Source of the DNA: a virus
Virus record (IMG/VR): IMGVR_UViG_3300044684_000161
Location: 26,103-90,102 of that record
Reading direction: 5' to 3' (one strand)
Length of the DNA: 64,000 bases
The position numbers and the translations under genes were made by a program. How positions within the stretch are numbered: position 1 is the stretch's first letter; every line of letters starts with the position of its first letter. The notes under the pieces were generated by a model that saw nothing but the letters and a program-made list of their open reading frames with translations, had not been told where the DNA came from and did not search any database. Shown here one piece after another: positions 1 to 64,000 of this stretch.

Positions 1-1
1 C

Positions 2-235
2 AAACTTGGCGATGCGCCCGTCAATCCCGCATTGCTTGCCGCATGGCAGGCCGAGCAGGGGATGGCGGCGATGCCACCTGGGTCTTCCGATGCGGAGGTC
101 TCGGCAAGCGGCTCCGTCAGTGGCGTGAAGTCCGGTACGGATGGAGATGACGGCGAAGGGGATGATGACGACCCCGCCGATGACGAAGACATGGGCAAGG
201 CGTTCGGCCTGCCGATTTTCAAAATTGAGGCGTGA
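2..235 (+). CDS. C-terminal end of a head protein, probably portal (5' truncated)
   Basis: An open frame enters from the left edge and ends with TGA at 233-235; the start lies outside the window. The visible 77 residues end in a low-complexity acidic tail (DGDDGEGDDDDPADDEDMG) and a short hydrophobic end. Placement directly before spike-base, head morphogenesis and protease genes suggests the portal protein, whose C-terminal tail is often acidic and disordered, but no conserved portal segment is visible, so the name is inferred from context only. The next gene starts 3 bases downstream. Confidence 0.6.
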   Translation, partial: KLGDAPVNPALLAAWQAEQGMAAMPPGSSDAEVSASGSVSGVKSGTDGDDGEGDDDDPADDEDMGKAFGLPIFKIEA

Positions 236-238
236 AGT

Positions 239-541
239 ATGTCAACGGTACAACTCGACGATCCGATCACCGGCGCGCCGGCGCCGCAACAGGGTCTGCA
301 TGGCGCCGCGCGCGTGAGTGATGCAGCAGTATCAGTGCAGGCCGTGACGCCCAGCAATTCGACCGCCCTGCCAGTTGGATGCAAGGGACTGTGGGTCGGC
401 GGCGCGGGCAACGTAGTAGTGACGATGTGGGATGCCACGACCGCGACGTTCAATGCAGTGCCGGCAGGGACCCTGTTGAAGGTGAGTCCGCAATATGTCA
501 ACGCTGCGACGACCGCAACGAATATCGTCGCCATTTTTTAG
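239..541 (+). CDS. Spike-base-like small virion protein
   Basis: A 100-residue protein starting 3 bases after the preceding stop. The pattern AVTPSNSTALP, then GLWVGGAGNVVVTM, then FNAVPAGTLL and a C-terminal VNAATTATNIVAIF matches the phage 'spike base protein' family (RCAP_Rcc01079 type) found in head or decoration gene clusters of temperate phages. The family is small, all-beta and thought to be part of the virion surface. No signal peptide or membrane segment. The family call is from memory of the pattern; the exact structural role here is not known. Confidence 0.65.
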   Translation: MSTVQLDDPITGAPAPQQGLHGAARVSDAAVSVQAVTPSNSTALPVGCKGLWVGGAGNVVVTMWDATTATFNAVPAGTLLKVSPQYVNAATTATNIVAIF

Positions 542-765
542 CCGCATAGTGGCGTAAAAGAGACAATCGAATTGCCCAAATCCGATTAAGACCATACTCT
601 TCATAGCAACAAGCCCGTGATCTCCCGATAGCCTGATCGGGTCGGCCGGGGCTAAACGGCCGAGCTATATTTCTCCGGCGCTGCACTGGAGGCGTCTCTC
701 AGGAGGCGGCAGGCTTGCGGATAGCGCGGTTCCGAGCCCGCAAGGGTAGTCGCATCGGGACACGA

Positions 766-803
766 CGGCCCCGGTAGCGCCAACTGCCGGGGCCGATTGT
801 TTT
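766..803 (+). terminator. Rho-independent terminator
   Basis: Perfect 9-bp stem CGGCCCCGG (766-774) and CCGGGGCCG (787-795) with a 12-base loop, followed by ATTGTTTT. It would end transcription from the portal and spike-base genes before the phosphatase gene. Confidence 0.85.
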
Positions 804-821
804 AGTTCGCTCGCGCGCGGC

Positions 822-836
822 GCGTGACAGTACCTC
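822..836 (+). promoter_or_regulatory. Recurrent phage promoter-like element (variant)
   Basis: GCGTGACAGTACCTC is a divergent copy of the TCGTGACGCNAYNAT element seen throughout the window. Its last base is 7 positions before the A of the phosphatase start codon at 843, the same spacing as the better copies. Confidence 0.45.
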
Positions 837-842
837 ATTGCC

Positions 843-1562
843 ATGATCATCGAACACTTTGAGCGCAATACCTCTGGCCGTGATCTGGTCATTGGGGACA
901 TTCATGGCTGCTTCAGCCGTGTGCAAGCGCACCTTGATCGGATCGGTTTCGATCCTGGACGCGATCGGCTGTTCAGCGTTGGCGATCTTGTGGATCGCGG
1001 GCGAGAGTCAAACCTAGTGCTTGAATGGCTCGCGAAGCCATGGTTTCATGCCGTGTGCGGCAACCATGACGATATGGCGAAGCGCTGGCCCAGCGGGCGC
1101 ATGGATGCCGGAAACTATGCGGACAATGGCGGCGGCTGGAACATCATCAATCCGCCTGCGCTCCAGCGAGAGATCGCCGACGCCATGTCCACTTTGCCGA
1201 TCGCGATCGAGGTGGAGACAGCGAACGGCCTAATCGGCATTGTGCATGCGGATTGCCCGTTCCCGTCGTGGGCGTTATTTTCGCAGGCCCTGACTGATCC
1301 GACCATTTCGAATCGCACACGCCAAGCGATCATCGACGATGCTCAATGGTCACGTGAGCGTATCACCGCGATGGATGTCGAGGAAATTGAAGGCGTGCGT
1401 GCGGTCATCGTTGGGCATACGCCCGTCAAGCAGTTCACGAGTCTCGGCAACGTGTTCTATATCGACACCGGCGCTGTGTTCCCGGGGCGTGAATTCACAA
1501 TCTTGGATGCGGAGACATTGCGTCCAGTTGACCTCAAACTGACGCTTGATTGGGCGTCGTGA
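843..1562 (+). CDS. Metallophosphoesterase, lambda/PrpA-type Ser/Thr protein phosphatase
   Basis: A 239-residue calcineurin-like phosphatase. The metal-site motifs are intact: GDIHG at 18-22, GDLVDRG at 47-53, GNHD at 73-76 and a later VGHTP. This is the arrangement of the lambda phosphatase/PrpA/PrpB family, which removes phosphate from Ser/Thr (sometimes His) using two metal ions. Length fits the family (about 220-240). It sits alone between a terminator and the minor head gene. The start at 843 has no Shine-Dalgarno sequence and lies 7 bases past a promoter-like element, so a leaderless transcript is possible. The target, host or phage, cannot be told from the sequence. Confidence 0.88.
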   Translation: MIIEHFERNTSGRDLVIGDIHGCFSRVQAHLDRIGFDPGRDRLFSVGDLVDRGRESNLVLEWLAKPWFHAVCGNHDDMAKRWPSGRMDAGNYADNGGGWNIINPPALQREIADAMSTLPIAIEVETANGLIGIVHADCPFPSWALFSQALTDPTISNRTRQAIIDDAQWSRERITAMDVEEIEGVRAVIVGHTPVKQFTSLGNVFYIDTGAVFPGREFTILDAETLRPVDLKLTLDWAS

Positions 1563-1748
1563 TCGCATACTGAATTCGCTGCGATGAGTGGGCGGTGAGC
1601 CCCCAGCGGCGCCGTGGGGCCAAAATAACGGCCGCAGCGGCTCATAGCGAAGACGCTCAGCGTCGGTCTCCACGTTAGGGAGTCGCCGTATCCGCACGAG
1701 ACGCGGCGTTCAATGTGCCGGGATGAGGAACCGCCCGGCACCTCTGAT

Positions 1749-1763
1749 TCGTGACGCTATTCT
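1749..1763 (+). promoter_or_regulatory. Recurrent phage promoter-like element
   Basis: TCGTGACGCTATTCT; the last six bases resemble a -10 box, and the base 7 positions after it is the A of the ATG at 1770. No Shine-Dalgarno sequence intervenes. The 5-bp inverted repeat GACGC/GCGTC spans the -10-like part. Confidence 0.6.
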
Positions 1764-1769
1764 CGCGTC

Positions 1770-2933
1770 ATGGCACTTCTTGTCGACATCAGCAGCCTTA
1801 GCGAGACGCAGAGCGATCGGGCGCTACATACCATCTATAAAGCGATCCACGATCACGGCGACGACGACGCGATCTGGAAAGAGATGGACTCGCCGTTCCT
1901 GCGCCGTCTCGTCGAACTGTTCACGCAGCGCGGTCTGATGCGTCTCGACGGCTTCCGCAAGGAACTCGTCGAATGGATTAACGGCGAGAAGCATCGCGCC
2001 GGCGAGCGGCCTTCTCGTCCGGACGGAATGATGCAGCGCTGGAGCGCAGCCGAACTCAGGCTCGTGAAGCTCTATCTCGAGACGTTGCCGCCGGAGGCAT
2101 TCACACTCGATGACTGGATGATGGTCGTCGACTATCTGACGATGCGCTACTTGCCACCGGACGATCTACGCACGGAGGCCGAGTGGCTGTCGACGCGCGC
2201 GACGCTCATGGGTCGCGTGCAGGCCAACATGGAGAGCCTGAGCACGAAGCAGGCCGATACCGTACTCGCCGCGCTCCCGTCGACCGTCGCGGAAGCCGTT
2301 TCAGAATTCGTCATGTCGACCGCTCAGCGCGCGATGCTCGACTATGCCCGCGTGCGCGCGGCCGAGAACGTGCAGAAACTCGCCGACGACACACGGCACC
2401 GCATGCGCTACGTAATCGCGCAGCACCATGAGCAGCAGATGCTCAAGATTCCCGGCACGCCGGGACAGTCGCTACAGACGCGGCTGTTGGATGAGTTCGC
2501 CACGCTCAATCGGGACTGGCGGCGTATCGCTGTGACCGAGGCGGTGGAAGATCAAAACCAGGGCGTCATCGCGAACATGAAGCCTGGATCCAAGGTCAAA
2601 CGGCTTGAGCACTACGTCGGCGCGTGCGCTTTCTGCAAGAAGATCGACGGAATGGTGTTCAACGTCGTCGATCCGGGAGCGACCGACAAAGATGACTGGA
2701 CCGACGTTTGGGTCGGCAAGACGAACGTGGGGCGCTCGGCCGCTCCGCGTAAGCGTGTGGGAAAAGAACTGATCCCGCGTGAGGCGGCGGAGATGTGGGC
2801 CCCTGCCGCAGGTGTGCAGCACCCCCACTGCCGAGGTCGCTGGTTGCCAGTGCTCGAAGCCGAGCCTGGCGACGATCCGGATTTCGCGGAATGGCTGCGC
2901 AAGAAACTGGAGAAGAAAAGTGCCGCTACTTGA
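1770..2933 (+). CDS. Minor head protein / head morphogenesis protein (Mu gpF, SPP1 gp7 type)
   Basis: A 387-residue protein. Its C-terminal third has the hallmarks of the phage head morphogenesis domain: [16 protein letters not shown], then a cysteine pair in [10 protein letters not shown], and [11 protein letters not shown] near the end. These proteins are injected or portal-associated minor head proteins that aid procapsid assembly. The N-terminal half is helical. The start codon at 1770 has no ribosome binding site and abuts a promoter-like element. The stop overlaps the start of the next gene by 14 bases, indicating coupling. Confidence 0.85.
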
Positions 2934-4293
2934 AGGAAGTTCGGATGAAGTAGTGTCCGCGAACATCGCGGAATTGATCAGATCAGGTCACCCCAGGGAC
3001 CAAGCGGTAGCGATCGCATACAAGAAGGCTGGCCGATCGCGAGACGGCATGAACAAGGCGATCGTTTTTTTGAAGGCTGACATTTCGGAAAAGCTGGCGC
3101 GGTTGCGAGCGCGGCGTTCTGGACTCCCGTCCGTAGGACAGCGCATCGAGTTCTTGAGCGACAGGTTCTCGGATAAGGGCCCAGCAACAGGCACCGTCTC
3201 GTCGGTCGATGGCACCAAACTGACAGTGAAGTTTGCGGACGAGGAGCAGTCATTTTTGTGGCGTGACCTGCGCGACGCCGCGCAACTTACCGAAGATGGC
3301 CTGTGGATGATCAAAGCGCATCCCGCCGCGACCGGTTGGCGAGAGCCAACACCCGCGCAAGCCGAAGCAGGCAACTACCGCAAGCCGGTCGTGCGCTGGA
3401 ACGGCCTCGACATCGCGATCGAGAACCCGGCGGGGACCGTGCGGCGCGGTAATGGCTGGGAAACCCGCATGATCTACGACTACGGGTACGTGAAGCGATC
3501 CGAAGCCGTTGATGGCGACGAGGTGGACGTGTACCTCGGGCCTAACCTCGAAAACGCGCCGATGGTCTACGTCGTGCACCAGCGCAAGTACGGCGACTGG
3601 GACGCCTACGACGAGGACAAGTGCATGCTTGGCTTCGACAGCGAGGACGATGCGAGCGCGGCATACCTGCAGCACTATGACGATGCCCGGTTCCTCGGGC
3701 CGATCACGGCGATGCCGGTCGCCGAGTTCGTCGAGAAGGTTCGCGCGACGCGCGATAAACCGGCGATGATCAAAGGAGTTGGTATGTCGCAAATGGTGAT
3801 GTTCCTGAAGGCACACGGAAAGCCGCCTGCGCCCGGGAAGGTGGTCAACGAAGATGGCGAGGACAAGATCGTCGAGAACCTTGACGGATTGATCGGCGAG
3901 CACGAGCATCTTGTCGCCGTCCTCGACAAAGACAAAGATCCGGCCGCGCAGCAGGAAGCGCGCGAGGAAGGTGCCGAGCTCGACGAGTTCAAGCGCAAGA
4001 AGAAGGCGGCCGACAAGGGCGCGCCGATGTCCAAGGCGATCGTATTCTTGAAGGCTGCGAAGCTCTCGGACAGTCTGCGACGGAAGATTGGCACCGTTGG
4101 CAGTTCGAAGCGCCAGGACGAGCCGGAGGGCGTGTTTCTGGAGCCCGGCGAACGCAAGTACCCAGTGAAGATCAAGGAAGGCGATAAGTGGGTCTATTCG
4201 CCGAAGCTGCTCGAGGCGGCAGCGGCTGAAGCGCGAATGCACGGTCACGAGGACATTGCGAAGCGCGCTGACGAAATCCGAGCAGGTCTATAA
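2920..4293 (+). CDS. Polyvalent protein with inorganic-pyrophosphatase-like domain
   Basis: A 457-residue protein starting at GTG 2920 (GGAG at 2909-2912), which puts the conserved segment [15 protein letters not shown] right at the N-terminus; an open frame extends upstream but only as overlap with the head gene. Residues about 135-280 contain [35 protein letters not shown] and match the phage 'inorganic pyrophosphatase' domain of polyvalent proteins. Three copies of a short motif occur: [10 protein letters not shown] at 44, [10 protein letters not shown] at 289 and [10 protein letters not shown] at 370. The second has its own AAAGGAG upstream (3772-3778), so internal starts or an old fusion are possible. 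Polyvalent proteins are thought to be packaged and injected with the genome. It ends 6 bases inside the convergent AraC gene. Confidence 0.78.
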
Positions 4294-5145
4294 CCGTTCT
4301 CGGTACTGCGCCGGCGTCATGCCCATCTCACGTTTGAACGCGGTTGTGAAGTGGCTTTGGCTTGAAAAGCCGCATTCTAGTGATATGGCCGCGATCGAGA
4401 GCGTCCGATTGCGGAGTAGAGCCTTTGAGCGTTCGATGCGGCGGCTCCAGACATATCGTATTGGCGTTATGCCCATGGATCGACTGAACGCGCGAGAGAA
4501 GTGAAATGGGCTGAGCGCAGCAACCGATGCCAATTCGTCGACCGAGATCGGACGATGCAGGTTCATCTCGACGAAATCCATGACCTTGCGCAATCTGCCG
4601 CGCGGCAATACGCCTGCATGCACGTCATTCCCTGCATTCAGGCGATCATCAAAAAGCACCATGACGCGTGCGGCGAGCGATCTTGCATTGTTCTCTATAA
4701 GTAATGGCCACTCTTCAATGCGACCAAGCGAAGTAAGTTGCCTCAAAGAATTCATGAGAGGGTAAGCTATTGGGCTTTGTCTTGCGCTTATTCTTTTAAA
4801 TGTTTCAGGCCTATATTCAAGGCCACTAGACGATATCTTTTTGAACCATGACTCTCCAACGGTTAATGTAGTTGCCTCGGCGTCATTTAAAAATTCAACC
4901 TCTAGTTTCCATCCTGCCGGCAAAAATGAATAGCTCATGCCGTGCCACTTAACCTTTACAGGTTCTTTGCCATTAACGATTTCTATCGTTTCGGCCGGTC
5001 TGTCAAGTACACAATACACGTGATTACTTAGCTGAACTTCAAATTTCTGTCCTTTAAATGTTGGAAATCTTGCAATTGCGAGTCTTGGCGAATCGTTCGC
5101 AAGGAAAAAACGCACATTCGGAAAATCTCTCATTTCTTTGTACAT
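4288..5145 (-). CDS. AraC-family transcriptional regulator, foreign insertion (moron)
   Basis: A 285-residue regulator. The last 100 residues carry two helix-turn-helix units of the AraC/XylS type ([20 protein letters not shown] and [20 protein letters not shown], ending [12 protein letters not shown]). The N-terminal part is an unassigned, beta-rich sensor-like domain ([18 protein letters not shown]...). The start is placed at ATG 5145; the open frame continues upstream across the DarB-like gene but without protein-like sequence. The gene runs against the late operon, splits two polyvalent-protein genes that are otherwise adjacent, and is visibly AT-rich at about 4690-5130. It is probably expressed from the prophage and acts on host or phage genes; its targets are unknown. 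Confidence 0.88.
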
Positions 5146-5185
5146 GGCGTCGATCTCAACGTTGGCAGCGCTGCGGCGGCCCCGA

Positions 5186-5200
5186 TCGTGACGCGACAAT
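5186..5200 (+). promoter_or_regulatory. Recurrent phage promoter-like element
   Basis: TCGTGACGCGACAAT, a perfect copy of the consensus, in the 87-base divergent gap between the AraC gene and the DarB-like gene. The predicted first transcribed base, A5207, is 26 bases ahead of the ATG at 5233. Confidence 0.6.
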
Positions 5201-5232
5201 CCCGAGACAACATCTGAAGGCTGTCCCGACCG

Positions 5233-8200
5233 ATGCTCATCTTCTTCAGTAAAGCTACCCCGCCGCAGGTCAACATGCCTGTGCATGTTGCCGGCACAGT
5301 CCGGAAAGACGGAACGATTGTCAAACCGCACATGCGCATGCAGCGTGTCTCTCTCCACGCCACCCAGCCCCCAACGCCTGCCGCTGCGGCTCCCAAGTCG
5401 CCAGAGCGCAAGCCGGGAAAGCTCGATTCGTTTCTGGAAAAACACGGCGGTGAGCAGAGGTTCCGAGCATCCCTTCTGGATATGAAACCCGAGCAGCGGG
5501 CTAAACTGATCGATGCAATGGCGCATATCGACGGTATCGAGCCGTCCGGCGTTATGGAGCGCCTTGGGCTACATGCTTCCGACTTGAAGGAGGGTGATCC
5601 CGATGGATCGGGGGCTCATGAGATCGTCGAGCACATCACGCGCAAGGGGAAGACGCTGCGAGGTGTGATCCGGCGAGATCTCTCTCAGGATGAAGCCAAG
5701 CAGATCGACGAATATACCTTCCGCAAGGATGGCGGTTGGTTCATTCGAGAGAAGCACCTGGAGACGGCGGCGAAACTGGACGCCGCGCGCCATGCCGGCA
5801 TCATTGACGACGCGCAGCACGAAACTGCACGAGCGGCGGCGGCCAAGGATGGGCCATCCGGGGCGCTCGGCGCGCTACAGCAACAACCGTCTCCCAATGA
5901 GCCGTCTCATCCTATCGAGTCAGCGGCGCCAGCGGATCGTCCCAAGGAGCAGGCCGACAAACTGCGAGAGGCTGGCGAGAAGCTGAAGGCTGCGGCAGAA
6001 GCTGATCTAGGGCGTGACCGGCTGGCGAATACGGCGCGACGCGCGCGCATGGCTGCCGGCGCAGAAGCCGACGCCAGCCAGCGGCTCTCGATCGCCGGTA
6101 CGATGATCAATCTCGCCGATGCAATCGAGGCTGGTGATGCGCGGCATCTGAAGGGCATTACTACACGTGCGGCGGTCGAAACGCTGGATGGAATGGTGCG
6201 TCGCGCCGTGCGCGAGACGGATCGGCATCTACCATATATCGAACAACGGGCCCGCGAAGGACGGTCTCCGGAGCCAGATGACATTCGGAATGCGAGGCTG
6301 CCGAGGTTTAGCGTACACGGCAACGTGGCGGCTGATATCGCGGAGAAACTGCGCGGCGTGAAGGGTGCCGCGAAGCTTTCGGGATGGGCATATCGAATTT
6401 CGGAGCGCGTGGGCCGCGACGCGGTTGCCACGCTACCAGATGATGACGCCGAGACAATCCGCGCCGTTTTCAAAAAGCTCGCCGACATGGGCGAGAAGCA
6501 TATGGGGTGGGATTTGCGCGAAACGCTTGCCGTGCGTGACCGTCTCGCGCGGGCCGGCATCACGAGCGACCGCGACCTGCGCTTGGCTCTGACCGAGTAC
6601 CTGATTTTCCGGGATGGTCCCAAGAAGGCCGATCCGATCAAGGAAGCGGAGCGTGTTCTCGTCGGCCAGAAGGTTGGCGTCGATTTCTTCCCGACGCCGA
6701 AGCCGCTCGCCGCGAAGATGGCCGAGTTGGCCGGCGTCAAGCCTGGCATGACCGTACTTGAGCCGTCGGCGGGCAATGGGCATCTAGCAGATGCGGCGCG
6801 GGATGCTGGTGCGCAGGTCGATACGGTCGAAGTTTCCGATGCGCTGCGCAATGTGTTGCACGCTAAAGGTCACAACATCGCCGGGCACGACTTCGACACG
6901 TTCGAACCGGGCAAGCAATACGACGCGGTCATCATGAATCCGCCGTTCTCCGACCGGCGCGATGCGGCACATATCATGCGCGCCTATGACTTGCTTAAGC
7001 CCGGCGGCAAGCTGGTGGCGATCGCGGGCGAAGGCGTGTTCTTCGGCTCGGATCAGAAGGCGCAGACGTTCCGCGACTGGCTCGATGAGCGCGGCGCAGA
7101 GGTGGAGAGGCTTCCAGAAGGCACGTTTAAGGGCTCCGACCTACCGGCGCAGACGGGAGCGAACGCGCGGCTGATCGTCGTGGAGAAGCCGGCGCATGTT
7201 GCGGCCGCTCCTGTTCAGGAATCTGCTCCGTCCATGGAACGTGAACAGCCTTCCATTCATGAACAAGGCCCAAAGGAAGGCGAGACCAAATTCGAAAACG
7301 GCGTCGAATACGTGCTGCGCGACGGGCGCTGGCATCGGGCGCACGAGGATCAAGCGGACGAACGCGGCGCAGTGAGCGATGCGGTGCTTGAGGATGTCGG
7401 GCTGTTGCGAGAATTCGGTGGTAATTGGCAGTACAAGTTTGGCATCGACGGCAGGTGGATGACGGCAAACTCTAAGGAGGACGCCGTTTCCATTGCGACG
7501 AAAACGTACCACGAAACGCCTGAATCCGAGCGCATGACCAGGGACCAGCGCGACGCCAAGGCCGACGCAGATGAGTACGAGGATCTTCACCGCCGATATG
7601 GTCATCTGTCGGTCGACGATCTGCGCGATCGGCACGAAAAGATGGGCGGCGAAATTGAAGGACTGCAAGCCGCTGGCCGTCGTGAGTTCAATGGCGGTGG
7701 CCGCAGGACGAGCGCGGCCGTCAGCGCGCAGGGTGCGCGTGATGTTTCGGAGGAGCGATCGAAGCTCGATCGTTATATCGAACGTCGCGCTGCTGATGAG
7801 GCTGCTGCGCCGGTGCGAGATGCAGAGTCCGATCTCGCAAGCGATCGCGAAGAACTCGCGACCGAGCTCGCGCGTGATCCGCATAGCGAGCCCGCGAAGG
7901 AAGCCGTGCGCAAAGTGGGCCGGCGCGTCGCGGAAGACGAGGAGCCGGTCTCGGCGCTTGACGAAGACGACCCGAACAGCCCGAACTACCGGTATGCCGA
8001 TACCGGATACGTCGCTGGCTCGCGCAAGGAACTTGCCGCATCTCAGGTGATCAAGAGTGCCAAGCAGGAGGGTGCGCGCGTCTACGCGACCGCAATCGAC
8101 TGGGATCAGCTTGAGCAGAATCCGCGCGAAGCCAAGGACCTGATCACGAAGTCGAACTTATTTGGCGAAGTGGACTGGCCCGCGCTGCGCGCAGCCGGCA

Positions 8201-10062
8201 TGGAGCCGGGCGCAGGGTTCCTGGTCGACCGAATCTATGCGGCGATCGGTCAGGAGCCGAGCGAAGACAAGCCGCAGGCGCGCAAGGATTACGCTATCGG
8301 GCTTCAGACGCTGCGTGATCGGCTGGAGAGCGCCAAGACTGCCGAGGAAGTGACAACCGTTCTCGACGCGTTGCGCGAGGAATACGACGGCAAAATGCTG
8401 ACAGCCGAGGAATCGACGCGATATCAAGCTCTCGGCGATGAGGCGCGCAAGCTGTGGGAGAAAAGTAGAGCTATCGACGCGGAGAACGACAAGCGATATC
8501 AGGCGCAATCGCGTGCCCGGGCCGACGTGTATGAAGTCGAACGCGAAGTCGAGAAACGAAAGCGGCGTGGTTGGGCGCCGAAGCCCGAACTCGATGCCAA
8601 GCTGGCCGAGCTAAAGCAGATCGCCGAGGCCAAGGACAAGGAGTGGGGCGACGAACTGCGCGCGAACAAGCCTCTACGAGAGGAACTTGACCAGCAGCGG
8701 CGCGACCTGCATGGCAAGCGAGATGCGATTGTCCTGGCGGCAACCATAAGAAACAAGCTCGATAACCCTCTGCATCGTGCCTGGAACTTGATGGGAGAGC
8801 GGTTCGTGAACGTGCTGCGGTACCGTTCATTCAAAGGTTCCGATGCGTTCGCAAAGCATGTTACAGCGGCGAAGACTGGCAAGATCGCTGATTGGTCATG
8901 GGCCGAGAAGGAAACAGTGCGCGCACCGCGCGTGACGAAGGAATCTGCGCGTTTTCAGATGAGGGTGGCTGATTCATTCGAACGCGTTGGCGGTCGCACC
9001 GTAACGCCGCAGTCTACGGCTGAACTCAAGGGCATGTTCGGGTTGCGCGACGTACAGTCCGGCAACTGGGTGTTGCGTGACGTGGCGAGCGCCAAATTCC
9101 ACACCGAGCATTCGGCGGCAGCATTCGCTGATCTTGCGGACCTGATGGGCGCTCCTGACGAGCAGATCGCAATGAATGGCCGCTTGGCATTGGCGTTCGG
9201 GGCACGCGGTCACGGTGCCAAAGGATGGAAGGATGGCGCGGCCAGGGCGCACTACGAGAGTGTTCACCGCGTCATCAATCTGACGAAGATGGGCGGCGGC
9301 GGCGCGCTGGCACATGAATGGTTCCACGCGCTCGACAATATGGCTGGTGAGGCAGAGGGCGGCACAGCGGGCGTTAGCGACTACTTCACCGAGAATCCCG
9401 ACTTGCTTCCGGCCGGCGAGTTGCGTGAAGCCGTCAAGGGACTGCGCAGTGCCATGCTCGACGGCCCTCATCGTGCCACGCGGACCGAGACCTATACGCC
9501 CGAAGACGTGCGACTTGCTCGGCGTAACCTTGGTGGACAGTTCCCTAACGCGATGGCGAAGATGATCGTCAACGCTGGCAACGTACATGCTGCAGTGCAG
9601 GCGATCGAGCGACATTTCGGCCTTGACGGCACCAAGGAAGTCAGCCGCCGGTCGAAGAAACTCGCGCAGGACTGGCGCCGCATCGCGTTAGGCCATTATG
9701 GCGGAAACGCAGAGGGTGGCGATATCCTGGTGCAGAGCGGGCGTCCGATGTCTTCATTCGCCCTTGAAGCCAAGAATCTTGACCAGGGCAGTGCCGAGTA
9801 CTGGCAGCGAACGCATGAAATGGCAGCACGCGCGTTTCAGGCGTGGACCGAAGACCGCCTCGCAGACCAAGGGCGCCGTAACGACTACCTCTCGAACTTC
9901 GCCGACAACAAGTATCACGTCGATCCGCTGTTCGGCATCGAATGGAAGCCGTTCCCGGAAGGCGAGGAGCGCACCCGCATCAACACGGCTTTCGATCGGC
10001 TTGTCGCGGCCATGAAGGCGTCAAAGACGCTAGCAAAGGCGGTGGCTCTGTTCGTCGCATAA
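5233..10062 (+). CDS. Giant DarB-like polyvalent protein: N6-adenine methyltransferase plus HExxH domain
   Basis: A 1609-residue protein, the longest in the window. It opens with MLIFFSKA followed by GTVRKDGTIVKPH, an N-terminus typical of polyvalent proteins. Residues about 480-660 form an adenine methyltransferase: VLEPSAGNG at 508 and catalytic NPPF at 569-572. Residues about 910-1040 (NYRYADTGYVAGSRKEL..., ITKSNLFGEVDWPAL) look like a large-polyvalent-protein-associated domain (LPD5-like), then a charged coiled region. Residues about 1240-1400 resemble LPD1, with a metalloprotease-like HEWFH at 1361-1365. P1 DarB and relatives are packaged in the head, injected with the DNA and protect it from restriction. 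The protein ends LAKAVALFVA, echoing the FLKA motif. Location inside the head operon fits packaging. Confidence 0.85.
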   Translation: MLIFFSKATPPQVNMPVHVAGTVRKDGTIVKPHMRMQRVSLHATQPPTPAAAAPKSPERKPGKLDSFLEKHGGEQRFRASLLDMKPEQRAKLIDAMAHIDGIEPSGVMERLGLHASDLKEGDPDGSGAHEIVEHITRKGKTLRGVIRRDLSQDEAKQIDEYTFRKDGGWFIREKHLETAAKLDAARHAGIIDDAQHETARAAAAKDGPSGALGALQQQPSPNEPSHPIESAAPADRPKEQADKLREAGEKLKAAAEADLGRDRLANTARRARMAAGAEADASQRLSIAGTMINLADAIEAGDARHLKGITTRAAVETLDGMVRRAVRETDRHLPYIEQRAREGRSPEPDDIRNARLPRFSVHGNVAADIAEKLRGVKGAAKLSGWAYRISERVGRDAVATLPDDDAETIRAVFKKLADMGEKHMGWDLRETLAVRDRLARAGITSDRDLRLALTEYLIFRDGPKKADPIKEAERVLVGQKVGVDFFPTPKPLAAKMAELAGVKPGMTVLEPSAGNGHLADAARDAGAQVDTVEVSDALRNVLHAKGHNIAGHDFDTFEPGKQYDAVIMNPPFSDRRDAAHIMRAYDLLKPGGKLVAIAGEGVFFGSDQKAQTFRDWLDERGAEVERLPEGTFKGSDLPAQTGANARLIVVEKPAHVAAAPVQESAPSMEREQPSIHEQGPKEGETKFENGVEYVLRDGRWHRAHEDQADERGAVSDAVLEDVGLLREFGGNWQYKFGIDGRWMTANSKEDAVSIATKTYHETPESERMTRDQRDAKADADEYEDLHRRYGHLSVDDLRDRHEKMGGEIEGLQAAGRREFNGGGRRTSAAVSAQGARDVSEERSKLDRYIERRAADEAAAPVRDAESDLASDREELATELARDPHSEPAKEAVRKVGRRVAEDEEPVSALDEDDPNSPNYRYADTGYVAGSRKELAASQVIKSAKQEGARVYATAIDWDQLEQNPREAKDLITKSNLFGEVDWPALRAAGMEPGAGFLVDRIYAAIGQEPSEDKPQARKDYAIGLQTLRDRLESAKTAEEVTTVLDALREEYDGKMLTAEESTRYQALGDEARKLWEKSRAIDAENDKRYQAQSRARADVYEVEREVEKRKRRGWAPKPELDAKLAELKQIAEAKDKEWGDELRANKPLREELDQQRRDLHGKRDAIVLAATIRNKLDNPLHRAWNLMGERFVNVLRYRSFKGSDAFAKHVTAAKTGKIADWSWAEKETVRAPRVTKESARFQMRVADSFERVGGRTVTPQSTAELKGMFGLRDVQSGNWVLRDVASAKFHTEHSAAAFADLADLMGAPDEQIAMNGRLALAFGARGHGAKGWKDGAARAHYESVHRVINLTKMGGGGALAHEWFHALDNMAGEAEGGTAGVSDYFTENPDLLPAGELREAVKGLRSAMLDGPHRATRTETYTPEDVRLARRNLGGQFPNAMAKMIVNAGNVHAAVQAIERHFGLDGTKEVSRRSKKLAQDWRRIALGHYGGNAEGGDILVQSGRPMSSFALEAKNLDQGSAEYWQRTHEMAARAFQAWTEDRLADQGRRNDYLSNFADNKYHVDPLFGIEWKPFPEGEERTRINTAFDRLVAAMKASKTLAKAVALFVA

Positions 10063-10064
10063 GG

Positions 10065-10079
10065 TCGTGACGCGACACT
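10065..10079 (+). promoter_or_regulatory. Recurrent phage promoter-like element
   Basis: TCGTGACGCGACACT, immediately after the DarB-like stop. The predicted first transcribed base is A10086. It runs into an 11-bp inverted repeat that ends one base before the next start codon. Confidence 0.55.
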
Positions 10080-10105
10080 CGCCCCATCAAGATAGATGGG
10101 GCGAG
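10078..10105 (+). repeat. Inverted repeat abutting a start codon
   Basis: Perfect arms CTCGCCCCATC (10078-10088) and GATGGGGCGAG (10095-10105) around AAGATA, one base before ATG 10107. As RNA it would bury the initiation region; as DNA it could be an operator overlapping the promoter-like element. Confidence 0.65.
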
Positions 10106-10106
10106 C

Positions 10107-10667
10107 ATGCCTGCGCATGAGCATTTGATGAAGTCGACGATCATCGAGGACGAGTACTTCCCCGATCATCCGCCGCGTACCGAGTCTGCGATATTCCGGC
10201 ACACCAAAGCTGAAGGCCATAAGGCCGGACTGCGATGCGCGATCAGCGGCCATCAAGATGGCGTCGAGTATCATCACGTCTTTTGCGAATGGGCGGACGC
10301 TGACGCCGTATGCTGGCACACCGTCAAGGGCATCGCGACGGGCGAAGTCACCGAACTTCCCATTTTGGACCTTTCCACGGATCAGCCCACGGAAAAGATG
10401 GCGCCCGTCGAAGGATTCCTCATCTATTCGATCATCAAGATCACCGAGGCGCGCGGCTTCGACTGGCGTGCCTTCGATCCAGACAAGCCCGAGCAGTTCA
10501 TCGACAGCCCGCAGAACATGCTCGTGCTGCACGAGAAATTCCACCGCGCCAAGGATCACGGCATCCACATGCGCACGGGTCCGACCTTCATGTTTCAGGC
10601 GTTTCCGCGCAAGGACGGCTTCGTGTTCACGCCGGATGAAATGGCCGGATATACAAAAAGTGCGTGA
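10107..10667 (+). CDS. Putative HNH-type endonuclease-like protein
   Basis: A 186-residue protein of unknown family. The order CAISG, EYHHVF (about 54-59), a second Cys, then SPQNMLVLHEKFHR (about 140-153) resembles the His-His...Asn...His pattern of HNH nucleases, so a phage-encoded DNA endonuclease or a degenerate relative is possible. It lies alone between the DarB-like gene and the protease gene, each preceded by the promoter-like element. A second start, MKST at 10128, cannot be excluded. Confidence 0.6.
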   Translation: MPAHEHLMKSTIIEDEYFPDHPPRTESAIFRHTKAEGHKAGLRCAISGHQDGVEYHHVFCEWADADAVCWHTVKGIATGEVTELPILDLSTDQPTEKMAPVEGFLIYSIIKITEARGFDWRAFDPDKPEQFIDSPQNMLVLHEKFHRAKDHGIHMRTGPTFMFQAFPRKDGFVFTPDEMAGYTKSA

Positions 10668-10689
10668 TGAAGATCGCGCGGCGGCGTGG

Positions 10690-10704
10690 TCGTGACGCGA
10701 CACT
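10690..10704 (+). promoter_or_regulatory. Recurrent phage promoter-like element
   Basis: TCGTGACGCGACACT. The base 7 positions after the element is the A of ATG 10711, and no Shine-Dalgarno sequence lies between. Confidence 0.6.
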
Positions 10705-10710
10705 CCATCC

Positions 10711-11604
10711 ATGATGAACGATAGCGATTTGCTCGCTTCTTGCCCTGACTATTTGAGTATCGGGGCGATGCTCAAAGCAACGCCCATGCAGGAGGGCGGG
10801 AAGCGCATCGTCTACATCGAGGCGAGCAATGAAGCGCTCGACCAGCAGAACGAAGTCGTCATGCAGAAGGCTCTGCGTGATTCGGCCGATTGGTACTTGA
10901 AGTACGGGAACTTGGATATCGACCACTTCACGCAGATCGGCGCGAAGGCCGGCATACCTGACTACGCCACATACGAAATAGGGTTGCCGTGTGACGTGCA
11001 GTTTGCCGATGGAAAGACCTTCGTGAAGGGAGAGATTTTCAGTGGCACGGGGGCATCGGCGGACAAAGCGAATCAGTTTTGGGGTTCGCTGACTGAAACT
11101 AATCCGCCTGCTCGTTGGTATCCGTCTGTCGGCGGAAGCGTGCTCGAGAAATCGGTCGAGATCGATCCCGGGACGAACACGCGCAAGGCCTTCATCAAGA
11201 AGGTGCGCTGGTCAAACATCGGTTTCAGCAAAACGCCGGTCAATCAGACTGTGCCGACGGTTGCGACGGTCCCATTCGGTGCGCTTGCGAAGAGTTGGGG
11301 TGTTGTTGGCCTGGACTTCGCCAAGGCGATCGAAGCCGGCTACGGCACGGACTCAGCCTCGCTCGAAGGCGGCGCTGCGCTGCGCGAGCAGTCACTCGAT
11401 CACGGCGTCAAAAACTACCTCGATTTCCGCGACAGGCTCGCCGACGAAATGCGCAAGGGTGTCGTCGGCAAGAACCCGGGCCTACAGGATCTCGTCAAGC
11501 ATTGCGTCAAGAAATTCAGTCTGTCGCTCGACGAAGCGGCCGAGTGGGTAGAGCGCTTCGCGCGCGATTTGAAAACTGGTCTTAACCAACGGAGTAAGCC
11601 ATGA
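10711..11604 (+). CDS. Putative prohead (capsid maturation) protease
   Basis: A 297-residue protein directly before a scaffold-like gene and the major capsid gene, the usual place of the prohead protease. The N-terminal half has IEASNEALDQQNEVV and GNLDIDHFTQIGAK, consistent with the strand and catalytic His segment of phage prohead proteases, then a GEIFSGTG strand and a SVGG turn. The catalytic Ser is not assigned with confidence. Residues 205-230 nearly duplicate residues 30-55 of the major capsid protein (18 of 26 identical), which may be a shared cleavage or docking site. The start codon abuts a promoter-like element without a ribosome site; the stop overlaps the scaffold start (ATGA). 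Confidence 0.65.
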   Translation: MMNDSDLLASCPDYLSIGAMLKATPMQEGGKRIVYIEASNEALDQQNEVVMQKALRDSADWYLKYGNLDIDHFTQIGAKAGIPDYATYEIGLPCDVQFADGKTFVKGEIFSGTGASADKANQFWGSLTETNPPARWYPSVGGSVLEKSVEIDPGTNTRKAFIKKVRWSNIGFSKTPVNQTVPTVATVPFGALAKSWGVVGLDFAKAIEAGYGTDSASLEGGAALREQSLDHGVKNYLDFRDRLADEMRKGVVGKNPGLQDLVKHCVKKFSLSLDEAAEWVERFARDLKTGLNQRSKP

Positions 11605-12239
11605 GTTTTGAACAACTGCTCTCCGAGATTCAGGAACTGAGCTCGGAACAGGAAACCATGAGCAAGGCACTCCCGGCGGAAGACGGCAAGGACGACAAGA
11701 TCCAAGCCGCCGCTGCGGATGGCGGCGACATGGATGGTGCCGGAAACGGCGAAGGTGACGGCGCGACCGACGACGGCGCAGGTTTGGGTGAGGGCGAGCA
11801 GATGGGCAAATCGCTCGGCACCGTAACGCTCGCGGACGGTTCGCAGGTCGAAGGCATCGACGGCACCGAACTCGTCAAGTCGCTGATGACGCGCGTCGAG
11901 ACGAGCGAGGATCAAATGCACAAGGCGCTCGAGGGCGCGCTCGGCCTGATCAAGTCCCAGAGCGCAATGCTCAAGTCGCTGACCGAGCAAGTCGGCAAGC
12001 TCTCGAACGCCGGTCGCGGCCGCAAGACGGCTGTGACGGTGCACGACAAGGTTGGCGCTGGCGCCACGATGGCGAAGTCGGAGCCGAGCGGCATGAAGCC
12101 CGAGGAGTTCTTGAGCAAGGCGCTGAGCGCGCAAGCAGCAGGAAGGATTCGCGGTCACGAGGTCGCGATGATCGAGAACTACGTGAACCGAGGCATGACG
12201 GTTCCCGAAGCGCTCGTGAACAAAGTAGTCGGTCAGTAA
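11601..12239 (+). CDS. Putative capsid scaffold protein
   Basis: A 212-residue protein whose ATG overlaps the protease stop. The N-terminal third is acidic and disordered (GAGNGEGDGATDDGAG), the middle is a heptad-like helix (about 90-135, SLMTRVETSEDQMHKALEGA), and the C-terminus is a helical basic domain ending in VNKVVGQ. Acidic, helical proteins between protease and capsid genes are the usual internal scaffolds, removed by the protease during maturation. No sequence family was recognised; the call is from position and composition. Confidence 0.6.
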   Translation: MSFEQLLSEIQELSSEQETMSKALPAEDGKDDKIQAAAADGGDMDGAGNGEGDGATDDGAGLGEGEQMGKSLGTVTLADGSQVEGIDGTELVKSLMTRVETSEDQMHKALEGALGLIKSQSAMLKSLTEQVGKLSNAGRGRKTAVTVHDKVGAGATMAKSEPSGMKPEEFLSKALSAQAAGRIRGHEVAMIENYVNRGMTVPEALVNKVVGQ

Positions 12240-12278
12240 CGGGCCGCCGGTCATTTCTCAACCAGGGAACACGAAACC

Positions 12279-13745
12279 ATGTTGAACCCGAATATGTTTC
12301 CCCAAATCGCCGGCGGTGCGTCCATCACCGGCCAGTTGGGATTGGATGCGGTCGAAGAGCTCAACAAAGCTCTGACGGCCGGCTACGGTACGGACGTTTC
12401 GACGTTCACCGGCGGTGCGGCGCTCCGTATCCAGTCGCTCGACAAGACGATGTACTCGACGATTCAGGAGAACGAGCACTTCCGTCTGTTCAACGCGCTG
12501 GTCAAGTCCAACGCGACCGCGACGGTCGATGAATGGACGGAACAGAACAGCGTCGGCGGCCGTCTCGGCGGCTCGACGAACTCGGAACTCGGTGTCGTCA
12601 ACGCCGCGCAGGGCAACTACGCTCGCCGTGTCGGTCAGGTCAAGTACCTGATGACCCGCCGCGAAGTGTCGTTCGTCGCCACGCTGGGCAACAACATCGT
12701 CGAAGCGGAAGCTGTCGAAGCTTCGAACGGCGCGCTGCAATTGCTGACGGATGCTGAATTTCTCGGCTTCGAAGGTGATTCGACGGTTGTGCCGACCGAG
12801 TTCGACGGTATCTACGCTCAGCAAGTTTCGGGCATCGCCTCGGGCGCGATCGACGGTCATCACGTGCTTGACGCCAAGGGATCGTCGCTCGCTTCAGTGA
12901 ACCTGATCAACCAAGCGGCCTCGATCATCTCTGGTTACGGCAACTTCGGTAAGCCGACGCACCTGTTCCTGTCGCAAGCCACGCAGGCGGATTTCGATAC
13001 GGGCCTTGACCCGGCATTCCGCGTGCCGCTGCCGGATGTTCCGAACGGCGGTATCTCGCTGGGTGCGCCGGTCGCCGGGATCCGCACTTCGTGGGGCAAC
13101 ATCAAGAACATGCCCGATGTGTTCGTGCGCGACCAGGATCAACTCCAGCCTTATCAGTTGATCAACTCGGCGGACGCGACGGCAAACGCTGGCCTCGCGC
13201 CGGCATCGGTGACGGTTGCGACCGCAAGCAACGTATCGAGCAACTTCGCTGCGTCGCAGGCCGGTAACTACTACTGGCTCGTCACCGGCGTGAACGCGAG
13301 CGGCGAATCGACAGGCACGATCACGGCGCAGACGGCCGTCGCCGCTGGTCAGGCAGCCACGCTGACGATCACGGCTTCGGCTGGCGGTCTGGAAACGGGC
13401 TACGCGATCTATCGCGGCCGCCTGAATGGCACGAATGCGCCGAGCGACTTCCGCTTGCAGGCTCGAGTCGGCAAGGCTGGTGCGACGACCACGTATGTCG
13501 ATCTGAACAACGACATCCCGGGCACGTCCAAGGCGTACATCCTGAACCTAGCTCCGTCTGCCGGTGCGATCACGTGGCGCCAGTTGCTGCCGATGATGAA
13601 GTTCCAGTTCTACCCGACGCAGACCGTCACGGTGCCCTGGGCTCAGTTGCTGTTCGGCTATCTGCGGCTCGCGAAGCGTCGTCACCACGTGGTCATCAAA
13701 AACATCCTTCCGGCGTCCGCGACGTGGCGCCCGTTCAACGTCTGA
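12279..13745 (+). CDS. Major capsid protein with an Ig/FN3-like insertion
   Basis: A 488-residue protein following protease and scaffold genes, with GGRLGGSTNSE, KYLMTRREVSF and LFLSQATQADFDTGL typical of HK97-fold major capsid proteins of contractile-tailed phages. Residues 28-55 (KALTAGYGTD...GGAALRIQSLD) recur in the protease. Residues about 300-425 form a separate Ser/Thr/Ala-rich beta module (YYWLVTGVNASGES, YAIYRGRLNG) like a fibronectin III or Ig-like domain, inserted before the C-terminal segment (KFQFYPTQTVTVPWAQLLFG) and probably exposed on the capsid surface. Preceded by an own leader of 39 bases. Confidence 0.85.
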   Translation: MLNPNMFPQIAGGASITGQLGLDAVEELNKALTAGYGTDVSTFTGGAALRIQSLDKTMYSTIQENEHFRLFNALVKSNATATVDEWTEQNSVGGRLGGSTNSELGVVNAAQGNYARRVGQVKYLMTRREVSFVATLGNNIVEAEAVEASNGALQLLTDAEFLGFEGDSTVVPTEFDGIYAQQVSGIASGAIDGHHVLDAKGSSLASVNLINQAASIISGYGNFGKPTHLFLSQATQADFDTGLDPAFRVPLPDVPNGGISLGAPVAGIRTSWGNIKNMPDVFVRDQDQLQPYQLINSADATANAGLAPASVTVATASNVSSNFAASQAGNYYWLVTGVNASGESTGTITAQTAVAAGQAATLTITASAGGLETGYAIYRGRLNGTNAPSDFRLQARVGKAGATTTYVDLNNDIPGTSKAYILNLAPSAGAITWRQLLPMMKFQFYPTQTVTVPWAQLLFGYLRLAKRRHHVVIKNILPASATWRPFNV

Positions 13746-13820
13746 TCTTCTGATCGGACGATAGGATAGATGAACGAAACATGGCGGCACCTCCGGGTGC
13801 CGCCCTTCAGGAGAGCCATC

Positions 13821-14084
13821 ATGGCAAAAGTCATCTGCACTCTGAAAACCGCATCGGAGCTGATCAACGGCGTGAAGTTCGTCACGCATCGTGACGGCAT
13901 GATCTCAGAAGAGATTAGCGACGACGTGGCCGCAAATTTCGCCAGCATTCCTGGATACGTCCTGGCGGACGCCGAGCAGCCTTCTGGCAAGAAGCAGGTC
14001 GGCGCGAAGGATTCCGCCAAGGCGGACGGCGCAACCCCGCCTGCTGATCCGGCCGCTGCTGGCGCGGACGCCGGCAAGAAGTGA
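13821..14084 (+). CDS. Small head-associated protein of unknown function
   Basis: An 87-residue protein; ATG 13821 is chosen because AGGAG sits 11 bases upstream, against a longer frame starting at 13770. The first 50 residues (KVICTLKTASELINGVKFV, ISDDVAANFASIPGYV) form a compact beta-rich unit as in phage proteins that follow the capsid gene; the C-terminal third is a Lys/Ala/Asp/Pro-rich tail. The next gene begins 12 bases on. A decoration or head-completion role is only inferred. Confidence 0.65.
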   Translation: MAKVICTLKTASELINGVKFVTHRDGMISEEISDDVAANFASIPGYVLADAEQPSGKKQVGAKDSAKADGATPPADPAAAGADAGKK

Positions 14085-14095
14085 GGTAACGAACC

Positions 14096-14485
14096 ATGAG
14101 TAACTTCGGAACCGGCAATGTTCAGGACGAATTGAACCGCTGCATGCCGGCTGCACGCGATGCCAAACTCGGCGATGTGCTGAACGATCTTCTGAATGCC
14201 GTGAACGGCATTGGCGGCACTGTGGTCGCTGTTACAATGACGGCCGCAGGCACCGGCTACACCAGCGCACCGACGGTAGCCTTCACAGGTGGCGGCGGAT
14301 CGGGTGCGACCGGCGTCGCAATTTTGAGCGGTACCACTGTCGCAGCGGTAGTCATTACCAACCCGGGCAGCGGATACACGAGCGCGCCGACGGTTGGTTT
14401 CAGCGGAGGTGCCGGATCCGGCGCAGCAGCGACTGCGGTCGTATCGTCCGCACACGCATTGCTTGGGCTGAACAACCGCTCGTAA
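14096..14485 (+). CDS. Head-region protein with two GYTSAPTV repeats
   Basis: A 129-residue protein. After a helical N-terminus (about 1-40) come two near-identical beta repeats: GTGYTSAPTVAFTGGGGSGA and GSGYTSAPTVGFSGGAGSGA. Such GYTSxPTV repeats occur in phage decoration, tail and adhesion proteins and in bacterial surface proteins. The gene lies between the capsid module and the connector genes and is followed by a terminator, so a capsid decoration role is plausible but not shown. Confidence 0.65.
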   Translation: MSNFGTGNVQDELNRCMPAARDAKLGDVLNDLLNAVNGIGGTVVAVTMTAAGTGYTSAPTVAFTGGGGSGATGVAILSGTTVAAVVITNPGSGYTSAPTVGFSGGAGSGAAATAVVSSAHALLGLNNRS

Positions 14486-14511
14486 GTCACGGCGGGGATC
14501 TCCACCTCGAA

Positions 14512-14548
14512 GCCGCCGCCGGGGCACGCTCCGCGCGGCGGTTTTTTC
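14512..14548 (+). terminator. Rho-independent terminator
   Basis: GC-rich stem (CCGCCGC near 14513 with GCGGCGG at 14535-14541) followed by TTTTTTCTTT. It closes the head module ahead of the connector gene at 14566. Confidence 0.75.
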
Positions 14549-14565
14549 TTTGAAGCAAGACGACC

Positions 14566-15681
14566 ATGACGACCATCATCGCCGGTCAAGCGGCCCAGTT
14601 CACAGTCACGGTGCAGGTCGACGGTGCGCCCGTTGCAATCAATTCGAGCGCGACCGTCAATGCGCAGCTATTCACGATCAACGGGCTGCAGTCGCTCACT
14701 CCGATAGAAGCGTGTAGCAGTAATGCAACCGGCGCGAATTGGACAGCCGGCGTGGTCGCTGTTGCATTCACGGCCAACGATACGGCCACCATTACGACCG
14801 GACCCGCACTGCTCGTTCTCACGATCTCCAATCCGGCGCTCGTGCGACGGTTCAAGATCAATGTCGAGACGGCGACGGGACCCACGCAGTCGACGCTCTT
14901 CATCAAGGATGTCGTTGTCGAGGAACTGCGCGCCGACCAGCTACTGCTTGCTGCACAGAACTATTTTTCGGGCGTCACACTGACGGACGACTACATTTGG
15001 GAAAAGGTCGTCGCTGCTGAATCGCAGATCAAGCACACGCTGCGCGTGCCGCTCGTGCCGACACAGTTCTTCGCCTACACTCCGACTACTCCAGAGGACA
15101 TTGCGCTTGAGCAGCCTGGCGTGCCGATCGATATCGATCCCGCCTACGATTACGACCCAGAGTTCTTTCAGGGCGAGAAGTGGGGCTTCATCGTCACCCG
15201 CCAGAAGCCTGTGCAAAGCGTGCAGCGCATGCGCTTTGCCTATCCTGCGCCATCGAATCTGTTCTTCGACATTCCTCTGGACTGGATCCGCCTCGACCAG
15301 AAGTACGGCCACATCCGTCTCGTGCCGGCCACATCCGCATTCTCTGCGCCGCTTTCAGCCTTCATGATGCAGGCTCTCGGCGGCGGCCGCACTATCCCGT
15401 TCATGATCCAGTTGACCTATATCGCCGGCATTCAGAACGCGTGGACGACCTACCCGGAACTGATCGACGTGATCAAGAAGCAGGCAGTGCTAAAGGTCGT
15501 TGAGGACGGCTTCCTGCCTCAGTCGGGATCAATCAGCGCTGACGGCTTGTCGCAATCGATGAGCGTCGACATGGAAAAGTATCGTGACACGATCGACTCT
15601 ATCCTGAACGGTCCGAAGGGCTCGAACGGTGGACTGATGACCTCAATCCACGGCGTGCGCAACACGATCATGGGATGGTGA
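14566..15681 (+). CDS. Putative neck/connector protein
   Basis: A 371-residue protein between the capsid and neck genes. Residues 1-120 form a beta-sandwich-like domain (AAQFTVTVQVDGAPVAI...FKINVETATG); residues 130-371 contain aromatic and helical segments (DYIWEKVVAAESQIKHTLRV, LDQKYGHIRLVPA, IDVIKKQAVLKVV) as in phage head-tail adaptor proteins that contain a DNA-packaging helical bundle. No family name could be assigned with certainty. It starts after a terminator and ends one base before the next gene. Confidence 0.5.
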   Translation: MTTIIAGQAAQFTVTVQVDGAPVAINSSATVNAQLFTINGLQSLTPIEACSSNATGANWTAGVVAVAFTANDTATITTGPALLVLTISNPALVRRFKINVETATGPTQSTLFIKDVVVEELRADQLLLAAQNYFSGVTLTDDYIWEKVVAAESQIKHTLRVPLVPTQFFAYTPTTPEDIALEQPGVPIDIDPAYDYDPEFFQGEKWGFIVTRQKPVQSVQRMRFAYPAPSNLFFDIPLDWIRLDQKYGHIRLVPATSAFSAPLSAFMMQALGGGRTIPFMIQLTYIAGIQNAWTTYPELIDVIKKQAVLKVVEDGFLPQSGSISADGLSQSMSVDMEKYRDTIDSILNGPKGSNGGLMTSIHGVRNTIMGW

Positions 15682-15682
15682 G

Positions 15683-16333
15683 ATGCGACTAAATCCCAAA
15701 GCTTTCGACGCATGGCTCGGCGGCAACATCGGCCAGTCGTTTCTCTGGCGCAAAGCCTATCGATGCCCGTGCGTCAATCTCAATTCGGGCGCCGCGACGC
15801 CCGGGTGCCCGCAGTGCGGCGGAAAGTCATGGCTCTGGACCGCGACGGCGACGCCGGGCTCGGCTGGCATGAGTGGGCAGCAGATCCAAATGCGATGGGC
15901 CCAGATGGGGCTGTGGGAGGATGGCGACGCAGTGGTCACCATCCACGAGTCATCGCCGCTTTACGAGATGGGTCAATTCGACCGCGTAACGATGCTGAAC
16001 AGCACGGATTATTTCTCGCTGCCGTTGGTTCACGGCGGATCGGAGGAGAAGCTGTTCGAGCCGATCGAGAAGATCACGCGCGTATTCTGGCTTGACGTGA
16101 ACAAGAACATCGTTGAGGGCGGCATACCGATGGTGAACTCGGACGGTACGCTGACGTGGTCGAGCGGAGCGCCGCCATCCGGTACGACCTACAGTATCAC
16201 CGGAACGCGCTACAGCCAGTACTTTTGCTGGGGGCGCTACCCGTCCGATCGCAACGAGCATTTCGGCGCGCGACTGCCTAAGCGCGTCGTGTTGCGCCGG
16301 TTCGATTTGTTCGGGCGCGACGCGCCGAACTAG
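15683..16333 (+). CDS. Neck protein with a zinc-ribbon-like N-terminus
   Basis: A 216-residue protein. The N-terminus has CPCVNL followed 12-15 residues later by CPQCGG, a zinc-binding-like arrangement. The remainder is beta-rich (VTIHESSPLYEMGQFDRVTM). Position between the connector and a tail-completion gene suggests a head-closure protein. Its end overlaps the convergent gene by 4 bases. Confidence 0.55.
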   Translation: MRLNPKAFDAWLGGNIGQSFLWRKAYRCPCVNLNSGAATPGCPQCGGKSWLWTATATPGSAGMSGQQIQMRWAQMGLWEDGDAVVTIHESSPLYEMGQFDRVTMLNSTDYFSLPLVHGGSEEKLFEPIEKITRVFWLDVNKNIVEGGIPMVNSDGTLTWSSGAPPSGTTYSITGTRYSQYFCWGRYPSDRNEHFGARLPKRVVLRRFDLFGRDAPN

Positions 16334-17139
16334 CCGAGCGTGCGCTTCATTGCTTCGCCGAAGGCCTCTTCGGCGATCGGCTGCATGTCGTCGGCCGTCT
16401 TCTTCGCCAGATAGAGCCCTGGCTGCGCTGGAATGATCCAGCCCGGGGACCCTTCCACCATCGTGCGGAACGTAAGATACACGCTACTCCGTGCACCGCC
16501 CGGAGTCGTCGTGTCGAACCGATACATGCCTTGATGAATTCGCTTCGCGTTCGGCGCCTTTTCGAAGTTGCCGACCTTCATGAAGTCGAGACGACCGCCC
16601 CAAGAATACACGTTCTGCGGCACCGTCAGGCGCTGCCTGGATTTGATATCGAACGCGCCAGTTCCGGATAGGCGCTGCTTCTGTCCGACGATGCTCGAGG
16701 GTGCCATTTCCTTCGCGAGTTCGTACACGTCTGGCGGCATGGATTGGCCGAGCGCGTCATTGCCGGGCGTATTGTGGCGGAACGGAATGATGAGGTAGCG
16801 CTTCCCCTTCTTCGATGTACGAACCTTCAGGCTCGTGTCGAGCATCCGCTTGAGATCGCGCGGAGGGCGTCCCGTCTCGATCTCCTCGGCGTACTTGTAG
16901 TCCGACCAGACGAGCGCAGCGAACGGTCCTGTCATCTTCATCTGGATCGACGACATGTAGGCGTCTTTCTCGCCGCTCCATAGCTTGGCTTGATAGACGG
17001 CCTGCTGCCAGTTTTGCGCTGTCGCATTTGCCATGGCGCGCACGGCCTGCGTCAGCAGCGGGAAGACCTGCTGATTGACGATATCGGATGCCGTTCCGGT
17101 GACGCCGGACAGATCGACGGAGATTTTGAACTCAGCCAT
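16330..17139 (-). CDS. Neck/tail-completion-type gene on the opposite strand
   Basis: A 269-residue protein read against the late operon. It has an N-terminal helix (VFPLLTQAVRAMANATAQNW), a segment AYMSSIQMKMTGPFAALVW, an ETGRPPRDLKRML stretch and a C-terminal PGWIIPAQPG segment, which resemble HK97 gp10/Mu-type head-tail joining proteins; the call is tentative. It has its own promoter-like element and lies between two genes that would otherwise be adjacent. The ATG has no ribosome site and sits exactly 7 bases past the element. Confidence 0.55.
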   Translation of the reverse strand: MAEFKISVDLSGVTGTASDIVNQQVFPLLTQAVRAMANATAQNWQQAVYQAKLWSGEKDAYMSSIQMKMTGPFAALVWSDYKYAEEIETGRPPRDLKRMLDTSLKVRTSKKGKRYLIIPFRHNTPGNDALGQSMPPDVYELAKEMAPSSIVGQKQRLSGTGAFDIKSRQRLTVPQNVYSWGGRLDFMKVGNFEKAPNAKRIHQGMYRFDTTTPGGARSSVYLTFRTMVEGSPGWIIPAQPGLYLAKKTADDMQPIAEEAFGEAMKRTLG

Positions 17140-17145
17140 GACGCG

Positions 17146-17160
17146 ATCATAGCGTCACGC
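17146..17160 (-). promoter_or_regulatory. Recurrent phage promoter-like element, leftward
   Basis: On the minus strand GCGTGACGCTATGAT, with a TATGAT -10-like end; 7 bases further is the A of ATG 17139. It diverges from the rightward copy at 17174-17188, so one 57-base gap could serve both strands. Confidence 0.6.
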
Positions 17161-17173
17161 CAGCGCCTATCGG

Positions 17174-17188
17174 TCGTGACGGCATCAT
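17174..17188 (+). promoter_or_regulatory. Recurrent phage promoter-like element
   Basis: TCGTGACGGCATCAT. ATG 17196 begins 8 bases after the element, one more than in the exact cases, again without a Shine-Dalgarno sequence. Confidence 0.5.
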
Positions 17189-17195
17189 CATATCC

Positions 17196-18032
17196 ATGAT
17201 CGCGATGCTGGAACCCCTATCGGTTGGCAATGCTGTCCGGGTGATTCTCAGTCCCCCGGTGGGGATGCTCTATTGGAACGTTCTGCGCAACACGACAGGG
17301 ACGTTTCCGAGCGCGACAGATCCGAATTCCGTGCTGGTCTCCCAGGGCAACGAATCATCGGTCGTAGATACGACCGGCCTCGTGAACGGCACGAAGTATT
17401 ACTACTGCGCCTTCTATTGGAATGGCTCAGTGTGGACGGCAGATACACCGGCCAGCGTCACGCCGAACGCAACCTATCAGGACGGCAGCACTGATGCACT
17501 GTCCGTGGTTCGTGATCGGCTTGCGGCAGGTTTAGCGGTAGAAATATCGCGAGGGGCGCTGACGCCTCTGTCTGGCGCAATCCAAGTTCTGACTGCGCCG
17601 CCTGTATTTCAGGACACTCGCTGGCCCGTAGTAACGGTCCATTTGCTGTCTGAAACGCCAGCCGAGCGCGCACTCGGTGAAGTCTTCCCGGCACCCGCGC
17701 AAGACATAACGGCGAGTGCACTGTGGGACGAGAGCGAAGGATGGCTCGCGCGCGTGCAACTCGCGGTGATCGGATGGTCGCAGAACCCGGACGAGCGGAT
17801 TGCGATTCGCCAAGCATTGCGGCGGCTCGTCGTCGCGAACCTGTCGGTGTTCGATTCGAAAGGAATGATCGAGATCGAGTTCACGCAACAGGACGTGGAT
17901 GCGGTGAGCGGAGAGTATCCCGCCAACGTGTATCAGTCGGCCGGTACGTTTACTTGCATGGCACCGGTCATCGTCGGCGATCAGGTCGGCGAATTCTCGG
18001 ATGTGCAAGTAACTGGAACATCGCTTCGTTGA
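17196..18032 (+). CDS. Putative tail terminator/completion protein with an FN3-like N-terminus
   Basis: A 278-residue protein. Residues 1-95 look like a fibronectin III-type module (YWNVLRNTTGTFPSA, NGTKYYYCAFYW). Residues 100-278 (DALSVVRDRLAAGL, WLARVQLAVIGWSQNPDERI, IRQALRRLVVANL, IEIEFTQQDVDAVSGEYPAN) have the size and pattern of phage tail terminator proteins, which cap the tail tube before head joining. Genes for sheath and tube follow, as expected. The name is by pattern and order, not by a firm motif. Confidence 0.55.
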   Translation: MIAMLEPLSVGNAVRVILSPPVGMLYWNVLRNTTGTFPSATDPNSVLVSQGNESSVVDTTGLVNGTKYYYCAFYWNGSVWTADTPASVTPNATYQDGSTDALSVVRDRLAAGLAVEISRGALTPLSGAIQVLTAPPVFQDTRWPVVTVHLLSETPAERALGEVFPAPAQDITASALWDESEGWLARVQLAVIGWSQNPDERIAIRQALRRLVVANLSVFDSKGMIEIEFTQQDVDAVSGEYPANVYQSAGTFTCMAPVIVGDQVGEFSDVQVTGTSLR

Positions 18033-18042
18033 GAGGATGAGT

Positions 18043-18261
18043 ATGGCGAACAAAGATACGACCGCAGTCGCGCAGGCGTCGGTCGAGAGCCCCGAAGTGA
18101 CGCTCGATGAGTTCTGTACGCGCCTGTCGGACCGCAAGGTCGACGGTCGTGTCGAACTCATCCACGGCTTCGCTTTCACCGAGCGCAAGGCGGGGCACAT
18201 CAAGGACACTGAATCGAACTTTCAGGCTCGGTTCATGGCTTACGCAAACCAACCGGTCTGA
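18043..18261 (+). CDS. Small tail-region protein, unknown function
   Basis: A 72-residue protein. ATG 18043 is preferred over ATG 18037 because GAGAGG at 18030-18035 is then at proper distance. It has helices (TLDEFCTRLSDRK) and a conserved-looking end, HIKDTESNFQARFMAY. It ends 9 bases before the sheath gene, so it is cotranscribed with it. No function recognised. Confidence 0.65.
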   Translation: MANKDTTAVAQASVESPEVTLDEFCTRLSDRKVDGRVELIHGFAFTERKAGHIKDTESNFQARFMAYANQPV

Positions 18262-18270
18262 GGATAAAAG

Positions 18271-20010
18271 ATGGCCTACTTCTTCAATGGTCGCCTTTGG
18301 ATCTCGCCCGCCACGATGTCGGTGGTCGACGATTCCGCAATGGCGAACCAAAATCTGAGCGTCGGCAACAACGTCGCCTATCTCGGCCTCGCGACCGGTG
18401 GTCAGCCGAACACGGTGTTGGCGTTCGGCAGCCCGCAACAGGCGCAGGCGGTTCTGCGTAGCGGCGAATTGCTGACGGCCGTCATGAAGGCTTTCTCGCC
18501 GAGTGACGAGACCGGCGGTCCGGCTACGGTGTACGCGATTCGCGTTAATCCAGCCGTGCAGGCGGCGCTGACGCTGAATGACTCGACGAGCGCGGCGGCG
18601 ATCAACCTGACCTCGGCCGACTGGGGCGCATGGACGAACCAGATCCAGGTCAAAATCCAAGCCGGTTCGGTGCAGGGTCTGCAGGCCACGACGCAGTATG
18701 GCAGCAGCTACTACACGCAGGACAACATCTACCGCAACGCGTTCTCAATCCAGTACAGCGGAGCGGCAGCATCGGCCGTCATGACGATCACGGGAACGAC
18801 GGTGACGCTGCAGGCCCCGAGCGGCACGACCGTATCGACGCTAGATCTGACGCAACTCACGACGGTCCAGTTGCTCGTGAATGCGATCAACGTCGTGCCG
18901 GGCTTCGCGGCAACGGTGCTCAACGCAAACGGTCAGACGGCTGCGCTGAACGGTCTCGACTACGTGACCAATCAGGACGTGAAGACGGCGCTTTACACGG
19001 CCACCGCGAACCTCCAGGCGCTCATCGACTGGTTCAATGGCCCGTCTCAAGGGTATGTGACGGCAGCGCGCGCGACGAACGCCGGTAAGGTGCCGGTTGC
19101 GATCCCGTTCACGCCGCTGGCTGGCGGTTCCGATGGCACGACGACCAATACCAACTGGTCCAACGCGTTCACCACGCTCCAGAGCGCGGACGTGCAGTGG
19201 CTCACGCCGATCACTGGCGATCAGTCGATCGTCGCGATGGCGGATGCGCACGCGCAGTACATGTCGTCTACCGGCCGCATGGAACGGCGCGCTATCTGCG
19301 GCACTGTGCTCGGTACGACGGACTCAACGGCCGAAACGGACGCGCTTGCCATCAACAGCGATCGCACGTCGCTCGTGCATATCGGGTACTACGACTACGA
19401 CATCACGAATCAGGTGACGGGCCTGCAGTTGTATTCACCGTACCTGACGGCGGCGATTATCGCCGCGATGTTCGCCGGTTCGAATCCCGGGACGCCGATG
19501 ACGAACAAGTCGATGTCGGTCCGTGGGCTTGAGCGAAAATTGCGCAATCCGACAGACACCGATCCGCTGATCCTGGCTGGCGTGCTACCGGTCGAAGCGA
19601 CGAAGACGGGCTACAAGGTCGTCAAGTCGATTTCGACCTGGCTGAACAACAAGAACTACAACCGCGTCGAGCAGTCGGTGGGGGCGGCACTGGACTTCAC
19701 GGTGCGCAACGTGCGCAATGCGCTCGACATCCTGCGCGGCCAGACGGCGACGTCGGTCAATATGTCGCGCGCGGTCAGCATCACGGACACGCAACTACGC
19801 CAGCTTGCGCAGCCCGCTCCGGCAGGTCCTGGCGTGCTGACTGGCGATGCTGCGAACCCGGCGTACAAGAACATCACGGCGAGCATCAATGGCGACGTGC
19901 TGGCCGTCTCGTTCCAGTGCTCTCCGGTACTGCCGATCAACTACATCCCCGTCACCGTGTTCGCGGTTCCGTTCAGCGGCACAGCGACGACGACTGCGGC
20001 TGCGGCATAA
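18271..20010 (+). CDS. Tail sheath protein
   Basis: A 579-residue protein with the layout of myovirus tail sheaths: an N-terminal domain (NNVAYLGLATGGQPNTVLAF), a variable middle, and a conserved C-terminal half (SVRGLERKLRNPTD, GYKVVKSISTWL, FTVRNVRNALDILRG) that forms the contractile polymer. The following tube gene confirms the assignment. The middle 140-250 region (ITGTTVTLQAPSGTTVSTLD) is an inserted beta domain. It shows that the phage has a contractile tail. Confidence 0.88.
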   Translation: MAYFFNGRLWISPATMSVVDDSAMANQNLSVGNNVAYLGLATGGQPNTVLAFGSPQQAQAVLRSGELLTAVMKAFSPSDETGGPATVYAIRVNPAVQAALTLNDSTSAAAINLTSADWGAWTNQIQVKIQAGSVQGLQATTQYGSSYYTQDNIYRNAFSIQYSGAAASAVMTITGTTVTLQAPSGTTVSTLDLTQLTTVQLLVNAINVVPGFAATVLNANGQTAALNGLDYVTNQDVKTALYTATANLQALIDWFNGPSQGYVTAARATNAGKVPVAIPFTPLAGGSDGTTTNTNWSNAFTTLQSADVQWLTPITGDQSIVAMADAHAQYMSSTGRMERRAICGTVLGTTDSTAETDALAINSDRTSLVHIGYYDYDITNQVTGLQLYSPYLTAAIIAAMFAGSNPGTPMTNKSMSVRGLERKLRNPTDTDPLILAGVLPVEATKTGYKVVKSISTWLNNKNYNRVEQSVGAALDFTVRNVRNALDILRGQTATSVNMSRAVSITDTQLRQLAQPAPAGPGVLTGDAANPAYKNITASINGDVLAVSFQCSPVLPINYIPVTVFAVPFSGTATTTAAAA

Positions 20011-20024
20011 GGAGGTAACGGAAC

Positions 20025-20450
20025 ATGGCAACGCAGAACCTGAAAACCCGCTCCGGTAACCGGATCATCCCGACTTTCGATGGGAAGATCATCGGGGCGA
20101 TCCAGTCGGTCCGCATGTCGGACGACTACGCTCCCGAGGCGATGTCCGGCATCGGAGATATCCACGCTCAGGAATACGTGCCTTCGATGGCACGCCATAC
20201 CCTGACCGTGAGTCAGATGGTGCTGAACACCGGGTCGATGCGACAGGCAGGAATCGCGGCGCAGAATGGCGACGACGTGCTACAGGGCTTGGTGTTCGAC
20301 ATCGAGGTCTATTCGAAGGACGACGGCACGCTTTTGCGCAAGTACGTTGGCTGTTCGTATGCCTCTGGAGATGTGGATATCAACAAGCACGCTATCGTTA
20401 TGTCGTCCGGGACGTTCAACGCGCTCGACGTAGTAGGAACGAGCATCTAA
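20025..20450 (+). CDS. Tail tube protein
   Basis: A 141-residue protein behind a strong AAGGAGG site, right after the sheath gene. Size and beta-rich pattern (IIPTFDGKIIGAIQSVRMSD, HTLTVSQMVLNTGSM, YVGCSYASGDVDINKHAIVM) fit the myovirus tube protein that polymerises inside the sheath. A terminator follows. Confidence 0.8.
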   Translation: MATQNLKTRSGNRIIPTFDGKIIGAIQSVRMSDDYAPEAMSGIGDIHAQEYVPSMARHTLTVSQMVLNTGSMRQAGIAAQNGDDVLQGLVFDIEVYSKDDGTLLRKYVGCSYASGDVDINKHAIVMSSGTFNALDVVGTSI

Positions 20451-20496
20451 CGCGCCCCAGGCGCGTCGGGACACTAGCATGTGGGTGTCCACCCCG

Positions 20497-20525
20497 GGGC
20501 CGCTTTCGGGCGGCCCTCTTCTTTG
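20497..20525 (+). terminator. Rho-independent terminator after the tube gene
   Basis: Stem GGGCCGC (20497-20503) and GCGGCCC (20510-20516), loop TTTCGG, then TCTTCTTT. Partial readthrough would lower chaperone and tape-measure expression relative to sheath and tube. Confidence 0.8.
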
Positions 20526-20540
20526 CACCGGAGACTTTTC

Positions 20541-20906
20541 ATGACGCGGCTACCCAACAGCACCGACTTTCAGATCACAATCGACGACATCGGAACGTTC
20601 ACGTTCGGTCGTCGACGCATGCGTGATGAACTCGCGATCGCGGCTGAGTTCTCGCGGCTGACCGAAGGCGTAGAAACGCCGACGCCGTTCCTCGCCAACG
20701 TTGCCGGCTGGATCTCGGTGCTCAAGGTCCTCACCGTTGAGGCCCCGGAAGGATGGGACATCGATGCGATGGATCCGCTCGACGACGACACCTACGCCAA
20801 ACTCGTGAAGGTACATGTCGCCCTTCGCGAAAAGGAGGGCTCTTTTCGAAGCGGATCGAAGCAAGCGAGCGAAGCGGACGGGCAGGGAGTTAGCGCAGAC
20901 GCTTGA
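20541..20906 (+). CDS. Tail assembly chaperone (lambda gpG-like position)
   Basis: A 121-residue protein between the tube and tape-measure genes, starting at ATG 20541 after CCGGAGA; the longer frame from 20481 would cover the terminator. It has FQITIDDIGTFTFGRRRMRDE and WISVLKVLTVEAPEGWD, the usual pattern of the first tail chaperone. The final 30 residues are low-complexity and overlap the next frame by 92 bases, the usual arrangement for a programmed frameshift. Confidence 0.75.
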   Translation: MTRLPNSTDFQITIDDIGTFTFGRRRMRDELAIAAEFSRLTEGVETPTPFLANVAGWISVLKVLTVEAPEGWDIDAMDPLDDDTYAKLVKVHVALREKEGSFRSGSKQASEADGQGVSADA

Positions 20907-21144
20907 GTTCTGGTATCGGCGCACATACCAGCTTGCGCCGACCGATCCGCGTTTCCTCGATAGCACGATCGAGCAAATCGAGACGGAGTATTGGGCGCAC
21001 TACTACCTCAAGAATCCGGCTAAAGAAGAAGTCGAAGATGATGACTTCGATATCGATGCGGAAATCGCGCGCATCAATGCGGAGAACGAAGCGCGCGGGC
21101 GTGATGACTGGGAAACGGTAATCGACCACAACGGACAAGCATGA
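20815..21144 (+). CDS. Second tail chaperone frame (lambda gpT-like), probably made by frameshift
   Basis: The frame continues 80 codons past the end of the first chaperone (QTLEFWYRRTYQLAPTDPRF, then an acidic DDDFDIDAEI). The ATG at 20815 has only AAGG three bases away, too near for good initiation, so the product is more likely a fusion to the first chaperone through a +1 (or -2) shift; TCT TTT CGA at about 20841-20849 allows tRNA-Phe to slip from UUU to UUC before a rare CGA codon. Its stop overlaps the tape-measure start (ATGA). Confidence 0.7.
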   Translation: MSPFAKRRALFEADRSKRAKRTGRELAQTLEFWYRRTYQLAPTDPRFLDSTIEQIETEYWAHYYLKNPAKEEVEDDDFDIDAEIARINAENEARGRDDWETVIDHNGQA

Positions 21145-23828
21145 GCGGTGTACAGATACCAGTTGAGGCAAAGCTCAACGACGGCGATCTCGATGCGGAG
21201 TTGTCGAAACTCACAGAGAAGATCAACCGTGTCGGGCAGTCCATCGCGCAAGCGAACAAGGTCAAATTCAATCCGGTCTCGCGAGCGACCCTCGACGACC
21301 TGAAGCGCATCACGGCGCAGTTCGAGGCGATGAAGAAAGCATCGCCTAACTTCGCGCGAGAAATCAGCGGCAGCGGGCAGGGGCGAAAGTCATTCCTCGA
21401 CCTTGATTGGAACATGATGGTCGGGAACGCCGTAGCGCGGGAGGCTCGGCGCTTCGCGGCATTCAACAAAATTGTTGGATTTACAGGTGCTGGTTTCACT
21501 GCGCCGGGAGGCGTCTCCTATGTAGGAGGGGGCGTCTCATTTCCTGCTGCTCCGAACTATGGGCCGGGAGGAAATCCTTGGTGGAATGCTGGACGACAAG
21601 TCGTCGGCGCAGGACTTAAATCGATTGGTCCCGTTGGAAACGTCGCTAACAATGCGCTATCGGCAGGCCTGACGGGCGGCATCACGGCCGGCCTCGCCGG
21701 TCTGGCGGGTGGACTCGTCGCGATTGGCATCAGCAAGGCGATCGGCGCGGTTGGCGCGAAGGTTGGTGCCGCGCAAAACGACATGATCGGCTACGACACT
21801 CTCAAGCGCATGCTTGGCGATGTGAATGTCGGGTTCGATACGCTGCGTCGCAGCCTGCATGCCTCGTCGGATGCGATCGACGTGAATTACCAGGAAGTGC
21901 AGAAACTCGGCAAAGAATTCACGCACATCTCCGGGATCTCGGGCGACGCGGCCAAGTCACTCGCTGAGGAAGTGCGCGTCGGCGGCGGCTTCGGCCGCTC
22001 GTTCGGCGTCGATCCGAGCCAGTCGAACGCGTTCTTTGCGCAGATGCGCCAGTTCCGCATCACCTCGAACGAGAGCGATAGCCGGAAACTCGCGCTTTAC
22101 ATCGGCGAGGCGATCGCAAAGAGCGGAGCCTTTGCCAAGGCGGATGAGATGCTGCAGGCGATCTCGTCCTATGCCTCTCAACAAACGAGACTCGGCCTGA
22201 CGGCGGCGAATGTCGGCGATTACTCGGGTCTGCTCGCTGGATTCGTGGGATCTAAGACGCCAGGTCTTGACCCCGCTGGCGCGGCGCAATTGCTTTCGCG
22301 CGTCAATGGCGCGTTCCTGAGCGGCGGCAGCGCCGGGGAAGCGGGGCAGAACTTCATGTACATGGCGATCGGGCGTCAGCTTGGTCTGGACCCGATTCAA
22401 TCGGCCCTCCTGCGCGAGCAGGGGGCGTTCGGCACCGGTGCGGGGACGTTTGGGAAAGGATCGCTGTACTCTCAATTTGCCAGCAAATTCCACCTAAACA
22501 CGCCAGGCACAGCGGCCAACTCACGCGAGACCAATCTGCAATTCGTCATGCGCCGCATGCAATCGGTCTATGGCGGGAACCCGGAACTCATGCTCAGTGC
22601 GATGTCGAACCTTTTCGGCATCGGGACCAATCAAGCGATGGCGCTCGCTACGATCGGCCCGGACAAACTCGGCGGGTTGCAGCAGGCCCTCTCGTCAAGC
22701 GGCGTCGACCTTACGAAGATGTCAGCGACCGGCATATCCGCGCTCGCGCAAATCGTCGGCGGCAATCGCGACGTGCTGAACGCCCAAGCGAGCGCGTTGC
22801 GGCCGCGCCTGACAGCCGATGAAGCACGCGGGCTCGATGCGGCTCAAGGCGGGGGCGATATCGAGAAACTGCGCAGCACGCTCGTGCAGTTGACCGCCAA
22901 GTACGGCCAGGAGGAAACCGAAGGGCAGCAGACGCGCAAGTCGATCCAGGATCTCGACAAGGACCTGATGGACGCGGCCTCAAAGATGATCGGGCCGCTG
23001 AACACCATGCGCGACACGCTGCTCTACGCCTTCGGCAATCGCGGAAGTATGACGGCCGAGGATATGCACAATGCGGTCGTCGAAGCGCAGCGCAAGCACG
23101 TCAATGACGAGGCGGACGCACGCATCTCGAAAGCTCGCGGGCAACTCAGTGCGGTTAGTGCCGTGGACGATTTCGGGCGCCCGATCTATCCGAAGGAGCA
23201 GCAACAAGCCTATGAGAACCTGCAGTCTGAGACGGCTGCCGCAAACAAGGTGCGCGCGAACAAGCTGGCGGCGATCGCGGGGCCTGGCTTACTCCGGGAT
23301 TTGGCTGAGACCGATCGAATCGTTGGCCTGACGCCTGGAACTTCAGCCGCGCAGATAATGCAGGAAAGCTCGTTTGATCCGAACGCACGCAGCACGCGCG
23401 GCGCTATGGGATTGGCGCAAGTCATGCCGTCAACGCTAAAGGCGCTTGAAAAGCGGCTCGGCCGCACGCTTGACCCTGATGACCCGCGTGATGCCGTTCT
23501 GATTCAACGCGAACTCATGCGCGAGAACATGGCGAAATTCGGCAACCAAGCCGACGCACTGCGCGCCTACAACTCGGGATGGGATAAGTCGAAATGGAAT
23601 AATTCCGAGACGAACGACTACGTGTCGAAGATCGGTGGATACACGCCGTATTTCGCGGGCACGCCACTGCCTGACGGAGGTCAGGCGGCCTCTGCGGGCG
23701 ATCCTCACAAGCAATGGTTCGCCTTCGAGCACAACATCACTTTGCAATACCCGAACGGACAGCCGGCGGCGCCGGCGGCCACGGTGACTAAGCAGGTCAA
23801 TGCGCCGATGGCGTTCGGGGTGATGTAA
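21141..23828 (+). CDS. Tail tape measure protein with a C-terminal lytic transglycosylase domain
   Basis: An 895-residue protein following the chaperones. The N-terminal part is helical (SKLTEKINRVGQSIAQANKV), then a Gly/Ala-rich hydrophobic stretch (about 170-215, AGLTGGITAGLAGLAGGLVA) and long helices. Residues about 735-840 form an SLT domain: QIMQESSFDP with the catalytic Glu, GAMGLAQVMP and AYNSGWD. It sets tail length and is expected to cut peptidoglycan during DNA entry. The stop shares one base with the next start. Confidence 0.88.
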   Translation: MSGVQIPVEAKLNDGDLDAELSKLTEKINRVGQSIAQANKVKFNPVSRATLDDLKRITAQFEAMKKASPNFAREISGSGQGRKSFLDLDWNMMVGNAVAREARRFAAFNKIVGFTGAGFTAPGGVSYVGGGVSFPAAPNYGPGGNPWWNAGRQVVGAGLKSIGPVGNVANNALSAGLTGGITAGLAGLAGGLVAIGISKAIGAVGAKVGAAQNDMIGYDTLKRMLGDVNVGFDTLRRSLHASSDAIDVNYQEVQKLGKEFTHISGISGDAAKSLAEEVRVGGGFGRSFGVDPSQSNAFFAQMRQFRITSNESDSRKLALYIGEAIAKSGAFAKADEMLQAISSYASQQTRLGLTAANVGDYSGLLAGFVGSKTPGLDPAGAAQLLSRVNGAFLSGGSAGEAGQNFMYMAIGRQLGLDPIQSALLREQGAFGTGAGTFGKGSLYSQFASKFHLNTPGTAANSRETNLQFVMRRMQSVYGGNPELMLSAMSNLFGIGTNQAMALATIGPDKLGGLQQALSSSGVDLTKMSATGISALAQIVGGNRDVLNAQASALRPRLTADEARGLDAAQGGGDIEKLRSTLVQLTAKYGQEETEGQQTRKSIQDLDKDLMDAASKMIGPLNTMRDTLLYAFGNRGSMTAEDMHNAVVEAQRKHVNDEADARISKARGQLSAVSAVDDFGRPIYPKEQQQAYENLQSETAAANKVRANKLAAIAGPGLLRDLAETDRIVGLTPGTSAAQIMQESSFDPNARSTRGAMGLAQVMPSTLKALEKRLGRTLDPDDPRDAVLIQRELMRENMAKFGNQADALRAYNSGWDKSKWNNSETNDYVSKIGGYTPYFAGTPLPDGGQAASAGDPHKQWFAFEHNITLQYPNGQPAAPAATVTKQVNAPMAFGVM

Positions 23829-25345
23829 TGGTCGGTCGCGTCAAAATCTATCAGCCGAGCGTGAGCGTCACGCTCTACAAAACGATCAGTCGCACGACGC
23901 TCGACAACGGCACGCCGGTTTCGCAGCGGTTTCAGGGGACCGCGCACACAATCGATCTAACACCGTTTCTTGGTGAGAACAGCGTATTGCGGACATCGAA
24001 GTCCGTCCGCGAGGCGGCTGGCGGCTTCAGCCTGACGCTCGCGGATAAGCCATACAAGGGAAACTACGCCGGCGCCACCACGCTCGAGAGTCTGTATGGA
24101 CTCGTTGAGCCGATGGATTTCATCGAAATCCGCATGCGTCATGATCCTCCGTCCTCGCAGGGACAGAAGCCGACAATCATCATGCGCGGGTTCGTCTCGG
24201 AGATCACGCGCAGCGAGTCGATGGGCTCAGACGGGCGCCCGCAGCGCTTCGTCATCATCAACGGCCAGGACTACGGGAAACTGTGGCAGATGCTGCAGAT
24301 CATCTACCTTCCTGGCTACGTCATCGGCGAAGACATAATTTCGGGGTTCAAGCTGTTTGAGCGCTTCGGAGGCGCCGTCAACATCCTCAAGTCGGCCGAC
24401 TTCGTCACGCAGATCATTCAGACCATCCTCAACCCGTATCTCGCCAATCTGATGCCGAGCAATTCTCCGAATCCGGCGACGATCCAGTTGGATATGACGG
24501 TCTCGCATGGAGTAACCAGCATACAGGGACCGCAGAACCAGGAGGGCTCGATCTACAACCTGCTTCGCACATATGGCGACGTGGGGATTTGGAACGAGCT
24601 CTATCTCGATGATCGGGAGGATGGCGTCTACTGCGTCTATCGACCAGTGCCAGCGCTTGATGCAAGCGGCAACCTGATCCAGTCGGACGCACCGAATCCT
24701 GTGTATTGGGATCTGCCCGACACTGACGTGATTAGCCTCAATGTGTCGCGATCGGATGCGAACGTCGCGAATTATTACTGGGTGCGCGCGCCGCGCTTCG
24801 ATTTGGTCGACAGCCTATATCAGCAGCAATTCGCGATTCAAGGAGCGGCCGCCGATACCGTGTTGCTCGGGACCTATGCGAATTCGTCGTCCAACCTTTA
24901 CGGAACGCGCGTCATGTACGGCGAGACGCAGCAAGGCGGCGATGAAGTGGGTTCGATGGCGAGCGGGCTGCCTAAAGCGCAGCAGGCAACTCGCAACGCT
25001 TCGATGGCGAATTGGACCGCTGATCGCCGCGCGATCATGGTCAACCAAAACAAGGACAATGTGCTGTTTGAACGTGGCGCAATCCGAGTGCGTGGGAACG
25101 AGAATATCAAGGCCGGCATGTATGTTCGCCTGCGGCGCGGCCAGTTCCGCTCAAGCTATTACGTCGTCCAAGTCGACCACGAATTCATCCCGTTTCAGGG
25201 ATTCTTTTCTACGCTGATCGTCGAGCGCGGCACCGGCTTCATCGAGCGAGCCAAACGCAACGGCAGCGGCGGTGATTCGCCATACTTGGCGGAAATGGCG
25301 CCGACGCCCTCTCTTTCTGATCTTGTGAGTAGCGGCAATGGCTAG
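23828..25345 (+). CDS. Baseplate hub protein (gpD/gp27 type)
   Basis: A 505-residue protein between the tape measure and the spike. It begins with a beta domain (VKIYQPSVSVTLYKTISR, FSLTLADKPYKGNYAGATTL, IIMRGFVSEITRSESM) as in baseplate hubs that join the tail tube to the spike. GSIYNLLRTYGDVGIWNELY and the later FERGAIRVRGNENIKAGMYV are consistent with hub domains. The stop overlaps the spike start by 8 bases. Based on order and fold pattern. Confidence 0.65.
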   Translation: MVGRVKIYQPSVSVTLYKTISRTTLDNGTPVSQRFQGTAHTIDLTPFLGENSVLRTSKSVREAAGGFSLTLADKPYKGNYAGATTLESLYGLVEPMDFIEIRMRHDPPSSQGQKPTIIMRGFVSEITRSESMGSDGRPQRFVIINGQDYGKLWQMLQIIYLPGYVIGEDIISGFKLFERFGGAVNILKSADFVTQIIQTILNPYLANLMPSNSPNPATIQLDMTVSHGVTSIQGPQNQEGSIYNLLRTYGDVGIWNELYLDDREDGVYCVYRPVPALDASGNLIQSDAPNPVYWDLPDTDVISLNVSRSDANVANYYWVRAPRFDLVDSLYQQQFAIQGAAADTVLLGTYANSSSNLYGTRVMYGETQQGGDEVGSMASGLPKAQQATRNASMANWTADRRAIMVNQNKDNVLFERGAIRVRGNENIKAGMYVRLRRGQFRSSYYVVQVDHEFIPFQGFFSTLIVERGTGFIERAKRNGSGGDSPYLAEMAPTPSLSDLVSSGNG

Positions 25346-26213
25346 CCTGCGCTGGGGCCGCGTCGCGGCGATTCATCCTGAAGACTACTCAGTCGACTTA
25401 GTCATGACCGATGACGGCTCGCAGCTTGCCGGCGTTCAAGTGCTTACGCCTCATGCGAGCACGAACAGCGGCTCAAATTGCCTGCCTCAACCATCGACGC
25501 CGGCGAGTGGCAACGTATGGGACTTGACCGAGGCGACTGACCGCGACGTGCTCGCTGGCGTGGCATTCTTTGGGCAATACCCGGTCGTCATCGGCTTTCG
25601 GTATCCCCAGGTCTGTCAGATGCTATTCACTGACCTGCAGCGCGCGATCAACCGGCATCCGTCCGATTTCTATACGTCGACCGACGCGGCGGCCAACTTC
25701 GAGGCGTACCATCCGAGCGGCACGTATTTCCGCATCGGCGCATCGTCTGCACACGAAGACCTGACGGGCAAGGACTTCGACGGTAACTGGAAGATCACGA
25801 AGAACACATCGAGCGCGCCGCACGTGCATCTGACGGTCGCCAATGCGGGTTCACCCGTGGCAAGCGTCGACATCGATTCGAACGGAAACGTCTCGCTCCA
25901 GTGCAACGGCAATCTGTCGGCGACGGTCGGCGGCAACGTGACGGCCAACGTTCAGGGCACCGTCACGGGGACCGTGCAAGGCGCGGTAACGCTCAATGCA
26001 TCAGCGGGAACGACGATCAATGGTCCTCTCACCGTGAATGGACTCTTCACGTTCACGAAAGGCATGGCGGGTTCGGGTGGGACTGGCTCGACGGCGACAA
26101 TCACCGGCAACGTCACGGTCACGAGCGGCGAAGTGACGGTCGACGGCATTGGCGTGAAGGCGCACCATCACGACGATCCGCAGGGCGGTGAGACGAGTGC
26201 CGCGCGAGCGTAA
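25338..26213 (+). CDS. Baseplate central spike (gpV-like) with a metal-binding tip
   Basis: A 291-residue protein. Residues 1-95 form an OB-like domain (RWGRVAAIHPEDYSVDLVMT), and residues about 165-270 are beta-helical repeats rich in Gly/Thr/Val (LSATVGGNVTANVQGTVTGT). The end is VKAHHHDDPQGGETSAARA, with His276-278; P2 gpV and phi92 spikes coordinate iron through an HxH motif near the tip, so the same is expected here. The trimeric spike pierces the outer membrane. Confidence 0.85.
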   Translation: MASLRWGRVAAIHPEDYSVDLVMTDDGSQLAGVQVLTPHASTNSGSNCLPQPSTPASGNVWDLTEATDRDVLAGVAFFGQYPVVIGFRYPQVCQMLFTDLQRAINRHPSDFYTSTDAAANFEAYHPSGTYFRIGASSAHEDLTGKDFDGNWKITKNTSSAPHVHLTVANAGSPVASVDIDSNGNVSLQCNGNLSATVGGNVTANVQGTVTGTVQGAVTLNASAGTTINGPLTVNGLFTFTKGMAGSGGTGSTATITGNVTVTSGEVTVDGIGVKAHHHDDPQGGETSAARA

Positions 26214-26217
26214 CCGA

Positions 26218-26550
26218 CTATCTCGCGGCCTCGACAAGCTTGAGTGCGATCTCACACGTGGATTGCCCGCGCGCCATCGCGATGGTATCCGTGCGCCCGG
26301 TGGGATCTACCATCAGCGCCATGTCGGGGCCGTTGTAGCGGAGGCGTGATGCCTCGCCGGAGGCGATCGCAAGGCGCTGGATGTCCTCTGGCGCATTTGC
26401 GCCGGGCATCGCCACATTCAGTGCGACGCATCCACCAGCGCTAGGAGCAACGATATACCATGCTCGATCCACTCCATGGGAGTTGTCCTGAGCATGAGCG
26501 GCTGTCGCGAAGGAGATCAAGGCGGCAGCAATCAAAATGAGGGGTTTCAT
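26218..26550 (-). CDS. Small exported (periplasmic) protein, probable moron
   Basis: A 110-residue protein on the opposite strand between two baseplate genes. The N-terminus is a clear signal peptide: MKP, hydrophobic LILIAAALISFATA, and AHAQ as cleavage site (after A about 19-20). The mature part has two cysteines (GGCVALNV and STCEIALKL) that could form a disulphide. GGAG is positioned well ahead of the ATG, and a sigma-70-like promoter lies upstream. Separate promoter, strand and export signal fit a lysogenic-conversion or exclusion gene. No family recognised. Confidence 0.75.
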   Translation of the reverse strand: MKPLILIAAALISFATAAHAQDNSHGVDRAWYIVAPSAGGCVALNVAMPGANAPEDIQRLAIASGEASRLRYNGPDMALMVDPTGRTDTIAMARGQSTCEIALKLVEAAR

Positions 26551-26579
26551 TAACCATCTCCAAAGTTCTTGCTGTCTTC

Positions 26580-26608
26580 AGCATAGTACATGTCTCGTAA
26601 ATGATCAA
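26580..26608 (-). promoter_or_regulatory. Sigma-70-like promoter for the exported protein
   Basis: On the minus strand TTGATC (26603-26608) and TATGCT (26580-26585) with a 17-base spacer, 30 bases ahead of ATG 26550. Both boxes match 4 of 6 consensus bases. It would be active in a lysogen without phage factors. Confidence 0.5.
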
Positions 26609-26621
26609 ATAACGCGTGTTG

Positions 26622-26636
26622 TCGTGACGCCACAAT
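26622..26636 (+). promoter_or_regulatory. Recurrent phage promoter-like element
   Basis: TCGTGACGCCACAAT; the A of ATG 26643 lies exactly 7 bases after it. CGCCA/TGGCG forms a small inverted repeat across the -10-like part. Confidence 0.6.
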
Positions 26637-26642
26637 GGCGGC

Positions 26643-27806
26643 ATGTCCACGCCGCCGACCAGTCAAAAGGCCGACCAGCGTCCGATTAGCTTCGTCCTAG
26701 ACGACCAGACGACGCTGGGCGGCTCGCCCGTCTCCGTGAATCTGGCAATCCGTCCGGAGGATTTGACGCGCTCGGACGCATCCCGCCTAAACGTCCAGCA
26801 GACGCTTGGTGGCGCATGGGGCGATAACTTCGGCGCCGGCATTCCGACAATCTCGATCAGCGGTACAACTGGCTGGCGCCCCGGCGCTGATGGGCTCGAC
26901 GGCGGCGAACGCTTTCAGCAGTTGTTCGATCAGGTCTATAGCGGATGGCATACCGCGCGCTTGAATGCGGTCACGGCCGGCCAAGATCCTGACAAGGTTC
27001 AACTCGTTTTTTCTGACGCGCTCGATGGCTTCACCGTCGTCGTGGCTCCGAACAACTTCGTGCTACGGCGCTCGCGCTCGCGTCCGCTCATCTACCAGTA
27101 CCAGATCGCGATGACTGTGCTCGATCAGGATGTCGATCCTGGCGCGGGTCTCTCGCTGTTCAACGGTAGCGACCTGCTTAATGCTGCGACGACACAGCAG
27201 CTTGGGCTGGCGAGCCTGACGCAATCGATCAACGACATCACGGCGCAGATCAGCAACATCTCGGGCGCGATCCAAAGCACGCTCGTTGCTCCAGTTCAGG
27301 CGTTCATGAACGAGACCTCTGCTCTTTACTCGGCAGTTCAAGGTGCGATCACTGCGGGAACGGGTATCGCCGGTCAACTGATTTCCGTGGCTCGCATGAC
27401 GGCGCAGGCCGGCTTGAACATTTTCCACACGTGCGCCGCCGTCGCGAACCTGCCTACTCTTTCGAAAGGGCTGCTGCTGCAGGTCGCCGGCGCGTACATG
27501 AACGTCTGGTGCGTGCTGAAGAACGCGCTGAATCAGCAGCTTTACTACCCGGATTACTCGCCGCTGTTCGGCGCATCAAACTGCTCGTCAACGAATGGCG
27601 GCCGACCGATCAGTGCGCTTGCTGGCACGAACCCGTTTTATTCAGTCGCGCCGACGACGCCTGCACTGCCTGTGCAACTTACGCAGTCCGCGCAACTGAA
27701 CCTATCCGCGCTCGCCAGTAATGATCCTGTGCTGGCGCCGATGACGACCTCCGCGCTCGGCGCTGCACTTCAAGAAGTCACGAATGGCATGACCGTCGCC
27801 GCATGA
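26643..27806 (+). CDS. Baseplate/tail protein of unknown precise role
   Basis: A 387-residue protein between spike and LysM-gp25 wedge genes. The N-terminal domain is beta-rich with aromatic residues (PTISISGTTGWRPGADG, RFQQLFDQVYSGWH, FVLRRSRSRPLIYQYQIAMT), like proteins that link the tape measure or hub to the baseplate; the middle (SLTQSINDITAQISNISGAI) is an amphipathic helix and the C-terminal third is low in charge. No ribosome site; the ATG abuts a promoter-like element. The stop overlaps the next start (ATGA). Confidence 0.6.
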   Translation: MSTPPTSQKADQRPISFVLDDQTTLGGSPVSVNLAIRPEDLTRSDASRLNVQQTLGGAWGDNFGAGIPTISISGTTGWRPGADGLDGGERFQQLFDQVYSGWHTARLNAVTAGQDPDKVQLVFSDALDGFTVVVAPNNFVLRRSRSRPLIYQYQIAMTVLDQDVDPGAGLSLFNGSDLLNAATTQQLGLASLTQSINDITAQISNISGAIQSTLVAPVQAFMNETSALYSAVQGAITAGTGIAGQLISVARMTAQAGLNIFHTCAAVANLPTLSKGLLLQVAGAYMNVWCVLKNALNQQLYYPDYSPLFGASNCSSTNGGRPISALAGTNPFYSVAPTTPALPVQLTQSAQLNLSALASNDPVLAPMTTSALGAALQEVTNGMTVAA

Positions 27807-28429
27807 GTACGCCTCCGATCAATCTCAATAAGCCGCTGTATGGCTTTCGTTTTGTTTCCACGCAGCGCGGCGACTCGCTGCAGCTTATCGCGGCGCGCGA
27901 ACTCGGTGATGCGACGTTGTGGCAGCAACTCATCGACTACAACGGTTTGGTGCCGCCGTACATCACGGACGATCCGACCCAAGCCAGCGCCGGCGTCGTT
28001 CTCACCGGGGCAACGATCAAAGTCCCTGCGCCGCAGCCGGTCGTCACCACGACAACGGATCCAGCGCAAGTGTTCGGCACCGATATCGCGCTCAAGAATG
28101 GCCGCTTCTCTTTCTCAAGCGGCGATTTCGCCACTGTGTCGGGACGGGACAATCTCAAGCAGGCGGTTGAGAACCGGCTCAACACTGAGCGCGGCGACCT
28201 GCTGATGCATCAGAATTACGGGTCGTTGCATCCGCGCATGATCGGCGCGGTGAATGGCCCGACTGCTGGTCAGCTTGTGGCTCAGTACGCCAAGGCTGCT
28301 GTGAAGGCGGACCCGCGCATTCAGGCCGTCAAGTCCGCCAATGCAGTCGTCGCCAACGATGCGGCAGTCGTGCAGATCGAGGCGCAACCCGTTTCCGGCC
28401 AAACGCTCACCGTCAGCGCAACGACGTAA
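27803..28429 (+). CDS. LysM domain plus gp25/gpW-like baseplate wedge protein
   Basis: A 208-residue protein. Residues about 15-75 form a LysM-like unit (TQRGDSLQLIAARELGDATL, WQQLIDYNGL, IKVPAPQPV). Residues about 95-205 match T4 gp25/P2 gpW: FSFSSGDFATVSGRDNLKQA followed by RLNTERGDLLMHQNYGS. gp25 forms the core wedge that triggers sheath contraction. A fusion of LysM with gp25 is less usual than separate genes. Confidence 0.8.
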   Translation: MSTPPINLNKPLYGFRFVSTQRGDSLQLIAARELGDATLWQQLIDYNGLVPPYITDDPTQASAGVVLTGATIKVPAPQPVVTTTTDPAQVFGTDIALKNGRFSFSSGDFATVSGRDNLKQAVENRLNTERGDLLMHQNYGSLHPRMIGAVNGPTAGQLVAQYAKAAVKADPRIQAVKSANAVVANDAAVVQIEAQPVSGQTLTVSATT

Positions 28430-28440
28430 GGAAGAAGAAA

Positions 28441-29883
28441 TTGAGCTTTCAGTTGAAAGACTTCGTGTCGATCGTCGCCTCGATGATCAACTGGATGAAG
28501 TCGACGCAAACGGCGGTGACCGACTTCAATGAAGGAGCGATCGCGCGCACGCTCGTTGAGGCGCCGGCGGCCGAGATCGAGGAACTGTACCGCCGCATGC
28601 TCGACGGGCTGAAAGAAGCCATTCCCGTCGCGACGTACAATTCATTTAATTTCAATGCGCTGCCAGCGGAGCCGACGACAGGCCTTGTGCGCGTAGTGAT
28701 CTCGTCGCAATCGAGCGCTGTTTTGATCCAGGGCGGCACAGTCTTCACCTATCAGAATGGGGCTGTCTCCTACACGTCCGAGCAGACCGTCACGATTCCG
28801 GCCGGCAACACCTATGCTGACGTGTTGGTGAGCGCCGCGACGGCAGGATCAATCGGCAATCTGGCAGCGAATACTGCGTTCACGCTATCGCCCGTGCCGA
28901 CCGGGTTCGTCAGTGCGTCGAATCTGTCGCAGTGGATCAACGGCACGGACGCCGAGACCGACGACCAGCGTCAATTGCGCTTCGCAGCCTACATCCAGTC
29001 TCTCGCGCGAGCTACCGTCCCCGCACTGCAATATGGACTGAGCACCGTTTCGCTTACTGACTCAAGCGGGAACGTGATCGAGCGCGTTGCGTCATCGCAG
29101 ATCATCGAACCCTACGAGACGGACAACACGCAGCCGATCGGACTGGTCAACTGCTACATCCACAATGGCGTGGGGAACACATCGGCGGCGCTCGTGGCGC
29201 AAGCGAAGACGGTACTGTACGGCTACACCGATTCCCATGGGAACAAGGTGCCGGGGTGGAAGGCGGCTGGCGTCCACGTAGAGACATACGCCGCTACCGA
29301 ACTCGCCATGAACCTAAAGGGAACCGTCACTGCGCTCCCCGGGTATGATCAACCCACGCTCGCGGCAAGCGCGACTCAGACGGCCGACGCCTACATCATT
29401 GGGCTCGGCACTGGCGCGCCGTTCGAAGTGTCAGAAGTGATCAAGCGGGTCAAACTGATCACTGGCGTCGATGACTTCTTGCCGTCTGACGTGACACCTC
29501 CACTTTCTCCGACGCTTGGCTCTACTGCTGGCGGGACGTTGGCGGCGACGACGTACTATGTCGCGATCACCTATGTGACCGCGCAAGGCGAAACACTTGC
29601 ATCACCCACGGCTTCTCTCGCAGTTGCGGCGAATAACCTTCTCACGGTCGCATCGCCATCGATCTTGGCTGGCGTGACGGGCTGGAATGTCTACGTCGGC
29701 ACCGCTGCGAATAATCTGCAAAAGCAGAACGCCGCCTTTATTGCCATCGGAACCGGCTATACGGAGCCCACGAGCGGACTCATTTCCGGCGCCGCGCCGC
29801 CGACCATTTCGACCGCTCGGTTCGTCAACATCGTGCCCGCGCTCACTCAGAAATTGATGCCGGGTACCGTCTTGATTTCATGA
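28441..29883 (+). CDS. Baseplate J-like wedge protein with an FN3-like insertion
   Basis: A 480-residue protein starting at TTG 28441 behind GGAAGAAGAAA. It has the baseplate J/gp47 features: an N-terminal helix with EGAIARTLVEAPAAEIEELY, a beta domain, NGTDAETDDQRQLRFAAYI and an extended C-terminal domain. Residues about 355-470 (YYVAITYVTAQGET, VTGWNVYVGTA) are an extra FN3-like module between the two C-terminal parts, with the same flavour as modules in the capsid and fibre proteins. Confidence 0.8.
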   Translation: MSFQLKDFVSIVASMINWMKSTQTAVTDFNEGAIARTLVEAPAAEIEELYRRMLDGLKEAIPVATYNSFNFNALPAEPTTGLVRVVISSQSSAVLIQGGTVFTYQNGAVSYTSEQTVTIPAGNTYADVLVSAATAGSIGNLAANTAFTLSPVPTGFVSASNLSQWINGTDAETDDQRQLRFAAYIQSLARATVPALQYGLSTVSLTDSSGNVIERVASSQIIEPYETDNTQPIGLVNCYIHNGVGNTSAALVAQAKTVLYGYTDSHGNKVPGWKAAGVHVETYAATELAMNLKGTVTALPGYDQPTLAASATQTADAYIIGLGTGAPFEVSEVIKRVKLITGVDDFLPSDVTPPLSPTLGSTAGGTLAATTYYVAITYVTAQGETLASPTASLAVAANNLLTVASPSILAGVTGWNVYVGTAANNLQKQNAAFIAIGTGYTEPTSGLISGAAPPTISTARFVNIVPALTQKLMPGTVLIS

Positions 29884-29884
29884 C

Positions 29885-30997
29885 ATGCTGCTGACGCAAA
29901 AGCTTCTCTCGTTCTTGCACGGGGTCTTCGATAAGGATCCCGGGCAGTTCCTCGCGTTGCGACTGCAATACAACGGCGGTCTGACGTGGCAAGTCTCCGA
30001 CGGCACGTTGACAACGACCGTGATGGGAGGAACAGGGAGCAATCTATCGATCAACCTATCACAGTACACGGTCGCGTCGCTCGCGAACTATTTGGGCGTT
30101 CAGCCGGGGTATTCGATCGCATACGTTGATATGTCGAACCTTGCGTCGCTGTCGGCGCTGGTGCTGCTCGATGCATCGAATGACATCTCGCTATCGAACG
30201 GTGACCATCTCTACGGTTACACGTCCGAGTTATGGTCCTACATGGAGTCGCAAGCCAACGAGCTAGAGCAGGCCGAAACGCAGATCGGCAACATGCTCCA
30301 GCAGATGAGCACGACGACCGCCGCCGACCAATGGCTCGATTATCTCGGCGGATATTACGGCGTTCCGCGCCTGCAGGGGGAAACTGACACCAACTACGGG
30401 CCGCGCATCATTGCCGAAGTGCTGCGTCCGCGCTCGAACAACGTCGCGCTCGAAATGGCGATTTCGGCGTACACCAACCAGCCAACGACGGTGACCGATG
30501 TCATCGAGTATGGCCCAACGTTCCCGCTGTATAACGGCGCGATCGTGCGAAATGGCGCGCATACGTATAGCGCGTCAGCCAAACCTCTCTATGGGCTATT
30601 CGATGTTCAGTATGCCTATGACCTGCTCAATGGCAGCGATGAAACAGCGTTCGCTCAAACGGTCATCGGCATCATCAACCGATATCGCGCGGCAGGCACG
30701 CATCTACGTCAACTCGCGCTGACGTTGGCCGGCAGTGGGCTGACTGATTCGCTGACGCCGCCGACGGATGGCTTCTCGACGATCGCCATCAGCATGCCGC
30801 TCGCGGATACGCTCACGTCGCCAACGGACAATTCGTTCGGCATGGCAGGAGCGATCGCGGGTTTCGCCGACACGTTGAGCGCGCCGACCGACGCTGAGTC
30901 GATCACGATCACGTACAACTATAAGTACAACAGCGTCCGGACTTACAACAGCCAGATCTACCATATGGGCGGCCAGACGGTAACAGAATCGCTCTGA
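29885..30997 (+). CDS. Baseplate gpI-like wedge/tail protein
   Basis: A 370-residue protein directly after gpJ, the standard place of P2 gpI. It has NELEQAETQIGNMLQQMSTT, LDYLGGYYGVPRLQGETDTN and YGPRIIAEVLRPRSNN, fitting the wedge protein that carries the fibre. Three short repeats near the end (LTDSLTPPTD, LADTLTSPTD, FADTLSAPTD) are set about 20 residues apart and may form an extended linker. It is followed by a promoter-like element. Confidence 0.7.
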   Translation: MLLTQKLLSFLHGVFDKDPGQFLALRLQYNGGLTWQVSDGTLTTTVMGGTGSNLSINLSQYTVASLANYLGVQPGYSIAYVDMSNLASLSALVLLDASNDISLSNGDHLYGYTSELWSYMESQANELEQAETQIGNMLQQMSTTTAADQWLDYLGGYYGVPRLQGETDTNYGPRIIAEVLRPRSNNVALEMAISAYTNQPTTVTDVIEYGPTFPLYNGAIVRNGAHTYSASAKPLYGLFDVQYAYDLLNGSDETAFAQTVIGIINRYRAAGTHLRQLALTLAGSGLTDSLTPPTDGFSTIAISMPLADTLTSPTDNSFGMAGAIAGFADTLSAPTDAESITITYNYKYNSVRTYNSQIYHMGGQTVTESL

Positions 30998-31000
30998 TGG

Positions 31001-31015
31001 TCGTGACGCGACAAT
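31001..31015 (+). promoter_or_regulatory. Recurrent phage promoter-like element
   Basis: TCGTGACGCGACAAT, identical to the copy at 5186. The predicted start A31022 leaves an 18-base leader with its own ribosome site (TGGAGA) before GTG 31040. Confidence 0.6.
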
Positions 31016-31039
31016 CCAGAAACAAGACTGGAGAACCGC

Positions 31040-31504
31040 GTGGGCCTTTCTTTTTTAGATAAATTGGAGCGTTCACCGAGCGGGCTTTTCGTTCTGCGTG
31101 TCTATCGCAAGGGCGAGCTCGTCGAGGTGATGGAAGAGCCGAACCTAATCGTGGTGGGCTCTCAGAGCATGCACGCACATTTGCTCGGCGGTGCCGTCAC
31201 GAATCAAAGCGTCACGCAGATCGGATTTGGCACGAACGCGATCGCACCCGCATTCAGCAATACGGCGCTGACGGGCGCATACACGAAAGCGATCGATTCC
31301 GTCTCGTATCCCGCATCGAACCAAGTGCAGTTCAATTTCTCGCTCGGAATCGCCGGCGCAGACTCCGGTGCATACGGGCTCGCCATCAGCGAGTTCGGGC
31401 TACTGACGCCGAGCACGACGCTATATGCCCGCAAGACGCGGAGCGCGCCCCTGAATTTCAATTCGGACCTGAGCTTCACTGGGTCCTGGACCATAAGCTT
31501 CTAA
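31040..31504 (+). CDS. Tail-fibre-associated protein of unknown function
   Basis: A 154-residue protein starting at GTG 31040, TGGAGA upstream. It lies between gpI and the long fibre. It is beta-rich (LFVLRVYRKGELVEVMEEPN, YASNQVQFNFS-like strands, SEFGLLTPSTTLYARKTRS) and recalls small proteins that accompany fibre genes and tether or chaperone the fibre. No enzyme motif. Confidence 0.6.
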   Translation: MGLSFLDKLERSPSGLFVLRVYRKGELVEVMEEPNLIVVGSQSMHAHLLGGAVTNQSVTQIGFGTNAIAPAFSNTALTGAYTKAIDSVSYPASNQVQFNFSLGIAGADSGAYGLAISEFGLLTPSTTLYARKTRSAPLNFNSDLSFTGSWTISF

Positions 31505-31515
31505 AGGCCGGATAG

Positions 31516-34140
31516 ATGGCAAATCAGCCCGAAAGCCCAACCTATGATGCTGGCGTCTATCAGATCGAAGCAACCGATCCGGTAGACGGTGGCGTCGGTG
31601 CTGTAACGAATAAGCCGCTGCTGAACCTCGCGGACCGAACAGCGTACCTCAAGCAACACGTCGACAATCTAGAAAACGGGACGACGCAGCCGCCAGGAAT
31701 GGCGCCGCTGAATTCGCCGAACTTTACCGGTTCGCCGACGGCTCCGACTCAGGCTTTTGGCGACGCATCGACGAAGCTCGCGAACGATGCTTTCGTGCAG
31801 GGCACCGTCAATGGCGTGTCGACGATCAACGTCGCCGGCGGCGCGAATGTCACGCTGACGGCGGCGCAGGCCGGTCAGGGTACGCTCGTTTTTACGGGCG
31901 CCATCACGGCAAACATTGCGGTGATCGTGCCGAACACGGCCGCCAAGTGGGAAGTGTCGAACCAGACGACAGGCGCCTTTACGCTCACAGTCAAGACGGC
32001 AGCCGGTACTGGCATCGTGGTCACGCAAGGCAAGAACACGAGCCTGTGGTGTGATACGACGAATGTCAACGATGGCAAGACCGATTTCATCAGCCCGGCT
32101 TTCACTGGTTCGCCAACGGCACCCACTGCGGCGAGCGGTGATAATTCGAACCTCGTCTCGGACACTGCGTTCGTTTTCAACGCTGCTGACGGCATGGCGT
32201 CCGTCAATGTGGCTGGCAACACCGACGTTACGCTGACGCAGGCACAGTATGGTTGTGCGATTCTGAACCTGACCGGCGCGCTGACGGGCAACATCAACCT
32301 GAAGTTCCCGCAGCAGACGGGGCAATGGATCGTCGCGAACAACTCGACGGGGGCATTCGCGATCACTGGAAAGACGACCGCAAGTGGGACGCCGGCTACT
32401 GTCACGCTCCCGCAAGGATCGGCGGTGCTCATCTATGGAGATGGCACCAATTTGGCCCTGGCAAGTTCGGCCGGAAATCAAGCGTCGCTCACGCGCACGT
32501 CTTTCGCGCCGACTGCCGGCACCAAGACGCTGACGGTGCCGACTGGGTACACGCCGGGCAATGTGCTTCTTGAGAAGAACGGCGCACTCCTCGAGCCGGC
32601 AGACTTCGCACAGGCAATCCCGGCGCCGACGCAAAACGCTGCGAGCACTGCTGTTAGCGGCGGCTCGCTGGCCTCCGGCACCTACTACTACGAAGTGACG
32701 GCACTCACTTCGGCTGGCGAGACGACTGCTTCGAACGAAGTGTCGATCGCCACGTCGCATCTTGCTGTGCCAGCGGCAAACACGCCGACCACCTCAACGA
32801 CTGGCGGCACACTGGGTGCGGCGACGTACTACTACGTAGTGACCGCCCTCGGTTCCTCTGGCGAGACGACGAAATCGAACGAAGTTTCGATCACGACGAC
32901 CGGCACGACCTCGAGCAATACGGTTACGTGGGGCGCCGTGGCGGGCGCAACCGGCTATCGCATCTATCGCGGCACGGCAGCCGGCGCCGAGAGTGTCTAC
33001 TACTCGGTCGGCGCCGTGACGACGTTCACCGACACTGGCGCGGCGAACACATCCGGCACGCCTCCGGCAAGCAATACGGCTGTCTCGTCGACGAATGCCA
33101 ATACGGTCAATTGGACAGCCGTGACGAATGCCACTGGATACCGTGTGTATCGCGGCACAGCGTCGGGCAGCGAGAACGTCTACTATGCGCCCGGCAATGT
33201 GACTTCCTACACGGACACTGGTGCCGCAAGCACTTCCGGTACGCCGCCGACCGTAAACACCGCCGCCGATGGCTCGACGATCACGCTGACGACGGCGACT
33301 GTCACCAACGACTCGTTCAATCTCTACGCTTTCAAGACCTTCACGGTCGCGAACGCAGTGCAGAAGTCTGGCGACACGATGGCGGGTCCGCTCGCGCTGT
33401 TTGGTGGCGATACAATCGCGACTGACCCTGCCGCCAGCGATAGCAGCGGTAAGATTCCGAGCACTCGGTGGGTGGGGTCGAACACGCCTGGGCGATTGCT
33501 AAATGTTCAGGTAGTTACAGGAAGCACCACATACAACAAGACAGCGGGAACAAATTCGCAGATCGTCGAAGCGGTTGGCGGTGGTGGCGGCGGCGGCGGA
33601 TGCGTGACGAATGGCTGCGGCGGTGGCGGTGGTGCTGGCGCGTTTGCTCGCGTGTACATTCCCTCAGCCGTAACGGGTGTTACCGTCACGATTGGTGCTG
33701 CCGGGACTGCGGGAGCGGCGGGCAGCAATAATGGCGGAAACGGTGGGACTACATCATTCGGCTCGTTGATTAGTTGCCCTGGTGGTGGGGGAGGGTCTGG
33801 CGGCGCATCGGTGGGCGCATCTACCGCAGTTTTCACGGCGGGTGGCAATCCCTCTGCTGCTCCGACTATATCTGGCGCTACGAACTTGGGCAGCGCAATT
33901 GGAAGAACAGGCTTTTATGGGTTGAGTGGCCAAAATGGTCTAGCTGGCGGCGCGGGAGCAGAATCGAAATTTGGCTCAGGCGGTCAACAGACCTTCGCCG
34001 CCGGCGCCGCCACGCAAGCTGGTATCGCGGGCTCAGCATCTGGTAGCGGGGGTAGCGGAGCCGCGTCGGGAAATTCGGGCTCTAGCGCGGCAGGAGGCGC
34101 CGGCGCGGCAGGTATCGTATATGTTTTCGAATATGCCTAA
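31516..34140 (+). CDS. Long tail fibre with shaft repeats, FN3-like modules and a glycine-rich tip
   Basis: An 874-residue protein. Residues 1-60 (AGVYQIEATDPVDGGVGAVT, LLNLADRTAYL) are an attachment domain. Two shaft modules of about 115 residues follow, each starting SPxFTGSPTAPT and containing INVAGG/VNVAGN and TTGAF. Residues about 375-590 carry FN3-like units (GTYYYEVTALTSAGETTAS, ATGYRIYRGTAAG, ATGYRVYRGTASG), the last two near-duplicates. The final 180 residues are extremely Gly-rich (GGGGGGG, CGGGGGAGA, GSGGSGAASGNSGSS) and end VYVFEYA. Gly-rich tips of this type act as receptor-binding adhesins in some phages (S16 gp38-like polyglycine-II folds); that role is inferred. Confidence 0.8.
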   Translation: MANQPESPTYDAGVYQIEATDPVDGGVGAVTNKPLLNLADRTAYLKQHVDNLENGTTQPPGMAPLNSPNFTGSPTAPTQAFGDASTKLANDAFVQGTVNGVSTINVAGGANVTLTAAQAGQGTLVFTGAITANIAVIVPNTAAKWEVSNQTTGAFTLTVKTAAGTGIVVTQGKNTSLWCDTTNVNDGKTDFISPAFTGSPTAPTAASGDNSNLVSDTAFVFNAADGMASVNVAGNTDVTLTQAQYGCAILNLTGALTGNINLKFPQQTGQWIVANNSTGAFAITGKTTASGTPATVTLPQGSAVLIYGDGTNLALASSAGNQASLTRTSFAPTAGTKTLTVPTGYTPGNVLLEKNGALLEPADFAQAIPAPTQNAASTAVSGGSLASGTYYYEVTALTSAGETTASNEVSIATSHLAVPAANTPTTSTTGGTLGAATYYYVVTALGSSGETTKSNEVSITTTGTTSSNTVTWGAVAGATGYRIYRGTAAGAESVYYSVGAVTTFTDTGAANTSGTPPASNTAVSSTNANTVNWTAVTNATGYRVYRGTASGSENVYYAPGNVTSYTDTGAASTSGTPPTVNTAADGSTITLTTATVTNDSFNLYAFKTFTVANAVQKSGDTMAGPLALFGGDTIATDPAASDSSGKIPSTRWVGSNTPGRLLNVQVVTGSTTYNKTAGTNSQIVEAVGGGGGGGGCVTNGCGGGGGAGAFARVYIPSAVTGVTVTIGAAGTAGAAGSNNGGNGGTTSFGSLISCPGGGGGSGGASVGASTAVFTAGGNPSAAPTISGATNLGSAIGRTGFYGLSGQNGLAGGAGAESKFGSGGQQTFAAGAATQAGIAGSASGSGGSGAASGNSGSSAAGGAGAAGIVYVFEYA

Positions 34141-34260
34141 TCAATTGTGCATGCATGTATGGACTGTCCGCAGCGGAACTGATTGCTCTGCATCAGTAAC
34201 GACTGATTGATTCGCAATAACAAAGAACTCAGCATTTAAGCGAAAGGTTTGGGACGATGA

Positions 34261-34665
34261 TTGAATAATGCTTCGAATCTTGCGGCGCTGGCACTTGCCG
34301 CTTCTGTTGATAGTGCTCTTGGGATCGCCTTTCAAAAGAAAATCTCGGCACCTCCGGTCAATCTCGGCAACCTTGGCGCCACGCCAGCGCTCGATTTCTC
34401 GACCGGCAACAATTTCTACGGCACTGCGAACGCGAACTTCACGCTGCCGTTCCCGACCAATCTGTCTGCCGGGCAGGCTGGGTCGATCGAGATCACTCAA
34501 GACGGCACCGGTAGCCGGACCATTACATACGCCAGCGGATGGCTGTTCCCCGGCGGCACGCGCCCGGCGCTCTCGACTGCGGCAGGCTCTATCGATGTCA
34601 TCTCGTATTTCGTGCGGCCCGGTGCCACGCAGATCGAGGCGACGATCAATAAGGCGTTCGCATAA
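34261..34665 (+). CDS. Small tail-fibre-region protein
   Basis: A 134-residue protein read from TTG 34261 (GGGA at 34251-34254). After a helical N-terminus it is beta-rich (DFSTGNNFYGTANANFTLPF, GSIEITQDGTGSRTITYASG), and the phrase TITYASGWLFPGGT is typical of fibre-linked or decoration proteins. The stop shares one base with the next ATG. The start is uncertain; ATG 34257 in another frame gives only three codons. Confidence 0.55.
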   Translation: MNNASNLAALALAASVDSALGIAFQKKISAPPVNLGNLGATPALDFSTGNNFYGTANANFTLPFPTNLSAGQAGSIEITQDGTGSRTITYASGWLFPGGTRPALSTAAGSIDVISYFVRPGATQIEATINKAFA

Positions 34666-35450
34666 TGCTCGCCGGCGTCCCTCCGCTCAACACCGGCATC
34701 AAACTGTTCGTCGTGCCGATTACCGCCAATGTGAACGAGTACAACCTGCACAATGTGCTGACCGCATCCCCGTATAACTGGGACGGCAGCACTCAGGTGA
34801 TGGTGACCGTCAACGTCTCCGCCAGCGTGGTGATCGGCGGCACCGATCGAAGCAGCACGACGGCGAGTTCGGCGACTGGCGCGTTCAACATCGGCGCAGC
34901 TTTCCCAGTTGGATCCGAGATTGATCTGAACATCGGCTCGGGCGCGAAGATTCAAGGATATGGCGGCGATGGCGCGCCGACTGGTGGCGGCGGTCCTGGC
35001 TGCTACGGCGGCCACGCAATCGTGTTGCCGGCCAGCATGAATGCGCTGCTCAAGATCAACAACCAGGGCAGCATCTTGGGCGGCGGCGGCGGCGGCGCAA
35101 GCAATTCCGGTAGCGACGGCGGTGCGGGTGCCGGCGGCGGCGCTGGTACGCCCGGGGGCGCCGGCGGACCGTGCCAGAGTTCGTTGTCTCCATACGGCGC
35201 GACCAATGGCTCGGCTGGCACGGCGACAGCAGGGGGCGCGGCTGGGGCCAGCGCTCCAGTGAATGGTTCGATTGGCGTGACAACTGCTGGCTATGCGGGG
35301 GCGGGCGGCAATCCAGGGCAACAAGGCGGCTACAACAACAGAGGTGTCAGCGGCGCCGCGCCGGGGCCGGCCGGGTATGCGATCGCTCTCAACGGCAACG
35401 CCGCGCCAACCTTCATCGCATCAGGCACGATCACCGGATCAATTGCCTGA
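34665..35450 (+). CDS. Second glycine-rich adhesin
   Basis: A 261-residue protein. Residues 1-100 (LFVVPITANVNEYNLHNVLT, VTVNVSASVVIGG) form an N-terminal beta domain; residues about 105-245 are Gly/Ala-rich with GGDGAPTGGGGPGCYGGHA, GGGGGGASNSGSDGG and GGAGTPGGAGGPC. The layout, small N-terminal domain plus glycine-rich body, resembles gp38-type receptor-recognition proteins attached to a fibre tip. It is the second protein of this type after the fibre, and an alternative or accessory receptor binder is likely. Confidence 0.65.
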   Translation: MLAGVPPLNTGIKLFVVPITANVNEYNLHNVLTASPYNWDGSTQVMVTVNVSASVVIGGTDRSSTTASSATGAFNIGAAFPVGSEIDLNIGSGAKIQGYGGDGAPTGGGGPGCYGGHAIVLPASMNALLKINNQGSILGGGGGGASNSGSDGGAGAGGGAGTPGGAGGPCQSSLSPYGATNGSAGTATAGGAAGASAPVNGSIGVTTAGYAGAGGNPGQQGGYNNRGVSGAAPGPAGYAIALNGNAAPTFIASGTITGSIA

Positions 35451-35453
35451 TTG

Positions 35454-35468
35454 TCGTGACTATAGGAT
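35454..35468 (+). promoter_or_regulatory. Recurrent phage promoter-like element
   Basis: TCGTGACTATAGGAT: the -10-like half differs, but A at position 11 and T at position 15 are kept. The predicted start is G35475, 66 bases before the lysis gene at 35541. Confidence 0.5.
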
Positions 35469-35505
35469 TGCCTTGTACTAACTCGCAATCCGAAGAGACA
35501 AGAAA

Positions 35506-35537
35506 CCGTCCTCGGTTGCATTGATTACCGGGGACGG
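35506..35537 (+). repeat. Hairpin overlapping the translation start of the lysis gene
   Basis: CCGTCCTCGGT (35506-35516) pairs with ACCGGGGACGG (35527-35537), 11 pairs including one U-G, ending 3 bases before ATG 35541. The only Shine-Dalgarno-like bases (GGGGA) are inside the stem, so folding should hold back translation. Confidence 0.6.
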
Positions 35538-35540
35538 CGG

Positions 35541-35873
35541 ATGGAAGTAAGCAGCGGTGCTTTCCAAATCATCGCAGTAGTGGTGAGTATGTTGTGCTCA
35601 GCGATGGGCACGATTCTTTGGTTCCTGTTTCAGAGCGTGCGACACGACGTGCAAGCGGCACGTACAGAAGCAGAGTCCGCCAAGGACGAACTTGCGAAAT
35701 TCAAACTGCAAGCGGCCGAGCATTACGTCACGCGAAACGATCTCACCTCGACAGTGACCGACCTAAAGCGTTCGATCGAGCGCCTGATTGAATCCGTCGA
35801 CCGTAGCTCTCAAGAGACGCGCGACGCATTCAATAAGATCCACGAGCGCATCGATAGAAAGGCCGACAAGTGA
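35541..35873 (+). CDS. Membrane-anchored coiled-coil protein, probable lysis component (holin or inner spanin)
   Basis: A 110-residue protein with one N-terminal membrane segment (about 9-31, IIAVVVSMLCSAMGTILWFL) and a long charged helical region (VQAARTEAESAKDELAKFKL, LIESVDRSSQETRDAFNKIH). It lies two genes before the endolysin. This layout suits an inner-membrane spanin or an accessory holin-like protein; a second spanin was not found. Its stop overlaps the next GTG. A hairpin covers its ribosome site. Confidence 0.6.
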   Translation: MEVSSGAFQIIAVVVSMLCSAMGTILWFLFQSVRHDVQAARTEAESAKDELAKFKLQAAEHYVTRNDLTSTVTDLKRSIERLIESVDRSSQETRDAFNKIHERIDRKADK

Positions 35874-36232
35874 ACAAGCACGAAATCCATTGGCTCGATG
35901 CTCCAGAAGAGCACGACTATCCAGCCGCGCTTTCCTATCTCTCCCTAATCTTTGAAGCGTCGCACGCCGAGAGCATCGTCAAGGCGCTTGAGCATGCCGA
36001 GATGTGCGCTTTCAAGGCGAAGGACATCTTCAGGGCTTCAGCACTCCCTCTTCTAGGCATCAGCAACAGCCACGTAGCGAAGAACGAAGCAAAGATCGAC
36101 AGCGGCAAAAAGCTGTCGCCGATCCTGCTCGTGCGCAGCCACGGCAAGGTGATTTTAGCCGACGGCTACCATCGACTCTGCGCGGTCTATCGCCATGACG
36201 AGGACGCGGAGATTCCCTGCAAGATCGTATAG
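35870..36232 (+). CDS. ParB/sulfiredoxin-like domain protein
   Basis: A 120-residue protein starting at GTG 35870, overlapping the preceding stop (GTGA). The C-terminal half has SPILLVRSHGKVILADGYHR, the DGxHR-type signature of ParB/sulfiredoxin-like folds that bind nucleotide. Such single-domain proteins occur in many phages and may act as nucleases, DNA-binding factors or NTP-dependent enzymes. Location between a lysis gene and the endolysin is unusual; no activity is claimed. Confidence 0.6.
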   Translation: MNKHEIHWLDAPEEHDYPAALSYLSLIFEASHAESIVKALEHAEMCAFKAKDIFRASALPLLGISNSHVAKNEAKIDSGKKLSPILLVRSHGKVILADGYHRLCAVYRHDEDAEIPCKIV

Positions 36233-36239
36233 CGATGCC

Positions 36240-36788
36240 ATGAACTTGACGCCCGCAATCGTAGCCGTCGGCACCGGTGCATCTCCCGTGACCTCGGCGA
36301 AGTGGCTCGGCGTATTGCAGTCGACATGCGACCAGTACGTCATCAACACGCCCGAGCGGATCGCCGCGTTCCTCGCGCAGATCGGCCATGAGTCGATGCA
36401 CTTGATCTACACGCGCGAACTATGGGGCCCGACGGCCGCGCAACGCGCATACGAGCCGCCATCGGCGAAGTCGAAGGAACTCGGCAATACGCAGCCCGGC
36501 GACGGCAAGCGATTCTGCGGACGCGGTCTGATTCAGATTACGGGCCGAGGCATGTATATGCGGGCCGGCGCAGCGCTCAAACTCGACCTGCTTGCGCATC
36601 CCGAATTGCTCGAGGCGCCGTCAAATGCCGCACAGTCCGCCGGCTGGTTCTGGTCGATACACGGGCTAAACGCGCTGGCCGACGCTGGTGAGTTCGAAAC
36701 CATCACGCGCAAGATCAATGGGGGCCTCAATGGTGAGGCCGATCGCTTGGCGCTCTACGATTCAGCAAAGAAAGCGCTGGGGATCTGA
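36240..36788 (+). CDS. Endolysin, glycoside hydrolase family 19
   Basis: A 182-residue lysin. FLAQIGHESMHL holds the catalytic Glu, followed by RELWGPTAAQRAYEP, FCGRGLIQITGR, and TRKINGG near the end, all typical of GH19 chitinase-like phage endolysins that cut peptidoglycan glycan strands. No signal peptide, so it needs a holin. ATG 36240 is chosen over an upstream frame start at 36195. Its end overlaps the convergent TraR-like gene by 34 bases. Confidence 0.88.
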   Translation: MNLTPAIVAVGTGASPVTSAKWLGVLQSTCDQYVINTPERIAAFLAQIGHESMHLIYTRELWGPTAAQRAYEPPSAKSKELGNTQPGDGKRFCGRGLIQITGRGMYMRAGAALKLDLLAHPELLEAPSNAAQSAGWFWSIHGLNALADAGEFETITRKINGGLNGEADRLALYDSAKKALGI

Positions 36789-37018
36789 CGACTCCGACGC
36801 TCGCCGCGCTCAGTGCAGTAAGTGCACAGATGTCGTCCCATCGCGCGCCGTAGCGGCGGCATCTCGATCTCGCATTCCTCGCACTCGGCCGGCCCGTAGC
36901 CGGGTTCGTCTGGCTCAAGAAGGCGGCGCTGCACGCGCGGTCGGTTGTTACGCTCCCAGTCCAGGGCCTCGAGCTCTTGTGCGATATCTTCGGTCGACAT
37001 TTTTCCCCCAGTCGTCAT
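36755..37018 (-). CDS. TraR/DksA-type C4 zinc-finger protein
   Basis: An 87-residue protein with a helical first half (MSTEDIAQELEALDWERNNR) and C-terminal CEECEIEMPPLRRA...HLCTYC, the CxxC-x17-CxxC finger of the TraR/DksA family. These small proteins enter the RNA polymerase secondary channel and alter promoter choice. ATG 37018 overlaps the upstream stop (ATGA); ATG 37000 with GGGGGA ahead is an alternative giving 81 residues. Last gene of a short leftward operon. Confidence 0.8.
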   Translation of the reverse strand: MTTGGKMSTEDIAQELEALDWERNNRPRVQRRLLEPDEPGYGPAECEECEIEMPPLRRAMGRHLCTYCTERGERRSRQIPSAFFAES

Positions 37019-37209
37019 TCCGGCCGATAGACCTGACGGCCCTTCGGCTGTGTCTTTGCAATCGCGAGGCGTGACTCGTTCCGCTTGCGCAGTTCGAGCA
37101 GTTCGTTCGCAGTGCCGATCACGTACATCGCGCGCACGGTGCCGAACATCAGTCTCTCGCGTTGTACGTTGGCATCATTGTGCTGTTCCGACCGGCGGTC
37201 TTGTGGCAT
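37015..37209 (-). CDS. Small leftward protein of unknown function
   Basis: A 64-residue protein. ATG 37209 has GGAG seven bases upstream; a longer frame reaches 37248 but would start inside the operator. It is basic and helical (ANELLELRKRNESRLAIAKT). Coupled to the TraR-like gene by an ATGA overlap. A perfect 16-bp palindrome lies 32 bases upstream. Confidence 0.6.
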   Translation of the reverse strand: MPQDRRSEQHNDANVQRERLMFGTVRAMYVIGTANELLELRKRNESRLAIAKTQPKGRQVYRPE

Positions 37210-37241
37210 TGCCTGCTCCGTTTGTTGGTGTGAGGCAATGA

Positions 37242-37257
37242 TAATCAAATTTGATTA
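37242..37257. promoter_or_regulatory. Palindromic operator
   Basis: TAATCAAATTTGATTA is a perfect 16-bp palindrome ahead of the leftward TraR operon and downstream of the integrase terminator. Related sequences stand before other leftward early operons (45456, 57407, 58634-58662), so it is probably bound by one dimeric repressor. Confidence 0.6.
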
Positions 37258-37275
37258 AATGACGTTGGGATGTGC

Positions 37276-37307
37276 AAAAAAACAACGCCAGGAATCTGTC
37301 CTGGCGC
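37276..37307 (-). terminator. Rho-independent terminator of the integrase operon
   Basis: Perfect 8-bp stem CGCCAGGA (37286-37293) and TCCTGGCG (37299-37306); read leftward it is followed by TTGTTTTTTT. Confidence 0.9.
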
Positions 37308-37313
37308 TGCTTA

Positions 37314-37493
37314 CTACTCACGTTCGACGGTCCAGCCGTCCGGCGTTCGCTCTCGATCCGTTTCGGGGTTCTCCTTGAGCCGACGCATCGCGGCGCTCAC
37401 GTCGAGGAGAGGAACATTGCGTTCCGTGACGCCACCGGTGATGAGCTCGCCGTCAGCATCAAGGACACGATACGTCACAGGTGCGACGATCAT
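37314..37493 (-). CDS. Small protein coupled to the integrase (59 residues)
   Basis: ATG 37493 overlaps the integrase stop (ATGA) and has a strong GAGGAGG eight bases upstream. The sequence (MIVAPVTYRVLDADGELITG, then ERNVPLLDVSAAMRRLKENP) is protein-like and ends WTVERE just before the terminator. It could be a small excision or regulatory factor by position, but no HTH was recognised. Confidence 0.7.
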   Translation of the reverse strand: MIVAPVTYRVLDADGELITGGVTERNVPLLDVSAAMRRLKENPETDRERTPDGWTVERE

Positions 37494-38662
37494 ATAGCCT
37501 CCTCGGGCTGCCGGGCCCAGTTCTGCGTAATCACGCTGGCGACCGTATTGATTGCGCGCGCCTGATCGGTTGCGAGGCCGTGCAGGTAGCGTTCAGTCGT
37601 CGATAGCTGGCGGTGGCCGAGCATCGTCGCGACCTGCTTTTGCGTCAGGCCAGCCATATGCGCGAGCGAGCCGGCGGTGTGCCGCAGATCATGGATGCGC
37701 ATCTCCGGCGGCAACTCGGCGCGCTGCTTAATGCGCTTCCAGATGCCTTGCGGGTGCATCATGTGCTCGCCAGCAATGCGGCCCGGGATGAGCCATTTGC
37801 CTTCCTCGATGCCGTTGATAATCTCCATCGCTGCTGACGACAGGGCGATACGCCGCTGACCGACTTTGCTGTCCGGCAGCAGCAGCAGCGAGCGCTCGCG
37901 ATCGATCCATTCCTGTTTCGACGACATGATCTCGTTGAGGCGACAACCGGTGATCAGCAGCAGACGGATAAGGTCAGCCATCGACTTCATGATTTCGTGC
38001 TGCTCGACCATCTCGGTCAGCGTGGCGTCGAGGCGCTGGATCTGCTCGGGCGCAAGGATCGTCTCGCGCTCCCGGATTTTGTACTTTTTGATGTGGCGGC
38101 ACGGATTGCCATCCTTGCGCCACTTCCATAGGTCCGCAAGATTGAAGGCCTTGCTCAGCAGCGCGACGCAGGCATTCGCAGTCGCCGGGTGCTCGGACAG
38201 CGATCCCATGAGCGCCAACACATCGGCCTGTGTCACGCTGTCGACGCGCTTCTTGCCGAGTGCCGGCAGCACGTAGATGCGCCACAGTGCCTCGTCGCGA
38301 GCGACACTGCCGGCCTTCTTGAACGGCCGCGCGTGCTCCTTCATGTAGCGCTGCTCGAGATCGGCGACCGTGGGTGCTTCCTTGAGTTCGGTTTTTTCCA
38401 TCGCCGGGTCGCGGCCTTCGGCGACGGCGCCGAATATCTTGCGCGCGAGATCGCGGGCCTTGTCCGGCACGATGTCCGTGCAACGCCCGATTGTTTGCTT
38501 GCGCTGGATGCCAGCGTGTGTACGATACCGCGCGACGTAGGTTTTGCGGCCGCTGCTCTGGATGCGGACGCCGAAGCTCGGGAGTTCGTTGTCCCACAGC
38601 CACGCGTCACCCTTTAGAGGGGGCTGAGCGGCATCGACTGCGGTTTTGGTCAGCTTGGGCAT
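37490..38662 (-). CDS. int: Tyrosine-recombinase integrase
   Basis: A 390-residue integrase starting at ATG 38662 (GGAGA upstream). The N-terminal 90 residues are a DUF4102-type arm-binding domain (KTAVDAAQPPLKGDAWLWDN, GVRIQSSGRKTYVARYR), followed by a core-binding domain. Catalytic residues are visible: Arg241 in TGCRLNEI, His324 and Arg327 in HDLRH, a His in LGHRQ and Tyr359 in ERYLHG. P4-type integrases of this class usually insert at tRNA genes, and a tRNA-Leu lies 308 bases upstream. It shows that the phage is temperate. Confidence 0.92.
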   Translation of the reverse strand: MPKLTKTAVDAAQPPLKGDAWLWDNELPSFGVRIQSSGRKTYVARYRTHAGIQRKQTIGRCTDIVPDKARDLARKIFGAVAEGRDPAMEKTELKEAPTVADLEQRYMKEHARPFKKAGSVARDEALWRIYVLPALGKKRVDSVTQADVLALMGSLSEHPATANACVALLSKAFNLADLWKWRKDGNPCRHIKKYKIRERETILAPEQIQRLDATLTEMVEQHEIMKSMADLIRLLLITGCRLNEIMSSKQEWIDRERSLLLLPDSKVGQRRIALSSAAMEIINGIEEGKWLIPGRIAGEHMMHPQGIWKRIKQRAELPPEMRIHDLRHTAGSLAHMAGLTQKQVATMLGHRQLSTTERYLHGLATDQARAINTVASVITQNWARQPEEAI

Positions 38663-38689
38663 TTTGAAAGTTCTCCAGGGTGAGTGTGA

Positions 38690-38724
38690 TGCGCCCGAAT
38701 TTCCCGGGCGCAACTAGGGCGCAA
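38690..38724. repeat. GGGCGCAA repeats, putative integrase arm sites
   Basis: GGGCGCAA at 38706-38713 and 38717-38724, exactly 11 bp apart, plus an inverted TGCGCCCG at 38690-38697 that pairs with CGGGCGCA at 38705-38712. Same-face repeats next to an integrase gene are typical of arm-type sites. Confidence 0.5.
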
Positions 38725-38914
38725 AAGGGACATAACAAGCGTGATCTTCACTGATCTCCTGAGCCGCTGATAGACGGCTAAGTGGTTGGAATCGTGCAGA
38801 CTAATGACCCAACGTGAAGTTGCATGAAGCCCTATTTTTCACACTCAAAATCTGGTTGTCAACTCAAAAAAGATCAAGTTTTATGCGGTTGCAGCGAAGG
38901 CGAGACAGAATTTC

Positions 38915-38933
38915 GGGCGCAGGTCGGGCGCAA
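38915..38933 (+). repeat. Second GGGCGCA pair, putative integrase arm sites
   Basis: GGGCGCA at 38915-38921 and GGGCGCAA at 38926-38933, again 11 bp apart, 37 bases before the tRNA. Confidence 0.5.
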
Positions 38934-38969
38934 GATCAGACGGGAAGGACCGTGACGGTCCGTGAAGAT

Positions 38970-39056
38970 GCGAGAGTGGTGGAACTGGTAGACACACGGC
39001 ACTCAAAATGCCGCACCCGAAAGGGTATAGGGGTTCGACTCCCCTCTCTCGCACCA
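38970..39056 (+). tRNA. tRNA-Leu (anticodon CAA)
   Basis: Acceptor arm GCGAGAG (38970-38976) pairs with CTCTCGC (39046-39052); D-loop GGTGGAACTGGTAGACAC; anticodon stem CGGCA/TGCCG with loop CTCAAAA, anticodon CAA; long variable arm (CACCCGAAAGGGTA) typical of class II leucine tRNAs; TTCGACT T-loop; discriminator A and encoded CCA. The gene is complete. It may be cargo that reads UUG codons or the attP core carried as a full tRNA. Confidence 0.95.
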
Positions 39057-39063
39057 CGCGCCA

Positions 39064-39825
39064 TCACGCAGCCTTCTCTTCAGCCGGTCGAGGAAACAGC
39101 GACAACGCCTCATCGCAGTGTTTGAGGATCGACTCTGCCTGCCTTCGCAGGCCGTCGAGGCTTCCATATGTGCTGAGCACCCCAGCGGTCATGACGGCGT
39201 GCACAGCGCGCCCAACATGCTCCGCATTCCAGCTTTCGATCTTCACTCCACTGACGCGCTCAACCTCCTCGACGGCTTTGGTCAGCTCGCTGGCGCGGCG
39301 AGTGCGGAACTCAATCTCACGCACGATGCGCTGCTCGTCGCTCTGGCGTAACCGTTTGATCTCGGTGGCGACGGCCGATCGAACGATGTCCTCGTCGGCC
39401 GCGCTCGCTCGGCGCAGCATCGCCGCGACGAAGTCGCGTGTGACCGGCTGAGCTTCGAGCTTTGGTGCAGCGACGGACTGCCGCAGCGTCCCGCCCGGTT
39501 TCGCTTCGAAGTGTCCCCACGTCGGAGGTAACTCGCCCTCGGCAATAACGCCGGCCGGCGCGACGATCCACCAGCGGTCGCAGTATCGCTGCACCGGGGC
39601 CGATTTCTCAGGATTCTTCAGTTCGCGCACCCAGTCTGATCGGCTGGCCTTAAGCTCGAACCCGTGAATCTCGAGTCCGCGCGAAGGGAAGAGGTTGATC
39701 GCCACGGCGTCGGCCCAGCGGCGCTGATGTGCGCCGGTTGCGTCCGCTACCTCGAAGAAGAGCGCCCACTCCGGGGCGCAGAAGCGGGCCCGAAGCGCCG
39801 CCTTGATGTCGGGCGTCTTCATCAT
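39064..39825 (-). CDS. PD-(D/E)XK-type nuclease-like protein (MmcB-like N-terminus)
   Basis: A 253-residue protein. The first 100 residues carry RWADAVAINLFPSRGLEIHG, FELKASRSDWVRELKNPEK and YCDRWWIVAPAGVI: an acidic residue, then ExK as in PD-(D/E)XK folds (MmcB/DNA-repair type). The rest is helical (SDEQRIVREIEFRTRRASEL). Last gene of the leftward replication operon, coupled to dUTPase by an ATGA overlap. A role in DNA repair or host DNA degradation is inferred. Confidence 0.7.
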   Translation of the reverse strand: MMKTPDIKAALRARFCAPEWALFFEVADATGAHQRRWADAVAINLFPSRGLEIHGFELKASRSDWVRELKNPEKSAPVQRYCDRWWIVAPAGVIAEGELPPTWGHFEAKPGGTLRQSVAAPKLEAQPVTRDFVAAMLRRASAADEDIVRSAVATEIKRLRQSDEQRIVREIEFRTRRASELTKAVEEVERVSGVKIESWNAEHVGRAVHAVMTAGVLSTYGSLDGLRRQAESILKHCDEALSLFPRPAEEKAA

Positions 39826-40382
39826 AGGTCACCTACGCCAGGCACGTGCGTCGTCGTGCACCCTTCGCGCAGATTGGACGGCAGGGTAGCCCATTCGCGG
39901 TCAGACATCGCACGCTGACCGGTGCTGCCAAAGCCACCCGTGCCGCGCGCCGTCTCCGACAGAGCCTCGACGATCTCGAACTCGACGCGGGGCGTCTCGA
40001 TGAGCTTCGCCTGCGCGATTCGGTCTCCGTCGAACACGCGTATGCCACCATAGCCGTCGGCTACGAGCTTCACGTGAACTTCGCCTCGATAGTCCGCGTC
40101 GATGACTCCGACGCAATTGGCGAGCCGCGTATTGCCTTTGAATCCGTGCCCGCTACGGCTGTAGATCAGCATGGCCCAGCCGGGGGGAATCTCGAACGCC
40201 AAGCCGGTACGGAACACGTGTCCGCTGCTGGGCTCAATCTTGATTCCGTCCCGCTTGGCGATGTCCGTCCACTCGGCCCCCAGCGCGTGCAGGTCAAAAC
40301 ACGCCGCGCCGTCGGTGGCGTAACACGGCACGATCGCGGCCGGATGTAGCTTCATGATCTTGATCTTCAAAACATTCTCCAT
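39822..40382 (-). CDS. dut: dUTPase (deoxyuridine 5'-triphosphate nucleotidohydrolase)
   Basis: A 186-residue protein. The trimeric dUTPase motifs are present: DGAACFDLHAL, MLIYSRSGHGFKG, NCVGVIDADYRGEV, RIAQAKL and the C-terminal RGTGGFGSTG P-loop-like arm. It hydrolyses dUTP to dUMP, keeping uracil out of phage DNA. The start ATG 40382 overlaps the helicase stop (TAATG). A 27-residue tail follows the last motif. Confidence 0.92.
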   Translation of the reverse strand: MENVLKIKIMKLHPAAIVPCYATDGAACFDLHALGAEWTDIAKRDGIKIEPSSGHVFRTGLAFEIPPGWAMLIYSRSGHGFKGNTRLANCVGVIDADYRGEVHVKLVADGYGGIRVFDGDRIAQAKLIETPRVEFEIVEALSETARGTGGFGSTGQRAMSDREWATLPSNLREGCTTTHVPGVGDL

Positions 40383-41500
40383 TAGATGACAACCGTGACG
40401 CGCTCGGCGGCGCGCGTCAGCGCCGTATATCGCCACTTCGCCGCGTCCTCTCGGAACACGCTGCTCTCGTCGAAGACAAGCACGTGATCGTACTGGCTGC
40501 CTTGGGCCTTGTGGCAGGTTAGGACTTGTCCATACGTGAATTGGTCCGAAAAGCGCTTGACCTTCCACTCAAGCTCGCCCTCGGTGCCGAGGAAGAAGTG
40601 TTCCAGCACCTCCACGTCGACATGCTCTTGCTGCAGCACGTCGAGAGACTTCACACGGATCTTGAACTTGTTGCCGCGCACGGCGCACTCCGTCGCTTCC
40701 CATAGGCCGCCATTGAGCAAGCCCTTGGTGCGGTCGTTCTTTAGGCAGACGAGCCGATCTCCGGGCGTCGGGTGCCACGACGCGACCGTACCGCAGATGC
40801 CCTTGATCTCGCGTGCGCGCAGGTTGAACGTCTGCCGGGTACGGTTGAGACCGCACAGAACCTGATCGGCGCGCAACACTTCGTGCGCCAATTCCTCCTT
40901 GCTGATCTCTGGCCGACGCACGATGCGGCTCTCGCCATAGGTGCCAGGTCGCAGGCCGCGCCCTTCGCGTACATCGATGCTCAGGCGAATGATTGGATTT
41001 TCGGCCGCTTGACGGTGCACCTCCGTCAGCATGAAATCCGGTTCGGCATTGATGAAGAATCCTTCGCCCTTTACGGGTGGCAACTGTGCCGGGTCGCCGA
41101 GCACGAGAATCTTGGTGCCGAACTGCAGGAGATCGCGCGCCAGGTCCTCGCCGACCATCGACACCTCGTCGATGATGATAAGCGCAGCGCCGGTGGCGTC
41201 GCTGTCGTAGTTGAGCTCAAACGTGACGATGCCGGTGTCCGGGTCCTCTACCGGCTTGTAGATCAGGCTGTGAATCGTGCATGCGCCGATGCAGCCTTTT
41301 GAGCGCAGCACGAGTGCCGCTTTGCCAGTGAAACAAGCGAAGCACACACGACCCTCGATCCCTTGCGCGAGGTGCTTGGCGAGTGTCGTCTTACCGCTCC
41401 CGGCGTAGCCAAACAGGCGGAATATCTGCGGCGCCTTCGGATTGCGAATCCACTTAGCTACGGCATCGAGCGCCGCGCTCTGTTGTGGTGACCAAGCCAT
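40382..41500 (-). CDS. RecD/Dda-type SF1B helicase
   Basis: A 372-residue helicase; start ATG 41500 with AAGGAC upstream. Walker A GYAGSGKTT (31-39, Lys37), Walker B IIIDEVSM, motif III GDPAQLPPV, then TCHKAQGSQYD and YTALTRAAERV at the end. This is the short Dda/RecD2-like form that moves 5' to 3' and may start replication forks or drive recombination. Genes for SSB and primase are in the rightward set. Confidence 0.88.
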   Translation of the reverse strand: MAWSPQQSAALDAVAKWIRNPKAPQIFRLFGYAGSGKTTLAKHLAQGIEGRVCFACFTGKAALVLRSKGCIGACTIHSLIYKPVEDPDTGIVTFELNYDSDATGAALIIIDEVSMVGEDLARDLLQFGTKILVLGDPAQLPPVKGEGFFINAEPDFMLTEVHRQAAENPIIRLSIDVREGRGLRPGTYGESRIVRRPEISKEELAHEVLRADQVLCGLNRTRQTFNLRAREIKGICGTVASWHPTPGDRLVCLKNDRTKGLLNGGLWEATECAVRGNKFKIRVKSLDVLQQEHVDVEVLEHFFLGTEGELEWKVKRFSDQFTYGQVLTCHKAQGSQYDHVLVFDESSVFREDAAKWRYTALTRAAERVTVVI

Positions 41501-41543
41501 AAATGTCCTTGTTGTGCGGTTTGGACCCGCACTTGGTTTCTTG

Positions 41544-41849
41544 TCACGCCGGAACTGCGTCCATAGGCGGCATGATGATCTCAAGGCCGAGCGCTACCGC
41601 GATGTGATGCTCAAGCGTCGCGCCGCGCGAACACCGCCAGCCAGGAAGCAATTGAATCGCGTCACACGTCACGAGTTCGCGGATGTCGTCGCGCATGCAC
41701 GCTGCCCAGCCCTTCGCCGGATCGGCGTTGATCTCGGCCGGGTTCACGGCATCGTGGCCTAGGGCGCGCAGGCGCGCGGCTTCGGCGTGGAAGGCGGGAA
41801 AATTCAGAAGGGGCAAACCTGTCATCGGCCCCGCGATGTAGATGCGCAT
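41544..41849 (-). CDS. DUF4406 (nucleoside deoxyribosyltransferase-like) protein
   Basis: A 101-residue protein starting MRIYIAGPMTGLPLLNFPAF, with NPAEI and MRDDIRELVTCDAI and RGATLEHHIAVALG; the pattern is DUF4406, a Rossmann-like fold related to nucleoside 2-deoxyribosyltransferases. AGGAACA precedes ATG 41849. A role in nucleotide metabolism is inferred. Confidence 0.8.
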   Translation of the reverse strand: MRIYIAGPMTGLPLLNFPAFHAEAARLRALGHDAVNPAEINADPAKGWAACMRDDIRELVTCDAIQLLPGWRCSRGATLEHHIAVALGLEIIMPPMDAVPA

Positions 41850-41897
41850 AATTGTTCCTGAATCAGAAGCGGCGGGGTTTGTGGCCCCGCCGCCGTG

Positions 41898-42107
41898 CTA
41901 GTGATCGCTTCGGTACTCGCCCGTGTGGGTGACAGTTCGTCGCTGTTCCCACGCCTCCAGAGCCTCCGAGGGGTAGAGGATGCGCCCTCCTACTCGAGTG
42001 AACTTTGGCCCTGTTCCTGCTGATCTCCAATTGGCAAGCGTGCCTATCGAGATCCGTCCGCCCCAGCGTTCATACACCTGGGCTGGCGTAAAATACTTGG
42101 GGGTCAA
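41898..42107 (-). CDS. HTH DNA-binding protein (excisionase/AlpA-like)
   Basis: A 69-residue protein: YFTPAQVYERWGGRISIGTL, then WRSAGTGPKFTRVGGRILYP, the winged-helix pattern of excisionase-type HTH_17 proteins. The start is TTG 42107, overlapping the stop of the upstream gene (TTTTGA). It could be an excisionase or an operon regulator; it is 3.5 kb from the integrase, so its role is open. Confidence 0.75.
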   Translation of the reverse strand: MTPKYFTPAQVYERWGGRISIGTLANWRSAGTGPKFTRVGGRILYPSEALEAWEQRRTVTHTGEYRSDH

Positions 42108-43186
42108 AACACATCGCCTTCCTGATTAGACTCGGGGTCCGGCGCACCATCGGCTTTTGCATTGCCCGGCGGAGCGTCATCCACCGACGGTTTCGCCGTG
42201 TCATCTTTGTGGCTCGATTCGCGCTTGGACTCTTGCGCCGCTTTGCCGTCCTTTTTCTCCGGCTTGCTGTCCTGCTGTGCGGCGGGTTCCGCCTCAGCCT
42301 TCTTTGCGCTAGCGGCCTTAGCAGACCCGGCAGCGGCCTTCGCCTGCTGCGTGATAGCGGCGGCGGCGCTGGCGGATTCTGACTGCTCCTCGGTGGCACC
42401 GAAGAACTCGGAAGGCTTACCGCCGTCTCGCAGTGCGTTGAATACGCCAGTGAGATCGACGAGTTCGTCCGCGAGCGTCTTGTCGAGCGGATGGCCCAAA
42501 TACTTTTCGAGGTGTTCCGTGGTCACGCCGAACTGTGCGAAAGCTTGAGTCATCTTGCGCACGCGCTCCGCGAGCGGCACAGAGTTGTCGCCGGCGAGCG
42601 TCTTCTTGCACTCCTCGATTGCCGATTCGACCATCCACTTCGGCATGAGCGCGAGGATCCGGCCGCGCACCTGCTTGCTAGCGACATTCGCGATCCGGTC
42701 GTCCACCTCGCGCTGGTCGCGCAGCTTACGCGGGCCGTCCTTCGTGTCGATGGTGTGCTGCACGGTGATCTGTCGGATGGAGCGGTTATTCTTCTCCTTG
42801 TCCCAAGCGTAGACCTCGACCTCCGACTTGCCGTCGCCGCGCGAAAGTTCGCGATGCCCGTATTCGAAATTGCCGTAGCAGCGAGCGATTTCCTCCGCGA
42901 GGCGGATGGACGGACCTGTAACGGTCTTGCCGCCTTGCGGGCGAGAATAGAACGCCACTCCGGCCAGAGCCGGCAGTTTGCAGGCGTCCATCAGTTCGGC
43001 AAAGGCGGCGTTGTTGTCGCGCGGGAACATCTTAGCGAGTTGCATCTGCCCGCGCGCTTCGGCGATCGCACGCTCGGACTCAATCGCGACTGCTCCGGCG
43101 TTCAGGCTCGAGCCTGCGGCCATCATCTTGCCGAAGGGGGCGGCCGCGAGTGCGGCGCCGTTTTGCTGTACCAGTTCGTTACTCAA
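42104..43186 (-). CDS. Putative single-strand annealing (RecT-like) protein
   Basis: A 360-residue protein. The core (about 45-235) has AFAELMDACKLPALAGVAFY, GPSIRLAEEIARCYGNFEYG and ASKQVRGRILALMPKWMVES; the final 130 residues are Lys/Glu/Ala-rich and disordered, ending EGDVF. Genes for a RecE-like exonuclease and an SMC-like ATPase precede it, so an annealing function is likely, but it is not an obvious RecT, Red-beta or ERF by motif. Alternative: replication accessory protein. Confidence 0.55.
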   Translation of the reverse strand: MSNELVQQNGAALAAAPFGKMMAAGSSLNAGAVAIESERAIAEARGQMQLAKMFPRDNNAAFAELMDACKLPALAGVAFYSRPQGGKTVTGPSIRLAEEIARCYGNFEYGHRELSRGDGKSEVEVYAWDKEKNNRSIRQITVQHTIDTKDGPRKLRDQREVDDRIANVASKQVRGRILALMPKWMVESAIEECKKTLAGDNSVPLAERVRKMTQAFAQFGVTTEHLEKYLGHPLDKTLADELVDLTGVFNALRDGGKPSEFFGATEEQSESASAAAAITQQAKAAAGSAKAASAKKAEAEPAAQQDSKPEKKDGKAAQESKRESSHKDDTAKPSVDDAPPGNAKADGAPDPESNQEGDVF

Positions 43187-43212
43187 AATTCTCTCCGTGG
43201 TGGTGAGGGTGA

Positions 43213-44487
43213 TTACTCGGATTTGATGCTGAATTCGTCGTCGCGGACGCGGGTGACGAAAAGCTGGATATCGCTTTCAAGCGCGCGTTCGCGGAATGTC
43301 TCGTAGGTAGTGCTGTCCATGAGTTCGATGCCATCGACACACACAATCCCAAGATCGCCTGCCCGCAATTTTGCAATCTCGACCGCGATATCGACCTGTT
43401 GGCTCGTGTTCAATCGATCGAATGGCACGTCCGCGCGGTATATCTCGCCGTCCTTCACCTCAAGTCCCGGGATGGGCAGGCTCGCAAGCAGGTCTGACTT
43501 GTACCGCTCGATTTCATCAAGCGCGGCAGACTGACGCTCGGCCTCCGCCTTCGCCTCTTCGAGCTCGGTGCGCATCACGCCGATTGTTTCCAGCGTCTGC
43601 GCGCGGCGCGCGGCGGCGTCGCGGTTGTTCCGAATCGCCAGGAGTTGCTCGGCGATCGGCGCGCGCGCGTCGACATGCTTCTGGATCGTCTTCTCACGCT
43701 GCGCGGCCGCCTTGCGCTCCCACTCGGCGAAGTCTTCGTTCAGCTTGTCGATTTGCTTGCGCAGGGATTCGATCTTGTCGCCGAGATCCTTGCGAAGCCC
43801 ATCGAGTTTGGTGCTGATCCGATCGAGTTCGGCATCCTTCGTGTCATTCAGTTCGGACAGCTTCGCCTCAAGTTCCTGCTCGTCGCCCTCGGCGCTGGTC
43901 GGCGCCGGCGGAACAGCCGCCTCAAGCTGGCGGATCGTCGCTTCCTTGTCTCGCACCGCGCGATTGGTGCCAGTGCGCGCGTCATAGACCTGTGTGTGAA
44001 CCTGCTGGATCAGGTGCAGCGCATGCACACCCGGCATCGCTTTCACCTCGAATCCGGCGATCCCCGACAGTTTCTCGGCGTCTGCTTCGAGTGGCATTGC
44101 TTCGAGCAGCACACGCACGCGGTCCTTTTTCGGCGCGCGCAGGAAATCGACCGGATTAACCGACAGCATGTCGGTGAGCGCCTTGATCGCCTCGCCGGGC
44201 CGCGTGATCTTCTTGCCATCGCGGCGCACATCGGTCGTGCTGCTGGCTTCCGTGACGCGGCGCTTAATCTGGGTGCCATCGTCGAGCACGATGACTGTTT
44301 CGCCCTTGTCGGCACCCTTGCGCAGCAGTGTCGCGTCATGGCCGCCAGACAGGACGGATTTGATTGCCTCGAGCACTGACGTTTTGCCGCTGCCGTTCGG
44401 CCCGGCGATCTCATTGAAGCCGCCGGGCGTGAATTCTAGCTCGGACACGCCGAGCACGTTCGATATCTTGATCTTTGCGATTTTCAT
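43213..44487 (-). CDS. SMC/SbcC-like AAA ATPase
   Basis: A 424-residue protein. Walker A GPNGSGKT at 29-36; residues about 190-350 form coiled coil (LRKDLGDKIESLRKQIDKLN); the C-terminal lobe has FDRLNTSQQVDIAVEIAKLR in the place of the ABC signature and LGIVCVDGIELMD as Walker B, where the usual Asp-Glu pair is Asp-Gly. This resembles phage Rad50/SbcC-like ATPases (AAA_23). It probably helps the neighbouring nuclease and annealing protein in DNA end processing. Confidence 0.82.
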   Translation of the reverse strand: MKIAKIKISNVLGVSELEFTPGGFNEIAGPNGSGKTSVLEAIKSVLSGGHDATLLRKGADKGETVIVLDDGTQIKRRVTEASSTTDVRRDGKKITRPGEAIKALTDMLSVNPVDFLRAPKKDRVRVLLEAMPLEADAEKLSGIAGFEVKAMPGVHALHLIQQVHTQVYDARTGTNRAVRDKEATIRQLEAAVPPAPTSAEGDEQELEAKLSELNDTKDAELDRISTKLDGLRKDLGDKIESLRKQIDKLNEDFAEWERKAAAQREKTIQKHVDARAPIAEQLLAIRNNRDAAARRAQTLETIGVMRTELEEAKAEAERQSAALDEIERYKSDLLASLPIPGLEVKDGEIYRADVPFDRLNTSQQVDIAVEIAKLRAGDLGIVCVDGIELMDSTTYETFRERALESDIQLFVTRVRDDEFSIKSE

Positions 44488-44492
44488 GATGG

Positions 44493-44570
44493 TCAGAAGA
44501 GGTAGAGAACGGACAGGATCGCGGACATGCCGGCCGCGAAGGCGATGAACTCAAGGGCGACGCGGCGCAT
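44493..44570 (-). CDS. 25-residue membrane peptide in the recombination operon
   Basis: ATG 44570 overlaps the stop of the RecE-like gene (TGATG), and the frame ends just before the ATPase gene. The product MRRVALEFIAFAAGMSAILS plus VLYLF is one hydrophobic helix with two N-terminal Arg. Coupling on both sides argues for a real product; function unknown. Confidence 0.5.
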   Translation of the reverse strand: MRRVALEFIAFAAGMSAILSVLYLF

Positions 44571-45412
44571 CAGCGTTTGGCCCATGCGGGCAATTCGAGC
44601 GGCAGGACTTCCTCTGCGTAGTCCGGCCAACGGTTCGCGCGCTTCGCCTCGATGATGCGTAGGAACTGCCTGCGCGCCAGCGCGCGGCCGCGCTCCATGT
44701 CCGCCGGCTGCGCGAAGTAGAGTCCCATCGCATAAGGGGGTTCTTTCTCCAGCGCGAGAAAGATGAAGTGCTCCGGCGTCTCGCCGTAGAGCGTTTCGAG
44801 CACATCGAAGTACCATGGCGGCGATACGTGGTAGTGGTAGTTCGCCGCGTCCTTGGCGAATGCGCTTGGCGCCGCGTTCTTCGTCGTCTTCACGTCGATC
44901 ATCGCGAAGCCGTTATCGTGCAGATAGTCCGGGCGACACTTGATTAACTCGCCCGTTTCGTTGTCGATCGCAAAGAACGACTGCTCTGCCTTCCCGCCGG
45001 TCAGGAGCCCCGACACGACTGGATGCGCATGCACACGGTCGCGGATCTTCAGGACCGACTCGTACTCATCCGGCAGCAGAATGATCTTGCCGGCGTTCTC
45101 TTCGGCGAAGTTGTCACGCTCGGCGCGGCCGTCCTTCGTGCGCAGATTGAACGGCGGTGCTTTGACAACGGTGCTGGTGAGTAGATCTGGTTCTAGGACT
45201 GCCGTGTGCGTCGCCTGCCCGAAGTTGTACGCGTCCTTTTCTTCCGGCTCCCGGTTCGGGTTTTCATGCATGTGCCAAAAGTGCAGTAGCGACAGATCGA
45301 TCGCGTCTTTGATGTGACTGCTCGAATAGCCGATCGCTGCGTGATACTCGTCGTTTGTCATGTTCACGAGCCCGTGCAGCACGCGCCCGCTCGCATCGAT
45401 GGTCTTTTCCAC
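44570..45412 (-). CDS. RecE-like exonuclease (PDDEXK family)
   Basis: A 280-residue protein from GTG 45412 (GAGG upstream). It has SSSHIKDAIDLSLLHFWHMH, NFGQATHTAVLEPDLL, KCRPDYLHDNGFAMIDVKTT (D...D-x-K) and YHYHVSPPWYFDVL, matching exonuclease VIII-like PDDEXK proteins of phages. It would resect double-stranded ends for the annealing protein. First gene of the leftward operon, facing the HTH regulator at 45608. Confidence 0.85.
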   Translation of the reverse strand: MEKTIDASGRVLHGLVNMTNDEYHAAIGYSSSHIKDAIDLSLLHFWHMHENPNREPEEKDAYNFGQATHTAVLEPDLLTSTVVKAPPFNLRTKDGRAERDNFAEENAGKIILLPDEYESVLKIRDRVHAHPVVSGLLTGGKAEQSFFAIDNETGELIKCRPDYLHDNGFAMIDVKTTKNAAPSAFAKDAANYHYHVSPPWYFDVLETLYGETPEHFIFLALEKEPPYAMGLYFAQPADMERGRALARRQFLRIIEAKRANRWPDYAEEVLPLELPAWAKR

Positions 45413-45426
45413 TGTCGCCTCATGTT

Positions 45427-45471
45427 GATCAAAAATGTTCGTCAGGGCGCATTTTCGATCAAATTCGAGTA
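45427..45471. promoter_or_regulatory. Operator pair ahead of the leftward recombination operon
   Basis: GATCAAAAATGTTC (45427-45440) resembles the palindrome GATCAAAAATGATC at 58583, and CGATCAAATTCGAGTA (45456-45471) matches 12 of 16 bases of the operator at 37242. Confidence 0.5.
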
Positions 45472-45491
45472 GACGGCAAGGCTCCGCTCAC

Positions 45492-45509
45492 GAATACTAT
45501 GTCGTATTC
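45492..45509. promoter_or_regulatory. Inverted repeat GAATAC-N6-GTATTC
   Basis: Perfect 6-bp arms with TATGTC between them, midway in the divergent gap between the RecE-like gene and the HTH gene. GAATACAGTAC recurs at 45568-45578 over the promoter of the HTH gene, as expected for autoregulation. Confidence 0.55.
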
Positions 45510-45552
45510 TTACAACATCACGCGCATTCACGCCCAATCACTTTGATCAAGT

Positions 45553-45580
45553 TTGCGCCATTGATCGAATACAGTACAAT
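45553..45580 (+). promoter_or_regulatory. Sigma-70-like promoter of the HTH gene
   Basis: TTGCGC (45553-45558), 16-base spacer, TACAAT (45575-45580, five of six consensus bases), 27 bases before ATG 45608. Confidence 0.6.
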
Positions 45581-45607
45581 CGCTTCAATTGACGGCAAGG
45601 AGTCACT

Positions 45608-45832
45608 ATGAGTAAGCCGACGTTCGGCGAAGTTTTCCGCGAGCGCATCGACAAGATCGAGCAGGACGCGCACGCCAAGGGCATCAATCTGACGGTCGTA
45701 TGCAAGGAGTCGGGCGTCTCACGCGCGACTCCAGATCGCTGGCGTCGGCGTCTGCCGAAGACGATTGAGATCATCGACAACATGGAGCGCGTCGTCGAGC
45801 AGCACAAAGCGCCGGTGGCGGAAGAGTCGTGA
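45608..45832 (+). CDS. Small HTH regulator (Cro/CI-like)
   Basis: A 74-residue protein behind AAGGAG. The segment INLTVVCKESGVSRATPDRW is a helix-turn-helix with a recognition helix, followed by RLPKTIEIIDNMERVVEQHK. Its place in the divergent gap between leftward and rightward early operons fits a phage switch regulator. No larger CI-type repressor is seen in the window. Confidence 0.75.
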   Translation: MSKPTFGEVFRERIDKIEQDAHAKGINLTVVCKESGVSRATPDRWRRRLPKTIEIIDNMERVVEQHKAPVAEES

Positions 45833-45854
45833 GCTATTAGTTCCCGTATAGATA

Positions 45855-45871
45855 CGCCCAACAATTGGGCG
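45855..45871 (+). repeat. Short perfect hairpin between HTH and helicase genes
   Basis: CGCCCAA and TTGGGCG around CAA. No T-tract follows, so it is not a standard terminator; it may slow transcription or protect RNA. Confidence 0.5.
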
Positions 45872-45906
45872 CGGACCGAACGCTAGAGCCGCGCTTACGA
45901 GGATCC

Positions 45907-47544
45907 ATGTCGACCATTCAACTTCGCGACTATCAGCAGGTCGCTGTCGATGAAGTGCGCGCCGAGTTCCGCGCAAAAAACTTTCCGGTTCTGTTCGTCT
46001 TGGCAACGGGCGGCGGTAAAACTTACACGTTCAGTTATATCGCATCGAACGCCGCCGCGCTCGGCAACCACGTCATCATCATCGTGCATCGCAAGGAGCT
46101 ATTGCTCCAGGCCTCGGCGTCTCTACGCAATCTTGGAATAGAGCATGGGCTGATTAGCCCATTCTTCACGCCAGATCCAACGAAGCTCATTCAAGTCGCG
46201 TCGATCGATACGCTGATTCTTCGCCTTGAAAAGAGGAAGTATCCTTGCCGACTACTCATCGTTGATGAGGCCCATCACGTCGTCGAGGGCAACAAATGGG
46301 GACGTCTCCACGAAATGTTGGGGCGGCCGCCGATGCTAGGAGTTACAGCGACTCCCGTCCGAACTGATGGAAAGGGACTCGGCGAGCACGCTGCTGGCCT
46401 ATTCAAGACGATGGTGCTCGGGCCCAGCATTACCGAACTCATAGCGCGCGGGATGCTGATCAAGCCGGAAGTCTACACGTCGCTTGAGACACCGGACTTG
46501 CAGGGCCTGAAAAAGAAAAAAGACGGCGATTACAACGAACGCGAACTCGCCGCGCGCGTCGACAAACCGAAAATAACGGGTTCTGCTGTTGAGCAGTATT
46601 CGAAGATCTGCCCGGCCGCACGAGCGATCGTGTTCTGCGCCAGCATCGAGCACGCAAAGCACGTGCGCGACGAGTTCAACGCCGCCGGCTATCGCTTCGA
46701 ACTGCTCGTCGGGGCACCGCAGATGTCGGACGCCGAACGAACGGCGGTCAACAAAAAGCTGCGGCGCGGAGAGATCGACGGCGCGTGTACTGTCGATTTG
46801 GTGAGCGAGGGATACGACCTCCCGGACCTTGAGTGCTGCATCATGCTCCGGCCGACGGCATCCGAGGCTCTGTTTCTGCAGCAAATCGGGCGCGTAATGC
46901 GGCCGTCGGAGGGAAAGCGCGGCTGCTGGCTGCTCGATCACGTCGGTAACGTCGGGCAGATGATCGACGGCGAGTTCAAGGCCAAGCACGGCTTTCCCCA
47001 TTGGGAGCGCGAGTGGTCGCTCGACGGCCGCAAAAAGAAGGGGCGAGGCAAGAAGCAGGCGGACGAACCGACGATACCCGTAAAGCAATGTCCGAAGTGC
47101 TTCTTCTGTCACGAGCCCGAGCCGGCATGTCCGAAATGCGGCTATGAGTACCCGGTCAACAATCGACAGCTTGAGCAGGTCGAGGGCGAACTCCATCAGA
47201 TCACAGATGAGATGGAGGAGAAGATTCGCGCGCGCCAACGCGCCGAGCAAGGCCGCGCGCAGACGAAAGAGGCATTGATGGCGATCGGCTACTCAGAGGG
47301 CCGTGCCGATAAGGTCATCGCCGCGCGCAAGGAAAAAGAAGAACTGCGCGTCTCGCTGATTTTTGACTTGCAGGAATGGCGCAAAGAGACCGGGCAAACT
47401 CCTCTCGGCACGTTCGGCGTCGCGATCGCCGACCTCAAGCACTACAAGCCGAAGGCTTTGAAAGAACTGCGCGCGCGCTTCGACGCGCACCGCGCAGCGC
47501 ATCAATCCGCGAACCCCGAATTGGTTGAGGGCGAGCAATTCTAG
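45907..47544 (+). CDS. SF2 DEAD/DEAH helicase (RadD/YejH-like) with zinc finger
   Basis: A 545-residue helicase; ATG 45907 with GAGG upstream. ATGGGKT at 33-39, [10 protein letters not shown] (DEAH box), GVTATP, and motif [11 protein letters not shown]. After the motor domains comes [18 protein letters not shown], a zinc finger as in RadD, then a helical tail ([20 protein letters not shown]). RadD-type helicases aid recombination repair. The next gene is SSB; RadD interacts with SSB in E. coli, so joint function is likely. Confidence 0.88.
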
Positions 47545-47575
47545 CGGCTCGGCCGCATTACCACGTGAGGAACAT

Positions 47576-48049
47576 ATGGCTTCGGTCAACAAAGTAATCC
47601 TGGTTGGCAATCTCGGCGCCGATCCGGAAAGTCGTTTCATGCAGTCTGGCGATCAGGTCACAAACATTCGCGTCGCGACTACGGAGACGTGGAAGGACAA
47701 GGGCTCTGGCGAGAAGAAAGAAGTTACCGAATGGCATTCGGTCGAGTTTTGGGGGCGCCTTGCGGAAGTGGCCGCCGAGTATTTGCGCAAAGGCTCCTCG
47801 GTGTATATCGAGGGGTCGCTTAAGACGCAGAAATGGCAGGACCAAGCCGGCAATGATCGCTACACGACGAAGATTCGCGCCGATGTAATGAAGATGCTCG
47901 GCGGTAAGCCTGATGGCGATGGTGGTGGCAGCGGCTCTCGCGGTCGTGACGCAAATAATGGTCGCCAGCAGCCGCGTCCCGCGCAAGGTCAATCCCAACG
48001 TCAGCAGTCGTCGAAACAACAGGACGATGACGGAGACGTGCCGTTCTAG
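47576..48049 (+). CDS. ssb: Single-stranded DNA-binding protein
   Basis: A 157-residue protein; ATG 47576, GTGAGGAAC upstream. N-terminal OB fold ([53 protein letters not shown]), a Gly/Gln-rich linker and the acidic tip DDDGDVPF that recruits partner proteins. Between two helicase/nucleotide genes of the rightward early operon. Confidence 0.95.
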
Positions 48050-48058
48050 GAACTGACG

Positions 48059-48092
48059 CTCGGGGCGCGCCCATCCACTTACGCGCCCCGAG
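48059..48092 (+). repeat. Strong hairpin two bases before a start codon
   Basis: Perfect 11-bp arms CTCGGGGCGCG (48059-48069) and CGCGCCCCGAG (48082-48092), ATG at 48095. The preceding ACTGACGC resembles part of the recurrent promoter-like element. It should limit translation of the following gene or end the ssb transcript; no T-tract. Confidence 0.6.
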
Positions 48093-48094
48093 AC

Positions 48095-48601
48095 ATGACC
48101 GATACCAAGCCCACCAACCCCAAAGACGCGATCGGCAGCGGCAAACTACCGCTCCACCTATGGCCCAATACCGCGACAGCCCTTGGCTGTCTCGGTCTCC
48201 TCGACGGGATGCTCAAGTACGGCCGCACCAATTGGCGCGTCGCTGGAGTTCGGGCATCCATCTACATCGATGCGGCGAAGCGGCACCTCGACAAATGGTT
48301 CGAGGGGCAAGACTGCGACGAGGATAGCGGACTGCCCCATTTCGCGCACGCGCTCGCGTGCATCGCAATCCTCGTCGACGCTCAGGCCGCCGGCAAACTG
48401 AACGATGACCGCATGGTGGCTGGTGGCTATCTCGAAATGCTCAAGGCGATAACGCCACACGTCGATCGGCTGAAAGTGCTTCACGCGGGCAAGGATCCCA
48501 AGCATTACACGATCGCCGACTCGCATGCCGACGGCATGGTCGAGCACGGCGCCCTCGAAGCCGACGCGCGACTGATCGCCGATTCGAACGCGAGCGCCTG
48601 A
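48095..48601 (+). CDS. dATP/dGTP diphosphohydrolase-like protein (DUF5664 type)
   Basis: A 168-residue protein: TNPKDAIGSGKLPLHLWPNT, LDGMLKYGRTNWR, YIDAAKRHLDKWFEGQDCDE and LPHFAHALACIAILVDA, the pattern of the phage 'dATP/dGTP diphosphohydrolase, N-terminal' family (MazG-like all-alpha). It would hydrolyse particular dNTPs. Related enzymes occur with modified-base synthesis in some phages, but no purZ-like gene is present here. Confidence 0.75.
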   Translation: MTDTKPTNPKDAIGSGKLPLHLWPNTATALGCLGLLDGMLKYGRTNWRVAGVRASIYIDAAKRHLDKWFEGQDCDEDSGLPHFAHALACIAILVDAQAAGKLNDDRMVAGGYLEMLKAITPHVDRLKVLHAGKDPKHYTIADSHADGMVEHGALEADARLIADSNASA

Positions 48602-48602
48602 C

Positions 48603-49031
48603 ATGCGCGAGTCGAACGTTTTGCGAGCGACTTGGCTCGCTGTCGCCGCGCTCGGCTGCACGCTATTCCGCGTCAATACCGGGAAGGGATACGTAGGCAA
48701 GGGCGTGCGCCAACCTGACGGCAACGTGCTCGTCATCGGCGGCCGCCCGGTCGCACTCGGATTCGGCATGCCTAATGGCGATCCTTTAGTCGGCACCTCC
48801 GACCTGATCGGCTGGACGACTGTCGAGATTACGCCGGAAATGGTCGGCCACCACGTTGCCGTGTTCACAGCGATCGAGACGAAAGAATCCGGCGGCGGCA
48901 ACAAGCGCGAGGAGCAAATCAACTTCGTCGACCGTGTGCGCGCCGCCGGCGGCATCGCCGGCTTTGCCAATTCTCCGGCCGTCGCGCAAGGGCTCGTTCG
49001 TGACTTTTGCGTGAAAGCAACGCTGCCATAA
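48603..49031 (+). CDS. VRR-NUC domain nuclease
   Basis: A 142-residue protein: CTLFRVNTGKGYV, GTSDLIGWTTV, FTAIETKESGGG and REEQINFVDRVRAAGGIAGF give the E...D...ExK pattern of VRR-NUC nucleases, which in phages cut branched DNA such as Holliday junctions. It starts one base after the preceding gene. Confidence 0.85.
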   Translation: MRESNVLRATWLAVAALGCTLFRVNTGKGYVGKGVRQPDGNVLVIGGRPVALGFGMPNGDPLVGTSDLIGWTTVEITPEMVGHHVAVFTAIETKESGGGNKREEQINFVDRVRAAGGIAGFANSPAVAQGLVRDFCVKATLP

Positions 49032-49296
49032 GTCATCGGACCATTGCTCAAAAACGCGGATACAATCTGCAACATTCCGGGCGCATTTTCCGGCGTTTTG
49101 CGTCATGGCGCGAACAGACGGAATTTAATGCTTGTAGTCAACGGATCGGTTCACTCGTTCTCACGGTAAATTTGCGCACCGCAGCATTTGCGCAAGGTAA
49201 GTTTTACTGCGCGACCTAGGTTAGCTACCGAAGCGCTCCCTGCTGGCGCGTGGTCGCGCACCCCAATGCATCAGCGGGCTTCTTTGCAGGAGAAGT
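49032..49296 (+). other. Gap of 265 bases before the primase gene
   Basis: No gene seen. It holds a direct repeat ATTTGCGCA at 49170-49178 and 49186-49194 (16-bp period), a TACAAT box at 49061-49066 without a clear -35 partner, and AGGAGA just before ATG 49297. It may carry a promoter or operator for the primase operon. Confidence 0.45.
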
Positions 49297-52164
49297 ATGG
49301 CGAACTTGCCTTCGCACGTTATTGAACAGGCGAAGTCGAGCGGCTTGGTGCCCCTCATCGAAGGATACGGGGTCAAGCTCGCGAAACAGGGTGCGGACTA
49401 TTTCGGTTTGTGCCCGTTCCATAACGAAAAATCAGAAAGTTTTACCGTGAGGCCCGACAAGGGCTTCTATCACTGTTTTGGCTGTGGAGCTCATGGAGAT
49501 CCAATCGCGTTCGTGCGAGAGTTCGAGGGCATCGGCTTCCGCGATGCCGTGCAAAAGCTGGCTGGCGGTCTTCCGGCAGATGCGACGCCGCGCGAGAAGC
49601 GCGATATCGAACACGCGGAAACAGAAGAGTGGATTGCCATCAATCCGGTTCCGGCAAGCGCGCCGGCGCCCAAGGATGTGCTGAATCGAAAGATCGGCGG
49701 CAATTGGCAAAAACTCGTCGGCAAGCAGCGCTGGGAATACCGCAATGCTGATGGCTCGCTGATCGGCTACGTCTACCGTTTTGACAAGCCAGGCGGCGGC
49801 AAGGAGGTAATGCCGCAGGTCTATTGCACGAACCAACAGACGGGCGAGATGGAATGGCGCTGGCTGTCGTTTCCAAAGCCGCGCCCGCTGTACGGGCTCG
49901 ACAAACTGGCACGCAATCCCAATGCGCAGGTCATCGTTGTCGAAGGCGAGAAGACGTGCGACGCGGCCCAGGTTCGATTTATCGAGGCCGGTGTTCCAGA
50001 GTCCAAGCTCGTTGTCGTTTCGTGGCCCGGCGGCGGCAAAGCCGTCAAGCACGCCGATTTCTCTCCGCTGTGGGGGCGCCGCGTTGGCCTGTGGCCCGAT
50101 GCTGACCTGAAGACCTACATCGACAAGCACCCGAAGGCCGGCGAGTTGATGCCTTTTCTCGAGCAACCAGGCACGATTGCTATGCTCGACGTGTTTGAGG
50201 CGATTCGCGCTAAATGCGAAGGTGTGAAGTTCTTCGTGCCTCCGCCGGGTGTACCTGATGGCTGGGACTTGGCGGACCCGTTTCCGGATGGGTTCGACCT
50301 GCTCGCGCACGCGAAGACAGCGCGGCTCGCGGAGAATATCCACGATGAGTTCAGCGTGTCCGAGCCGGAACCTGTGCTAGTTGAGGCGCGCGCCGACGAC
50401 ATCCCGCCGTGGGAAGGGAAGCCGAATTTCCCGACGCCTGATGAGAAGGCGCGCAAACCATCCAATGAGGGCGGCTCTGATGACGGCCGTGACGACGAAG
50501 AGGACGGCCCGGCGCGCAATGGACATTTCACAATTCTCGGCTACAACCGAGGCGAGTACTTCATCTTCCAGCACGACCAAGGACAGATTCAGCGGTGCAC
50601 GAAGGGGGACTTCACCGACGCAGGCTTGATCGAGCTTGCGCCGCTTAACTGGTGGGAAGCGAATTTCTCTGGCGGCGACAAGGGCGGCATCAACAAACGC
50701 GCCGCGCAGAACTTCATCATGCGCACAGCCGAGGCGCGCGGCATCTACGACATCGGCCGCATTCGCGGACGCGGAGCGTGGATCGACGAAGGGCGCTTCG
50801 TGTTCCATCACGGGGCCCGGTTATCAGTCGATGGCGAAACGACCGATATCACGAAGATCAAGTCGCGCTACGTATACGAACTCGACGCGGATTTGCCTGA
50901 GCCGGCTGATGAGCCGTTGTCCGACGAGGAAGGCGCTCAATTGCTCGAAGTGGCGAAATCATTTCGATGGACCAAGCCAGGATCTGCGGCGCTGCTCGCA
51001 GGTTGGGTTGTCCTTGCACCGCTCTGTGGCGCGCTGAAATGGCGCCCTCACATTTGGTGTACGGGGGGCGCTGGATCGGGCAAGACAACGGTGTTGAACG
51101 AGTTCGTCCAACCGCTTATGTGCGGCATGGAGGTATTCGCGCAAGGCAATAGTTCGGAGGCCGGCATCCGACAGACGCTGCGCGCCGACGCTCGCCCGGT
51201 GCTGTTCGATGAGTCCGAGCAGAACGACGAGCGCGAAAAAAACCGCGTTCAAGCGATCATTTCGCTGATCCGCCAAGCATCGACCGAATCGCAGGCGCGC
51301 ACGTTGAAGGGCACCGCCGGCGGCGAAGCGATGTCGTTTCACATTCGCTCAATGTTCTGCCTAGCGTCGATCCAGGTGGGCTTGAAGCACCAGGCCGACA
51401 TGGAGCGCTTGACCGTCCTGGCGCTGCGCCCGAAGCGCGACGACAAGGACGCTGCAGGGACATGGGAGAAGATCAAGGCGGCACTCTACACGATCCAGCG
51501 CGATCGAAATCTGCCAGCTAAGCTGTTCCGGCGATCGCTCGATCTACTGCCGATCATCCGCGAGAACATCGAAACGTTCTCGGCTGTCGCTGCTCGTCGC
51601 TTCGGTTCCCAGCGCGAAGGCGATCAATACGGAACCTTGCTCGCAGGGACTTGGGCGCTCACTTCCAGCGCTCTCGTCACATTTCCCGAGGCCGAGGCCA
51701 TGATCGACAGCTACGACTGGTCGGAGCATGTCGAAAACAATGAGACAGACGAAGCGCAGCGTGCGCTCGCGGCGCTCATGGAGTCACACGTGCGCCTTAA
51801 CGGAATCGAGGTGACGGTGCATGAACTCGTGCGCGCAGCCGCCAATGCGCCGACGGAGGTGGTCGACCTTGCATCCCCGAAAGCCAATGCGATCCTTGAG
51901 CGCCACGGCATGAAGGTGCGTAATAACCGGCTTCTGTTCTCGAACAATTCGAACGAACTCAAACGGCTGATGGAAGGTACTTCGTTTGAGGCTGATTTGC
52001 GCGGCGTGCTTCTTCGGCTTGAAGGCGCTGACCGGTTCGGTAACCTCACGGTGAAATTCAACGGCGTCCCGGGAAAATGCATTAGCCTCCCGCTTGATCC
52101 TTTGATCGACGATGATGTCCGCTCTCCGACGATTTCATACAGTAACGAGACGGAGGAATTCTGA
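49297..52164 (+). CDS. Primase-helicase (CHC2 zinc finger, TOPRIM, DUF927-like ATPase)
   Basis: A 955-residue replication protein. Residues 39-63 are a DnaG-type CHC2 zinc finger (C39, H42, C60, C63). TOPRIM-like VIVVEGEKTCDAAQ is near 212. Residues about 560-800 form a helicase-like ATPase: CTGGAGSGKTT near 590 and VLFDESEQND (Walker B), similar to DUF927 modules. The fused domains would prime and unwind at the fork. No polymerase gene is in the window, so host or other phage enzymes elongate. The stop shares a base with the next ATG. Confidence 0.9.
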   Translation: MANLPSHVIEQAKSSGLVPLIEGYGVKLAKQGADYFGLCPFHNEKSESFTVRPDKGFYHCFGCGAHGDPIAFVREFEGIGFRDAVQKLAGGLPADATPREKRDIEHAETEEWIAINPVPASAPAPKDVLNRKIGGNWQKLVGKQRWEYRNADGSLIGYVYRFDKPGGGKEVMPQVYCTNQQTGEMEWRWLSFPKPRPLYGLDKLARNPNAQVIVVEGEKTCDAAQVRFIEAGVPESKLVVVSWPGGGKAVKHADFSPLWGRRVGLWPDADLKTYIDKHPKAGELMPFLEQPGTIAMLDVFEAIRAKCEGVKFFVPPPGVPDGWDLADPFPDGFDLLAHAKTARLAENIHDEFSVSEPEPVLVEARADDIPPWEGKPNFPTPDEKARKPSNEGGSDDGRDDEEDGPARNGHFTILGYNRGEYFIFQHDQGQIQRCTKGDFTDAGLIELAPLNWWEANFSGGDKGGINKRAAQNFIMRTAEARGIYDIGRIRGRGAWIDEGRFVFHHGARLSVDGETTDITKIKSRYVYELDADLPEPADEPLSDEEGAQLLEVAKSFRWTKPGSAALLAGWVVLAPLCGALKWRPHIWCTGGAGSGKTTVLNEFVQPLMCGMEVFAQGNSSEAGIRQTLRADARPVLFDESEQNDEREKNRVQAIISLIRQASTESQARTLKGTAGGEAMSFHIRSMFCLASIQVGLKHQADMERLTVLALRPKRDDKDAAGTWEKIKAALYTIQRDRNLPAKLFRRSLDLLPIIRENIETFSAVAARRFGSQREGDQYGTLLAGTWALTSSALVTFPEAEAMIDSYDWSEHVENNETDEAQRALAALMESHVRLNGIEVTVHELVRAAANAPTEVVDLASPKANAILERHGMKVRNNRLLFSNNSNELKRLMEGTSFEADLRGVLLRLEGADRFGNLTVKFNGVPGKCISLPLDPLIDDDVRSPTISYSNETEEF

Positions 52165-52610
52165 TGGCTGCCCAAATCACGGTGCCGAAGGGTTTCAAGA
52201 GTGACTTCGATCTCGTTTGCGACCGCCTCAGCGCCACGCCAGAAGAGATCGAGGACATTCGCCAGAAGGTGCGTGCCGACTTTGAGGATTGGGGACGCGT
52301 CGTGCAGCGTATGGCGGCTATCTGGCGCTACGTTGACCGCGTGTGGGCGTCGTTCCTCGGTGGCGTCGGCGTGTTGCCATCACGCGAGCAGTGTGAGACT
52401 TGCATCAGGGCTATGGCGTGGATGCCGGCCGATCCGATCCTCTTCGATCGGCTTGAACATATCGAGCTCGTTGAACTGTGCGGGCAGATCGACGGCGCGA
52501 TCTTAGGGCCGATCCCATACGAAGAAGCCCCACATTTCAGTACGATGCGAGATATGATGGAATATCGCGCGCTCGAGGCGCGGATGCGCGCGGAGCTTAC
52601 CGCGACTTGA
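52164..52610 (+). CDS. Hypothetical protein after the primase
   Basis: A 148-residue protein behind GGAGGAA, ATG overlapping the primase stop (TGATG). Helical and acidic (EEIEDIRQKVRADFEDWGRV, QIDGAILGPIPYEEAP). No family recognised; coupling to the primase suggests a replication accessory role. Its end overlaps a leftward gene by 14 bases. Confidence 0.65.
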   Translation: MAAQITVPKGFKSDFDLVCDRLSATPEEIEDIRQKVRADFEDWGRVVQRMAAIWRYVDRVWASFLGGVGVLPSREQCETCIRAMAWMPADPILFDRLEHIELVELCGQIDGAILGPIPYEEAPHFSTMRDMMEYRALEARMRAELTAT

Positions 52611-52785
52611 GACAAGCCTCGCGCGTCTCGTGGATGACTTGCAGGACGAGGTCGATCACTTCGCTGTATGGCACCCAGCGACAGGATTCGGCGACGACGC
52701 GGTCCTCGTCGTTCGACACATTGATCATGTCTACGCCTTCGCACTCCGGCTCAAAGATGCGTACTGAGAAAGGCGGAAGGCTCAT
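52597..52785 (-). CDS. Small leftward protein of unknown function
   Basis: A 62-residue protein (MSLPPFSVRIFEPECEGVDM, then SNDEDRVVAESCRWVPYSEV). Its ATG lacks a ribosome site but is preceded by a 9-bp inverted repeat and a variant of the recurrent promoter-like element, like other phage genes in this window. The convergent overlap with the previous gene is small. Confidence 0.5.
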   Translation of the reverse strand: MSLPPFSVRIFEPECEGVDMINVSNDEDRVVAESCRWVPYSEVIDLVLQVIHETREACLKSR

Positions 52786-52787
52786 GG

Positions 52788-52820
52788 CAATCTGACCGGA
52801 GGAGGACTCTAGTCAGATTG
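52788..52820 (-). repeat. Inverted repeat before the 52785 start codon
   Basis: CAATCTGAC and GTCAGATTG, perfect 9-bp arms (52788-52796 and 52812-52820), two bases from the ATG on the minus strand. Confidence 0.55.
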
Positions 52821-52831
52821 TCGTGTCGCGA
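52817..52831 (-). promoter_or_regulatory. Recurrent phage promoter-like element (variant)
   Basis: Minus strand TCGCGACACGACAAT, 13 of 15 bases equal to the copies at 5186 and 31001. The plus strand here (TCGTGTCGCGA) is also similar, so orientation is inferred from the leftward gene. Confidence 0.4.
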
Positions 52832-52838
52832 CGGCGTG

Positions 52839-54050
52839 TCAGGCGGCCCACGATACCCAGTTCGCCGCTGGGGCCGCGCGCGGCTCGTCTACGTTCACCG
52901 GCATGCTGAACGTAATCCCATGCACCGGGTGGGTAATCCAGAGCGCTTGACGCGGCGGCTCGAAGCCGAAGTTGTTCGAGAAGGCGTACTCGTCGTATCC
53001 CTTCAGCGAGCCGTTGACGATGAGACGTTGCAATTGGATCAATTGATGCCAGTGACCGAGCAGCATCGTGTCATAGCTGGCCCCGATCTGCGTCTGACGA
53101 CTACGCTTTTTGTGGTCGCCTCGGATGATAGGCCCAAGCGCGCCGATCATGCCATCGCCGCCGCGAAATTGATCACCATGCGTGAGCAGATAGCGATGTT
53201 CGAAAACCTTGTAGATCGCATCCGGGCCATTCGGAATGAGGAATGAGATGCGTTTGTCTTGCTCGAACCGCTTGGCGAGGAAGCAATAGAGCAACCAATC
53301 GAACGAAGTGTAATTGCGCCCCTTCGCCCGGATTTTGTGTGTGTTGCGGCCGTGGTTGCCGGATACACACGGCACGAAGACTTTCCCAAACCGATCTGCC
53401 AGGGTTTCGATGCACCAACACAACACGCCAAACAGATCAAGCACCGTTGGCATGATCTCGACCTCATTGGTCGCCATCAACTCTTCGTGGATATCGCCCG
53501 ACACGAGGTCTCCACCGAGGGCAAATACGATACCCGGATAGGTCGGATTGACCATATGGTTGTTGAGGAGATTGATCGCTGTCTCGATCAATCGGCGCGC
53601 CCGGCGATGCGCTATTTCAAGATTGTATTCATTCACACCGTTGATTTGCAGTGGATCGACGACCTCCGCCCAATGCCAGTCAGATGCGAATAGGGTGGGG
53701 ACGCCTGGAGCATCTTTGGCGAACCGCTTCGGCACAAGCCATTTTGGCGGCTCTACAGATTCGGCTACCAGCTTTAGAATTTTTCGCTTTACGTATTCTT
53801 CGTCTAGCGCTTCCTGTCGGGCAGAGGAAATTGCGGACCTTAATGTGCGAACTTCACTCTCGAGTTCGGCAAGTCGACCAGGGTCATTTGATTGTGCCGG
53901 GCTTTCGACGAGCGCCGACTGCATCCCCATCTTCTTCATCCGGCGCAGGCACCAGGAACTGTCTATGCCGAGATCGCGGGCCGTTGCTCGATGGTCGTAG
54001 TTGTTCTTGCGCGTGGCCGCTTCGAATTGTTCGTCTGAAATTGTAGGCAT
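52839..54050 (-). CDS. Metallophosphoesterase with an N-terminal HTH
   Basis: A 403-residue protein, start ATG 54050. Residues 1-45 (FEAATRKNNYDHRATARDLG, IDSSWCLRRMKKMG) are a helix-turn-helix, followed by a short coiled coil. Residues about 120-380 hold the calcineurin-like metal motifs: LFASDWHWAE, GGDLVSGD, VSGNHGR, LTHGDQF and LLGHWHQL. This suggests a nuclease or phosphodiesterase (SbcD/Mre11-like fold) targeted to DNA by the HTH. Leftward gene with its own promoter-like element and inverted repeat. Confidence 0.82.
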   Translation of the reverse strand: MPTISDEQFEAATRKNNYDHRATARDLGIDSSWCLRRMKKMGMQSALVESPAQSNDPGRLAELESEVRTLRSAISSARQEALDEEYVKRKILKLVAESVEPPKWLVPKRFAKDAPGVPTLFASDWHWAEVVDPLQINGVNEYNLEIAHRRARRLIETAINLLNNHMVNPTYPGIVFALGGDLVSGDIHEELMATNEVEIMPTVLDLFGVLCWCIETLADRFGKVFVPCVSGNHGRNTHKIRAKGRNYTSFDWLLYCFLAKRFEQDKRISFLIPNGPDAIYKVFEHRYLLTHGDQFRGGDGMIGALGPIIRGDHKKRSRQTQIGASYDTMLLGHWHQLIQLQRLIVNGSLKGYDEYAFSNNFGFEPPRQALWITHPVHGITFSMPVNVDEPRAAPAANWVSWAA

Positions 54051-54058
54051 AGCTCGGC

Positions 54059-54090
54059 CCCGAAAGTGTGGTCTGCTGCACATTTTCGGG
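54059..54090. repeat. Inverted repeat upstream of the metallophosphoesterase gene
   Basis: CCCGAAAGTGTG (54059-54070) and CACATTTTCGGG (54079-54090), one mismatch in 12, 9 bases from ATG 54050. It overlaps the end of a promoter-like element, so it may be an operator or a leader hairpin. Confidence 0.55.
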
Positions 54091-54096
54091 TCACGA
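54082..54096 (-). promoter_or_regulatory. Recurrent phage promoter-like element, leftward
   Basis: Minus strand TCGTGACCCGAAAAT, with the invariant A at position 11 and T at 15. The leader would be about 25 bases. Confidence 0.5.
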
Positions 54097-54103
54097 CTTT
54101 GGG

Positions 54104-54289
54104 CTATACGGTCACGATCTTCTGCGGGCGGTGACTGCGGGCCGGCGGGAGGATCGAGAAGTTTTCCGGCAGTATCCATACGCCGCCGACCATTTTGGCG
54201 GCCGGAATGCGGCCCTGCTGGATGAGCTTTTGAATGCGGCGGGGCGTCACACCAAATCGCGCGGCCGCTTCGGCGGTGCTGATCGTCAT
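54104..54289 (-). CDS. HTH DNA-binding protein (excisionase/MerR-like)
   Basis: A 61-residue protein: ISTAEAAARFGVTPRRIQKL, IQQGRIPAAKMVGGVWILPE, a helix-turn-helix with wing of the HTH_17/excisionase type. ATG 54289 overlaps the stop of a membrane peptide gene (TGATG) and has GGGGGA upstream. Candidate excisionase or regulator of the leftward operon; the window contains a second such protein at 41898. Confidence 0.78.
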   Translation of the reverse strand: MTISTAEAAARFGVTPRRIQKLIQQGRIPAAKMVGGVWILPENFSILPPARSHRPQKIVTV

Positions 54290-54387
54290 CAAAATCCCCC
54301 GAAAGAGTGAATCGTGAGCAGCGCCGTGAAGGCTACGATGGAGGCGGCGACGCATGCGCCGAGTACCTGCTTAGATGCTGCGCTCAT
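54289..54387 (-). CDS. 32-residue membrane peptide
   Basis: MSAASKQVLGACVAASIVAF plus TALLTIHSFGGF, one transmembrane helix. GGAG is eight bases ahead of ATG 54387 and the stop is coupled to the HTH gene. Function unknown. Confidence 0.55.
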   Translation of the reverse strand: MSAASKQVLGACVAASIVAFTALLTIHSFGGF

Positions 54388-54535
54388 GACGGTTGCTCCA
54401 TTCGGAAATTGTTTCCCAGCAGTTACGCTCGTCCATCGGGCGGCTCTGGTTGATGCGCACGATACACAGGCAAATGACAGTCGCGACAATCATGAACCCT
54501 AGATAGATCGCCGCGATTTCCCCAAATACGTCCAT
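54371..54535 (-). CDS. 54-residue membrane protein
   Basis: ATG 54535 with AGGAGA six bases upstream. One membrane segment (IAAIYLGFMIVATVICLCIV) and a short hydrophilic tail (SRPMDERNCWETISEWSNRH). It overlaps the next peptide gene by 17 bases. Function unknown. Confidence 0.6.
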   Translation of the reverse strand: MDVFGEIAAIYLGFMIVATVICLCIVRINQSRPMDERNCWETISEWSNRHERSI

Positions 54536-54548
54536 AGTTCATCTCCTA

Positions 54549-54980
54549 TTATTGGACCGCTTCTGCCAGGACTACGTTGAGCGCGTCGCGAATCTCACGG
54601 CGCGTGCTGATGTCCTGAATCTCATTTGAAAGCGTCAGCGCCTCGCCGATCGCGCGGAACTCGTCGCCGGATACGCCCCAGCGTCCAGACGCTGCTGCGC
54701 GTGCGCGCACCTCGACTATCGCCTCAAGTGCGCGCGACATGACGGCCTGCGCTTCGGCTGGCTGCTGCCGCGCAAGCACAGCACCGAGGTTCAGTGCACA
54801 CGCCAGGGTATGCCATCCTGGTTCGTCGCCAACACCGCGCCGGAACGCATCGAGCACCGTGTGCGGCGGCAGTTGCAGATTCGTCATTGCCTCCTTTGGC
54901 ACTGCGAACGTCATCGGCAGGTAGCCCGGGAGCAGCTTGCGCGGGCGGTATGGCTTGCGGGGCCTGGTGCTCTTAGGCAT
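54549..54980 (-). CDS. Hypothetical basic-N-terminus protein
   Basis: A 143-residue protein, start ATG 54980 within the end of the upstream gene; GGGGAGGCGGAG precedes it. The N-terminus is Arg/Lys/Pro-rich (PKSTRPRKPYRPRKLLPGYL), then two helical blocks (AVMSRALEAIVEVRARAAAS, ISTRREIRDALNVVLAEAVQ). Similar proteins occur in phages of this host range, with no known function. Confidence 0.65.
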   Translation of the reverse strand: MPKSTRPRKPYRPRKLLPGYLPMTFAVPKEAMTNLQLPPHTVLDAFRRGVGDEPGWHTLACALNLGAVLARQQPAEAQAVMSRALEAIVEVRARAAASGRWGVSGDEFRAIGEALTLSNEIQDISTRREIRDALNVVLAEAVQ

Positions 54981-55530
54981 GCTCCGCCTCCCCAGCGATC
55001 TCGGCGCGCAGGTGCTCGACGAATGGCATCCAAACGTGATCGTAGAAGCCGACCAGAGCGGGCCTCTCGCGCTGCTCGACGAAGTGCCATGGTTCGTCTC
55101 CAAGCGGTTCGCAGCCGAACAGCGCATTGATGAATAGGTCTTTGCCGCAGTCCTCGCATGGAATCTGATGCCATGCCTCGCGCGCTTCTTCCGCGTCGAT
55201 GGAGCGGTCGCGTCGCTCACGAATGATTTCGCGCCTCACGCGCGCGACCGATGCGTCGAAGTCGAATTCGTAGAGCGACAGGCCGGCCAGCTTGTCGAGC
55301 AGGTAGCCGCGATCGATTGACACGAGGAACCATTTAAGTGTCGATCCCATGTTGCCCCATGAGTAGGCGTAATTTCCGTAGTCGGAATTGATCAGGATTT
55401 CACCGCCGTGCATGATTCCGCTCGTGCTCGGGCGCTCCCATCCGCGTAGCGCGATAGTCGCCCAGCATCCGTGCTCGCCGCGCAAGCTGTAGCGCTCCAT
55501 CGGCGGTTCTTTGGTGATTGTCGTGGTCAT
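54973..55530 (-). CDS. Hypothetical protein
   Basis: A 185-residue protein, start taken as ATG 55530; ATG 55500 (MERYSLRG) is an alternative because neither has a clear ribosome site. It has GEHGCWATIALRGWERP, INSDYGNYAYSWGNMGSTLK, a helical middle and a CEDC pair. Unknown function. Coupled to the next gene. Confidence 0.65.
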   Translation of the reverse strand: MTTTITKEPPMERYSLRGEHGCWATIALRGWERPSTSGIMHGGEILINSDYGNYAYSWGNMGSTLKWFLVSIDRGYLLDKLAGLSLYEFDFDASVARVRREIIRERRDRSIDAEEAREAWHQIPCEDCGKDLFINALFGCEPLGDEPWHFVEQRERPALVGFYDHVWMPFVEHLRAEIAGEAEHA

Positions 55531-55576
55531 GGTGTTCTGGCCCGGCGCGGCCGGGCGTTGGTTTGCGATTTGCGAT

Positions 55577-55759
55577 TCAGGCTGCGATTGACGGGGGCGC
55601 CGACACGATCCCGATCGCACGCTCAGCGAAGTTGCAAACGTCGAGCACGTCATCGACCCATGCCGGGTACGGCGGCTCGCCACCGGCATCGATCTCCGCG
55701 CGGAATTGCTCAAGCGCTTCTTTCGCCAGTGCACGCAGGCGTTCGATTTGGTTTTTCAT
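55577..55759 (-). CDS. Small helical protein
   Basis: A 60-residue protein: QIERLRALAKEALEQFRAEI, then YPAWVDDVLDVCNFAERAIG. Small phage protein of unknown function in the leftward accessory operon. Confidence 0.5.
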   Translation of the reverse strand: MKNQIERLRALAKEALEQFRAEIDAGGEPPYPAWVDDVLDVCNFAERAIGIVSAPPSIAA

Positions 55760-55767
55760 GGTCGTAT

Positions 55768-55998
55768 TTATTGGTTGTATATCGAAGGCTCCCAGCCGTC
55801 GCGGAGCACAATGTGCTGGGAGGCAAACGGGGCTTCATGAGGCTCGTTTCGATCAATCCGCCTTGTCGAGCCAGCCGGGATTCTTTGTGGCGCGTCAAGA
55901 CATCCGGAGCCGTCCTCACCACAGATATCCACGCATTTGAACTGCGCGCTCATGCGACGATCGTAATAGACGGCATCGTAGTAGGTTCGATCGAACAT
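55768..55998 (-). CDS. Small hypothetical protein
   Basis: A 76-residue protein from ATG 55998 (GAGAC upstream); the frame reaches 56019, but that would overlap the upstream gene more. Tyr-rich start (MFDRTYYDAVYYDRR) and a CVDICGEDGSGC cluster. Function unknown. Confidence 0.45.
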   Translation of the reverse strand: MFDRTYYDAVYYDRRMSAQFKCVDICGEDGSGCLDAPQRIPAGSTRRIDRNEPHEAPFASQHIVLRDGWEPSIYNQ

Positions 55999-56005
55999 GG
56001 CTGTC

Positions 56006-56137
56006 TCAGCGGGTAGCATCCAAGTAACCCAGCGCGTAGCCGGAGCTCTGCTCGCGCGGCGCGCGGCCTCTCATCGCGTCGTTCCAGCCGCGCGCCCACG
56101 CGCGGATGCGGTATTGTTCGATGTTCTGCATGTTCAT
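56006..56137 (-). CDS. 43-residue small protein
   Basis: ATG 56137: MNMQNIEQYRIRAWARGWND, then AMRGRAPREQSSGYALGYLD. The GYxxGYLDA end is common in small phage proteins. It ends 8 bases before the next start. Function unknown. Confidence 0.55.
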   Translation of the reverse strand: MNMQNIEQYRIRAWARGWNDAMRGRAPREQSSGYALGYLDATR

Positions 56138-56448
56138 GGTCTCAGTGGGCCCGGCGGACCGGGCGGGTTGTTAAATGGATTTGCGGCCGCGAAGTTGATC
56201 GACGTACCACTTAGCGTCAGCCAGCGTGCTTTCGCGCCCGATGAACTCGCCGGCCTTCGTGATAGCCCAGCGACGCCCATTCTTGGCAATGGAACGGCAA
56301 TGCGTCGCGCATCAGGTCCAGCAGGTCGCGTGCTGTAGTGCTCATGGTGGCATCCCCGTTTGAAGTCGTGCGCCGCGACGATGACAAGCGACGCGATGCA
56401 CACGCCGATTGCTACGCCCAGCGCAAGGCCGATTTGAAATGTGGTCAT
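56134..56448 (-). CDS. Small membrane protein (extent uncertain)
   Basis: The N-terminus (MTTFQIGLALGVAIGVCIAS, LVIVAAHDFKRG) is a convincing membrane helix, but the frame after about residue 35 overlaps a better coding signal in other frames and may be meaningless. There is no ribosome site. The true end could be changed by the frameshift noted at 56171-56345. Confidence 0.35.
   Translation of the reverse strand: MTTFQIGLALGVAIGVCIASLVIVAAHDFKRGCHHEHYSTRPAGPDARRIAVPLPRMGVAGLSRRPASSSGAKARWLTLSGTSINFAAANPFNNPPGPPGPLRP
56171..56345 (-). pseudogene. Frameshifted small gene
   Basis: From ATG 56345 the peptide MSTTARDLLDLMRDALP is read, like MSQTARDLLEL of the gene at 57567. After about codon 17 the credible sequence continues in the +1 frame (SIAKNGRRWAITKAGEFIGR, ESTLADAKWYVDQLRGRKSI, stop at 56171), which has no start codon of its own. 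A one-base change or sequencing error is the simplest reading. Confidence 0.5.
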
Positions 56449-56464
56449 GGTATTGTAATTAGTT

Positions 56465-56683
56465 TTAGAGTCGATTGATTGCTGCGCCTATCAATTCCTT
56501 CGCAAGTGCCATTGCCTCGCGCGGCGTCAGGTGAAGTGAAATTTTTCGACCATCATCGTAGTCGGTTGGGAAAAATTGCACCTTGATCCCAAGCGCACTG
56601 CCAGGCCCGGAATATACGGCGGCCGTCGATTGGCACTCGATAAGCTTTGCCGATTTCAGATTGAACTTTTCCTCGATTCTCAT
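56465..56683 (-). CDS. Hypothetical 72-residue protein
   Basis: Start taken at ATG 56683: MRIEEKFNLKSAKLIECQST, FPTDYDDGRKISLHLTPREA, ending AKELIGAAINRL. A small alpha/beta protein of unknown function; no clear ribosome site. Confidence 0.55.
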   Translation of the reverse strand: MRIEEKFNLKSAKLIECQSTAAVYSGPGSALGIKVQFFPTDYDDGRKISLHLTPREAMALAKELIGAAINRL

Positions 56684-56699
56684 GGTATCAATGCCCGCC

Positions 56700-56721
56700 G
56701 AAGCGGGAGTGGTTAGGCGGA
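56700..56721. repeat. 22-bp direct repeat, copy 1
   Basis: GAAGCGGGAGTGGTTAGGCG plus GA, identical to 56903-56924. Each copy covers the stop codon of one small leftward gene and its downstream bases. Confidence 0.8.
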
Positions 56722-56892
56722 TTGCTTGCAGTGATAGCAACGGTACTGCGCGCCTTTCTGCGGCATCGAAACGTGCGGTGCCCATGTGCTCATGTGACCG
56801 CAAGCTCCAAAGACGTACACGCCTTTCTCGTCGCGCTCGACATGGGACACAGTTACGAGTGGGCCGCGTGGGTCAGGGTTGCTCTGCATCAT
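56713..56892 (-). CDS. Small zinc-binding-like protein
   Basis: A 59-residue protein from ATG 56892 or 56889 (AGGAGA upstream). It has FGACGHMSTWAPHV and YRCYHCKQSA, a CxH...CxxC arrangement. Function unknown. The gene is bounded by the two copies of a 22-bp repeat. Confidence 0.6.
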   Translation of the reverse strand: MMQSNPDPRGPLVTVSHVERDEKGVYVFGACGHMSTWAPHVSMPQKGAQYRCYHCKQSA

Positions 56893-56902
56893 CGTTCTCC
56901 TA

Positions 56903-56924
56903 GAAGCGGGAGTGGTTAGGCGGA
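56903..56924. repeat. 22-bp direct repeat, copy 2
   Basis: Identical to 56700-56721, 203 bp apart; includes the stop of the gene at 56916-57116. Confidence 0.8.
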
Positions 56925-57116
56925 AGCGAGCGCAATGCGTTCTGCCGTGCGATACGCGGCATAAAGCTCTGGTTCGTTCGCGTACCAGTACCCCGACGCT
57001 CGGCCAGCACAGTAGCCAGCACCTTTCCCCAGCGCCCAATCAAAATGGTCCGGTCCGAGACGGTCGCGCGCATCGGCTTCGCTCATTTCTTCGCGCCAGT
57101 AGTCTTTCGTTGCCAT
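56916..57116 (-). CDS. Small hypothetical protein
   Basis: A 66-residue protein from ATG 57116 (AAGGGG nine bases upstream): MATKDYWREEMSEADARDRL, WALGKGAGYCAGRASGYWYA, ending TAERIALASA. Unknown function. Confidence 0.6.
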   Translation of the reverse strand: MATKDYWREEMSEADARDRLGPDHFDWALGKGAGYCAGRASGYWYANEPELYAAYRTAERIALASA

Positions 57117-57141
57117 CGTCATCCCCTTCGTGATTGCGTTG

Positions 57142-57318
57142 TTAGTCTGCCTTGACCCAGGCGTCGAATTGCTCATCCAAGCCGGCCTCATGAATCAGCG
57201 ACAGCGGATGCACAAACGGGGCGAAGATGCCTTCCGCCTTTAGGCCATGAGCATCGGCGAATTCCTTAGCAACCGCGAAGATTTCAGCGTCGGTGCTCAT
57301 GTCGTTCAGCTTGCTCAT
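57142..57318 (-). CDS. 58-residue small protein
   Basis: ATG 57318 with GGGGCAG upstream: MSKLNDMSTDAEIFAVAKEF, ADAHGLKAEGIFAPFVHPLS, ending AWVKAD. First gene of a leftward accessory operon, with an operator-like palindrome 89 bases upstream. Function unknown. Confidence 0.6.
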   Translation of the reverse strand: MSKLNDMSTDAEIFAVAKEFADAHGLKAEGIFAPFVHPLSLIHEAGLDEQFDAWVKAD

Positions 57319-57406
57319 TTTGCTGCCCCTTTGTGTTCGCGTTGTCGATGTACGTAATGTACGCCAAAACGAACACTTAGGAGCACTTGGGGCGATTGAT
57401 ATTTAT

Positions 57407-57422
57407 TAATCGAATTTGAGTA
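57407..57422. promoter_or_regulatory. Operator-like palindrome
   Basis: TAATCGAATTTGAGTA matches 14 of 16 bases of the operator at 37242-37257, in an AT-rich gap upstream of the leftward operon at 57318. Confidence 0.55.
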
Positions 57423-57444
57423 ATCGATAGCTTTCGCTATGCGT

Positions 57445-57567
57445 TCAGCAGCCGGACATCTGGCTCGCTACTCCGGCAGCGATCAACGCAAGCGCGAGCC
57501 TGCGCAACTCAAGCGATTGAGGATGCTCGGCGCGTAGCTCGAGCAGGTCGCGTGCGGTCTGGCTCAT
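57445..57567 (-). CDS. 40-residue small protein
   Basis: ATG 57567 overlaps the upstream gene end (TGAGATG region): MSQTARDLLELRAEHPQSLE, then LRRLALALIAAGVASQMSGC. Its first 11 residues match the frameshifted gene at 56345. Function unknown. Confidence 0.5.
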   Translation of the reverse strand: MSQTARDLLELRAEHPQSLELRRLALALIAAGVASQMSGC

Positions 57568-57568
57568 C

Positions 57569-57766
57569 TCAGTCCTCGTCGGCGTCGATCGCGAGCAGCA
57601 GGTCCACGTCGTCAGCCGTAATGTGTAGCGACTTGGCGGCGTCGATCTGGCCGCGCATGGCGCTCAATCCATCCAGCGCTGCCGCATGCGTGCTGAACGT
57701 TCCGAGCCAGCGGTCGTCAGCGTATAGACGGCCATCGATGACCGTCATGTCGCGGTTCCAATCCAT
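57569..57766 (-). CDS. Small hypothetical protein
   Basis: A 65-residue protein: MDWNRDMTVIDGRLYADDRW, then STHAAALDGLSAMRGQIDAA, acidic end LLLAIDADED. Unknown function. Confidence 0.6.
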   Translation of the reverse strand: MDWNRDMTVIDGRLYADDRWLGTFSTHAAALDGLSAMRGQIDAAKSLHITADDVDLLLAIDADED

Positions 57767-57778
57767 GATGGCGTCTCC

Positions 57779-58108
57779 CTATGCCGCGCCGAACAACGCG
57801 CGTCCGAGCGCGACGAATGCGTCGGACTGCTCCTCACAAGGGCGAGCGCGACGAATGCGCACAGAGGTCGCCCAGCGCGAGAACTCGGCCTGATCGAACG
57901 GTACCGCGCCGAGCCGATAGATCGGCGATAGACGCGGTCCACCCTCTCGCCGGTACTTACCCGTGGGTTCGGCCATGCGAAGGCTGACGAGCTTGCGCAT
58001 CGCACTCTCAACCGCCTTCTCGTTCAAGTTGAGCTCGCGCTGCAACTCGGGCCGCGTCGCAGTTTCGTGCGCGGACAAATACGCGCAGATTTCGGCGGCG
58101 GCGCTCAT
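57779..58108 (-). CDS. Winged-helix DNA-binding protein
   Basis: A 109-residue protein. Residues 1-60 (AAEICAYLSAHETATRPELQ, NEKAVESAMRKLVSLRMAEP) are a winged helix-turn-helix, the wing followed by RREGGPRLSPIYRLG. Likely a transcription regulator of the early accessory genes. ATG 58108 overlaps the upstream stop (ATGA). Confidence 0.7.
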   Translation of the reverse strand: MSAAAEICAYLSAHETATRPELQRELNLNEKAVESAMRKLVSLRMAEPTGKYRREGGPRLSPIYRLGAVPFDQAEFSRWATSVRIRRARPCEEQSDAFVALGRALFGAA

Positions 58109-58326
58109 CCCTCTGTCACCACAGCATGAGCCTCGGACTCACGCCGACGCTTGGCGTCCTCAAAGCATCGCTCGCACGAGTGCAGTTTGAAGAGGGCGCC
58201 GTAGCCATGGAGCCGACCCTCGCGCTTTTTCACGCCTTCTTTGAGCACTTTGCACTCAAGACATAGCTCCACCACGCGCACGGTCATCGGCCGGCTATTC
58301 CACGCTTGCCGTTCCTTCGGTGTCAT
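58105..58326 (-). CDS. Small zinc-finger-like protein
   Basis: A 73-residue protein from ATG 58326 (AGGAGA upstream). VELCLECKVL and LHSCERCFEDAKRRRE form two CxxC pairs about 26 residues apart, a zinc-ribbon arrangement with a basic tail. Nucleic-acid binding is likely; the target is unknown. Confidence 0.65.
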   Translation of the reverse strand: MTPKERQAWNSRPMTVRVVELCLECKVLKEGVKKREGRLHGYGALFKLHSCERCFEDAKRRRESEAHAVVTEG

Positions 58327-58341
58327 TGTGCGGTCTCCTAC

Positions 58342-58488
58342 CTAGCACCAGAGCACGTCGTCATAGGCGACGTAGTGCGTTTCCAGGAGGTGCCCACTGT
58401 GGCTGAACACGTCGACGCGGAAAAATGGCCGCAGCCCCATCGCGAGCGCGCGGTTCCTCGGGTCGAATATCGTCAGCGTGCGATGCAT
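58342..58488 (-). CDS. 48-residue small protein
   Basis: ATG 58488 behind GGAGGG with ideal spacing: MHRTLTIFDPRNRALAMGLR, then PFFRVDVFSHSGHLLETHYV. First gene of a leftward operon; operator-like palindromes lie 95-175 bases upstream. Function unknown. Confidence 0.65.
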   Translation of the reverse strand: MHRTLTIFDPRNRALAMGLRPFFRVDVFSHSGHLLETHYVAYDDVLWC

Positions 58489-58582
58489 GGTGCCCTCCTG
58501 CTCGAAAGTGTGGTGTCACGAAGCGGGAGGCGATTGGTCGAACAGAGCCGTATTTCCCCGTCTGTTCGCTGTCCCACGCTTC

Positions 58583-58596
58583 GATCAAAAATGATC
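58583..58596. promoter_or_regulatory. Palindrome GATCAAAAATGATC
   Basis: Perfect arms GATCA/TGATC in the gap ahead of the operon at 58488; a near copy lies at 45427-45440 before the recombination operon. Confidence 0.5.
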
Positions 58597-58633
58597 AACC
58601 ACGCTCAGAGTCTAGGGCATGTACAAAATATGA

Positions 58634-58662
58634 TGATTGTATTTGATGATCGGATTTGAGGA
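58634..58662. promoter_or_regulatory. Two adjoining operator-like sites
   Basis: TGATTGTATTTGATGA (58634-58649) and TGATCGGATTTGAGGA (58647-58662) each match 11 of 16 bases of the operator at 37242, including the ATTTGA half. Confidence 0.4.
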
Positions 58663-58702
58663 ATGGATAGACGAAACGGCCGGAAGCTCCCGGCCGCGCC
58701 TA

Positions 58703-59365
58703 TCAGGCAGTGCGGGTGATGCGGTGTGGGGTGGTAGGGCGCCACGGCTCAATCTCGGTGACTGAGAATTTCCGCCCCAAACGACGGCCGTGGTAAAAGC
58801 AGCGCTGCTGCAAATTGACCCGCATTGGCTCGACCTCGAACGGCACAACGAATGATTCACCGATCTCCAATTGATCGAACGGATACTTCGTTTTATATGG
58901 CTGTGGCGTCCATTCTATGTCGCGTGTCTGAGCAGGAATGTTCGGCGATGACACGGCTTCAGGATCAAGTCGAATCACGGTCATTCCGGTGATTGAACTG
59001 CGGCAACTGAGTTTCCAGCCGTGCCGCCTCGCGAATCCCTTAGCCGCTTGTCGCACTCGGTCACGTTCCCTCGGCGAAGCGGGAACTGTCATCGACTCTC
59101 CGACGCGCAGCGAACGAAAGTTGTACTTTGACTCACGCATATCCTCGCCATCACCAACATCAGATCGAGGGCGTGGCGTGCGCGTGATGATGAGGTACGT
59201 CCCATCATAGACAGAATCGAACTTGGTTTGCCGAGCGCGCCCCATCTTGCGTAGGAGCGTCATCGCCGATGGGACGACGCCACCGCCCATCTTCACCTTA
59301 TCGGTTTGACCAACCTCAAGTTTGCCGGCGATTCGTCGGATCAATACGGTTAATTCAGTGTTCAT
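58703..59365 (-). CDS. Protein with three tandem copies of a small phage domain (DUF7303-like)
   Basis: A 220-residue protein; ATG 59365 with AAGGAC upstream. Two clear repeats of about 60 residues (YNFRSLRVGESMTVPAS... KLSCRSSITGMTVIRL and YPFDQLEIGESFVVPFE... KFSVTEIEPWRPTTPHRI) follow a weaker one (IAGKLEVGQTDKVKMGGG...). The unit, LxVGES-VP then basic helix then GxKFS strand, resembles DUF7303 of phage proteins. It faces the GGTTAC array, so it may bind there; that is inference. Confidence 0.65.
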   Translation of the reverse strand: MNTELTVLIRRIAGKLEVGQTDKVKMGGGVVPSAMTLLRKMGRARQTKFDSVYDGTYLIITRTPRPRSDVGDGEDMRESKYNFRSLRVGESMTVPASPRERDRVRQAAKGFARRHGWKLSCRSSITGMTVIRLDPEAVSSPNIPAQTRDIEWTPQPYKTKYPFDQLEIGESFVVPFEVEPMRVNLQQRCFYHGRRLGRKFSVTEIEPWRPTTPHRITRTA

Positions 59366-59834
59366 AGGTGTCCTTTGATGGATTGGCATGCTCGTAACCG
59401 CCATACGGTTACTCGCCGAGCACACGGTTTCTAATATTTTCCTTAAAAATCAAAGACGTAACCAGGAAACCGGCGTTGGCTCGGAAGGAGATTAAGAACC
59501 ACGAACACTATACCACACATATTATATTCAATTGTTGGGTATGTATGTGTAAGCAGTATTGTGTGTCTCTCCTTATATATCTATGGTTACTTGGTTACAT
59601 ATACATACAGAATCCTTATGCAGCAAGGGTTTGAGGCGGTAACCAAAGGGTAACCATGGCTCGAAATTTCGGTTACCTCGGTTACGCAAGTCATCGTGCT
59701 TCACGAGCGCTCACGACCCCTCACTTATGTTGCGTCAAAGCCACGGTAATTCTTACCTATCCAGCATTGACCGGTTGTAAGGCTTAGGCCGTCTCGTGAT
59801 ACCATTAGTCAAATACGGTTAACGAGGTCGCAAC
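59366..59834. other. AT-rich divergent gap with GGTTAC array, candidate origin or operator region
   Basis: 469 bases without a gene between divergent operons. Exact GGTTAC hexamers (either strand) lie at 59394, 59407, 59458, 59585, 59593, 59639, 59650, 59671 and 59680. GTAACCG-CCATA-CGGTTAC (59394-59412) is a perfect inverted repeat; pairs at 59585/59593, 59639/59650 and 59671/59680 are direct. CGGTTTC variants occur at 59425 and 59466, and CGGTTAA at 59347 and 59817. An AT-rich stretch (TATTATATTCAATTG, TTATATATCTATGG) separates the clusters. Iterons flanking an AT-rich segment suggest an origin; a multi-site operator is the alternative. Confidence 0.6.
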
Positions 59835-60359
59835 GTGGTCGATTACTTCGAAATGCCGGAGATTCCAGGCCGCAAGTATTTCCGGTGCGAACGACTGCGC
59901 GCAACGCTTGCTATCCCGGCGTGCGCGGGAATGTGGAAGCAGGCCAATCACGAGAACAACGAGGAGCGGCTGCGGTGCAAGTGCTGCCCTCTCGGCGCTG
60001 TGCACGCCGGTGAGACTGCGGCGTCGATGTCGCCGCTCAAAGGCACGTTGATCTGCGGGCGCTGCCACAATCGCGCGTCCCGGCTGATCGGCAAGCACCT
60101 GTGCGTGTCGTGTCAGAACAGGCAGTACGAGTGGCTGAAGGGCAAGAACGCGAAGGGCAGCAAGCCGATCAAGTTGAAGTCGCTCGAGCCGCGCACACTG
60201 CATTACCTGCACGGCCGTGATCCGCGATCGATCTACCTGCCCCTGTCGGCCGACCTCGACGAGCTCATCGTCGCCGCACTCCGCGACTCGATCAACCGCG
60301 TGCGCTTCGCGTATCACGGCGCCATGCGCGGCACGCCTCAGCAACTCAGGCTCTTTTGA
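59835..60359 (+). CDS. Multi-zinc-finger protein, putative regulator
   Basis: A 174-residue protein from GTG 59835. Cysteines are paired: YFRCERL, IPACAGMW, RCKCCPLGA, LICGRCHNR and HLCVSCQNRQYEWL, then a basic stretch (KGKNAKGSKPIKLKS) and a helical C-terminus. This looks like a nucleic-acid-binding zinc protein. It opens the rightward operon downstream of the GGTTAC array and may bind it. No known family was assigned. Confidence 0.65.
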   Translation: MVDYFEMPEIPGRKYFRCERLRATLAIPACAGMWKQANHENNEERLRCKCCPLGAVHAGETAASMSPLKGTLICGRCHNRASRLIGKHLCVSCQNRQYEWLKGKNAKGSKPIKLKSLEPRTLHYLHGRDPRSIYLPLSADLDELIVAALRDSINRVRFAYHGAMRGTPQQLRLF

Positions 60360-60364
60360 AAATC

Positions 60365-60643
60365 ATGAGTGACACCGATCAACAGCCACAGTGGACACTC
60401 ACCGAGCATTGCTGCAGGTGCTGCTTCGGGCGCGTGCTGTTTCGCAAGACATTCGATGGGCGCAAGCTGTACCGCTGCGCGAACTGTGGCGTCGAGCGGG
60501 AAGGGAAGGATGAGACATCGATTTGCAGTTGCGGCATCAAACTCAAGACGCGGATCGACGCCGGCATTCGCTGCGTGCGCAATGACCAGCCCTCGCCTGA
60601 GTGCCCGGTCGAGATCGTGGCCGAACAAGTCAAACCGGTTTGA
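60365..60643 (+). CDS. Cys-rich zinc-ribbon protein
   Basis: A 92-residue protein taken from ATG 60365 (TTG 60356 overlaps the previous stop and is an alternative). EHCCRCCFGRVLFRK, LYRCANCGVE and SICSCGIKLK give at least two zinc-ribbon pairs. Small zinc proteins like this are common in phage early operons. Function unknown. Confidence 0.6.
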   Translation: MSDTDQQPQWTLTEHCCRCCFGRVLFRKTFDGRKLYRCANCGVEREGKDETSICSCGIKLKTRIDAGIRCVRNDQPSPECPVEIVAEQVKPV

Positions 60644-60673
60644 GCATGCGCACAAGCGCGAACAGGAAGGAGT

Positions 60674-60799
60674 ATGAGCAAGGGATTGGTACAGGTATCG
60701 GTCGTCGTGCCGTGCATTGCTGGCATGGTGTATCTCGCGTCGCATGGAAATTCGGGTTGGGGATGGTTAGTCGCGATCGCGATCATTGCGATACTCTAA
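60674..60799 (+). CDS. 41-residue membrane peptide
   Basis: ATG 60674 behind AAGGAG: MSKGLVQVSVVVPCIAGMVY, then LASHGNSGWGWLVAIAIIAI and a final Leu. Two short hydrophobic stretches joined by a turn suggest a hairpin in the membrane. Function unknown. Confidence 0.6.
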   Translation: MSKGLVQVSVVVPCIAGMVYLASHGNSGWGWLVAIAIIAIL

Positions 60800-60875
60800 T
60801 CAGATTGTAAATCTGGTGATTTGGTCGCGTTGAGCCTTATTCGGCGCGTGTTTCTTGAGTTTTAGGCCGAGCGTC

Positions 60876-60892
60876 GGGCGCAAATCGGACGC
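60876..60892 (+). repeat. Distant copy of the GGGCGCA pair
   Basis: GGGCGCAA (60876-60883) followed 11 bp later by the diverged GGACGCGG, the same spacing as the pairs beside the integrase gene. Confidence 0.4.
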
Positions 60893-60904
60893 GGCGAATC
60901 AAAA

Positions 60905-61180
60905 ATGAACAATATTTCAATCTGGAAATTCGACTTAGCCGTCACCGACCGTCAATTGGTGACGATGCCTATCGGCGCGAAGATACTATCGATTCAGTTT
61001 CAAGGCGGCAGCCTGAAGCTGTGGGCTCTCGTCGACCCTGAGGCGGAAACCATAGGCCGTGAGATTGTTATGTACGGCACGGGATGGCCGATGCGGGAAC
61101 ATCCAGGTCAACACCTCGGCACCGTCCAACAAGCAGACGGATACTTCGTCTGGCACTTCTTCGAGCCGGAGAACGAATGA
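60905..61180 (+). CDS. DUF7352-like small protein
   Basis: A 91-residue protein: ISIWKFDLAVTDRQLVTMPI, GAKILSIQFQGGSLKLWALV, then VMYGTGWPM. The beta-rich pattern with MPxGAxIL is found in many phage and bacterial DUF7352 proteins of unknown role. Its stop overlaps the next ATG. Confidence 0.75.
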   Translation: MNNISIWKFDLAVTDRQLVTMPIGAKILSIQFQGGSLKLWALVDPEAETIGREIVMYGTGWPMREHPGQHLGTVQQADGYFVWHFFEPENE

Positions 61181-61623
61181 TGACGATCTCCAAACTCGAA
61201 GCCTTCTGCAGAATGGCAGAGGCGAACCAAGCTGGCGTAGAAGCCGACATTCTCACCCCGGATCACGAGTACACCCTCGTGGGCGCCGACATGGCCGCGC
61301 TGGCGGCCGAGATACGCGAGCTACAGCGCCGGGCGGAGATAGTTTCGGCGCCGGGCGTCGATATCGATCGCGCCCATGATGTCGGCCGCCCGTCTTTCAC
61401 TGGCACATTCACAATGCCGTCAGCGTCAAGCAACGCCATCCCCGATGCTGACGGCTGGATCGAGTGGAAGGGCGGGAAATGTCCGGTAGCTGATAGCGCC
61501 GTCGTCGATGTGAGGTTGGGTGATGGTCGCCATTTTTTGAAATGGAAAGCCGACTATTTGAGATGGACCCATTTTCACTGCATGACTGACATCGTCGCCT
61601 ACCGTATTCCTCGTAGCGCCTGA
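61177..61623 (+). CDS. Hypothetical phage protein with GWIEWKGG motif
   Basis: A 148-residue protein from ATG 61177 (CCGGAGAACGA upstream). The N-terminal half is helical (MAALAAEIRELQRRAEIVSA); the C-terminal half has DADGWIEWKGGKCPV, VDVRLGDGRHF and TDIVAYRI, a beta unit that recurs in phage proteins. Function unknown. Confidence 0.7.
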   Translation: MMTISKLEAFCRMAEANQAGVEADILTPDHEYTLVGADMAALAAEIRELQRRAEIVSAPGVDIDRAHDVGRPSFTGTFTMPSASSNAIPDADGWIEWKGGKCPVADSAVVDVRLGDGRHFLKWKADYLRWTHFHCMTDIVAYRIPRSA

Positions 61624-61687
61624 CTAATCTGGCCGTGTGAATTCGCGCGGCTATGATGTAGCAATTTTTACTACACACGGAGCAAAA

Positions 61688-61978
61688 ATGGACACGAAGA
61701 AACTGGAATCTCTGAAGCTGGCTCTCAAACGCGGTGCGCCGATTGACCCCGAACTCGTCGGCGAACTGATTCAGAACTACGAAGGCGTCGTGCGGGCTGA
61801 GGAGTATTGGGGCGATCGCGCGCCGAAGTTGGTCGACGAGATCAACGCGCTGCGCCCACTTGAGACGTCGCTGCGCGCGATGGTCACGCATTCAAGGCTC
61901 GTGACTGACGCGGCTGAAGCCGCGACGATCGCGCTGGTCGAACTCGATGCGGTGCGGTCGAAGCAGGCGGCATCATGA
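61688..61978 (+). CDS. Small helical hypothetical protein
   Basis: A 96-residue protein; ATG 61688 with GGAGC upstream, preferred to the frame start at 61637. LKLALKRGAPIDPELVGELI, then EINALRPLETSLRAMVTHSR. Coupled to the next gene (ATGA). Confidence 0.65.
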   Translation: MDTKKLESLKLALKRGAPIDPELVGELIQNYEGVVRAEEYWGDRAPKLVDEINALRPLETSLRAMVTHSRLVTDAAEAATIALVELDAVRSKQAAS

Positions 61979-62163
61979 AGCGGTTCCTTTGGGCGGCGTT
62001 CAATTTCGCGACGAGCCCAGTCAACGGGCTCATTTTTTACTTTCTGTTTATCGGGGTCGCACTCGTTGAGACGAGCCCACCTATTGATGTTTGGCTGTCC
62101 ATGTTTCTGCTCATGGGTGGACCCGCGTGGATGGGATACAGGATCGGGAGGGGCGACCGATGA
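61975..62163 (+). CDS. Small two-span membrane protein
   Basis: A 62-residue protein with two hydrophobic segments (NGLIFYFLFIGVALVE and VWLSMFLLMGGPAWMGY) and a basic end. It overlaps both neighbours by 4 bases. Function unknown; a holin-like or phage-exclusion role cannot be judged from sequence. Confidence 0.65.
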   Translation: MKRFLWAAFNFATSPVNGLIFYFLFIGVALVETSPPIDVWLSMFLLMGGPAWMGYRIGRGDR

Positions 62164-62714
62164 TCAACTGGCTCAAGCGGCGCATCGCTTGGCGGGAACT
62201 CGACGAGCTCGAACGGTGGAAGGTGGCCGAGAGTTCGCTGCGGCAATGGCTCGCTGAGTTCCCCGACGTGCGGGATACCCTTGATCATTTGCGCGTGGTC
62301 GCTGCCGGTAGCGTCGGCTTGAACGAGTCGAAGCTGCGTGAGCGGCTGCGCGTGCGTCGGGACTTCATGCGCAAGTTCGATGAGACGATTGCCTCGCTGA
62401 CGCCGCGCACGATGACGGCGACCGAACTCGACTGGCTGGCGTCAATACCGCCCGTCGATCGCGACGAGGCATACCGCCGTTGTGGCGTGAAGTCGATGCG
62501 CCAAGTCAAAATTGAAGATGAAGGGTGGACGGACGGAGCCGTAGCGGACGCGGAGCGAAAAGTGGCGACAGATTGGGACGTTGCCAACGTCAACGATGCG
62601 ATGCTGGCTCACATCCATAGCACGTCCGAGTGGCTAGCCTGCAACGTGCATTCCGAACCTGCACCCGGCCGTATCGACTACCGCTTCCTTGGCGTCACCG
62701 GCGAAGAATCGTGA
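62160..62714 (+). CDS. Hypothetical protein
   Basis: A 184-residue protein from ATG 62160, overlapping the previous stop. Helical (RIAWRELDELERWKVAESSL, RLRVRRDFMRKFDETIASLT), with VDRDEAYRRCGVKSMRQVKI. Unknown function. Its TGA lies inside a promoter-like element. Confidence 0.6.
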   Translation: MINWLKRRIAWRELDELERWKVAESSLRQWLAEFPDVRDTLDHLRVVAAGSVGLNESKLRERLRVRRDFMRKFDETIASLTPRTMTATELDWLASIPPVDRDEAYRRCGVKSMRQVKIEDEGWTDGAVADAERKVATDWDVANVNDAMLAHIHSTSEWLACNVHSEPAPGRIDYRFLGVTGEES

Positions 62715-62723
62715 CGCCATCAT
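62709..62723 (+). promoter_or_regulatory. Recurrent phage promoter-like element
   Basis: TCGTGACGCCATCAT. The predicted first base is A62730, giving a 14-base leader with GGAGG. TCCGCA/TGCGGA (62725-62742) brackets that GGAGG. Confidence 0.5.
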
Positions 62724-62743
62724 GTCCGCATGGAGGTGCGGAT

Positions 62744-62845
62744 ATGGGCAAGGTCTTCGATTTCATCATCGGCGCGGTCCGCGCGGCGGCCGTCGTCGTG
62801 TTCCTGCTCAGCATCGTCTATGTCGTTGCGAGGGCGTACTGGTGA
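62744..62845 (+). CDS. 33-residue membrane peptide
   Basis: ATG 62744 behind GGAGG: MGKVFDFIIGAVRAAAVVVF, then LLSIVYVVARAYW, one membrane helix. Its stop overlaps the GTG of the metallopeptidase gene (GGTGA). Function unknown. Confidence 0.6.
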   Translation: MGKVFDFIIGAVRAAAVVVFLLSIVYVVARAYW

Positions 62846-63378
62846 GTGAAGCCGATGTCGACGACGCGATCCTGAGCGCCTTCGCGGTACCGGAAGGCGC
62901 CGATCATCCGGCCATCATCGCCGAACGGCTGATGAACGACCCGGAGCACAAGCATCTGCGCGAGAACGAGATCAAGATCGAGTACCTGTTCCGCGCGGAC
63001 GGCAAGGTCAAGGGCGGAAAGCTTGTGCTCGGATCGGTGCACGAGCCGACCTGTCAGGGCGAAATGCGGCCGGTGTTCGAGTGGCTGCTCGCGCGCCTAT
63101 TCGGCTACCTGCCCGACTTCGTGATCATTCTCGACCAAGGGTTTTGGGAGAGCGTCCCGCCGATCACACGTGAGGCGCTTCTTTTCCACGAGCTCGCGCA
63201 TGTGAAACAGAAGCTCGACGCATATGGCGCGCCGCGCTTCAACGCACAGACCGGTCTGCCTATCTACGGACTCGTCTCGCATGATATCGAGGAATTCCGG
63301 TCTGTCGTCGAGCGCTACGGGGCGTGGTCCCCCGACGTGGCCGATTTCGTGGCATCCGTGAAACGAGGTGGACTATGA
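62842..63378 (+). CDS. Putative phage metallopeptidase
   Basis: A 178-residue protein from GTG 62842. LFHELAHVKQ holds HELAH at 116-120, the zinc HExxH motif, followed by GLVSHDIEEF with a further acidic residue; KGGKLVLGSVHEPTC and DFVIILDQGFW fit the 'putative phage metallopeptidase' family. Substrates are unknown; a host-takeover or defence role is possible. Coupled at both ends to membrane peptides. Confidence 0.82.
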   Translation: MSEADVDDAILSAFAVPEGADHPAIIAERLMNDPEHKHLRENEIKIEYLFRADGKVKGGKLVLGSVHEPTCQGEMRPVFEWLLARLFGYLPDFVIILDQGFWESVPPITREALLFHELAHVKQKLDAYGAPRFNAQTGLPIYGLVSHDIEEFRSVVERYGAWSPDVADFVASVKRGGL

Positions 63379-63494
63379 CTCGTCTCGTTTGGGCCATCTT
63401 CGGCCCGCTGCTCGCCCTGGCAGTGCTTGCACTATTCGCCGGCATGATGCTCGCCGAGTTGCTACGCAGCGATGACTACACATTGGAGCAATGA
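63375..63494 (+). CDS. 39-residue membrane peptide
   Basis: ATG 63375 overlaps the metallopeptidase stop (ATGA): MTRLVWAIFGPLLALAVLAL, then FAGMMLAELLRSDDYTLEQ. One membrane helix with an acidic tail. Function unknown. Confidence 0.6.
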   Translation: MTRLVWAIFGPLLALAVLALFAGMMLAELLRSDDYTLEQ

Positions 63495-63805
63495 TGGAAA
63501 AGGACTGGAACGAGCGGATGAACGCGATCGAGGATCGCATGCGCAAGCTCGAGGAGCAGCGCGAGCACCGCAATGGCGAGGTGCCCACGCCGCCGATCCC
63601 GTGGAACCAGGGACAGTCGTATGGACCCGCTCAATGCGGAAAGTGCGGGTTAAAGCTCTCTGGCGTGATGTCCTACTGCTGCCCTAATGGCGATTGCCCG
63701 TGCGGTCTCGGTCCGGTCATGTGCGGGGTGAGCGGCGCGATTGGAACCAACGCCGAACCGCTCACCAAGGTCTTTCCCACCGGCGGCCCGCTGATCGGCG
63801 GTTGA
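63491..63805 (+). CDS. Cys-rich protein with zinc ribbon
   Basis: A 104-residue protein; coiled N-terminus (IEDRMRKLEEQREHRNGEVP), then CGKCGLKLSGVMSYCCPNGD and CPCG, a zinc ribbon seen in many phage proteins, and a Gly/Pro-rich end. ATG 63491 or 63494 are both possible. Function unknown. Confidence 0.65.
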   Translation: MMEKDWNERMNAIEDRMRKLEEQREHRNGEVPTPPIPWNQGQSYGPAQCGKCGLKLSGVMSYCCPNGDCPCGLGPVMCGVSGAIGTNAEPLTKVFPTGGPLIGG

Positions 63806-63860
63806 CAGATTTCGCTGTACCGCGCCGGCCGGTCGCCGGCATCCAATGGAGCAAACGAGC

Positions 63861-64000
63861 ATGCATTACAGAAACGGCCGCGAGGCCAAGAATGGCGACA
63901 AAATCGTGTCCTTGGGCGGCTGGGGTAGCGGTCCAGTGAACATCAACGCCATCGGCATCTTGTTCGACGCCGTGCCCGGCAATGACTACTGCAACGGCAA
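63861..64000 (+). CDS. Hypothetical phage protein (3' truncated by the window)
   Basis: From ATG 63861 (GGAGC upstream): MHYRNGREAKNGDKIVSLGG, then a hydrophobic strand and VPGNDYCNG at the edge. The NGDKIV...GNDYCNG pattern is common to small phage proteins of unknown function. The end is outside the window. Confidence 0.7.
   Translation, partial: MHYRNGREAKNGDKIVSLGGWGSGPVNINAIGILFDAVPGNDYCNG

Follow-up and report, generated by a model that had tools for sequence, protein, structure and literature searches.

The alpha protein of phage P4 combines a primase and a helicase in one protein and recognizes repeats in the phage origin (ori/crr). In phage lambda, the O protein acts on iterons located inside the O gene, and O, P and the host helicase are all needed. 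Closer still to the locus described below are the Pri-Rep origins of PICIs and SaPIs, whose iteron sequences have been listed element by element (PMC6092414; PMC7581432). The C-terminal domain of SaPI Rep reads the iterons and the origin lies just 3' of the Rep gene (PMC7581432). In the staphylococcal cassette SCCmec, the origin is found downstream of the Cch or Cch2 gene and has only three AAGTG iterons, and Cch2, which acts with a separate polymerase/primase, binds its own iterons through the isolated C-terminal domain (PMC7581432).

The window analyzed here, a stretch of 64,000 nucleotides from a 90,102-bp phage record, carries a comparable array of short repeats in one intergenic gap (Table 1). 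The initial annotation had drawn attention to nine GGTTAC hexamers in about 290 bp, where fewer than one would be expected by chance. A recount confirmed nine exact copies at 59394-59685, where only ~0.04 are expected per 292 bp, because 8.85 are expected in the entire window. The window holds 19 in total, and at least 19 were found in none of 100 shuffles. Furthermore, no other hexamer cluster in the entire record is as strong: its log10 p is -12.5, and the most extreme value among 25 Markov shuffles was -7.0. The geometry described at the outset, with one inverted pair (59394-59412) and three direct pairs, was likewise correct (start-to-start distances of 8, 11 and 9 bp), as was the placement between divergent genes encoding a protein with two similar segments and a protein with zinc-binding motifs. 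The reported run of A/T between the pairs proved to be an AT-rich stretch rather than a pure run, with A or T at 42 of 60 bases in 59521-59580; about 0.04% of the 60-mers in the record are equally AT-rich. Imperfect sites that fit the motif are present at 59424 (+, CGGTTTC), 59464 (-, CGGTTTC) and 59815 (+, CGGTTAA).

Table 1. Features of the window, by position, and repeat words of related phages
Feature	Positions	Strand	Repeat word	Remarks
SF2 helicase gene	45904-47544	+		Weak RadD-like match; accompanies primase-helicase
Primase-helicase gene, proposed initiator	49297-52164	+		955 aa; CHC2 zinc domain followed by AAA+ helicase and C-terminal part; Zn_ribbon_DnaG, phrog_35358
C-terminal part of primase-helicase, proposed iteron reader	51394-52161	+		Residues 700-955; word divergence tracks segment; fold model
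Divergent neighbor gene	58703-59365	-		Two similar segments; phrog_10287/DUF7303
Intergenic gap, proposed origin	59366-59834			Between divergent ORFs; same gap in eight annotated relatives
Site 1	59394-59399	-	GGTTAC	Inverted pair with site 2
Site 2	59407-59412	+	GGTTAC	
Site 3	59458-59463	-	GGTTAC	Imperfect neighbor at 59464
AT-rich stretch, candidate DNA-unwinding element	59505-59584			Densest at 59521-59580; similar feature beside relatives' arrays
Direct pair GGTTACTTGGTTAC	59585-59598	+	GGTTAC	Starts 59585 and 59593, 8 bp apart
Direct pair	59639-59655	-	GGTTAC	Starts 59639 and 59650, 11-bp spacing
Direct pair	59671-59685	+	GGTTAC	Starts 59671 and 59680, 9-bp spacing
Zinc-finger protein gene	59835-60359	+		CxxC zinc-binding motifs; adjoins array in ~90-kb phages
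Gap of PHB04			GGTATC	
Gap of ST4			GGTAGC	
Gap of Dolphis and Jeremy			GGTTAC	
Gap of Touem01			GTTACC	
Gap of fHe-Yen8-01			TGTTCC	
Gap of phiT5282EW			TGTCAC	
An IMG/VR contig			GTCCCCC	

It is very probable that this array is the replication origin of the phage and that it is read by the phage's own primase-helicase. The best reading of the locus is an origin with PICI/SaPI-type anatomy that occurs in full-size tailed phages, has a diverging iteron specificity and is displaced here from the initiator gene. On this model, the C-terminal part of the primase-helicase would bind the GGTTAC iterons of the two groups flanking the AT-rich stretch, many of them paired on one strand at a distance of roughly a helical turn. 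A ring of the AAA+ helicase would then form, the AT-rich DNA would open, the helicase would load itself, and the attached primase part would lay the first primers. The data show the array, its conserved place and layout, the change of word among related phages, the link with the primase-helicase gene and a divergence of the word that goes along with that of the protein's C-terminal part; from these we infer that binding, melting and the start of replication take place at the array. The original proposal that iterons together with AT-rich DNA mark an initiator-dependent origin is supported as the best fit to the comparative data, since the array is kept in relatives, often adjoins the primase-helicase gene, and has a word that tracks the C-terminal part of the encoded protein.

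The GC-skew check recommended initially was uninformative, with no consistent minimum or turn at the array over 20 records. A search of the window up to 20 kb from the array gave no exact DnaA boxes (TTWTNCACA), and a DnaA-dependent, oriC-type origin was rejected given the absence of such boxes beside the AT-rich stretch. Elsewhere in the window, an ORF at 37490-38713 resembles a tyrosine integrase as judged by its translation, which suggests that the phage may be temperate.

Comparison with relatives reveals that the place of the array is kept while its word changes. No close DNA relatives of the phage were present in the phage collection searched, and homologs of the zinc-finger protein were found in eight phages (nine records) of ~90 kb each. 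On the conservation check suggested in the initial annotation, seven of the eight annotated ~90-kb relatives carry an array in this same gap, mostly with another word. The window pair GGTTACTTGGTTAC reads GGTATCTTGGTATC in PHB04, GGTAGCTTGGTAGC in ST4 and GGTTACCTTGGTTAC in Dolphis at the matching place, and thus the spacing is conserved although the word has changed. Morganella phage Mecenats66 has the primase-helicase gene and a very AT-rich gap, yet no significant repeat cluster, and the available portion of the paper on this phage mentions no array. In the papers searched, we came across no account of such arrays in phages. A common frame for all words, GTNNC, was perceived by eye and then abandoned, being broken by GTTTAC, GTAGT and TTGGAAG. 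At locus L002 (1-352), GTCCCCC sites occur along with a second degenerate repeat (agccgta / aaccgta) that has a period of ~10 bp.

The layout is also shared more broadly. In 50 of 53 phages, this phage included, the most AT-rich 50-mer is flanked on both sides by two or more sites. The spacing between same-strand neighbors peaks at 8-9 bp, which accounts for 122 of 344 such distances versus 11 of 160 for neighbors on opposite strands. Moreover, of the 21 phage records compared that are tied to this replication module, 20 have the array as their strongest hexamer cluster. In the phage under study it sits beside another gene, and the primase-helicase gene is 7.2 kb away. Phages that lack the zinc-finger gene retain an array, and in five of them, phi1422, KLER1-1, Acjo_20, S-H1 and G005, it is found within ~200 bp of the primase-helicase gene.

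These positions bear on the alternative named in the initial annotation, in which a regulator occupies the GGTTAC sites as a multi-site operator and controls the flanking divergent operons. Many iteron origins also regulate. The array is located between divergent operons and ahead of the conserved zinc-finger gene, both here and in most ~90-kb relatives, and an operator role in addition to an origin is possible. As a replacement for the origin, however, an operator is unlikely: the array follows the primase-helicase gene in phi1422 and G005, rather than standing ahead of a fixed gene, and no sigma-70-like promoter was found in the gap. Also, the record contains no cI-like HTH_3 domain above the Pfam cut-off, with one sub-threshold match outside the window, and no regulator is common to the 16 relatives compared. 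The only proteins with homologs in all 16 are the primase-helicase and the SF2 helicase, although the relatives were picked via the primase-helicase or zinc-finger gene, and therefore the primase-helicase count of 16 of 16 is partly by construction. The same two-protein core stands against a centromere-like partition site bound by a phage segregation protein, an extremely unlikely reading despite the facts that such sites can consist of short direct-repeat arrays and that PY223, PBb001 and ZRG1 have a ParB-like gene, because ParB_N is absent from this (perhaps incomplete) record in a search that was positive in 10 of 14 control genomes.

Linkage of arrays to the primase-helicase gene extends beyond these phages. 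Further loci, taken from a wider viral-contig search and a few other sources, yielded 42 clusters at a threshold of log10 p -9, of which 20 are at most 400 bp from the primase-helicase gene and 41 are on its 3' side; nearly half of the further loci had no strong cluster in the locus DNA examined. Among bacterial chromosome loci, three of 63 fell below log10 p -10. Phages matched solely via the CHC2 zinc domain carry strong clusters in 15 of 31 cases, usually directly 3' of the primase-helicase gene in the same phage. This set is consequently unusable as a negative control, and the array is not specific to one family.

Additional arrangements were noted among these loci. A second phage group (L014, L018, L023, L026, L027, L035, L036, L041, L042 and L046; ~13.1-15.2 kb) carries TTGGAAGG/CCTTCCAA arrays directly 3' of a CHC2 primase-helicase gene or a split helicase gene, and between its two groups of sites the center is in many cases alternating GC/CA instead of AT-rich. 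Alternating GC/CA centers are also present in both GGTTAC arrays (53653-54005 and 79695-80053) of an 82.8-kb viral contig, G002 (L179-L180). At L263, 24 exact GTGCCA copies lie within 390 bp (7273-7663), just 3' of the gene for a 1073-aa primase-helicase.

Models of the repeat word were constructed from the arrays, and pairwise word distances were compared with protein distances over 45 phages (Mantel). Of the three parts of the primase-helicase, the C-terminal one shows the highest correlation with word distance (r=0.495, p<0.001), followed by the AAA+ part (r=0.435) and, weakly, the N-terminal part (r=0.144). The C-terminal correlation given the AAA+ part is 0.277, and that of the AAA+ part given the C-terminal part is -0.06. 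Sliding windows broadly agree, in that only the helicase and C-terminal half gives a signal. Because related sequences do not count as independent observations, the correlation is supportive rather than proof, with shared ancestry controlled only partly by the C-terminal-given-AAA+ comparison. This co-divergence supports the C-terminal part as the probable reader.

In a very unlikely alternative, the zinc-finger protein or the SF2 helicase reads the iterons and the primase-helicase acts later. The SF2 helicase gene is shared by all relatives compared, but distances between its products show no relation to word distance (r=0.008, p=0.45, 45 phages; some copies may not be orthologs), and this missing co-divergence led us to discard it as the reader. 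In the ~90-kb phages the array has the zinc-finger gene as a neighbor, yet nine other array-bearing phages lack this gene, and its product was therefore rejected as a general reader. Accordingly, the binders nominated in the initial annotation, the products of the two genes flanking the gap, are probably not the readers; the primase-helicase, encoded 7 kb away, is the likely one.

The predicted fold of the primase-helicase is compatible with this role. Sequence searches clearly recognized the CHC2 domain, and phrog_35358, a phage DNA primase family, spans the C-terminal two thirds of the protein; for the helicase half, they gave no clear match among solved structures. An AlphaFold model of residues 400-955, built from 59 sequences (mean pLDDT of 90), has as its best PDB match the SCCmec Cch helicase 5dgk (Foldseek E 6e-9), followed by NrS-1, D5-type helicases and the SaPI5 primase-helicase 7ola (E 3e-5). 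The match is partial (TM-score of 0.43 by query length), and over this overlap the model corresponds to an initiator helicase of the Rep/Cch kind.

Overall, the locus resembles PICI/SaPI origins in the linkage between initiator gene and origin and in the related helicase fold. It differs in that the carriers are full tailed phages, in the DnaG-type CHC2 primase domain at the N terminus of the protein, and in this phage by a proposed origin that is 7.2 kb away from the initiator gene rather than immediately 3' of it. Beyond the replication module, the 90-kb record has many proteins in common with each of the seven ~90-kb phages, and hence the phage is not a PICI, which is a small phage-dependent island lacking a complete set of virion genes. 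SCCmec provides the best fold match and is a different type of element. P4 alpha, likened here by description only, shares the primase-helicase fusion and the origin repeats, although the repeat differs. Lambda shares iterons with AT-rich DNA; here, by contrast, the primase-helicase is a phage product and its gene does not contain the array.

Origins are unmapped in most phages, and here one protein family and one layout mark a probable origin in about fifty. The chances appear roughly even that PICI-type origins are a widespread class in tailed phages with CHC2 primase-helicases, rather than a satellite speciality, and that the word and the C-terminal part have changed together lineage by lineage. 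This origin layout has been said to belong to satellites alone (PMC6092414), a statement that would need revising if our reading is true. Nature already offers matched variants of the repeat word and of the proposed reader, and the way in which an initiator acquires a new DNA word becomes testable through C-terminal swaps. If the joint change is real, the specificity of initiator for origin would be readable from sequence, and co-infecting phages and satellites might be kept off each other's origin.
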